From the NCBI GenBank assembly GCA_945861465.1, contig CAMAVB010000057.1:1-34328 (forward strand): a DNA stretch of 34,328 nucleotides, written 5' to 3'. Source of the DNA: Candidatus Kuenenia stuttgartensis. GTDB taxonomy: Bacteria; Planctomycetota; Planctomycetia; Planctomycetales; Planctomycetaceae. The translations under genes were made by a program, and so were the position numbers. This document shows, piece by piece, positions 1-34,328 of the stretch; within the stretch, counting starts at the first letter, position 1; each line of letters begins with the position of its first letter. The notes below the pieces were generated by a model. The model had not been told where the DNA came from, made no database searches, and saw only the letters and a program-made list of their open reading frames with translations.

Positions 1-135
1 GTCGGGCTGACGTCTACAACCTACACGCCGTCCACACCACTGCCAGCGGGAACATTTCGAGTCTGGGCCAGAGCCATCAGTTCCACAGGCGCGCTGAGCC
101 CATGGAGCATTTCATCGGATTTCTCGATCGTCTAA
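1..135 (+). CDS. C-terminal end of a large FN3-like surface protein (5' truncated by window)
   Basis: The frame is open from base 1 to a TAA stop at 133-135, giving 44 residues that end in SSDFSIV. The segment GTFRVWARAISSTG and the following SPWS pattern resemble the last beta strands of fibronectin-type-III-like or Ig-like repeats found at the ends of very large planctomycete extracellular proteins. No anchor or signal is visible because only the tail is present. The following 1.3 kb is debris with no sign of an operon. The protein class is inferred from composition and strand pattern only, and the full domain set lies outside the window. Confidence 0.6.
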   Translation, partial: VGLTSTTYTPSTPLPAGTFRVWARAISSTGALSPWSISSDFSIV

Positions 136-227
136 AATGTTCTGCCGACTGACTTCGGCAAAGGAAACGCTGGGTAACGAATTGCAGTACGCAAGTCGAG
201 ATGGTTCTTCTCGGCATGGTGCGATCG

Positions 228-458
228 TCACGCGTCAGAAATGCGCAGCAGGACTTTCCCCGCTATGGAAGAGTCTACTGCGGCTTGTACAGCATCGTGG
301 ATCTGATCCAGCGCGCAGATGTGAGCTATTTCAGTGTTCAGAACACCTGCCTGGATGAGCTTCGTCAGTCTGCCAACGAGCCTCAGCTTGAACGGGAGCG
401 AGACGCCTGCCATGAAGCTGCCGAGCCAGAATCCTTCGACTTTCCTGCTCGTAGTCAT
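228..458 (-). pseudogene. C-terminal fragment of a zinc-type alcohol dehydrogenase / quinone oxidoreductase (MDR family)
   Basis: About 76 residues on the minus strand, from TTSRKVEGFWLGSF to GKVLLRISDA and a stop at 228-230, match the end of medium-chain dehydrogenase/reductase proteins. The typical final motifs are visible: VEGFWL, LIQAGVLNTEIA, LDQIHDAVQAA and GKVLLRI. The Rossmann nucleotide-binding core and the catalytic half, normally some 250 residues upstream, are absent. The homologous part stops just before an 18-bp tandem repeat at 467-504. It is therefore a 3' gene remnant and not an expressed enzyme. Recognition is from memory of the family; the sequence itself shows an uninterrupted frame over the remnant. 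Confidence 0.65.
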
Positions 459-466
459 TAGAACTC

Positions 467-504
467 GCGAAAACAAAGGTGTCAGCGAAAACAAAGGTGT
501 CAGC
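467..504. repeat. 18-bp tandem repeat, two full copies
   Basis: Copies at 467-484 and 485-502 are identical, each containing AAAGGTGTCA, and two bases of a third copy follow. The repeat sits at the boundary between the dehydrogenase remnant and the transposase remnant. The AAAGGTGTCAG core resembles half of a short palindromic motif I associate with RAYT-type transposases in this phylum. That association is inference. Confidence 0.7.
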
Positions 505-527
505 AGGGCGCTCGGTGCAGTAACAAA

Positions 528-809
528 GGGTTTTTGCCGATCTCAATTGCGGAATACCTGAACCTGCTGGACTGGACGGCTCGGCAGACTCGATCGGGCA
601 AGCGCGGTTCGACGCCGAACCAGTTTGCTCCGTTGTTCGATCGCCTGGGGATCTCGGCGGAGATCTGGTGTCGGCTCGTGAAAGATTTCGGTCGTTTGTT
701 CAGCGTCGTGGCCGGCCAGCCTCAGCGAATCGACGAACATCGTTCGAAAAGCAGTTCGCGCCGCTACCGGACTCGCCAGGAAACCCGAGAGTTGCTGGCG
801 ACGGTGTAG
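528..809 (+). pseudogene. C-terminal fragment of a REP-associated tyrosine transposase (RAYT/Y1_Tnp-like)
   Basis: The frame reads KGFLPISIAEYLNLLDWTAR and ends with RELLATV and a TAG stop at 807-809, about 93 residues. This matches the C-terminal extension that follows the Y1 transposase domain in planctomycete IS200-like/RAYT proteins, where GFLPMSLxEYLxLLDWT is a common stretch. The catalytic Y1 domain with its HUH motif and tyrosine should precede it but is missing. Upstream in the same frame lies only the tandem repeat. A TTG at 534 exists but has no convincing ribosome-binding site, so I treat this as a remnant. Confidence 0.6.
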
Positions 810-1453
810 CCTGTCACTTCCTGGCCGGACCTGACAGTAGCCCAACGAGCCAAGTGTTCTCCGTTGTTCAGGCTTCATTGAGTGCGGTTCGCTGCTGCGC
901 TGTCGGATGGCCTTCTCTGCTGCGGCTATGTCGATTGAAGCGAAGCGGTCACCTCGGCCCAGGAAAATACCGTGCCCCCCGTGCCGAAGCACTGATTTCA
1001 CGAGCGGTTCGTTCCGCCTGGCCGTCAACAGGAAACTTGAACACACCATGCTGCGAGATACAGCCATGGTGTGTCCCTGATGTGCCAGAAAAGTGATTGT
1101 TCAGGGCCCATTCAGGCCCAACGGGCCGCCGCTATGTCAGCCTGGGGCATCGCCCCAGGAAGGAAACACAAGAACGAAACCTGGGGCGTTGCCCCAGGCT
1201 GACATAGGACCAGCCCGTTGGGCCTGACGACAAAACTGGCAAAGTGATTCAAAACCAATGACGGTTTGGGAAATCACGACACATAGAATTCGGTAGGGTC
1301 AGCGATCTTCATTTCTCGGCAGTTTCGCAGGTCGAACTGGGATTCCCGGAATCGTCTCTCCGTAGTATCTGGAGCGCTTTCCTCAAGGGAGCGTGAATTG
1401 ATAATGGAGAGCGTGCAGGAATGCTAATCAAAGATTGGCATATGGAAGCTGAC
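810..1453. other. Gap between convergent genes, no convincing gene
   Basis: No frame here shows a recognisable protein. The only structured element is the long palindrome at 1112-1227. A minus-strand frame ending at about 1279 with the residues DPTEFYVS and a stop could be the tail of another lost gene, but I cannot name it. Confidence 0.5.
1112..1227. repeat. Long imperfect inverted repeat of the GGCCCGTTGGGCC type
   Basis: The left arm starts at 1112 (TCAGGCCCAACGGG) and the right arm ends at 1227 with its exact reverse complement at 1214-1227. Inside are a matching pair CTATGTCAGCCTGGGGC / GCCCCAGGCTGACATAG and two local hairpins of CCTGGGGC/GCCCCAGG type. It lies in the gap between a plus-strand remnant ending at 809 and a minus-strand gene ending at 1454. 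A related GGCCC-rich stretch occurs at 16954-17160. It could be a REP/REPIN-like dispersed element or act as a bidirectional terminator. Confidence 0.8.
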
Positions 1454-2740
1454 TCATTCAACAAGGCATAGTTGAGGCGGGAAGATTTCGGTGATGCCGG
1501 AGTAGAATCGCAAGCCTCGGATGACGACCGTTTTCGATTCGCCGGGAGTCAGCGCCAGGTGCCAGTCCTGCGACTCCGTCGCGGTGAATGTCACTTCGCC
1601 GTTGAACGATTTCATCTCATGGCGAGCCAGCGTGTTTGGAGTTCCATTCGGACTCGGGACCGAGCAGGCAAACGACTTCACCGGATGATACTTCTCGCTG
1701 TGTCCGGAATAGAGTCGGATCTTTGTCAACTCCACCGGGAACGGAAATTTCAGATCCAAAGTGACCGTTGACGACACGGCTTCAGAATGCCACATGGAAC
1801 CAGCATCATAGAAGACTTCGGGGCCAGGGCTCGGACGGAAATGGCCAACCACGCAGTTCTCTACCTTCGAGTCGAATGCAGCCCCGGCATTGGTACGGAC
1901 GTCGATGGCGTAGTCCGGCTGTCCGTCCAGTTTGCAGCGATTGAGTGGAATCGGCGTCCAGAAAAGTTTGTAGTCTTTCGGAACGTCATTTGATTCGGAG
2001 AATTCGAGATTCGGAAGTGCTCGGTCATTCAGCGCCAAGCCTCGAATGTCTTCCGGAATCATGGTTGCAGGAGACACAGCGGGCTCAAAGCCTTTCGTCC
2101 AGTGCTGGCGGTTGTACGACATCAGCGAGCGGCTGTTGCCGTTCAGGTCAATGCCGTAAACATCGACATGCGGCAGGCCGAACGAGTGGCCGATTTCATG
2201 TTCAAGCGTTGACTGAGTATTGGGGAGTTTTGTGAAGACGTCGGTGGACATCATGAGTGCCCCCGGACCTGTGTTGTATCCTCCGTTCAGGGCACAGCCG
2301 ACACCCAGAGGCCAGTCGTCCTTTGGATTGACGATGACCATCAGAAACACGTGTGGGCAGTTAAAGCGGTTGTATTTGAAGTGGTCCAGGCACTCGGCCG
2401 CAAAATCGAGTACCGCATCGCCCTCGCGTTTGCGGTATTGCGGCAGAGTTTTTTTACCGCCAACTCGCTGAACCTTATCTTCGATCTCGAATGTCGTTCC
2501 CAGCAGTTCGCCGTACCTGCGCTGGGTCCATTTGAGATGACGCAGGATGACCGCGTCGAGGTCTTTCTTCGGAACGGATTCACCTTTCGGTGTGAAGATG
2601 ACGGGCATGACAGATAACCGCTCCGGAGGGAAATAATGTTTCGCCTCATTCTTTCCCGCAGCCGTCTTTTGGGCCCAAGCCGTGTCACTGACGCATAAGG
2701 TCAGGAGCAGAATCACAATTCCGTGCAGTTTAGGCTGCAA
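1454..2740 (-). CDS. Secreted metzincin-like zinc metalloprotease with C-terminal discoidin-like domain
   Basis: A 428-residue protein. A signal peptide is visible (LHGIVILLLTLCVSDTAWA, residues 5-23). The catalytic motif HEIGHSFGLPH at residues 181-191 fits HExxHxxGxxH, with two zinc histidines, the general-base glutamate and a third histidine. SLMSYN at 205-210 is a plausible Met-turn, which together suggests a metzincin. The last 130 residues (TVTLDLKFPFPVELTKIRLY) resemble a coagulation-factor 5/8 or discoidin-like beta domain for substrate or surface binding. I chose the TTG at 2740 because GAAGGA lies about 10 nt upstream and the signal peptide follows at once. Upstream starts would overlap the methyltransferase gene, which ends 40 bp away and may be cotranscribed. 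The substrate is unknown. Confidence 0.8.
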   Translation of the reverse strand: MQPKLHGIVILLLTLCVSDTAWAQKTAAGKNEAKHYFPPERLSVMPVIFTPKGESVPKKDLDAVILRHLKWTQRRYGELLGTTFEIEDKVQRVGGKKTLPQYRKREGDAVLDFAAECLDHFKYNRFNCPHVFLMVIVNPKDDWPLGVGCALNGGYNTGPGALMMSTDVFTKLPNTQSTLEHEIGHSFGLPHVDVYGIDLNGNSRSLMSYNRQHWTKGFEPAVSPATMIPEDIRGLALNDRALPNLEFSESNDVPKDYKLFWTPIPLNRCKLDGQPDYAIDVRTNAGAAFDSKVENCVVGHFRPSPGPEVFYDAGSMWHSEAVSSTVTLDLKFPFPVELTKIRLYSGHSEKYHPVKSFACSVPSPNGTPNTLARHEMKSFNGEVTFTATESQDWHLALTPGESKTVVIRGLRFYSGITEIFPPQLCLVE

Positions 2741-2780
2741 GTTGGTTTTTCCTTCAGAAGAAGTGTTTGTCAACACTGAT

Positions 2781-4010
2781 CTATTCGCGCGATTCTGAAC
2801 TGCCTTCACCAGCCTCCAACGGCGCGGCCTCACTTGACTCAATAGCGTCGGCATCACTCGCGGTGGCATCTTTGCGTTCCCGTGGCGGAGCGGGGCCCAT
2901 GTACTGATAGAACTGACATTCCAGCCTGCCATTGTAGAGTTTTCTGCGGCGTGGCGCGCGGCGACCGAAATGTTTTTCGAACCAGGTGTTCGATGTGATG
3001 ACATAGAAACTCCAGGTCGGAAGCGAATCGCAGACGCGGCCGAGTTCCCGGTAGACAGCTTCTACTTCTTCCGGCTGCCCCATCCGTTCTCCATAGGGTG
3101 GGTTGCAGACGACCACGCCGTATTCGCGGCTGGATTTGAATTCACTGATTTCCTGAATACGAAACTGAATATCTCCGCCGACTCCGGCTTCGGAAGCGCT
3201 CTTTTCAGAAAGACGTATGGCGGCCGGATCATGGTCGAATCCCTGAATCGATTCGCTCATTCGCGGCTGTCGCAGATCCTTGGCTTCGGTCCGGACATCC
3301 TTCCACATTTTTCGATCCATCCATGGCCAGTCCTCCGCGATAAATGAGCGCCCGGAACCAGGCGCAATGTTGCGACCGATCAACGCGGCCTCGATCGGAA
3401 GGGTTCCGCTGCCGCAGAACGGGTCGATGAATTGACGGTCACGATTCCAGTAACTCAGCTGCAGCAAGCCAGCCGCCATTGTTTCACGCAAGGGTGCCGG
3501 ACCGGCGAATTCGCGATAACCGCGTTTGTGAAGTCCGTCACCCGAAGTATCAATCGTCAGCGTCGCAACATCCCGCAGCAATGACACTTCGATGGCAAAC
3601 TCCGCACCTGTTTCATCAAAACGAAACCGGTTGTACTTCTTTTTCAGACTTTCAACGATAGCTTTCTTCACACATCCCTGCACTGCCGGCACTGCGTGGA
3701 GTCTTGACTGCACGCTGCGACCTGCGACGGGAAACGTCGCATCGACCGGCAGCAGATCACTCCAGGGAAGATCGACCGTCTTGTCAAACAGAGCTCCGAA
3801 ATCCGGTGCATGAAATTCACCGACTTTAATCAGCAGGCGATCAGCGGAACGCAGCCACATATTGCATCGCGCGATATCACGCTCGTCGCCGGCAAAATGA
3901 ACTTTGCCGTCCAACGTCCGCATGTCAGTGTATCCCAGCCGTTCGAGTTCCCTCGTGACGACGGATTCCAGCCCGAACGTAGTCGTGGCAATCAATTCAA
4001 AGCGCGGCAT
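2781..4010 (-). CDS. rlmL: THUMP-domain class I SAM-dependent rRNA methyltransferase, RlmL type
   Basis: A 409-residue protein. Residues 1-60 form the N-terminal ferredoxin-like part and about 60-160 the RNA-binding THUMP domain. The remainder is a UPF0020 Rossmann methyltransferase: FIDPFCGSGTLPIEAA is the SAM-binding motif I and VVCNPPYGERMG is the NPPY catalytic motif. This family (COG0116; Bacillus YpsC, N-terminal half of E. coli RlmKL) methylates N2 of a guanine in 23S rRNA. At about 400 residues it matches the single-domain form and lacks the RlmK half. The last 40 residues are acidic and low-complexity. The ATG at 4008-4010 has no strong ribosome-binding site. The exact target base is inferred from the family. 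Confidence 0.88.
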   Translation of the reverse strand: MPRFELIATTTFGLESVVTRELERLGYTDMRTLDGKVHFAGDERDIARCNMWLRSADRLLIKVGEFHAPDFGALFDKTVDLPWSDLLPVDATFPVAGRSVQSRLHAVPAVQGCVKKAIVESLKKKYNRFRFDETGAEFAIEVSLLRDVATLTIDTSGDGLHKRGYREFAGPAPLRETMAAGLLQLSYWNRDRQFIDPFCGSGTLPIEAALIGRNIAPGSGRSFIAEDWPWMDRKMWKDVRTEAKDLRQPRMSESIQGFDHDPAAIRLSEKSASEAGVGGDIQFRIQEISEFKSSREYGVVVCNPPYGERMGQPEEVEAVYRELGRVCDSLPTWSFYVITSNTWFEKHFGRRAPRRRKLYNGRLECQFYQYMGPAPPRERKDATASDADAIESSEAAPLEAGEGSSESRE

Positions 4011-4130
4011 TTGATCAGATCGGGTTGAAAAAGGAGATTTCCGGGAGGCAGATTTGACGGATGCGCGGACGCAGAGTCAATCCATGTCAGTTGCCGTTAG
4101 CCAGATTGCTGAGATTGGGGCAGTTCTTCG

Positions 4131-4622
4131 TCAGATTCGGCGTCGAATTGTGGGGGAGAGCCAGGATTCTGCGAGCCGAATGCCTGCCTGCGCGGATTGA
4201 ATTCGTGTGATGTGCGAGACAGATTCAGGCACGCTGCGTCTGATACTGAAGGCTGCGGCATTCAGTTTCTGTTCCAGAAGTTGCAGCGAAAACAGCATCG
4301 TGCCGCGGAATGACTGCAAAGCATCTTCGGCCAGGTCGGTCCTGAGCAGCAGAGTTTGGGTGTCGGTGCGTTCGCGTTTGAGCATCGCCAATGTGGTGTG
4401 CTGACTCCGATACAGCCGACCATCGACGAATGCGCGGCGCAGGCGGCCTTCAGGGTCGAACTGGTACACCGGGTCCTGACCAATAAAAATGCTCATGGCA
4501 GAATTGGCACGGAATCCAATCGTGATCAGCGCATCAAATCCATCGACCGACAATTCCACGCGATCCGGCAGCGCGACGGCTTCCCGCATCAAATCTTCGC
4601 GATCGTCTTCATGTTGCGCCAT
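4131..4622 (-). CDS. Conserved planctomycete orphan protein, function unknown
   Basis: A 163-residue soluble protein without signal peptide or membrane segment. It reads as a real gene: the pattern RVELSVDGFDALITIGFRAN, then FIGQDPVYQFDPEGRLRRAF and VDGRLYRSQHTTLAMLKRERT, resembles an uncharacterised family I have seen repeatedly in planctomycete genomes. No catalytic motif is evident. The ATG at 4620-4622 is preceded by GGGAG about 12 nt upstream. The gene diverges from the M41-like peptidase at 4973. Its upstream region is occupied by the inverted-repeat element beginning 28 bp before the start, so the promoter either lies in that element or in the short gap. Confidence 0.7.
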   Translation of the reverse strand: MAQHEDDREDLMREAVALPDRVELSVDGFDALITIGFRANSAMSIFIGQDPVYQFDPEGRLRRAFVDGRLYRSQHTTLAMLKRERTDTQTLLLRTDLAEDALQSFRGTMLFSLQLLEQKLNAAAFSIRRSVPESVSHITRIQSAQAGIRLAESWLSPTIRRRI

Positions 4623-4649
4623 AACTGTTTTATACTCCCTGCGGTCATG

Positions 4650-4963
4650 GGCTCAACGACAAATGAAGTGCGCAGTGCAGAATCAAGGAAACTATTCGGC
4701 GAAGGCGAACTGAGGACAGATTGGGACGTCAGCAACTTTTGAAAGGGTCGATGGAAAAAAGGACTGAACCGCGAACGGACGCGAATAAAGTCAAAAAACA
4801 GTAAAAATAAGTTGTTCTCCTGGCATGACTTCAGAGCCCGCGCCGGTTCAGGAGCCATGCGAAATGAACCCACATTTTATCACTGCGGCTATTCGCGTGT
4901 ATTCGCGTCCATTCGCGGTTTAAATACTCGTCCTCCCCCGCGCAATTCATTTGTCGTTGAACC
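4650..4963. mobile_element. MITE-like inverted-repeat element, copy 1 (314 bp)
   Basis: The ends are imperfect terminal inverted repeats: GGCTCAACGACAAATGAAGT-like on the left and its complement ACTTCATTTGTCGTTGAACC-like on the right. An internal inverted pair, AACCGCGAACGGACGCGAATA-like at 4767-4787 against 4900-4920, can form a large hairpin. The whole element matches 17704-18016 in reverse orientation, so it has moved or been copied. It encodes no protein I can recognise. No clear target-site duplication is visible. Its right end is 9 bp from the ATG of the M41-like gene. Confidence 0.85.
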
Positions 4964-4972
4964 GGAAATCCC

Positions 4973-5458
4973 ATGTCCGAAGAAATAACCGCCTTCCACG
5001 AAGCAGGGCATGTTTACGCGGCAATCTACGTCGGTGCGAAGGTGCAGTCGGTCACCATTGACCCGGACAACGATGACGGGCCAAATCGATCCGGAGATAC
5101 GGTTGTAATCTGGGATCGTCGCCGTTTTTCTCAGCAGGACCTGATGGAAAAAGGAGCATGGGTCGCGCTGGCTGGTCCGGTGGCGGAGATGATCCATCTG
5201 CAGAAACCTTTCCACCCGGCAGCAATTGCCGAATGGCGACCGGATTGGGAAACAGCTCTGGAATGCCTGGCCGGCATCAGCAATATCCAGCGACGTTTCG
5301 CCCGCCTGGAACAGATCACAATTGAGCTTTATCAGGCATTCTCGCAGGATCATCATTGGGCGGCGATCGGTGCTGTTGCGGATAATTTGCTGGCACACGA
5401 AACATTGGATCAGGAAATGCTGGAAGAAATCATCGAGCCGTGGATTATGGACGCCTGA
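4973..5458 (+). CDS. Stand-alone FtsH peptidase M41-like protein
   Basis: A 161-residue protein that starts almost directly with the zinc-protease motif FHEAGHVYAA (HEAGH at residues 9-13). This is the HExxH of the M41 peptidase of FtsH, including the typical Ala-Gly. GPVAEM at 69-73 matches the next conserved M41 segment. Asp91 in RPDWETALE is a candidate third zinc ligand, as in FtsH. The AAA ATPase and membrane segments of FtsH are absent, so it is either a free-standing peptidase domain or a regulatory homologue. GGAAA lies close upstream of the ATG, inside the 9 bp left between the MITE end and the start. The substrate is unknown. Confidence 0.75.
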   Translation: MSEEITAFHEAGHVYAAIYVGAKVQSVTIDPDNDDGPNRSGDTVVIWDRRRFSQQDLMEKGAWVALAGPVAEMIHLQKPFHPAAIAEWRPDWETALECLAGISNIQRRFARLEQITIELYQAFSQDHHWAAIGAVADNLLAHETLDQEMLEEIIEPWIMDA

Positions 5459-5997
5459 ATCGGAGCGATCGGCGGGCAACGCGGTTAACGATTTGATAGA
5501 GTTAGAACCAGCGAGTAGCCCCCTCATCCGCCCTCCGGCCACCTTCTCCTCCTTCCCTGGGGGAGAAGGCACTTCGAGAAACTCTGTGAAAACACGACGA
5601 TAAATCCTTAATGGCGTAGATCGGCGGGGCGGCATGGGCCAACTCGCTCTTTGACAGAATTTGTTCTCCTTGCACAACTGTCCAGGATTTGGCAAAGTTG
5701 GAGTGTTGCGGTGGCCGAAGCCAATAGATGGTGGCTCACAAATCAGCACCAAACGCCAGAGAAGCCGGAGCACTGCATCTCCGCTGAACTTCAAAAATGT
5801 GCAATTGGCTTTGACATTTTGCGGTCTAAAGACGTCTGAATGGTGTTCGAATGATGGAAATCCGTGTTGGGGAATGTCTAGAATAAAACGGAGTGCGTTT
5901 CGGGCGGGCGACTGACCAGCGGAAAACTGATCGGCAGTGCGCAGCCAAGCACTCAATCATCCAATGCAATCTGTTCACAGCTTTGCCGGAGTTGACG
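5459..5997. other. Intergenic region upstream of the HtrA-like gene
   Basis: No gene is recognisable. A short hairpin occurs at 5542-5569 (CCTTCTCC / GGAGAAGG with a 12-base loop), placed so that it could terminate the M41-like transcript. The surrounding pyrimidine-rich text is similar to that inside the small element at 14502-14608. The last 200 bp before 5998 are AT-richer and probably hold the promoter, but I see no certain -35/-10 pair. Confidence 0.45.
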
Positions 5998-8049
5998 ATG
6001 AGCAATTTTTCCTGGCTGTTGCGATGCCTGTCCATTGTTGCTTTATCAATATCGCTTGCGATGCCCGCTGGCGAAACAAGAGCTGCCGATGTTCAGGATG
6101 AGTTGCAGCAACGTCAGATGCAACTCGCAAACGCATTGAAAAAAGTTCGGGAGGCAGTTGTTGGTGTGTCAGACGGGATGGGAGTTGGCAGTGGCGTGAT
6201 CGTCAGCGCCGACGGGATCGTGCTCACAGCATCGCATGTGGTGACGACACGCAACCGACGGTCGCGGAATGAGGCAGCGACAATCATCATGGCGGATGGT
6301 CGACAGTTTGCCGCGACCGTTTTAGGAAAAGACCGCGATTCCGATGCCGCCCTACTGCGAATCAACGACTTGCCAGCCGACAAGTCCGGCTTCCCCTACG
6401 CGGACATGGGGCGGAATTCCGAATCAAAAGTGGGTGAATATTGCTTCGCTCTGGGACATCCCGGGGGATACCGTCGCGACCGCGAAGCCCCCTTGCGATA
6501 CGGAAGAATTTTGTCGATCGGTAATCGGACTGTGGTGTCGGACTGCGCCATTCTGCTGGGAGATTCCGGCGGCCCTCTGTTTAATATGGACGGCAAAGTT
6601 ATCGGTATTCACAGCATGATCACCAGTTTGATCATTGAGAACCGACACGTCTCAATCGACAGCTTCCATCAGGACTGGGATCGATTGCTGGCTGGCGACC
6701 GTTGGGGCCGCCTGCGATCCACGGACAACGACCTCGCACAGTCGGGATTTTTTGGCGTCCAGCTGAAGTGGAAAGATTTCACCCCTGTCGTCGCGCGAGT
6801 CTTACCCGACACGCCGGCAGAAAAAGCAGGGCTGAAGCCGGGAGATGTTTTATTGACACTGGAAAAAAGCAGGATTGCTGACCGGCTCGATCTGAGCACC
6901 ACGCTGGACCTGCTGGACGAAGAGCAGGAGATCGAAATCGGTATCCTCCGCGACGGCAAAGAGACCAGCCTCGCCCTGATAACGGGCGACGATACGGAAG
7001 GCGTTGGGAACTCGGACGATGGCGACGGTCCGGAGCGTGGGCCAGACCGGGTGGAAGATCCGGATCGCGAAAAGGAGATTATGGACCAGTTGAGTGAGAA
7101 TCGCCCGATTGGTACATACGAAAAGAGGTCATTTGATGCGTTGGGGCAGTTTTCTGCAGCGGTAAAGCCGAATCAGAACAGCATCGTCTCGATCCGTGAC
7201 GGCGGTTTATTGATGTGTCTGGGGACGGTCATGTCTGCGGATGGGTACATTCTGACAAAAGCCAGCGAATTACAGGGCGCGATTGATCCGGAAGTCATTC
7301 TGCCAGGCGGTCGCCGTTTCAAAGCTCAGGAATTGGCAAGCGATTTTTCCTATGACCTGATGCTGCTTAAAGTTGATGCCACGGATCTGCAGCCTGTGTC
7401 CCTGGACGTGGATCAGGCCGCGAGCGTCGGCGACCTGGCTGTGTTGCAGAACGGCAAAGGGGAAGCACTGATGCCAACCGTGATCAGCGTGAAGACGCAT
7501 TCGATGGAAGGTGCGAACAAGGCCTTCATGGGAATTCGGATGGAAAACGATGACAACGGCGTCCGGATCGTGCATATTTTGCCGGGCGGGGCGGCTCAAC
7601 GAAACGGCATGAAGTCCGGGGACGTGATCATGTCTCTGAACGGACGCCCGGTTGATCGGATGGAGAGTTTGGTCGATGCAATTAGTGCGTTCAAACCGGG
7701 CGATAAGATTTCAGTGCGATTCATGCGCGGAGACAAGATTCGCGAAATGGACATCCTGCTGACGCCCAAGTTCGTCAACGAAGACACGATGCTGCCATTG
7801 TACCGCGACCAGCAGTTTGAAGGTCAATTTGCGAGCACACATGCCGGTGGCTTTCCGCAAGCCATTCAGATCGACGCCGACGTTTATCCGCGTCAGGTGG
7901 GTGGTCCATTGCTTGGATTGAATGGAAAGGCTCTCGGAATCGTGATCGCGCGTGCCGACCGTTTCCCTGCCTTCGCGATCCCTGCCGACGCCGTGGCCAC
8001 CGTATTTGAACAGTTGAAGATCAAAGCAAACGACGAGGCAAAACCGTAG
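5998..8049 (+). CDS. HtrA/Deg-like periplasmic serine protease with a second, inactive protease-PDZ module
   Basis: A 683-residue exported protein. Signal peptide about residues 1-29 (cleavage near TRAA). The first trypsin-like domain has an intact triad: His80 in LTASHV, Asp116 in DSDAALL and Ser190 in GDSGGPL. PDZ1 covers about 249-332 (GFFGVQL; AEKAGLKPGDVLL). A second module begins near 385 (QNSIVSIRDGG). At the histidine position it has Glu424 (TKASEL), Asp453 is kept, PDZ2 follows at about 500-590, and the serine motif reads PRQVGGPLLGLNG with Val634. So module two is a pseudoprotease with a PDZ inserted before the former serine loop. The ATG at 5998 follows CGGAG by 6 nt and gives the signal peptide; earlier starts would not. 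Likely role: envelope protein quality control. Confidence 0.88.
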   Translation: MSNFSWLLRCLSIVALSISLAMPAGETRAADVQDELQQRQMQLANALKKVREAVVGVSDGMGVGSGVIVSADGIVLTASHVVTTRNRRSRNEAATIIMADGRQFAATVLGKDRDSDAALLRINDLPADKSGFPYADMGRNSESKVGEYCFALGHPGGYRRDREAPLRYGRILSIGNRTVVSDCAILLGDSGGPLFNMDGKVIGIHSMITSLIIENRHVSIDSFHQDWDRLLAGDRWGRLRSTDNDLAQSGFFGVQLKWKDFTPVVARVLPDTPAEKAGLKPGDVLLTLEKSRIADRLDLSTTLDLLDEEQEIEIGILRDGKETSLALITGDDTEGVGNSDDGDGPERGPDRVEDPDREKEIMDQLSENRPIGTYEKRSFDALGQFSAAVKPNQNSIVSIRDGGLLMCLGTVMSADGYILTKASELQGAIDPEVILPGGRRFKAQELASDFSYDLMLLKVDATDLQPVSLDVDQAASVGDLAVLQNGKGEALMPTVISVKTHSMEGANKAFMGIRMENDDNGVRIVHILPGGAAQRNGMKSGDVIMSLNGRPVDRMESLVDAISAFKPGDKISVRFMRGDKIREMDILLTPKFVNEDTMLPLYRDQQFEGQFASTHAGGFPQAIQIDADVYPRQVGGPLLGLNGKALGIVIARADRFPAFAIPADAVATVFEQLKIKANDEAKP

Positions 8050-8168
8050 TTCGCAGTTCAGAATGGGTACGATTCTGAGAGCGAAGACTCTGCGATTGGC
8101 TGTGGAGCAGCCGTGGATGGTAGCCTTGGGCTGGCCAGCCCACGGAATCTGGCGGACGATCCAGGGAA

Positions 8169-8222
8169 GCTGCGGAGCAGCGACGTCGATTCCATTGAGG
8201 CATGACGTCGCTGCTCCGCAGC
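8169..8222. repeat. 19-bp arm palindrome (GCTGCGGAGCAGCGACGTC)
   Basis: Left arm 8169-8187 and right arm 8204-8222 are exact reverse complements with a 16-base loop. A second small hairpin follows at 8246-8264 (CCTGCGG / CCGCAGG). Both lie between the convergent HtrA-like and ABC-F genes. They could terminate both transcripts, or be copies of a dispersed repeat. There is no T-tract, so classic intrinsic termination is not supported. Confidence 0.8.
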
Positions 8223-8347
8223 TCAAACGTTTTGTGTGCCGATGACCTGCGGTTTCACCGCAGGCTACCGCACGCCGCTGCTCCGCAGCGAATCGCAGGC
8301 CGGTAGGCCAAAGCTAAGTTTAAGGACAAGGCGTGAAGCGACAGGGG

Positions 8348-10138
8348 CTACCAGTCGCCGAGTTCCTGGGACAGTTCACACCACCGTTCTTCGACTTCTG
8401 CCAGTTCTTTGGCGATCGTTTCAATCTGGGTGTGCAGTGTCATTGCTTTCTTCGCATCGGATGTATTGAGCATTTCGGCGTTGAGTGCCTTGCGTTGGTC
8501 GTCGAGCCTGGCGATGTTTTTTTCCAGATTACGAAGCGTCTTTCGTTGCTGGTGAATATCTTTTCCGGACGAAGGCTTTTCGACCTTGGTGCCCGCTCCT
8601 TTGCCGACCGGAGCACTTGTCATCCGGCTTGAAGCACGCTCGCGTTCGCCGTCTTCGACTTCTTTGTTCACGTAATAGATATAGTCGTCGTATTTCCCGA
8701 CATAGTTTCTGGCGCGTCCGTCGCGAACTTCGATAATGTTGGTGGCGACGCGACGGACAAAGTGGCGGTCGTGACTGGTGAACAAAACAGTGCCTTTGTA
8801 GGTCACCAGCGCTTCCGCGAGCGATTCAACTGTCTCCACATCCAGATGGTTGCCCGGTTCATCGAGCACCAGAATATTGTATGTTCCCAGCAACAGCCCG
8901 GCCATGCACAAACGGGCTCTCTCGCCGCCCGACAGAACTCTGATCGGCTTCTTCGTATGACCACCGCGAAACAACAATGATCCGGCACAGGCCAGACAGT
9001 CCTGTGTCGTGGTGCCAGGTTTGGCCTTGTATTCGAGATATTCCAGAACGGTCTGGTCCGGTGGCAAGGTGGTATAAACGTGCTGCGCGTAAACTCCGAT
9101 CTCGCAGCCGTAACCCCACTTGACTTTCCCTTCGACCGGTTTGAGCGAATCGACAAGCGTTCGCAACAGAGTCGTTTTTCCCTGACCATTGTCACCCACG
9201 ATCGCGGCCCGTTGCTGGTGTTCAATTTCCAGTTCGATGCCGGATGCCACGGCTTTGCCCTCATAACCGATGCTCACGTCCATACAGCGCACGGCGGGCC
9301 CCTGACGCTGTTCAACCTGCGGGGGCCGAATCTGCGCTCGGGGCAGATCGACTTCAATTTCTTCGAGTGACAGACGGTCCAGTTGCTTCTGCTTCGAACG
9401 GGCCTGACTGGCACCTGTCGCGCGAGCCTTGTTCTTGTCGATAAACCGCTGCAGTTGTTTCTGCTTTGCCAGAACCGTGACGTTGGTTCGTTCAGCTCGG
9501 ACCTTTTCTTCCTCGACCTGTTTCAGATATCCGGCGATCTTGCCGTTATACATTGTCAGGCGACCGCGATTTACATCGAGTGTCTGGTCGCATGTGGCCG
9601 TGAGGAATTCGCGATCATGCGAAACAATCAGACAGGCGGCGGGGAAATGTTTCAGGAAATGTTCGAGTAAGATCTGAGTACGCAGGTCGAGAAAGTTCGT
9701 AGGTTCGTCCAGCATCAACAGATTTGGATCGTGTAACAGCAACGCAGCCAGCTTGACGCGCGTCTGCCACCCCCCCGACAATGCGTTGACTGGTCCGTTC
9801 AGATACAGTCCTTTGAGTTCAAATTCTGCGGCGACTTCACCACATTTCCAGTCGGGTTGACCGCTGTCACGAATCAAGAAGTCGAGTGCAGATTCTTCCG
9901 GAAGAAATGGATCATGCTGCCGCAGGTAGCCGATGCGCAGATTCGGCGAACGCATGACGGAGCCGCTGTCGAGTTCTTCGTCACCCAGCAGCACGCGCAG
10001 CAGTGTTGATTTTCCGGCTCCATTGCGACCGATGAATCCGACCTTTTCGTTTTCGTACAGAGTGACGCTGGCGTTGTCGAGAAGCATCTGGTCGCCGAAA
10101 CTTTTGACACCGTCGGTGAGTTGAATCAAAACTGACAT
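8348..10138 (-). CDS. ABC-F family ATPase (Uup-like, with C-terminal coiled coil)
   Basis: A 596-residue protein with two ABC nucleotide-binding domains and no membrane segments, as in ABC-F translation factors. NBD1: Walker A GRNGAGKS (37-44), signature LSGGW, Walker B LLMLDEPTNFLD. A basic inter-domain linker follows (about 205-265), the part that reaches into the ribosome in this family. NBD2: Walker A GDNGQGKT, signature LSGGERARL, Walker B LVLDEPGNHLD. The last 90 residues form a coiled coil (QQRKTLRNLEKNIARLDDQR), like the Uup C-terminal domain. Odd point: Gly replaces the usual Thr in the second LDEPTNHLD. The ATG is at 10136-10138. It probably acts on stalled ribosomes or in assembly; resistance is not suggested by context. 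Confidence 0.9.
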   Translation of the reverse strand: MSVLIQLTDGVKSFGDQMLLDNASVTLYENEKVGFIGRNGAGKSTLLRVLLGDEELDSGSVMRSPNLRIGYLRQHDPFLPEESALDFLIRDSGQPDWKCGEVAAEFELKGLYLNGPVNALSGGWQTRVKLAALLLHDPNLLMLDEPTNFLDLRTQILLEHFLKHFPAACLIVSHDREFLTATCDQTLDVNRGRLTMYNGKIAGYLKQVEEEKVRAERTNVTVLAKQKQLQRFIDKNKARATGASQARSKQKQLDRLSLEEIEVDLPRAQIRPPQVEQRQGPAVRCMDVSIGYEGKAVASGIELEIEHQQRAAIVGDNGQGKTTLLRTLVDSLKPVEGKVKWGYGCEIGVYAQHVYTTLPPDQTVLEYLEYKAKPGTTTQDCLACAGSLLFRGGHTKKPIRVLSGGERARLCMAGLLLGTYNILVLDEPGNHLDVETVESLAEALVTYKGTVLFTSHDRHFVRRVATNIIEVRDGRARNYVGKYDDYIYYVNKEVEDGERERASSRMTSAPVGKGAGTKVEKPSSGKDIHQQRKTLRNLEKNIARLDDQRKALNAEMLNTSDAKKAMTLHTQIETIAKELAEVEERWCELSQELGDW

Positions 10139-10494
10139 AGGATCGCGAAAAACCTGTTTTCTGGCACGAAATTGAATTCGAAAATGGCGGTTTACCCGCG
10201 TGATCGAAGTCCATCAAGGACGATCTTGCTGTTTTCCCGCCGTCGGGTCAGAATCGCCTGATTTTTCACACAAAGTCGACAGCTGGAAGTCATGCTTGTG
10301 TCAAATTCGAAACTCTGACGGTGCCTGATCTCTCCGCGTCGGGCATGAAAACATTCGACTCAGGGAGTTGAGAGTCATGATGGCGTTCGATTGTGAAATC
10401 GGGAGGACTGGTTCCCTTTCGAGATTGAGCGTTGTGCCGTACAACTCGTAGCTGCAGACAGCGTTTTGATGAAATGGATGCGAAAGGAGTTTTT
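10139..10494. promoter_or_regulatory. Divergent intergenic region, ABC-F (minus) and zwf (plus)
   Basis: The 356-bp gap between divergent genes must carry both promoters, but I see no confident -35/-10 pair, operator or riboswitch. Confidence 0.4.
10483..10489 (+). promoter_or_regulatory. Strong ribosome-binding site of zwf (AAAGGAG)
   Basis: AAAGGAG is followed by five bases and then the ATG at 10495. It fixes the start against the in-frame TTG at 10432 and the ATG at 10474. Confidence 0.85.
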
Positions 10495-12021
<1,527 letters not shown>

Positions 12022-12058
12022 CAGGATGTGTGGCACTTGAGGTCTGTGGCATTCCCGT

Positions 12059-12122
12059 AAGCGGCCAGGCGCTAGCCGCCGGTCTTTGCAGGCGAATTAC
12101 CCGCGGCTAGCGCCTGGCGGCT
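12059..12122. repeat. Palindromic repeat GCGGCTAGCGCCTGGCGGCT between convergent genes
   Basis: The left arm at 12059-12079 pairs with 12103-12122 over about 19 bases with one extra base. It occupies the gap between zwf (+) and the zinc-ribbon gene (-). It may work as a bidirectional terminator, or be a dispersed REP-like repeat of a different family from those at 1112, 8169 and 19783. Confidence 0.8.
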
Positions 12123-12157
12123 CACAGGTTCAGAGTATCAGAACATTCTCCTGGTCT

Positions 12158-14113
12158 TCATTCCTTTGTATTGAACGTTGTCAGCCCATCCGCTTTCGCT
12201 TTTTCCACCGTCGAAACCGTGATCTTATTCCCCGCTTCATCGACAATCAGTACCATCGGATCTCGTTCGCCGGCATATGCCTGAAAGATCGTGTCAATGG
12301 CCTTCAGAGCCGTCACGTTGCCGAGGTCGTATGACTGAGCCATGACCTGCGTGAAACCGGCACCCTGGAATGCCTTGCCGTCAATGGTGATTTCTGTCTT
12401 GATGGAATTGCCGATGTAACTGAATGCCTCCTGGATTGGTGTCCTGCGGAAATCGATCAGGACTTTCAGCTTCAGCCGATCCGCGATTTTGTCCGGAATC
12501 TTCGTGGTATCAGTTTTTGTCAGCTGCGAATCGTCGTCAAAGTTGGTCAATAAGGACTGGTTCCACGTCAACAGGGCTCCCGCAGCAAGGTTGGCTGATG
12601 CGTGTTGCGGGAGCAGTGTGACGAGTCTGACACCAGCCGGGTCGATGTGAGTTGTCGTGCCAATCTCCAGCGCTTTGATCATGGCCGGAAATCGTCCGAT
12701 CATTGCGCGGGAACCTACGGTCGCAGGTCGCATCTTCCGCACGCCGCTCAGAATCTCTTCGGGAAGGTGAGACAGCTTCGATTGAGTAAATCGTTGCAGC
12801 TTGACCGGTGTGCTGGCCTGTGTCTGATGCAGCAATGTCTCCATGAAAAGTTGTGGCTCCAAATGGATGCTCCACAAAACAGTCTGCACATCTTCACCGA
12901 ACCAGAACAGAAACTTGTCGGCCAGTTTCTGCAGTTGACTGGTAAATGCGTCTTCTCGATGCGAATCGACGATCTTCAAATCGAACAGCAACGACAGATG
13001 CCGGTCACGATCTGACTCCCGCATCAAAGGCTCCATGTCGGATGACAAGAGTGCCGGGTCTTTCATGGACATCGCCAGCGATTCAGACATACTTGATGGC
13101 GCGACGGCGAATGTATGATCATCAATAATCATGTAGCTGAAATCGGGGGCTTCGTACAACTCGACTTTCGGGTCTGCGTAAATGCGGCCTTTGAAGCGCT
13201 GCATGAATTCCTGATCGGTTTGTGGTGACTTCAGACGCACGACGGCAGCTACGTCCGGGATCGTCATGCGTGCGCCGAAATTGATTGCAAATGTCAATTC
13301 CGAAATCTCTTCCGGTTTGTAGCGTGTCCTCGTCTCAATCTGTTCTTTGAGCCATATCCCAAGAGTACTCAACATCGCCTGGAACTCTGCCGTGTTGCGG
13401 TCTTCCTTCCATAACTCCGCCGAGTGCATGTGACACAAAATATGCGGCGTGAAAGGCAGATAGTCGACCGGGATCGGCTCGCCCGATGTGGGTCTCAGAG
13501 CCTTCGCGTCATCATTTGATGCCACCCTGTTGGCGACGGCTGCCTGATACTCAGGACTGGCCTTGATCGCTGGTTGCGAAGCTGAAGAATCACTCTGTTG
13601 CCGGGAGAACCAGATGCCTCCACAGACCGCAGCAATCATGACGCCGGCAACGCTGGCGATCATGCCCACGTTTTGGGATTTCCTGCGGCTGCTTTTCAGC
13701 CGATGAACCACGCTTCCAGACGCTGTTCCAGCATCATTGGCAGTCACTGGAATCGCGAACAGCGTCTCCGAAGTTTCCGGTTGAGCATCGGAGGCAACAG
13801 AATTCAGCCTTTCGTACTCAGCGAATCCCCCTACCTGGAGGTTGGGCTGTGAGATTGGCACCTGCGGTAATACAGGATATGGCGAATCCGGAACCCAACG
13901 AGCCGAAGTCCCAAGCATCGGCACTGAAGGCGGCGCCATGGGATGCACCAACTGCAGCGGTACTTCCTCTGGTTCTGCAGGAACGACTGAAGGTATCTTG
14001 AGGACAAATCGTGTCCCGCATTTTGGACACTTGACTCGCTTGCCCTCCAGATTTGCATCAGGCAGCTTGAGGGAGGCTCCGCATGATGAACATGTGATCG
14101 AAATACCAGCCAT
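12158..14113 (-). CDS. MJ0042-type zinc-ribbon membrane protein with secretin-like C-terminal domain
   Basis: A 651-residue protein. An N-terminal zinc ribbon has Cys8, Cys11, Cys29 and Cys32 (CSSCGASLKL ... CPKCGTRF), the MJ0042 type common in planctomycetes. A proline-rich linker follows, then one membrane segment (VGMIASVAGVMIAAVCGGIWF, about 150-170), so the ribbon is cytoplasmic and the large remainder external. The middle 350 residues resemble no enzyme I know. The last 110 (LKLKVLIDFRRTPIQEAFSYI ... ITIDGKAF) look like the short STN/secretin-like repeat seen in planctomycete proteins. It starts 16 bp after the BON-domain gene, so the two are probably one operon. Function unknown; a membrane sensor or envelope component is possible. 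Confidence 0.75.
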   Translation of the reverse strand: MAGISITCSSCGASLKLPDANLEGKRVKCPKCGTRFVLKIPSVVPAEPEEVPLQLVHPMAPPSVPMLGTSARWVPDSPYPVLPQVPISQPNLQVGGFAEYERLNSVASDAQPETSETLFAIPVTANDAGTASGSVVHRLKSSRRKSQNVGMIASVAGVMIAAVCGGIWFSRQQSDSSASQPAIKASPEYQAAVANRVASNDDAKALRPTSGEPIPVDYLPFTPHILCHMHSAELWKEDRNTAEFQAMLSTLGIWLKEQIETRTRYKPEEISELTFAINFGARMTIPDVAAVVRLKSPQTDQEFMQRFKGRIYADPKVELYEAPDFSYMIIDDHTFAVAPSSMSESLAMSMKDPALLSSDMEPLMRESDRDRHLSLLFDLKIVDSHREDAFTSQLQKLADKFLFWFGEDVQTVLWSIHLEPQLFMETLLHQTQASTPVKLQRFTQSKLSHLPEEILSGVRKMRPATVGSRAMIGRFPAMIKALEIGTTTHIDPAGVRLVTLLPQHASANLAAGALLTWNQSLLTNFDDDSQLTKTDTTKIPDKIADRLKLKVLIDFRRTPIQEAFSYIGNSIKTEITIDGKAFQGAGFTQVMAQSYDLGNVTALKAIDTIFQAYAGERDPMVLIVDEAGNKITVSTVEKAKADGLTTFNTKE

Positions 14114-14129
14114 GATTCAACCGCTCGGT

Positions 14130-14450
14130 TTACATAAACATTTCATCGCCAACGCCAACACCCGACGCTGGCTGCGGACAATTCCAGCAGACCACTAAGT
14201 TGTTCACAACTTCTCCCACACCTTCAATTTCGCGAACACCACTGCACACGTCAAAATCATCGCTGGACACGCGAATCACGCCTTCGAGGCAGACGCCATT
14301 CGGTATTCTGCGAACGACAAGCGAGCCGATGTCGAGGCCATCGGAGTCATTCAACGCCCGGCGAACAGCAGATTCCAATTGCTGGGCAGAACTCGGAACA
14401 GCTGGTGCCGCAACAGGAGTCAACTCCATTGACCGATTTTTTGCAACCAT
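14130..14450 (-). CDS. Small BON-domain-like protein
   Basis: A 106-residue protein without signal peptide. Residues about 23-88 (LESAVRRALNDSDGLDIGSLVVRR ... GVREIEGVGEVVNNLVV) have the BON pattern: helix, strand ending in a glycine, then a second helix and GVxxVxNxL. BON domains bind phospholipid or partner proteins in the envelope. The C-terminus is Gly/Val-rich. The ATG at 14448-14450 has an excellent GGAGGA site four bases upstream (14455-14460). It is the first gene of a likely two-gene operon with the zinc-ribbon membrane protein 16 bp downstream, which suggests a shared role. Confidence 0.7.
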   Translation of the reverse strand: MVAKNRSMELTPVAAPAVPSSAQQLESAVRRALNDSDGLDIGSLVVRRIPNGVCLEGVIRVSSDDFDVCSGVREIEGVGEVVNNLVVCWNCPQPASGVGVGDEMFM

Positions 14451-14501
14451 GATTTCCTCCGTGTCGAACGCGATTCCTCAAACCAAATTCAACCCCAATC
14501 A

Positions 14502-14608
14502 TTAAGGACCGCTCGAGAAATAACTGTCTCTTTTTATACCCCTCACCCTGCCCTCTCCCCTTCCAGGGGAGAGGAGGATGTGGTCAATTATTTCTCGAAC
14601 GGTCCTAA
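14502..14608. mobile_element. 107-bp MITE-like inverted-repeat element
   Basis: The ends are near-perfect inverted repeats (AGGACCGCTCGAGAAATAA at left, TTATTTCTCGAACGGTCCT at right). Inside is a hairpin CCTCTCCCC / GGGGAGAGG at 14552-14574. No coding capacity. It lies between the divergent BON gene and the small gene at 15263. Confidence 0.75.
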
Positions 14609-15262
14609 GCGGGCCATTGCGCTAGTCCTGAATGTCGTGCGCTGGCCATGATGTTACCCTTCAGAAATGCCGTGGATAGTTTCATCTTTAACATGCAAGA
14701 CAGAATCGGGAGAAATTTTCCCAAAATCTCAAGCCGCAGTTTTCCGTACTTTCCTCGATTCACATTCTATTCAGAATTTGCTGCAATGCGACTGGTTCGC
14801 GTCGATCGGCTGAAATTTCCTGTTGAAACGTCTCATCGGCAAATTGCCGCGGAGCTGATCCCAATAAATTCCAGACTGTTCGTTGATTCATTGGTCCCGA
14901 GAAGTTCGACTTTGGGTCGATATTGTCGTGCAGCCGAGACGAGTTGCACGATCGGAAAAATCTGCTTGAGGTTAACAATACAGAAAACAGAATTTGACTA
15001 TCATTCGAGGATCGAAGAATTCAGCCTTTTCACAAAACAGGAGCGCTGTCAAAATCAGGCTCTGGAGAAATCTTCTCCGAATTGAAATGAATTCAAGATC
15101 CTGATACCCGAGGTACTCTTTTAGGCAGATCGTTGCGTTCACACACACCTGCCTCGGGACTTCTTACAAAAACTGTCGCACCTGATCGATTGAAGGGTTC
15201 AAACACTGGGTTTGAAATCAACTAAAATGTGCCGTGAAAGGTTATGATCTTCGAGTGCTGTC
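14609..15262. other. AT-richer gap, no supported gene
   Basis: The 654 bp contain an open frame of 145 codons (14648-15085, plus), but its composition is like non-coding DNA, it lacks a ribosome-binding site and nothing in it is recognisable. Some of this stretch should hold the promoter of the small gene at 15263. Confidence 0.45.
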
Positions 15263-15466
15263 ATGCCAAACGAAAAGTCCCTGCCCGATGAACTGCGTGG
15301 TCTGATTGAAAAGCGATCTGTGAAAGATCGACGAAAAAAAGATCCAGACCGATTATCCGACGACGATGATGGACAAGCTGCCAGCCCCGCTTCGGCCCGC
15401 AAGCCGCCGCGAGATCGTCGCCAGCAAAAGAACTTCCGCGATCTACTCGACGAAGACGACGAATAG
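15263..15466 (+). CDS. Small highly charged protein, function unknown
   Basis: A 67-residue protein rich in Asp, Arg and Lys: an N-terminal PDELRGLIEKR segment, a central DDDD run and an acidic end (LLDEDDE). No cysteine pairs, no signal and no membrane segment. Charged mini-proteins that start with a short PxxLxGLIEKR helix occur in planctomycetes, which is why I favour a real gene. The ribosome-binding site is weak (only GAG about 8 nt upstream). It is probably disordered; a role in binding a partner or nucleic acid is speculation. Confidence 0.5.
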   Translation: MPNEKSLPDELRGLIEKRSVKDRRKKDPDRLSDDDDGQAASPASARKPPRDRRQQKNFRDLLDEDDE

Positions 15467-15740
15467 CCGCCGGATTGATCGCTGAACCTTTACAGACAGA
15501 ACGCAGGATTCAGGCGTTCCTCGTGTTCGCGCGCGATCGTTCGGCAGGATTGACATTCCCACACAGCGCTTCCTTGACTCGCTTTCCGGGTTGATCTACG
15601 GGTTTGCTGCGCTCGTGGAACCAATTCATTTTCTCATGGTTCCAAAGGCGACAGCGCGAGACTTTCCAGTCTGCGTGCCGCTACAATCAACCAGTTAGCA
15701 TTTCTGACGGTCGATACTTGGGCGCGGATCGGACGTCAGA

Positions 15741-16781
15741 TTGAACGACCCAAATTCCAACGATGCGACGGTGGTCCCGCAGGGGAATCCGATCATGGCG
15801 GACGGTACGTCCCTTGAACACCCGAAACGCATCGGGCGCTACCGGATCGAGAGAGTGCTCGGCAAGGGTGGCTTTGGACTGGTCTATCTGGCACACGACG
15901 AACAACTGAATCGCCGCGTCGCGATGAAAGTGCCGCACGCGAAGTTGATCTCGAAGCCTGAAGATGCCGAGGCATATCGGGTCGATGGTCGGTCAGACAT
16001 TTTCGCATTGGGCGTGGTGTTTTACGAGTTGCTCGTTGGTCGCAGGCCGTTCCGGGGCGATACCCAGGCTGAACTCCTGGAACAAATCACCAGCTACGAG
16101 CCAAAGCCACTTCTGCAATATGACGAAAAACTGCCGAAGGAACTTCAGCGGATTTGCCTGAAGGCGTTGTCCAAGCGAGCATCGGACCGCTATTCGTCGG
16201 CGTATGAAATGGCAGACGACCTGCAGCACTTCCTGGCCGAGCAGGTTGTGATCCAGGATGGACGGACACCGGGCGGCGTCGCAGCCCAGACCCAGGCAAC
16301 CACGCCTGATTCAACGCCATTTATTCCCATAACTCCCATAACTCCCATATCATCTTCGACCGGCACAGGGACTTCGGACAGCCAACCCATCAGGATTGTT
16401 CCCAAGGGCCTGCGATCTTTTGACGCTCACGACGCCGACTTTTTCCTGGAACTGCTGCCCGGCCCCCGAGATCGCCAGATGTCTCCCTCGAAGCTGACGG
16501 CGGTGGGCGGTGAGAAGTTGCCGAATGCCTGGGGCCTGCATGATGTTCATGGGAACGTGGGGGAGTGGTGCTGGGAAACATACTCCGGCGCAGATACCCA
16601 CCGTGTTTTGCGTGGGGGCTCGTTCAGCTTTGATACGTCGCCCGCTGCCTCAGCCACCCGCCTCATCATCCAACCGGACGCCCGGCTCGACGTCAGTGGT
16701 TTCCGTGTTGCGAGGACCTTAAATCCTGTCCCCTTTGCTGCTTCACCACCCGCCGCAGGCGGGTCGAAATTTGAAACTTGA
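15741..16781 (+). CDS. Collapsed Ser/Thr kinase to FGE-sulfatase fusion, DGR target-like
   Basis: A 346-residue frame made of pieces of a much larger protein. Residues 30-79 are the kinase N-lobe: GKGGFGLVYLA glycine loop and Lys63 in VAMK. At about residue 79 it jumps into the C-lobe (VDGRSDIFALGVVFYELL, 81-98). The HRD and DFG catalytic motifs, some 130-150 residues, are missing, so it cannot phosphorylate. Residues 219-245 (IVPKGLRSFDAHDADFFLELLPGPRDR) normally introduce an nSTAND NTPase, which is also gone. Residues 260-326 are the end of a formylglycine-generating-enzyme (FGE)-fold domain: LPNAWGLHDVHGNVGEWCW, RVLRGGSF, GFRVART. Both junctions keep frame. The last 24 codons of FGE homology are a candidate DGR variable repeat. 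The TTG start precedes the NDPNSNDATVVPQG leader I know from relatives; ATG at 15795 is the alternative. Confidence 0.75.
   Translation: MNDPNSNDATVVPQGNPIMADGTSLEHPKRIGRYRIERVLGKGGFGLVYLAHDEQLNRRVAMKVPHAKLISKPEDAEAYRVDGRSDIFALGVVFYELLVGRRPFRGDTQAELLEQITSYEPKPLLQYDEKLPKELQRICLKALSKRASDRYSSAYEMADDLQHFLAEQVVIQDGRTPGGVAAQTQATTPDSTPFIPITPITPISSSTGTGTSDSQPIRIVPKGLRSFDAHDADFFLELLPGPRDRQMSPSKLTAVGGEKLPNAWGLHDVHGNVGEWCWETYSGADTHRVLRGGSFSFDTSPAASATRLIIQPDARLDVSGFRVARTLNPVPFAASPPAAGGSKFET
16644..16714 (+). other. Candidate DGR variable repeat (VR) at the FGE C-terminus
   Basis: This stretch codes for residues 302-325 of the kinase/FGE protein. It starts with GCTGCCTCAGCC and ends with GGTTTCCGTGTTGCGAG, both exactly shared with 17201-17268. 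Between these anchors, 12 of 15 mismatches fall at adenines of the downstream copy; VR has one extra codon. The position at the very end of an FGE/C-type-lectin-fold protein is typical for VRs, and the 17-bp 3' anchor would correspond to the IMH. Confidence 0.8.
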
Positions 16782-16828
16782 CATGATGAATTCGACATGA
16801 TTGGAAAAAGCCAGTGGCCGGTCGAAAA

Positions 16829-16942
16829 AGAGATGAAGTACTGATTGTGATTACGAAGACGTACGACTTCATCCTGTGGTCGTGCAACCACACAGGGAAA
16901 TTTCTGCGGAACCATTGGTTCCTGCTGAGGGAACCATTAGAA
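16829..16942 (+). pseudogene. avd: Fragment of DGR accessory gene avd
   Basis: The frame reads VITKTYDFILWSCNHTGKF and continues RNHWFLLREPLE. This fits the first helix and loop of bAvd-type proteins (TKTYDFILW, then F-P-R-N-H-R-F-x-L-G-E-R-I-E), the four-helix accessory protein of DGRs related to 23S rRNA intervening-sequence proteins. Only about 38 codons remain; the rest of the roughly 110-130 residues is replaced by a GGCCC-rich repeat. No good start codon is left in frame, so it is not a working gene. Its location between the candidate VR gene and the candidate template repeat is exactly where avd sits in many DGRs. Recognition is by eye from memory of the family. Confidence 0.65.
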
Positions 16943-16953
16943 CTGAACTGTCG

Positions 16954-17160
16954 GCCCGTTGGGCCTCAAAACGATCATGGTTCGTCCTGATTCCTGGGCC
17001 GACGCTGATCGCTTTGGCCCGGGCTATTTGAACGGGTGGGCCGTTGGCCCGGAACACATTGCGATTCCGGGCCAAAGGCCCATGTGTTCGCATAGCCTGG
17101 CCCAAAGCGAAGCGGCGGGCCAGGTCAATTCAGCCCCAAAAAATCGCCACGGCCCAACGG
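16954..17160. repeat. GGCCC-rich repetitive stretch
   Basis: Repeated short blocks of CGGCCCGTTGGGCC, GGGCCAAAGGCCC and GGCCCAACGGGCC type recur here and resemble the arms of the palindrome at 1112-1227. It is probably a decayed dispersed palindrome inserted between the avd fragment and the template repeat. Confidence 0.5.
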
Positions 17161-17200
17161 GCCAACCGTTCGGCTTTCCACGTTCGGTCATCAACCAAAC

Positions 17201-17268
17201 GCTGCCTCAGCCGACCGCAACAACCAACCGGATAACCGGAACAAGAACAATGGTTTCCGTGTTGCGAG
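17201..17268 (+). other. Candidate DGR template repeat (TR)
   Basis: This non-expressed copy reads as an FGE C-terminus unusually rich in Asn codons: DRNNQPDNRNKNNGFRVAS, with AAC/AAT at six codons plus AAG. AAC-rich templates are the hallmark of DGR TRs, because the retroelement randomises adenines on the way to the VR. The 5' anchor GCTGCCTCAGCC and 3' anchor GGTTTCCGTGTTGCGAG are identical to the VR at 16644-16714. Partial similarity extends about 30 bp further upstream. It follows the avd fragment and would normally precede the reverse transcriptase, which is absent. Confidence 0.8.
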
Positions 17269-17446
17269 TACCTTGCCTTGCCGGAATTCGCTGGGTGACA
17301 CCAGCAGAGCGTGCCAGGGTGCAAAGTCCATCGCCGTCCTGTGTCGGGCTGCCGTTCATCTCAATGAGGAGCGGTCGTTCGGCCAAATGCAAAACCGTTC
17401 CGGCGGGTCTGGTAGGCCGCAAGGCTCGACCCCGCCGGATCATTTG

Positions 17447-17626
17447 CTAACGGACAATACGGTACACGATGACCACGCTGAGGATATACTCACGGGTTCT
17501 GAAGTCAACGACTGGTTCCTGTTCAACCGAGACGGCGACGGAGGTGTCAAGGACAAGGCGATCGATCTGTCGGCCTTCGAATTGCTCTATGCTTTGGACC
17601 TCGACTGGCTGAACAACGGCATTTGA
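17447..17626 (+). pseudogene. C-terminal tail of a giant planctomycete surface protein
   Basis: About 59 residues: AEDILTGSEVNDWFLFNRDG, then DKAIDLSAFELLYALDLDWL, ending NNGI before a TGA stop at 17624-17626. The D-x-L-T-G-S-x-x-x-D-W-F-x-x-N pattern is the usual last module of very large cadherin/RTX/Calx-beta-like planctomycete proteins. The frame is shared with the preceding TR by chance or by a deletion junction, and no start codon, signal or upstream repeats are present. It sits where a DGR reverse transcriptase would be expected. Confidence 0.6.
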
Positions 17627-17703
17627 GGAACGTGACGACGTGTCGTGCTCTCGATTTCTACTACCAGCCGGTATGCGTTAGCCTCCGGTTTATTCAAAAT
17701 TAC

Positions 17704-18016
17704 GGTTCAACGATAAATGAAGTCCGCGGAGGAGGACTGGTGTTTAAACCGCGAATGGACGCGAATACACGCGAATAGCGGCAGAGATCCAGTGTGGGTT
17801 CATTTCGAATGAATCTTCAACCCGCGCGGGCTCTGAAGTCATGGCGCGGAAACCTCTCATTTTTCAGTTTTTTTGAACTTATTCGCGTCCATTCGCGGTT
17901 CAGATCTGCTTTCCATCGACACCTACAAAGTTGTTGACGTGCCGATTCGTACTCATTTCGACTTCACCGAATAATTGCCAGGATTCTGTGCCGCGCACTT
18001 CATCTGTCGTTGAACC
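17704..18016. mobile_element. MITE-like inverted-repeat element, copy 2 (313 bp, inverted relative to copy 1)
   Basis: The ends are GGTTCAACGATAAATGAAGT and the complement of GGTTCAACGACAGATGAAGT. Its reverse complement aligns by eye along the whole of 4650-4963 with scattered differences, including the internal inverted pair containing CGCGAATGGACGCGAATA (about 17751-17772 and 17880-17902) and the CATGACTTCAGAGCCCGCG block. No protein is encoded and no clear target duplication is seen. It ends 23 bp beyond the stop of the orphan gene at 18040-18321. Confidence 0.85.
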
Positions 18017-18039
18017 CCTATTTATCAAGCCGCCCTAAC

Positions 18040-18321
18040 TCAACCGGGAATCCAGATCTTCTGCGCCTGGACGATTTCACAGCCGTTGGGAAGAGTCAAA
18101 GGGAACGACGACTTCGTATAGAAGGCAAGGCCCTTGTAGCTCGACAGGTACTGGTAGCTGGTACTGAAGAACCCGCCTGTTGCCTGCACCACCAGTGGTT
18201 CCTGCTGACGGCTGAGGATACGCAGGAAGTCTGCTGGCTCGACCCGCACAATCGCGCCCGAGGCCTTGATCGCCTGCGCCACTGCGGCTGCGGCTGCCGC
18301 AGCACCTGCACTTGTACTCAT
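18040..18321 (-). CDS. Conserved small planctomycete orphan protein
   Basis: A 93-residue soluble protein: an alanine-rich start (STSAGAAAAAAAVAQAIKAS), then VRVEPADFLRIL, PLVVQATGGFFSTSYQYLSS and a C-terminal EIVQAQKIWIPG. I recognise the middle and end as a widespread uncharacterised family, but no function is known to me. I chose the ATG at 18321 because GAGGCGGGG lies about 6 nt upstream; an in-frame ATG ten codons earlier is only one base from the tRNA-Leu gene. It lies just downstream of tRNA-Leu on the same strand and may be cotranscribed with it. Confidence 0.65.
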   Translation of the reverse strand: MSTSAGAAAAAAAVAQAIKASGAIVRVEPADFLRILSRQQEPLVVQATGGFFSTSYQYLSSYKGLAFYTKSSFPLTLPNGCEIVQAQKIWIPG

Positions 18322-18351
18322 ATTAAGCCCCGCCTCAAAGGATTTGTTCAT

Positions 18352-18437
18352 TAGCCAGGACGGGAATCGAACCCGTACGCCCCTTTAGGGGCCCGGGATT
18401 TTAAGTCCCGTGCGTCTGCCTATTTCGCCACCTGGCC
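18352..18437 (-). tRNA. tRNA-Leu (anticodon UAA)
   Basis: The minus strand folds as a class II tRNA of 86 nt: a 7-bp acceptor stem starting GGCCAGG (first pair G-U), anticodon stem with loop CTTAAAA giving UAA, a long variable arm GCCCCTAAAGGGGC, and T arm CGGGTTCGATTCCCG. CCA is not encoded. Confidence 0.95.
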
Positions 18438-18543
18438 ATGTGTGAGAGGGAAGAGTAATGAAGATTCGCGTCAGAACAAACTGAAGCGACACATTTCCTT
18501 GCAGACTTGTTCGCGAACAGGAACCGGGGATTCTGAAGATCCC

Positions 18544-19104
18544 TCAGCGATCAGCCGTCGTTGCCTGGCTCAGGACTTCAGTCGGCACTGGCTTCAGCGA
18601 TTGCAGCATCAGCATGATGGCTCCAGCGACAAGGCAACTGTCCGCGATATTGAAAATCGGGTAGTCATAATTGCCAAATTGAAAATGTAGAAAGTCACGG
18701 ACTGCCAGCGCGGGGGTTGTAGCATCCGGCGGCGTGACTCCGTGAAGTCCCAGGCGATCGTAGAGATTGCCAAGCGTACCACCGGAAACCAGCGCGAGGG
18801 CAACTGTTGTCCACAGACTGGATGCCGCGCCGCAAAAAAAGAGCCAGTAGATGACGCCGACAAAAGCACCGATGCTGAGACCTGCGAAAACAGGAGCCAG
18901 ACCCTGACCCACTCCCCAGAGCGCACCGTAATTGAGATTTGTCAACAGGTCAAACTTGAGCCACGAATCGATCAGCATGCGGGAATGACCGTGCAGTCCC
19001 AGTGACCGAAATGCCCATTCTTTGCTTCCCAGATCTGCCGTCAACGCCAGTATGGTGATCGCGGCGTAGACGGGAATTCGATTTCCGGGAACAGTTGGCT
19101 TCAA
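18544..19104 (-). CDS. lspA: Lipoprotein signal peptidase (signal peptidase II)
   Basis: A 186-residue inner-membrane aspartic protease that cleaves lipoprotein signal peptides ahead of the lipidated cysteine. It shows four hydrophobic segments and the family motifs: Asp24 in ADLGSKEW, NYGALWG (58-64), GGTLGNLYDRL with Asn113, and the catalytic pair Asp137 (VRDF) and Asp155 (FNIADS). A 10-residue basic N-terminus is normal. The start is TTG at 19102-19104, which overlaps the TGA stop of the upstream DksA/TraR-type gene as TTGA, so translation is coupled. AAGGAA lies about 10 nt before it. Length is slightly above the typical 160-170. Confidence 0.93.
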   Translation of the reverse strand: MKPTVPGNRIPVYAAITILALTADLGSKEWAFRSLGLHGHSRMLIDSWLKFDLLTNLNYGALWGVGQGLAPVFAGLSIGAFVGVIYWLFFCGAASSLWTTVALALVSGGTLGNLYDRLGLHGVTPPDATTPALAVRDFLHFQFGNYDYPIFNIADSCLVAGAIMLMLQSLKPVPTEVLSQATTADR

Positions 19105-19490
19105 CGGCTCAATTCCTTTTTCCGTTCACAATCGACGCAGTTTCGAGCATGTGGAATCGCCTGAAGACGCGCCTTGGGGATTTTGGCTTTTGTATCAGGG
19201 AGTCCATGTTCCATGCACAGCTCACACAGTCCGTAAGTTCCTTCATCGACTTTCTTCAAAGCATGTGAAATTTCTTCCAGCACGCCCTGATCGTTTTCAA
19301 CGAGCTGCAATGAAAAATCCAGATCCCAGGCGTCTGAACCCATTTCAGCCATATGATTGGAAGACCGCTGGTCGCCGCCCGATTCCGAGGCCGAAAAAGC
19401 TTCTTCCTGCAATTGCTCCACATCGCCTCGTAAGCGAGCCTGAAGCAGTCTCAGTAACATGCGAAAACTTTTCAGTTCTTCTGGCTTCAT
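19101..19490 (-). CDS. DksA/TraR-family zinc-finger protein
   Basis: A 129-residue protein. A coiled-coil half (residues 5-82, with LLRLLQARLRGDVEQLQEEAF and the tail LEEISHALKKVDEGTYG) leads into a C4 zinc finger: Cys89, Cys92, Cys118 and Cys121 (GLCELCMEHG ... NCVDC). This is the DksA/TraR layout, which binds the RNA polymerase secondary channel. An acidic tip comparable to the DxxDxA of DksA is not obvious (GSDAWDLD at 51-58 is the nearest), so activity may differ from true DksA. The ATG at 19488-19490 is chosen because the coiled coil starts immediately; an upstream extension would cover low-quality sequence. It is the first gene of an operon with lspA. Confidence 0.82.
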   Translation of the reverse strand: MKPEELKSFRMLLRLLQARLRGDVEQLQEEAFSASESGGDQRSSNHMAEMGSDAWDLDFSLQLVENDQGVLEEISHALKKVDEGTYGLCELCMEHGLPDTKAKIPKARLQAIPHARNCVDCERKKELSR

Positions 19491-19763
19491 TGTGTCAAAA
19501 TTCCACGAGATATAGCAAGGGCGGTTTAGGAAGCTGGAGCCTCCTGGAGTCGCTGGAATTATTGGGAGCCAGTGTTTGAGCGTCAAGGAGTTGATCGCTG
19601 CCCTCCGAAAACCAGGGTAAAAGTCGCTGAATTGCTGGTTTAATCGTAAGAATCCGGGCGATCGAAGGACCAAAAAAGCCAAAATCGCAGGAATTCAAAG
19701 CCTCCCTGATCGCTTGCAGGTTCAGCCTGTACCGATCGATTGACGCTGCACATCTCGCCCAAG

Positions 19764-19882
19764 GGGATGGTCGTTTTTCATCGTTTAACGGCAAGTCGCA
19801 GGCGTCGGTGCCAAGTTTCGCCTACGTCTACGGCTCGCCGTTAAACGAAATTGCCGAAATAGAAGACTAAAACGACCGTCCC
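19764..19882. repeat. Composite palindrome, copy A of the GTTTAACGGCGAGCCG family
   Basis: Inner arms 19783-19810 and 19819-19846 are imperfect complements starting GTTTAACGGC and ending GCCGTTAAAC. An outer pair GGGATGGTCGTTTT / AAAACGACCGTCCC encloses them. The inner palindrome is shared with 32612-32682. It lies between the esterase stop and the DksA/TraR-type gene. Confidence 0.8.
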
Positions 19883-19894
19883 AAAGCAGGACGG

Positions 19895-21157
19895 TTACGG
19901 TCGCTCTGTATGCTCAGTGCTGACGGCGCACTGACGATCGTCGAAGAGATTCAGATAGAATACCGTGGCATCCGCAGGAACATCTCCGGCAGCCTGCGAC
20001 GCAGCTTCGTCGATTTGAGCGGGCAGTGTTTCCCATTCTCGATCCTGCCATTTTCCTGTCGATCGCGTGAAGCAGAGTTCGGCCTTGACAATTGGGATTT
20101 CCGACTTAAACGTCGCCCACACCTGGTTGTTGCGAATTCCATGTTCGGTAATCGTCGCCAGCGGTTTGCCGTGTTTCAAAAACGAATTGGCGTAGACAGA
20201 GATCTCCTCGGGATTTTCTCCGGCAGGACCGTGACCGTGAGGCATCCGAATGCGCAGGCACAATGTTTGTGGACTCTTTGGCAACATCCATGACTTCTTC
20301 CACGAATCCATCGGATACGCAAAATCATTCGTTCCGTTGACCCACAACATCGGCATTCGAACTGCGCCGAGGTACTGCGCTGGATCCCATTGCTTCAGCC
20401 ACAGCGCAGACTTTTCTGCCCCCAGCTTCTCAAAACTCGGTAGCCACGCTGAATTGTCACCAAGGTAGCCGCAACCATACACCGGCACTGCGAATCTGAA
20501 ACGGTGATCGACGCCCGCCACAATGCTGGTGAGGTAACCGCCCCACGAAATCCCGGTGACTCCGATTCGATCGGAATCGACTTCCGGATAAGATCGAATC
20601 AATGAATGTCCCAATGCCACCGCACTGACGGCGTGAAACGTCCATTGGTCTTCTATCGGATCATCCAATTGACTGAAACTTGCATCCCAGCCGGGTGGTC
20701 CTCCGAGTTCATGGCGTTGCCAGTTGCCGTATGTTCCGACAGGCACACAACCACAAAGGTCCATGGCAATTGCCGCATACCCGCGCGAGTTCCACAGTTT
20801 GACCCAGCGATCAAACGCCGTTCCGCCGCCGCCGTGAATCAGCACCATTGCAGGGAATTTCTGCTGACTGTTGTTCGCGTCTCCGGCTTGTGCCGGCACG
20901 CCGTAGTACGCAAAGATACGAGTCTGTTTACCTTTATACAACGGGCCTGCATAGTACAGCGTTTTCACTCCTTCAATTTGCTTGTCGTCGGCCGGGAAGA
21001 CCTCCGGCGTTTTTGAGAGTGCTTCCAGATCAAACTGCACTCCGGTGTTTTCGCTCGTTGCAGTTGCTTCCTGAGCCAATAACTCCGCAGGCTGGCATGA
21101 GAACAGCAAGGCAATCAGTAGCAACAGACTTCGTACACTGCGGGCAGGCAAAAACAT
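19895..21157 (-). CDS. Secreted alpha/beta hydrolase, acetylxylan-esterase-like
   Basis: A 420-residue exported protein. Signal peptide residues 1-28 (RSVRSLLLLIALLFS ... ELLAQ). The alpha/beta-hydrolase fold shows the oxyanion loop VLIHGGGG (106-112) and nucleophile Ser204 in GISWGGY. Asp278 is in VNGTNDFAYP, and the catalytic His is in MPHGHGP (307 or 309). The GGYLTSIVAGVDHRFRFAVPVYGCG stretch resembles the acetylxylan-esterase/DLH-type hydrolases planctomycetes use on polysaccharides. The last 100 residues (ITEHGIRNNQVWATFKSE) form an extra beta domain. The start at ATG 21157 directly precedes the signal sequence; the in-frame ATG 14 codons upstream is the alternative. The exact ester substrate cannot be read from the sequence. 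Confidence 0.8.
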   Translation of the reverse strand: MFLPARSVRSLLLLIALLFSCQPAELLAQEATATSENTGVQFDLEALSKTPEVFPADDKQIEGVKTLYYAGPLYKGKQTRIFAYYGVPAQAGDANNSQQKFPAMVLIHGGGGTAFDRWVKLWNSRGYAAIAMDLCGCVPVGTYGNWQRHELGGPPGWDASFSQLDDPIEDQWTFHAVSAVALGHSLIRSYPEVDSDRIGVTGISWGGYLTSIVAGVDHRFRFAVPVYGCGYLGDNSAWLPSFEKLGAEKSALWLKQWDPAQYLGAVRMPMLWVNGTNDFAYPMDSWKKSWMLPKSPQTLCLRIRMPHGHGPAGENPEEISVYANSFLKHGKPLATITEHGIRNNQVWATFKSEIPIVKAELCFTRSTGKWQDREWETLPAQIDEAASQAAGDVPADATVFYLNLFDDRQCAVSTEHTERP

Positions 21158-21344
21158 AGCTGGCTCTCGGGAAAGCAAATGGGAGAACGATGACATGGTG
21201 CAGCGTATCGCGAACACGCATGTTTGGCGAGCGGCATGCGTCAGCCTGACGGTACGATGCGATTCCAATGCTCGCGATCCGTGTGTTTTTCGCCGACAGG
21301 ACATGACATGCTGACCTGCCAGCAAACCTGGTCCCAGCGATTTT

Positions 21345-22817
21345 TCACCACGCCTGCTTGCCCTCATTTGCCGCGACTTTCCCCGTAACTGCAGGCAACC
21401 GATAGAACAGGCAGATCGGCAGCATGAAGGCGGCGAGCGATACAAAAATCACCCATTGATATTTCGCATTGCCGGTCGGCCCGAAACACAAATTCAGCAA
21501 CATGCCTCCGACACCGACGTAAGCTGCTGACAACAGGATGCCAATCCAGGTGATCAGATTCTGAACCCCCAGCAGCCGCCCTTTCATGTCATCCGGTGGT
21601 GCTTGCTGGAGATAAACCTGCACCGGAACCACGAACATACCAGCCGCACCGCCCAGCAGCATCATGTTGAGTCGTAGTCCCCATTCGAGTCCATCGGCCC
21701 GAAGCAACGCCGTAAAAAAATTGGTATCAACAATTCCCGAGCTTGCCGGAACGCCAAGCTGTCCGCTTCCCAGAATTGCGACCATCAACAGCGTGAAACA
21801 CAGCAGCCACGCACCGGCCATCACCCATCGCCGACCGTTGCCACCTTTGCCGAAGTAACCAGTCACCGCACATCCGGCGGCGATCCCGATTCCGATCGCG
21901 ACAACCATCAGACTGGTCCGCGTGGCACTCATTCCCAGCGTCGATTTCCCGAGGGTATTCACCGCCATTTGAGTCACAGCCCCCAGAAACCAGAACACCG
22001 ACACAACCAGAATCGCCATCAGTAATCCTCGCTCCCGCAAAATGAGCCGTCCAATCTCCGCCGGGATCGCAAGGTTTTCCAATTTCAGCTTCAAGCCTGG
22101 CTCAGCAATCTGCGTCGTTGGAATGAGCACGGCAGAAAGGGCTCCGAAGACGGAAACACCGATGGCAATCGCACTGCCGATCCACATCGCATCCCGAATC
22201 TGATCCAGCGCAAATCCCGCGCAGGCCGTGCCAAAAATGATCGCCAGAAACGTCGTCATCTGCACGGCACCATTCACCGGCAGCAATTTGTCGCCGCGAA
22301 ACAGCTCTGGCAGAATTCCGTATTTTGACGGTGCAAAAATCGCGCTGTGAGCCCCCATCAGGCTCAACACAGAGATCATCCAGATCAACTGCGCGTTGGC
22401 GCTCAGTCCGGGCATGAGCAGTACAGCCAGGGCGATGGACATGATCAGAATCTCTGCCAATTTGCAGCCAACAATTACGCGCTGCTTCGAACACCGATCT
22501 GACAGGAATCCACCCAGTCCTGACATTAACACAAACGGCAACGCAAAAGCCGCCATCGCCAAAGACTGTCGGTCGGGATTTCCTCCTGCGCCAGTCACAA
22601 CCGCCGCATTACTCGCGCTTGTCAGCAGCACCATCTGCTTGAAGTAGTTGTCGTTGAAGGCACCCAGAAACTGAGTCGTGAGAAATCCCCAGAACGCAGC
22701 CGACGCCACCGTATGCTGAGTCGCGCCGAGCGGCGACCCGTTCTGGGTTTCAAAAACCTGAACGACATCAGATGGCGATTCGTAACGGCCTTCGTCGGGC
22801 CTTGTTGGTAGCGACAA
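21345..22817 (-). CDS. MFS transporter, LplT-like
   Basis: A 490-residue membrane protein with about twelve hydrophobic segments. The first helix begins FWGFLTTQFLGAFNDNYFKQ, the signature of the LplT/Aas-type lysophospholipid transporter branch of the major facilitator superfamily. GGFLSDRCSKQRVIVGCKL is the loop 2-3 motif A region, and FAPSKYGILPELF follows TM5 as in LplT. I prefer the TTG start at 22817 because GAGGAG lies 6 nt upstream and the resulting N-terminus (LPTRPDEGRYESPSDVV) carries the Y-x-SP pattern common at planctomycete protein starts. A further-upstream TTG at 22916 adds 33 unlikely residues. No acyltransferase partner is adjacent, so lysophospholipid flipping is inferred only from family. 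Confidence 0.8.
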   Translation of the reverse strand: MSLPTRPDEGRYESPSDVVQVFETQNGSPLGATQHTVASAAFWGFLTTQFLGAFNDNYFKQMVLLTSASNAAVVTGAGGNPDRQSLAMAAFALPFVLMSGLGGFLSDRCSKQRVIVGCKLAEILIMSIALAVLLMPGLSANAQLIWMISVLSLMGAHSAIFAPSKYGILPELFRGDKLLPVNGAVQMTTFLAIIFGTACAGFALDQIRDAMWIGSAIAIGVSVFGALSAVLIPTTQIAEPGLKLKLENLAIPAEIGRLILRERGLLMAILVVSVFWFLGAVTQMAVNTLGKSTLGMSATRTSLMVVAIGIGIAAGCAVTGYFGKGGNGRRWVMAGAWLLCFTLLMVAILGSGQLGVPASSGIVDTNFFTALLRADGLEWGLRLNMMLLGGAAGMFVVPVQVYLQQAPPDDMKGRLLGVQNLITWIGILLSAAYVGVGGMLLNLCFGPTGNAKYQWVIFVSLAAFMLPICLFYRLPAVTGKVAANEGKQAW

Positions 22818-23435
22818 TCTCAGCTCCTCAATTGGCACAATAGAGCGCACATCAGAGCAGGATCTGGCCAAATCAGCAACAGCATCTGGAAGCAAAGAGC
22901 CGGGATAGCGGCTCAATCAAGCGCGGTCAACGTGACTGCTCAATTCGTTGCCGCGATGCGGTCATCAGGCGTTTTTCTCCTCGGACCACTCGCACGGAAT
23001 CGTTACAATCGACGTATTTCCGGATCGAGGTTCAAGCCGATCGTTGAGATTCGACCGTCGAAACGGGCTTGTTCCAAAACGCTGAGGATCCGAATCCCTG
23101 GCGATCCTGCTCAAATCGATACCACAGGAATATCAGGTTTCTCGCGACTGAGATCTGCGATCACGCACGCCATGCCGGCTGAAAGTCAGGGCTTTCTGCC
23201 AATCCGGCCAATTCTGCTTTCAAAGATGCAACCCGCAGTTTCTGCAAGAACTTCGAGGAAATCCAAAGAAGCTCTTTCGGACCTGTAAGAACTTCAACGA
23301 GGAACTCTGGTACAGGAGACGTGACCTCGCTACACTCCCGCCCGCACACGTTGCTTCGAACCTATTCAAAGCAGGGTGTGTCAAGTGTTTGTCGTGGGCT
23401 CAATTGGTAATACAGTTGAACCACCTTCGAACATC
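22818..23435. other. Gap between MFS gene and tRNA-Pro
   Basis: The 618 bp contain open frames (for example 22932-23288, plus) without recognisable content or ribosome-binding site. Promoters for the divergent MFS gene and tRNA-Pro must lie here, but I cannot point to them with confidence. Confidence 0.45.
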
Positions 23436-23510
23436 CGGGGCGTAGCTCAGCTTGGCTAGAGCGCCTGCTTTGGGAGCAGGAAGTCGCACGTTCAAATCGT
23501 GTCGCCCCGA
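23436..23510 (+). tRNA. tRNA-Pro (anticodon UGG)
   Basis: A 75-nt cloverleaf: acceptor CGGGGCG/CGCCCCG, D arm GCTC...GAGC, anticodon stem CCTGC/GCAGG with loop TTTGGGA giving UGG, variable loop AAGTC, T arm GCACG TTCAAAT CGTGT, discriminator A. CCA is not encoded. An integrase remnant starts 122 bp downstream, a common arrangement when an element has used the tRNA as attachment site. Confidence 0.95.
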
Positions 23511-23631
23511 TTTTTCAATTCTGTCTGTAAGTACTTGTCGTTCCACACTTTGTGGAAACCTGCTGAGTCTCAGCAGTGCGGCGTGAAACGGATCTACTAC
23601 ACGTTTCACTACCCAAATGGGGGCCGCACTC

Positions 23632-24054
23632 ATGCCGAAAAGAGCGCCGAAGTACTCCCTTCACAAGCCGACCGGACAGGCTCGTGTCCGCATCAATGGC
23701 AAGTCGTATTACCTCGGAAAATACGATTCCCCTGAGTCCCACTAGCGTTACGAAACCCTGATTGCCAGATGGCTCAGTGGCACGTTTGAAGCGGATCGGG
23801 AAACTTTGACTATTTCCCGCCTGGCGATTTTGTTCGTGGATCACGCTCGCCAGTACTATCGCAAGAACGGGAAGGAAACGAGCGAAGTTCACAGCATTCG
23901 AACGGCATTGCGACCGCTCGTTAAAAAGTATGGACGGGAGAAAGTCTCCCTGTTTGGTCCGCGACGACTGAAAGAAGTCCGCGATGAGATGATCGGGCTG
24001 AACTGGACTCGGACCGGGATCAATGCCGCAGTTCGGCGAATCACCCGCATGTTG
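23632..24054 (+). pseudogene. Tyrosine recombinase/integrase N-terminal remnant with nonsense codon
   Basis: From the ATG at 23632 the frame reads KYSLHKPTGQARVRINGKSY, then GKYDSPESH, a TAG at 23743-23745, and continues in the same frame with RYETLIARWLSGTF and YYRKNGKETSEVHSIRTALR. It ends near RRITRM. This is the N-terminal DNA-binding and SAM-like part of planctomycete phage-type integrases (HKxSGQAxVxxxGKxYYLGxYGSPES, YYRKNGxxT). The catalytic domain with Arg...HxxR...Tyr is completely missing: homology ends at about 24054, where a piece of another gene on the opposite strand begins. One stop plus 3' loss make it non-functional. The tRNA-Pro gene lies just upstream. Confidence 0.8.
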
Positions 24055-24057
24055 CGC

Positions 24058-24192
24058 ATGCCCGGTGCCTGCATTGTTCCAGCCATCAGAACTTTCCTGA
24101 GCGATTTCGTCAGTAACCTCGTAGAGCTGAATTCTCAGATCAGGCTGAAGCCGCTTGATTATGGCTGCAAGCGTGGCAGACATAATGCCGTT
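24058..24192 (-). pseudogene. mqo: N-terminal fragment of malate:quinone oxidoreductase
   Basis: About 45 residues on the minus strand, GIMSATLAAIIKRLQPDLRI followed by QLYEVTDEIAQESSDGWNNA and GTGHA. They match the N-terminal FAD-binding region of Mqo, where G-x-MSAxLxxxLKxLxP is followed by ESSxGWNNAGTGHAxxCE. Homology stops exactly where the opposite-strand integrase remnant begins. At its N-terminal side it is fused in frame to a DUF1559 tail: no room is left for the usual first 10-15 residues containing the start codon and the first glycines. It is a dead fragment; a complete mqo may exist elsewhere in the genome. Confidence 0.75.
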
Positions 24193-24312
24193 TCGTGTGA
24201 TCAGTCTGTCGTAAAGCCCGGCGTCAAGGTTCTGGGACAAATACCGAACGGAACCATCACACAACAAGTGGTGCGTGCCACCTGTGTGAAAACTGGATGG
24301 GCCGTCAGCGTC
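24190..24312 (-). pseudogene. C-terminal tail of a DUF1559 (type II secretion pseudopilin-like) protein
   Basis: The minus-strand frame after a stop at 24313-24315 reads DADGPSSFHTGGTHHLCDGS, then VRYLSQNLDAGLYDRLITRNG. The segment SFHTGGxHxLxCDGSVRxxSxNxD is the conserved end of DUF1559/H-X9-DG proteins, a family hugely expanded in planctomycetes with type IV-pilin-like N-termini. Only the last 41 residues remain. The usual end GG plus stop is replaced by an in-frame junction with the Mqo fragment. Confidence 0.75.
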
Positions 24313-24347
24313 TTAGCATTCACGATGACGACAGAGTGGCCCGTCTG

Positions 24348-24683
24348 TCAGTGCCCCGTCAGGGACTTCGATTTTGCCATCGCATCTTCGGCCAGCTGGA
24401 TGTAACGATGTTCGTTGGTTCCCGCAAAGGCGCGCTGATAGATGACGCTCAGCGCAGTCCAGGAGAAGGAGTCCTCCGGAGCCAACTCACTCACGCGTAC
24501 CGCGCTGGTGACTGCTTTGTCGTGCTGATTCAGTTTGCCATACAGAACGGCCAGCGCTGAATGCGCGAGCGCATACGTGTCGTTGCCAGCCAACAGTTCG
24601 TTGAGCTTCTCAACGGCCGCTTCCGGCTGACCGCTGTCTTTGAGTTTCATCGCTGCGTTGTAAAGTTCAGTTGACGCGGTCAA
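24348..24683 (-). CDS. Small TPR-repeat protein, last gene of the SUF cluster
   Basis: A 111-residue protein with about three tetratricopeptide repeats: YNAAMKLKDSGQPEAAVEKLNELLAG, YALAHSALAVLYGKLNQHDKAVTSAVRVSELAP and FSWTALSVIYQRA plus a C-terminal helix. TPRs mediate protein-protein contacts. It follows sufU by 48 bp on the same strand, so it probably belongs to the same transcript and may act as an adaptor for the SUF machinery or its clients. I chose TTG at 24681-24683 because GAGGA is 8 nt upstream; the TTG at 24716 is an alternative adding 11 residues. Confidence 0.7.
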   Translation of the reverse strand: MTASTELYNAAMKLKDSGQPEAAVEKLNELLAGNDTYALAHSALAVLYGKLNQHDKAVTSAVRVSELAPEDSFSWTALSVIYQRAFAGTNEHRYIQLAEDAMAKSKSLTGH

Positions 24684-24731
24684 AGCTTCTGTCCTCGTAA
24701 TTGTGTTGTGGATCAATGTCGCTCGGCGAGA

Positions 24732-25205
24732 TCATTCCGTGCTGACGGAATCGTCGATTTTTCTGTTCAAGGCGGCCTGCAGTGTGTGCCAGCACAGCGT
24801 GGCGCATTTAACTCGGATCGGAAACTGTTTCACGCCCGAGAGAAATTGCAACTCCCCCAGGTCGACGGGCTCAGCGACCGACGTCGCGTCGCCCGGGTCG
24901 TTTCCCATCACCAGATCACGGAATTGCTTCGCCAGGATTTCCGCTTCCGCGCGCGTTTTGCCCTGCAGAGCCTGCGTCATCAGCGATGCGGATGCCGTGG
25001 AGATAGCACAGCCAGAACCAGTGAACTTTACTTCCTGAATACGGTCATCGTCGATTTTCAGCGACAGCTGGATTCGATCTCCACAACTGCGATTGAAACC
25101 GTCGGCCCTGTGAGTGGGATTCGCCATCGATCCAAAGTTGCGAGGGTCCTGCTGATGATCGAGGATCAGGTCTTCATAAATCTCGCGAAATTCTTCGTCC
25201 AACAT
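24732..25205 (-). CDS. sufU: SufU-type iron-sulfur assembly protein (IscU fold)
   Basis: A 157-residue protein. The zinc/sulfur-relay ligands of SufU are all in place: Cys41 and Asp43 (RSCGDRI), Cys66 (GSGCAIS) and Cys134 (RVKCATLCW). The 18-20 residue insertion before the last cysteine (PVDLGELQFLSGVKQFP) and the lack of the HSCA-recognising LPPVK motif mark SufU rather than scaffold IscU. SufU accepts persulfide from the cysteine desulfurase SufS and passes it to SufBCD. The ATG at 25203-25205 has AAAGG upstream with 7-nt spacing; the extended start eight codons upstream is less likely. It lies 70 bp after sufD, and sufS is not in this window. Confidence 0.92.
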   Translation of the reverse strand: MLDEEFREIYEDLILDHQQDPRNFGSMANPTHRADGFNRSCGDRIQLSLKIDDDRIQEVKFTGSGCAISTASASLMTQALQGKTRAEAEILAKQFRDLVMGNDPGDATSVAEPVDLGELQFLSGVKQFPIRVKCATLCWHTLQAALNRKIDDSVSTE

Positions 25206-25275
25206 GGAAACACCTTTGTCACTTTCCAAATCACTAGTCGAGCGCGCTCAGTTCCATTGGCCGTAATTTTCCCGG

Positions 25276-26598
25276 TCAGACATTGTCGAGCCCGTGTTCC
25301 GCCAGCAAAATCGTTTCCAGATGCTGTCTCACGGCCAGAACTTCCACACCCCGTACCACATCGTTGGCAAACGCAAAGATTAACATCGTCCTTGCCTGAT
25401 CTGCAGGAATGCCGCGTGAACGCAGATAGTAAATGGCCTGCTCATCCAGCTCTCCCACCGTGGCTCCATGAGTGCAGCGGACGTCGTCGGCATAGATTTC
25501 CAGCTGCGGCTTTGTGTCCACAATCGCATCGTCCGACAGCAGCAGCGCCTGATTGCTCTGCTTCGCGTCGGTCTTCTGAGCGTCCTGATGGACGTAAATC
25601 TTCCCGTTGAAAACGCCTTTCGAACGGCCGTCCAGAATACCCTTGTAGATTTCAAAGCTTTTGCAATGAGCTCGCGCGTGATCGATTCGCGTGCGACAAT
25701 CCATGTGCTGATCGCCGACGGGCATGTAAAGCCCGTTGAGAGTACACTGGGCTCGTTCGCCGTTGAGCATGCAATTCAGCTCATTGCGACTCAGATCACC
25801 GCCAAAGGAAAAGTAGTGCGAACTGAAGTGACTGCCTGCCTGCTGATCGACCTGAGTCGTCGCCAGGTGCAGGGCGTTCAGCTGCTCATGCTGCAATTTG
25901 TGATGGTCGAAGTGAGCAGATTCGTGAAGTTCCACTTCCGTCACCGCATTGGTGAAATAGCTGGCTCCCTCCAGTCCTCGAAAGCTTTCGATCAGAGTGG
26001 CCCGACTGTTCTTTCCGATGGAGATCAGATTCCGCGGATGACTGACTGCCGGTTCGTCCGTGACGGAAAGAAAAATCAGATGAAACGGTCGATCGACGAT
26101 CATGTCATCCGGCACAACAATGTTGGCTCCATCTTCGACAAATGCCGTGTTCAAGGCGATGAACGCAGAATTCTCGCAGTCAAAATGCTGCCCCACGCGA
26201 GACTCGATGGACTGCGGATGTGTGAGAATGGATTGAGCCACGCTTTCCGCGATGACGCCGTTGGGCAATTCATGCAAGTAAGACCATTGAGCAGCATAGC
26301 GGCCATTGATAAAGACCAGCCGATGAAACTGCTCATCCAGAATGGCGTCGTTTACCAGGCTCTCGATTCGCGATGCAGGGATCTCAGCCGACTCAGCAAT
26401 TTTGTAGGTACGCGCCGCGAACGGCGCGATGTTGGTGAAGCGCCAGTCTTCGTCACGAGTTGTCGGGATGCCAAGAGTCGTAAACTGGTTCAGAGCCCGT
26501 TCGCTCAGCTCTCGCAGCCATACAGGAAAGGTGTCGCCCCGAGCGTCATTGAGCCGCTGGTACGCATCCTGATAAGCATCTGTTTCGGTGGCAATCAT
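25276..26598 (-). CDS. sufD: Fe-S cluster assembly protein SufD
   Basis: A 440-residue SufBD-family protein that pairs with SufB to form the scaffold activated by SufC. The beta-helix core is visible from about 130 to 360, and the C-terminal part has the family segment HGATVGELDEQAIYYLRSRG, preceded by IVDTKPQLEIYADDVRC. The N-terminal helical part (DAYQRLNDARG ... RDEDWRFTNIAPF) carries the typical RxEDWRxT motif. The start is ATG 26598 with AAAGAG 6 nt upstream. It lies 104 bp downstream of sufC, same strand. Confidence 0.93.
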   Translation of the reverse strand: MIATETDAYQDAYQRLNDARGDTFPVWLRELSERALNQFTTLGIPTTRDEDWRFTNIAPFAARTYKIAESAEIPASRIESLVNDAILDEQFHRLVFINGRYAAQWSYLHELPNGVIAESVAQSILTHPQSIESRVGQHFDCENSAFIALNTAFVEDGANIVVPDDMIVDRPFHLIFLSVTDEPAVSHPRNLISIGKNSRATLIESFRGLEGASYFTNAVTEVELHESAHFDHHKLQHEQLNALHLATTQVDQQAGSHFSSHYFSFGGDLSRNELNCMLNGERAQCTLNGLYMPVGDQHMDCRTRIDHARAHCKSFEIYKGILDGRSKGVFNGKIYVHQDAQKTDAKQSNQALLLSDDAIVDTKPQLEIYADDVRCTHGATVGELDEQAIYYLRSRGIPADQARTMLIFAFANDVVRGVEVLAVRQHLETILLAEHGLDNV

Positions 26599-26702
26599 TG
26601 TAAGCTCTTTCAAAATCCCGGAAGCAGCGTGACCCGTGGGCCGCGAACGTCTCGACCGAATTTTCCGGGGCTGGGTTGTCTGTCAACAGTCTTTCCTGGA
26701 CG

Positions 26703-27473
26703 CTACACAGCGGCTGCAGATGCGGCTGCCGAATGCGTCTCCAGGAACCCATAGCCCTTGTCTTCCAGTTCGAGAGCCAGAGTTCTGTCACCTGATCGCA
26801 CGATTCGTCCTTCAGCCAGCACATGCACCTGGTCAGGTACGATATAATCCAGCAATCGCTGATAATGCGTCACGACAATGATCGCCCTGTCAGGACCACG
26901 CAGAGTATTCACTCCGTCCGCCACAATTCGCAGCGCGTCAATGTCCAGGCCCGAATCTGTTTCATCCAGCACAGCCAGCTTTGGCTGCAGCATGGCCATC
27001 TGAAGAATCTCGTTACGCTTTTTCTCTCCGCCGGAAAAGCCTTCGTTGACCGACCGTTCCATCATGCTCTTGTCCATGCCCAGCAACTGCATGTTTTCCT
27101 TGAGCAGTTTCAGAAAACTGGTCGTGTCGATCAGCGGCTGGCCATGCTGCTTGCGGACTGCATTCATTGCGGCCTTGAGGAAATATTTGTTACTGACGCC
27201 CGGGATCTCGATCGGATACTGGTAGGCCAGAAAGAGTCCTGCGGCGGCACGCTGTTCGATGTTCATTTCGAGCAGATTCTGGCCGTTGTAAAGGATTTCT
27301 CCCTGAGTGACCTCATAGTCTTCACGACCGGCCAGTACGTGGGCGAGCGTACTTTTTCCAGAACCGTTCGGTCCCATGATGGCATGAACTTCGCCGACGT
27401 TCACCTGCAGATTGATGCCGCGCAGGATGTCCTTGTCTTCGGACTTCGCGTGTAAGTTCTTGATTTCCAGCAT
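26703..27473 (-). CDS. sufC: Fe-S cluster assembly ATPase SufC
   Basis: A 256-residue ABC ATPase that drives SufBCD. Walker A GPNGSGKST is at 34-42. The Q-loop region is YQYPIEIPGV, the signature FSGGEKKRNE and Walker B LAVLDETDSGLDID, with the SufC-specific ETDSGLD form. The H-loop is VVTHYQRLLDYI. There are no membrane segments. The C-terminus has a short alanine-rich extension beyond the usual 248-250 residues. It sits between sufB (103 bp) and sufD (104 bp), all on the minus strand. Confidence 0.95.
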   Translation of the reverse strand: MLEIKNLHAKSEDKDILRGINLQVNVGEVHAIMGPNGSGKSTLAHVLAGREDYEVTQGEILYNGQNLLEMNIEQRAAAGLFLAYQYPIEIPGVSNKYFLKAAMNAVRKQHGQPLIDTTSFLKLLKENMQLLGMDKSMMERSVNEGFSGGEKKRNEILQMAMLQPKLAVLDETDSGLDIDALRIVADGVNTLRGPDRAIIVVTHYQRLLDYIVPDQVHVLAEGRIVRSGDRTLALELEDKGYGFLETHSAAASAAAV

Positions 27474-27576
27474 GATGATTCTTTCGTAGGAAGTGTTCAG
27501 GGGGTGGAGGAAAACGAAGGGAGCCGAGCGGCAGGCTTTCGTCGTGCGAAAGTCGCTGTTCTATTCTCGCCCAATC

Positions 27577-29022
27577 TCAGCCAACGCTGCCTTCGAGACT
27601 GACGCTCAGCAGCTTTCTCGCCTCAACCGCAAATTCCATCGGCAGCACGTCGTAAACTTCCTTGCAGAAGCCGTTGACGATCATGTTGACCGCGTCCTCG
27701 GTCTTGAGACCTCGCTGTCGACAGTAATAGATCTGATCTTCACCCACCTTGGACGTGGATGCTTCGTGTTCCACTTTGGCCGTCGTATTCCGGACCTGGA
27801 TATACGGAAACGTGTGAGCTCCGCAACGGTCACCGATCAGCAGTGAGTCGCACTGAGAAAAGTTGCGCGCGTTCGTGGCACCCTTTAGAATCTTCACCTG
27901 ACCGCGGTAACTGTTCTGTCCGAATCCAGCCGAGATGCCTTTGGAGATGATCGTGCTTTTTGTATTCTTCCCGATGTGAATCATCTTTGTGCCGGTATCG
28001 GCCTGCTGATGATTGGCGGTCACGGCGACGGAATAGAATTCGCCTACAGAATTGTCACCCTGCAGAATGACACTCGGATACTTCCATGTGATTGCAGAAC
28101 CGGTCTCCACCTGCGTCCACGAGATTTTTGAGTTGTCTCCGCGGCAGGCACCACGCTTGGTTACAAAGTTGTAGATTCCTCCCTTGCCATCCGCGTCACC
28201 GGGATACCAGTTCTGGACGGTGGAATACTTGATCTGTGCGTCTTTCATCGCGACGAGCTCCACCACTGCGGCATGCAACTGATTTTCGTCACGCTTCGGA
28301 GCTGTGCAGCCTTCCAGATAGCTTACGTAACTGCCTTCCTCGGCAATGATCAGTGTTCGCTCAAACTGCCCGGTGTTCTGCGCGTTGATTCGGAAGTACG
28401 TTGACAGTTCCAGCGGGCACCGCACGCCCTTCGGGATGAAGCAGAACGAACCGTCGCTGAAGACGGCTGAGTTCAGTGCGGCGAAGAAGTTGTCCGAATA
28501 CGGGACGACCGAACCGAGATACTGCTTCACCAGTTCCGGATACTTGTGTACGGCCTCGGAAAACGGACCGAAGATCACCCCATGCTCTTCCAGGGTGGCC
28601 TTGTAAGTCGTGGCCACGGACACGCTGTCAAAGACCGCATCGACGGCCACTCCCGCCAGAGCTTTTTGCTCTTCCAGCGGAATCCCCAGCTTCTCGTAAG
28701 TCTCCAGCAGACGCGGATCGACTTCATCAAGGCTGTTGAGTTTAATCTGCTGCTTCGGCGCAGAATAGTAAATGGAATCCTGATAACGGATCGGAGGATA
28801 CTTGACATTGTGCCATGTGGGCTCCTTCAGGGTCAACCAGTGCCGGTATGCTTTTAACCGCCATTCCAGAAGCCAGCCGGGCTCGTTCTTTTTCGACGAG
28901 ATCAACCGCACCACGTCTTCGTTCAGGCCAGGGGCAATCGCATCCGCTTCGATGTCCGTCACGAAGCCGTGCTTGTACTCACGCTGCGAGTACTCTTCGA
29001 GCAATGCGTTATCCGTTGACAT
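27577..29022 (-). CDS. sufB: Fe-S cluster assembly protein SufB
   Basis: A 481-residue scaffold subunit of SufBCD. The beta-helix domain spans about 170-400 ([32 protein letters not shown]-like [16 protein letters not shown]). The conserved C-terminal cysteine used in cluster building is in the [22 protein letters not shown] region, and the terminal segment [15 protein letters not shown] is typical. Length matches family norms (about 470-490). The ATG at 29020-29022 has GAGGGG 8 nt upstream. It lies 24 bp after the sufA gene. Confidence 0.95.
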
Positions 29023-29046
29023 GTCCGTATCCCCTCATGTCGATCA

Positions 29047-29379
29047 TTAGGCCGAGAAAGAACTGCCGCAACCACAGGACTTTGTGGCGTTGGGGTTGCT
29101 GAAGACAAACCCACGTTTGTCGAGACTCTCGTGGAAATCAATCTCGGTGCCGTCCAGAAACAATGCACTCTTCTTATCAACCGCCACGCGAACACCATGC
29201 ATCTCGACCAGCAGGTCAGCGTCTTCGTTGACCGTGTTGTCGAACTCCAGCTGATATTCGAAACCGCTGCAGCCGCCGCCCTTCACACCCACGCGGAGCG
29301 CGATCGTGTCCGGCATCTGCTGCTCGACAATGACCTTCTTGAACTCGCGTGCGGCACTTGCCGTGATTTTGACTGACAT
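29047..29379 (-). CDS. sufA: A-type iron-sulfur carrier (SufA/ErpA/IscA family)
   Basis: A 110-residue carrier that takes clusters from SufBCD to apo-targets. The three cluster-binding cysteines are Cys37 (GGGCSGF), Cys102 and Cys104 (SCGCGSSF), as the family requires. The C-terminal FVFSNPNATKSCGCG segment is typical of the whole A-type family, so SufA versus ErpA cannot be separated by sequence alone; the operon context favours SufA. The ATG at 29379 has GGAGA upstream. It lies 19 bp after the ferredoxin gene. Confidence 0.92.
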   Translation of the reverse strand: MSVKITASAAREFKKVIVEQQMPDTIALRVGVKGGGCSGFEYQLEFDNTVNEDADLLVEMHGVRVAVDKKSALFLDGTEIDFHESLDKRGFVFSNPNATKSCGCGSSFSA

Positions 29380-29398
29380 CTTGAGATCTCCTGTATTC

Positions 29399-29677
29399 TT
29401 AAACTGGCTTCATGACGTTTCGGGGTTCAAGGATTGAAGGACTCTGCCGCGCCATCGTGGCATTCAGATCACGAAATGGTGCCCATTCCAGCGGGAGACG
29501 ATCCTCATGAAAAATCGCGTCCGCCGGACAGGCTGGCACACACGATTCACAGTCGATGCAATCCTGCGGATCGATATACAGCATCCTTCGACCCTCGTGA
29601 AAACAATTGGCCGGACAAACGACGACGCAGTCGGTGTACCTGCAGTCACAGCATGGTTGAGCAACAACGTGAGTCAT
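29399..29677 (-). CDS. 7Fe-type (3Fe-4S/4Fe-4S) ferredoxin
   Basis: A 92-residue ferredoxin. Cysteines at 9, 12, 17, 21, 25 and at 40, 43, 46, 50 match the pattern of Azotobacter-type 7Fe ferredoxins (FdxA/FdI, shifted by one residue), with CVVVCPANCFHEG and CIDCESCVPACPADAIF. It is a soluble electron carrier; at the head of a SUF operon it could supply electrons for cluster assembly, which is inference. The ATG at 29675-29677 with AAGGG 10 nt upstream fits the start of the fold; an upstream in-frame start adds 17 residues not found in relatives. It is divergent from the sigma-54 activator. Confidence 0.88.
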   Translation of the reverse strand: MTHVVAQPCCDCRYTDCVVVCPANCFHEGRRMLYIDPQDCIDCESCVPACPADAIFHEDRLPLEWAPFRDLNATMARQSPSILEPRNVMKPV

Positions 29678-29981
29678 GGGATAGTCGCCCTTGAAGTGTT
29701 TGCGGCCGACACTTTCCAACGCAACCACTGTGCCGTGAATTCAATTAAGTCAGGCGGTGCGCATAACTCGTTTTCCAGAAGGCTCTTAAGATGGATTCTG
29801 TCGCAGACGCTATTTGCTTCAGAATCACCATATTTGGTCGTTCCGAATGCCCATGCCGACCCTCTTTGGGTAGACTCATACGGAAATTGCTGGCCTGAAC
29901 CCCACAAAATGCGAGTTATTTCAGGGAAACTACCACAAAAGGCGCTAGTGTGACCATATTTCGTCAGACAGCGGTATTTCG
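29678..29981. promoter_or_regulatory. Divergent promoter region, SUF operon and sigma-54 activator
   Basis: The 304 bp separate the first SUF-operon gene (minus) from the activator (plus), and both promoters must be here. I found no convincing GG-N10-GC sigma-54 element, no SufR/IscR-like palindrome and no other operator. Confidence 0.45.
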
Positions 29982-32165
29982 ATGACTTTACCCACTGCCG
30001 TTGTGCCGCCTAAGCACGGGGATTATGAGCGACTGGTCGAGCAGATGCTTGAACAGCTCAACATGGGGCACAGCTTCAACGATCTGTTCGACTCGGTCTA
30101 TAGCCAGCTGCATGGCATCGTGCCGTACAACCGGATCGCGGTCGCTCTGCTGGAGGAACCGGGCGACGTGCTGCGGCTTGCGTCCTGTCGATCTGACGGT
30201 GAAGTGAGGCTGAAAATTGGCTACGCCGCGCGACTGGCTGGTTCAACGCTGGCTCCGCTGCTGGCCACAGGTCAGCCGCGCATCATCAATGATCTGGACG
30301 ACTACCTTTACCGGACACCTCAATCTGTATCGACCGAGCTGATTTGTCGGGAAGGAATGAAATCGAGTCTGACCTTGCCGCTGCTCGCGAATGGCAAACC
30401 GATTGGTGTGATCTTCTTCTCCAGCCGCGAAGCAGGTACCTACACGGACCAGCACGCAGTCCTGCTTCGTCGCCTGGCGGGTCACATTGCCATTAGTCTG
30501 GAGAAGACTCAGCTGATCAGTGAGCTGCAGCGGAAGAATCAGGAGTTGGCGGCGGCGAACAGATCGAAGGACGGATTTCTGGAGACTCTGCAGCAGGAGG
30601 TTGATAAACAGACACAGCAACTGCGACATTCCGAATCCCGCTATCGATTGCTGGTGGAGTTTGGCGAAGTCGTCAATTCCAGTCTCAACATTCGCACGAT
30701 CTTTGAGCATGCCGCCGATCAGATCTACCGACTACTCAGGTGTGACCGCGTGAGCCTGTTGCTGGCCGGACACGAGTCCGCTCGCAGCGAACTGGCAGTG
30801 GAGATTGTTTCCGAACGCCGGAGACTGACGGAAACCGCCGTGCAGCCGCACTCGGGTTCGGCCTTTCACTGGGTCATGCAGCATCGAGTGCCGCACGTGG
30901 TTCGTTCACTGAAAAGTTCCCATTCGTTTCCAGACGATCAGAAACTCTGGGAGGCGGGTTATGCGTCGAAAGTTTTCCTGCCGTTGGCCACTCGTAATCA
31001 ATGCCTCGGAGTGCTGGGAATCGCGTCGCGGCAGTCGGAGGCGCCCGATCATTGGGATCTGGAGCTGCTGAATGAAGCCTGCGGGCAGCTGGCGATTTCG
31101 GTCGATAATGCCGCAGCTTATGGCGAAATTGATCGGCTGAAAGGAGAACTCCAGCAGCAGAATATTTATCTGCGCGATGAAATTCGGACGGACAAGGACT
31201 TTGGAAATATCATTGGCGACAGTCGAGCCATGCAGCAGGTGCGCGTGGCGATTGAGCAAGTTGCGCAGACGGATTCTACAGTACTGATCCTTGGGGAAAC
31301 CGGCACCGGAAAAGAACTGATCGCCAGAGCGATCCATGATTTCAGTTCCCGGCGTGATGAACTTCTGGTGAAAGTGAACTGTGCTTCGCTGGCTCCGAAT
31401 CTGATTCCCAGTGAGCTGTTCGGCCATGAAGCCGGCGCCTTTACGGGTGCGACCGAGCGTCGTCGAGGTCGCTTCGAGCTGGCTCACCGCGGCAGCATTT
31501 TTCTGGATGAGATTTCGGAAGTTCCGATCGAGACACAGGTGCTGCTGCTGCGAGTGCTGCAGGAACGCACGATCGAACGCGTCGGTGGCAGTGAGCCGAT
31601 TCAGATCGACGTGCGTGTGATCGCGGCGACGAATCGGGACCTGAAGCTGCACTCCGAATCGGGCCGGTTTCGAGAAGATCTGTATTACCGGCTGCACGTC
31701 TTCCCGATCCGCGTTCCACCTCTGCGTGAGCGGCGGGAGGACATTCCTTCGCTGCTGAATCATTTCATCGGACGATTCTCGGTGCACATGAACAAGTCGA
31801 TTACGCGAGTGGATCGTCGCACAATGGAACTGATGATGAGCTACAACTGGCCGGGCAACGTGCGTGAGCTGGAGAACATTATTGAGCGGGCCATGATCAT
31901 CAGTCAGGGGGATACTCTGGTGATTGACGAATCCTGGCTGTACGGACGCCCGTCACTCAGCTCAGAACCGCCCGGCATGATTGCTGGAAGATCTCTGGCG
32001 GAGATCGAGCGTCAGATTATTCTGGACACCCTGAGCCGCTGTCACGGGAAAATTTATGGCCCCGACGGCGCCGCGGCCGAGTTGAAGCTCAAGCCCACCA
32101 CGCTTTACGGGAAAATGCGAAAGCACAAAATCAAAAGCACCCGCCAGCACGCTTCCGAGAAATGA
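29982..32165 (+). CDS. Sigma-54-dependent activator with two GAF domains (FhlA/NtrC-like)
   Basis: A 727-residue transcription activator. GAF1 about 20-175, a coiled coil about 176-222 ([17 protein letters not shown]), GAF2 about 225-385, AAA+ core about 408-640, Fis-type helix-turn-helix at about 685-720. Walker A GETGTGKE is at 438-445 and the sigma-54 contact loop GAFTGA at 485-490. Walker B is IFLDE (506-510) and [13 protein letters not shown] is the family motif near the end of AAA+. The HTH region reads [27 protein letters not shown], close to FhlA. Paired GAF domains normally sense a small ligand such as formate, nitric oxide or a redox cue, and no receiver domain is present. It is divergent from the SUF operon, so regulation of iron-sulfur assembly is possible but not shown. 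Confidence 0.93.
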
Positions 32166-32271
32166 ACAGATGCAGCGGCGTCTGCTAACTGGGCCAGATC
32201 AGGAACGGCATTTGGCCAGGACTTTCTGCCGGAAAGGACTTTCGCCGTAAGGCGAACCGCCCTGGGGCGCA

Positions 32272-32573
32272 CAGCGCCGTTTTCGGATACCATTGTTCGG
32301 CGATGTGCAGCTCAGTGGAGGGGTTGAGCAGTCTCGCAATGATCAGAATCAGTGAAGTGACATCCCACGGCACATGTCCGCGTCCTTCCGGAATCTCTTT
32401 GTCCAGAAACGTGTCGAGTTGCAGCGTCCGAATGAGATGCATCGCCAGCCACGGAACGCCAAACTGCCGCAGGTTCTCGACTCGCACGCCACCACTCGCT
32501 GCCGCAGCCCGATAGCAGTGCGATGCGATTCCACGAGCGCCCAGTATGCTGTGCGTCGTCCGTTCTCATGCTT
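32272..32573 (-). pseudogene. IS1634-family transposase N-terminal remnant with frameshift/deletion
   Basis: In one minus-strand frame (32573 down to about 32487) the text KHENGRRTAYWALVESHRTA and LRQRVVA matches the N-terminus of IS1634-type DDE transposases (K-x-G-K-x-x-x-YW-x-LVES-x-RT). From 32487 another frame continues with RVENLRQFGVPWLAMHLIRT, then RLLNPSTELHIAEQWYPKTAL, also typical of this family. About 25-30 expected residues between are lost, and homology ends at about 32272. The 5' side is cut by the palindrome beginning at 32576. None of the DDE catalytic residues remain. Confidence 0.75.
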
Positions 32574-32575
32574 AA

Positions 32576-32709
32576 AGTAAGCACTGGTGCAGAAGTAAGT
32601 TTGCATAAATCGTTTAACGGCGAGCCGTAGGCGTAGGCGAATCCAGCGTGCTTCCGCCTACGCCTACGGCTCGCCGTTAAACTAAAAAACTTCTGCACTG
32701 GTGCTTACT
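32576..32709. repeat. 134-bp nested palindrome, copy B of the GTTTAACGGCGAGCCG family
   Basis: The inner arms 32612-32639 and 32655-32682 are perfect 28-bp complements (GTTTAACGGCGAGCCGTAGG...) with a 15-base loop. An outer inverted pair AGTAAGCACTGGTGCAGAAG-like (32576-32596) against 32690-32709 encloses them. The inner palindrome is shared with 19783-19846 while the outer arms differ. It interrupts the IS1634 remnant and could be a non-autonomous element moved by a transposase in trans. Confidence 0.85.
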
Positions 32710-32883
32710 GTCGAATCAACATAGCGGGGATGTTATCACCGGTATTCACACCCGCCAGATACCAAGTTCTCACTACATCACGATTTCAGTTTCCAAACAC
32801 GGACGTCTTCAAAATATCACCTCAAAAACACGGCGAATAATTTTTCAGTCGACTCGAATTAAGTCACGTCTGGGGAAGTCGGG

Positions 32884-33063
32884 CTAACTCAACAGTTCGT
32901 CTAATTCCCCCGTGCTGTCTGCAAAAACTGGGCACTCGACACCCGTTCGGTTCAGCATGGTGACGAACAAATTGGACATGGGCACTTGATCGCTGAACTT
33001 TAAATACCTGCCATGCTTCAGCCCCATCGCGGCCCCACCCGCCAGTATCAACGGATAGGCTCG
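32884..33063 (-). pseudogene. C-terminal fragment of a DUF1552 protein
   Basis: The minus-strand frame reads AYPLILAGGAAMGLKHGRYL and ends FADSTGELDELLS with a TAG stop at 32884-32886. This matches the end of DUF1552 proteins: LPxxLAGGxxGxLKxGRH, PLANLxLxxLxxxGV, FxxSTG. The same frame stays open upstream to about 33189 but no longer looks like the family. In planctomycetes DUF1552 genes typically lie directly downstream of PSCyt1/DUF1592 cytochrome genes, and such a gene start is found here immediately upstream in another frame. Confidence 0.7.
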
Positions 33064-33157
33064 GATCATAAACCGTTGCAACACCTGGCTGACATAGGAC
33101 AGGTCCTCGCGATCCATGTCTGACGATTCGAACAGAATTCGGCGATGCGCGATGGGT

Positions 33158-33604
33158 GGCCATAGCATCGGGCGGCAAATCCCGCGCATAGTCCATTTCC
33201 AATCCCAGGAGACCCTGCGTCGTGTGTTGGTATTCGACGCGATTCAGTCGCCTCAGAACGACGCGCCCATCGGTCTTCTGACGCGCTGCCAATGCGACTT
33301 TCAGCGAACTGGAAACCCAGTCGGTAAAAGCAGAAAGTTCGTTGCCTGAGAGTTGAGGCTCATCTTTGGGTGGCATTTCGCTGGCATGCAGAACGTTCAG
33401 CACCTCGTGCCATGATTCGGTCACCGCACGGTCCTCGATCAGGTTAATCGAAAGGTTATCCAGACGAACGTTCGCTTCTTGAACCTCGGGGCCGTGGCAG
33501 CGAATGCAATGTGTTTGCAGGATTGGTAGGATATCCCGGCCGAACTGAATTTCATCTGCACTTATGAAACGCCTGGCCACGCCGCCATGCACGCCTACTG
33601 GCAA
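33158..33604 (-). pseudogene. N-terminal fragment of a planctomycete PSCyt1/DUF1587 cytochrome protein
   Basis: About 149 residues. The PSCyt1 domain shows a single haem-binding motif CIRCH in PILQTHCIRCHGPEVQ, then RLDNLSIN, SWHEVLNVLHASEMPPKDEPQ. DUF1587 starts with VLRRLNRVEYQHTTQGLLGL and stops at DLPPDAMA. The expected remaining 600 or more residues (DUF1592, DUF1588, DUF1585) are missing and the text changes frame into a DUF1552 tail. No signal peptide is visible before the domain: the frame opens with a TTG at 33604 and a short unrelated leader, so the 5' end may also be damaged. These proteins are thought to be periplasmic c-type cytochromes involved in degradation pathways of unknown substrate. 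Confidence 0.8.
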
Positions 33605-33660
33605 CCAGGCACGGTTAAGAAATGAACGTCACCAACAAGTCCTATTTGGAAAGTACTCGC

Positions 33661-34328
33661 ATGGATCGACTGATGACATCTCGACGCGGCACGGCTTCGC
33701 AGCTGGTTATCGCCGTAAGTCTTGTACTCCTGGCAGCGCCAGTGACTGCGGCCGATCAGCCGCAGCGAACGCGGCGCGTGCTTTACAACTTCGACGGTGA
33801 TTCGTGTCTCTCAACCAAAGCGGGCGGCAAGGGACCGGTGCCGGTCAACGTGGATGATGTGAAGCGGTTGATTGACGAGGTGGCGTATGAGGGCCTGCCG
33901 CAACGGAACAGCGGGCTGTCGCGTCCCGAAGTCGAATATCTGGTGTTTCAGTTTCCCGCCGACAAGATTCCGCGAATTGACGGCGATGCGTCAGATTGGT
34001 CGATTGTTCCGGAAGCCTATGCGATCGGCCAGGACCAACTCCGAGAAACGGTCATCGGCATTGGCGACAAGCAGGATCCGACAAATCTCGACGTGAAGGT
34101 GAAAGTCGGCTGGGTGAAAGGGCAGAACCATCTCTATTTTCTGTACGAAGCCAACGACAACTACTGGGACTTCGCCCGGGAGGATCTGCACAACGATATT
34201 TTTGAAGTGGTCATTGATGGCGATCTGTCGGGCGGGCCGCTGATTCGCCAGATGCACCCCCAACAGAAACTGCGCGACAAGCTGGAGACTCATTTCCAGT
34301 ATCACGGCGTCCATGCCCAGAACTATCA
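33661..34328 (+). CDS. Secreted protein with CBM9-like domain (3' truncated by window)
   Basis: The frame is open from ATG 33661 to the window end (222 codons). Signal peptide: DRLMTSRRGTASQLVIAVSL, hydrophobic stretch to AAPVTAA. Residues about 36-90 begin RRVLYNFDGDSCLSTKAGG. From about 105 the text IDGDASDWSIVPEAYAIGQD and VKVGWVKGQNHLYFLYEAND, then DNDIF-like HNDIFEVVIDGD, is the family-9 carbohydrate-binding/DOMON-like pattern (W at the start, N-D-x-x-E-hhhD near the end). It probably binds or processes polysaccharide. GGAAAG lies 7 nt upstream of the chosen ATG; the ATG at 33622 is possible but adds 13 non-signal residues. Confidence 0.75.
   Translation, partial: MDRLMTSRRGTASQLVIAVSLVLLAAPVTAADQPQRTRRVLYNFDGDSCLSTKAGGKGPVPVNVDDVKRLIDEVAYEGLPQRNSGLSRPEVEYLVFQFPADKIPRIDGDASDWSIVPEAYAIGQDQLRETVIGIGDKQDPTNLDVKVKVGWVKGQNHLYFLYEANDNYWDFAREDLHNDIFEVVIDGDLSGGPLIRQMHPQQKLRDKLETHFQYHGVHAQNY

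Follow-up and report, generated by a model that had tools for sequence, protein, structure and literature searches.

In multicellular bacteria, CLec/FGE tails on nSTAND1 proteins have been presented as putative antigen sensors that DGRs diversify (PMC10907252). The nSTAND1 clade is also named among counter-invader systems, in a treatment whose passages on the clade do not bring in FGE tails (PMC8195603), and wider conflict systems have been described with a mention of their association with DGRs (PMC7159879). Dispersed CLec paralogs, some of them grafted to a kinase, are reported in PMC7517822, as is all3226, a cyanobacterial DGR-target paralog for which remnant TR-VR homology is described there, with neither an RT gene nor an RT pseudogene in its vicinity. 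PMC3521204 considers an FGE ORF with three VRs as a possible artefact, a pseudogene or an expressed gene. The titles and abstracts of the literature that we searched hold no description of a deleted kinase-nSTAND1-FGE form.

The locus studied here is a mini-ORF (Table 1) in the window, as we call the whole analysed stretch of 34,328 nucleotides. With the STAND NTPase/FGE (CLec) sensors, in the features given for them in PMC10907252, it shares a C-terminal FGE domain bearing a VR and, in its parent proteins, nSTAND1; unlike them, its kinase, nSTAND1 and FGE domains are all cut, and it is accompanied by a putative avd stub and a degenerate TR, with no RT recognised in the window. A diversified C-terminal CLec and VR/TR traces without a nearby RT also characterize all3226 as portrayed in PMC7517822, but in the window the target itself appears to be shorter by about 3.6 kb through two internal deletions, and an avd-like fragment is still present. 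Contig C418 of the same genome carries a comparable arrangement of a kinase followed by an FGE domain with VR, avd and TR, whereas its kinase and FGE domains are nearly complete and its avd match spans positions 2-104 of 104. We conclude that the mini-ORF is very probably a decaying, internally deleted paralog of a DGR-target sensor, with a relic cassette beside it; the locus is most likely an informative fossil and not a new kind of protein.

An earlier note on this DNA had described a 346-residue in-frame protein in which the kinase N-lobe is joined to the C-lobe without HRD and DFG, and in which a hinge that normally introduces an nSTAND domain is followed by a jump to the FGE C-terminus. 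The open frame, the Pfam pieces and the alignment with paralogs uphold this anatomy in each of its parts; the VR, the avd-like fragment and the template-repeat relic had been missed. The mini-ORF is a single open frame of 346 codons without frameshift or stop, and DNA alignments place a TTG at the position equivalent to its TTG start in contigs C376 and C45. A search of the mini-protein against its own genome (G000; 8.2 Mb in 474 contigs) reported 78 matches, of which only the window's own locus covered residues 1-346. Pfam recognised the kinase in two stretches, scanned apart, corresponding to positions 1-40 and 177-254 of the 263 of the Pkinase profile (the N-terminal piece alone scoring 19.9 bits against a cut-off of 31.7), and the FGE-sulfatase domain, incomplete, from about position 162 to the end of its 255-position profile with a score over the cut-off; it gave no nSTAND match in the mini-ORF. 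The hinge, PKGLRSFDAHDADFF, is the opening of the first ~25 residues of nSTAND1 retained in the mini-ORF; in C156, residue 366 of the frame is where the nSTAND1 match begins. As for catalytic motifs, VAMK is kept in the kinase, while HRD and DFG fall within 129 absent codons, and the frame leaves nSTAND1 before the P-loop (Walker A), so that the remaining domain is absent as well. At the DNA level, blastn aligned the kinase N-lobe with C376 at 87% identity (399 bp, beginning upstream of the ORF), the C-lobe and hinge with C376 at 91.7% and with C45 at 90.7% (503 bp, reaching junction 2), and the FGE tail with C467 at 85% (400 bp, running beyond the stop codon up to where C467 ends). Taken alone, the FGE tails of the window and of C467 score 46.5 and 43.8 bits, respectively, against Pfam FGE-sulfatase.

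Table 1. Features of the mini-ORF, of the adjacent relic cassette and of their surroundings (positions in the window).
Feature	Position	Strand	Basis or remark
Stretch without colinear counterpart in the G011 and G014 flanks	15554..18350		~2.8 kb
Mini-ORF, 346 codons, TTG start	15741..16781	+	open frame; own-genome search
Kinase N-terminal piece: G-loop GKGGFG, VAMK lysine, ends at the start of helix C	15741..15977	+	
Junction 1, ATC common to both flanks	15976..15978	+	DNA alignment with same-genome paralogs
Kinase C-lobe after the APE motif, and linker	15979..16400	+	Pkinase profile 177-254
nSTAND1, first ~25 residues (PKGLRSFDAHDADFFLELLPGPRDR), cut before Walker A	16401..16475	+	residues 221-245; C156 alignment
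Junction 2, GC common to both flanks	16474..16475	+	DNA alignment with same-genome paralogs
FGE (C-type-lectin-like) domain, C-terminal part, and tail	16476..16778	+	FGE-sulfatase profile 162-255 of 255
DGR variable region (VR), 3' end of the ORF	16643..16720	+	direct repeat with 17200-17274, template-A bias
Probable avd (DGR accessory protein) remnant, positions 1-32 of 104	16841..16936	+	NF033474; place in the order VR-avd-TR
Palindromic GGCC-rich repeat, 46-nt arms	17009..17110		repeat search
Degenerate template repeat (TR), lacking one codon relative to both VRs	17200..17274	+	direct repeat with VR
Open-frame debris after TR	17275..17626	+	translation; without RT (tblastn)
tRNA-Leu (taa), right edge of the stretch without counterpart	18351..18438	-	

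Alignment with the paralogs confirmed both junctions of the earlier note. At junction 1, 387 bp (129 codons) present in C376 are absent, running from helix C to APE and including HRDIKPGN and DFGLAL. At junction 2, about 1081 residues (~3.2 kb) are absent, an estimate obtained by adding up C45 and C467, which are two different contigs; the frame breaks off nSTAND1 after some 25 residues and picks up FGE near profile position 162, such that nearly all of nSTAND1, the middle region and the front of FGE are gone. Both junctions are interior to domains and neither lies at a domain border. Full-length relatives, which the note had proposed to look for, do exist in the same genome: the missing parts are found in paralogs with full frames in C156 and C211, and in C376, C45 and C467, which are cut by contig ends. 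The identity of 2-3 bp at the junction flanks would fit deletion by short homology and, being only 2-3 exact bases, disfavours a k-mer collapse by the assembler, although the exact progenitor copy is absent from the assembly.

The claim that two in-frame deletions are unlikely by chance alone did not hold. With a probability of about 1/3 each, two independent deletions would both keep the frame in about one case in nine, and a script that dropped one or two bases at either junction led to a stop at codon 140, 110, 252 or 257. As an out-of-frame join would stop early and would not have been reported in such a form, the open frame of the mini-ORF is partly ascertainment. The in-frame deletions are therefore weak evidence of selection, given the chance of about 1/9 and a locus that was noticed because it is open.

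The VR at the 3' end of the mini-ORF and the degenerate TR downstream form a DGR signature in which the TR has changed since. Comparison of the window stretch with itself by blastn gave 15 differences between the two repeats, 11 of them at A; within a 57-base core, 10/13 differences fall at template A, which makes up 19 of the 57 bases (Fisher P 0.0003). Relative to the window TR, the VR of C467 is only weakly A-biased (7/12 differences at template A, Fisher P 0.045). A comparison of one VR with the other yields 10 differences, of which eight are at template A; where the window VR departs from the TR at a base other than A, which occurs three times, the C467 VR carries the same difference each time. 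As in a functional DGR, the VR lies at the 3' end of the target gene and differs mainly at template A; unlike in a functional DGR, the TR is one codon short and hence not colinear with the VR, and in the place of an intact avd or other accessory gene there is a match that covers no more than profile positions 1-32 of 104. A tblastn search of the window with the four RT frames of the own genome gave no convincing RT match (best E 0.20). An RT could conceivably act in trans on the window VR. The earlier description of a diversified FGE tail thus stands in the past tense, on the traces left in VR and TR; the RT for it is lacking in the window.

The avd-like fragment gives a low score on its own against NF033474 (15.4 bits, E 0.017 as a peptide; 13.0 bits, E 0.70 in a genome scan; cut-off 80), and a scan for the avd family at E up to 1 returned below-cut-off matches in 6 of 14 control genomes. 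We consider it a probable avd fragment on the strength of its position in the order VR-avd-TR, backed by a related stub in C450 (17.1 bits) and by DNA in C143 that is related as well but gave no match in the family scan.

Other DGR loci are present in the same genome, and those of C202, C200 and C418 serve as yardsticks for the A-bias of the window repeats. RVT_1 matches (E up to 0.001) were obtained in C202, C75, C286 and C200. C202 has an RT, a TR and two VRs, with 20/21 differences at A for each VR, and C200 an RT, a TR and three VRs, with 12/13, 14/15 and 15/16 differences at A. The scan for A-bias, limited to pairs in which A or T accounts for at least 60% of the differences, gave no pair in C286 or C75 at that threshold; C286 has an RT, an avd and a TR-like repeat that is known only by its similarity to the window TR. 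In C418, a DGR target with a 657-aa open frame combines a kinase (match 2-246 of 263) and an FGE domain (match 2-253 of 255), followed downstream, near the contig end, by avd and TR; all 15 differences between its VR and TR are at A. Its avd scores 74.9 bits, just under the cut-off, and the avd genes over the cut-off are those of C202 and C286. The window TR is 73-79% identical in DNA, over 47-68 bp, to the TRs of C202 and C418 and to the TR-like repeat of C286.

The relic appears to sit at a point of insertion or rearrangement, as about 2.8 kb around it have no counterpart in the flanks of G011 and G014, which by their flanking genes are among the closest genomes; the comparison concerns the fetched flanks only. 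G011 is colinear up to about 15469-15543 and again from 18350, where tRNA-Leu has its 3' end; for G014 the corresponding positions are 15553 and 18551. In both of these assemblies the two sides of the stretch are on different contigs. At gathering scores, Rfam found nothing in the window beyond the two tRNAs, and among the direct repeats listed for 15200-18500 there was no attachment-site or tRNA-end repeat.

In the dN/dS comparison that the earlier note had called for, the kinase and hinge are constrained to the same degree as in C376, and in the FGE tail outside the VR pN is close to pS. Between window and C376, dN/dS is 0.11 for the kinase N piece and 0.19 for the C-lobe and linker. When changes were assigned to branches, from the sites at which one of the three sequences (window, C376, C45) stands apart from the remaining two, the kinase and hinge showed synonymous to non-synonymous changes of 17:9 in the window, 14:8 in C376 and 35:25 in C45, which in the kinase N piece is the furthest from the others. 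The window branch is far from neutral (P 1.8e-5) and does not differ from that of C376 (Fisher P 1.0). As its ratio is the same as in C376, which is of the full-length type, this constraint may stem from a full-length ancestor and predate the deletions, which would then be late. In the FGE tail, 100 codons compared between window and C467 give a dN/dS of 1.62. Upstream of the VR, in codons 247-290, the values are pN 0.172 and pS 0.182, and the tail minus the VR codons has pN 0.205 and pS 0.158, values that include ten codons aligned across a small gap. Constraint on the tail outside the VR seems thus to be absent relative to C467, although the relaxed branch could be that of C467; by eye, some conserved FGE residues are kept in the window tail and lost in C467, and both tails have similar Pfam scores.

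We modelled the mini-protein with AlphaFold2 from a seven-row alignment and obtained a mean pLDDT of 39.2, with none of the 346 residues at or above 70. The control, the C376 kinase with a five-row alignment, had a mean pLDDT of 64.8 and 167 of 405 residues at or above 70. In the shared C-lobe, blocks with pLDDT 72-94 in the control (residues 201-300) compare with 35-60 in the mini-protein (residues 81-170). The prediction supports misfolding of the mini-protein, the alignments of 7 and 5 rows being shallow, and we infer that the product of the mini-ORF does not fold and has no function.

A short architecture shared as a distinct family, which the earlier note had named as an outcome to look for, was sought in three genome scans (59, 397 and 170 genomes, which overlap and include the own genome), and among the matches listed none had the same junctions. 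In the 59-genome scan, the one full-query row out of 17 was the window itself. In the class scan, with five candidates scored per genome, 117 of 397 genomes matched at E 1e-25, and among the matches listed only the window's own row extended beyond residue 253. A probe across junction 2 matched in 67 of 170 family genomes, and the listed rows mostly end or start near the junction; of the genomes without a match, 260 in the class scan and 83 with the probe were left unlisted. Besides the window's own, five probe rows begin ahead of residue 35 and extend well beyond the junction; by eye, they proved to be FGE-domain matches without the hinge. Five further candidates, with short open frames in the class scan, were inspected as short relatives, and in none of them are kinase, hinge and FGE joined in one short frame: in G311 and G237 the gene runs on into nSTAND, up to the contig end in the case of G237, in G245 the frame is left at the hinge, in G239 the kinase is split over two frames, and G151 continues in another frame. 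The kinase-hinge genes in G239:C70, G245:C1 and G151:C75 belong to the same family and have broken frames, which suggests that decay of such sensors is not rare, or else that these are sequencing errors.

Among the options raised by the earlier note, namely selection, decay or an assembly that collapsed repeats, decay fits best, with all3226 as a precedent for a dispersed DGR-target paralog, collapse is disfavoured and selection for a mini-protein is unlikely. The parent would have been a protein with a Ser/Thr kinase, an nSTAND1 NTPase, a helical/TPR-like middle and an FGE/C-type-lectin tail; by analogy with published systems of this kind, it was probably a sensor of invaders or antigens in which the diversified lectin tail would bind a ligand and signal through NTPase and kinase. 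A full-length copy would have arrived with its cassette of target, avd and TR. Later, two short-homology deletions would have removed sequence, one within the kinase and the other from the interior of nSTAND1 to the interior of FGE, both keeping the frame by happenstance, and the cassette would have worn down, with avd cut to about 32 codons and the TR losing one codon and acquiring non-A changes. We infer the order and the mechanism of the deletions from sequence comparison. Against decay count the 346 fully open codons and the 17:9 ratio of the window branch with its P of 1.8e-5, as well as the FGE relaxation that could lie on the C467 branch and the weak A-bias of the C467 VR relative to the window TR.

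Some of these same observations, that is, two deletions in frame with the frame open throughout and mostly synonymous changes in the kinase and hinge on the window branch, would agree with a mini-protein maintained by selection, useful as a short carrier of a diversified or fixed FGE tail or as a dominant-negative kinase fragment. The remnant TR-VR of all3226 is likewise read, in the account given of it in PMC7517822, as a possible removal of the machinery after an optimal variant had been selected. We regard such a mini-protein as unlikely: both deletions would be in frame in about one case out of nine, C376 shows the same ratio (14:8), the junctions cut through the kinase, nSTAND1 and FGE, the predicted mean pLDDT is 39, pN is close to pS in the FGE tail, and the architecture is in no other row among the matches listed. 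A lectin tail fossilised on a catalytically dead kinase/nSTAND stub and acting as a decoy or inhibitor of the full-length paralogs seems to us quite improbable; if true, the gene would be a DGR target that has lost both its catalytic core and the machinery for its mutagenesis, and was kept short.

An assembly artefact, in which reads of near-identical paralogs were misjoined and the real locus is full length, could be imagined in a genome of 474 contigs where C376, C45 and C467 end inside the gene family and C422 ends at the kinase start. It is hardly probable, as the 2-3 exact bases at the junction flanks are too few for a k-mer join, the stretch read contains no N, and within the ORF the window diverges by 8% or more from every paralog aligned and so is no patchwork of those contigs. 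A natural short family with the kinase fused directly to FGE without nSTAND has a precedent in the C418 target of the same genome, with its avd and TR. This explanation is extremely improbable for the mini-ORF, since C418 has a near-complete kinase and FGE, whereas the window has truncated pieces of all three domains and is closely identical to nSTAND-bearing paralogs; the junction positions already contradict it.

Read as decay by deletion, the locus would show a stage in the turnover of DGR-diversified sensors, in which paralogs disperse, lose the RT and then shrink by short-homology deletion. It also cautions that what looks like an in-frame "new architecture" may, next to a DGR relic, be a pseudogene, and it offers a worked route to relic cassettes, recognisable by VR, avd stub and degenerate TR, which would escape searches based on the RT.

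Within the open-frame debris that follows the TR, the frame at 17440-17626, reading EDILTGSEVNDWFLFNRDGDGG..., resembles a tail fragment of a calcium-binding-repeat protein; it has no Pfam match. The segment C143:5997-6344 was considered as a further target locus and rejected, for it is a copy of the DNA from the avd stub to the palindrome and lies outside long frames. Copies related to the GGCC-rich palindrome occur in C143, C130, C419, C160 and others, and in C143 the palindrome is found together with the avd-stub DNA.
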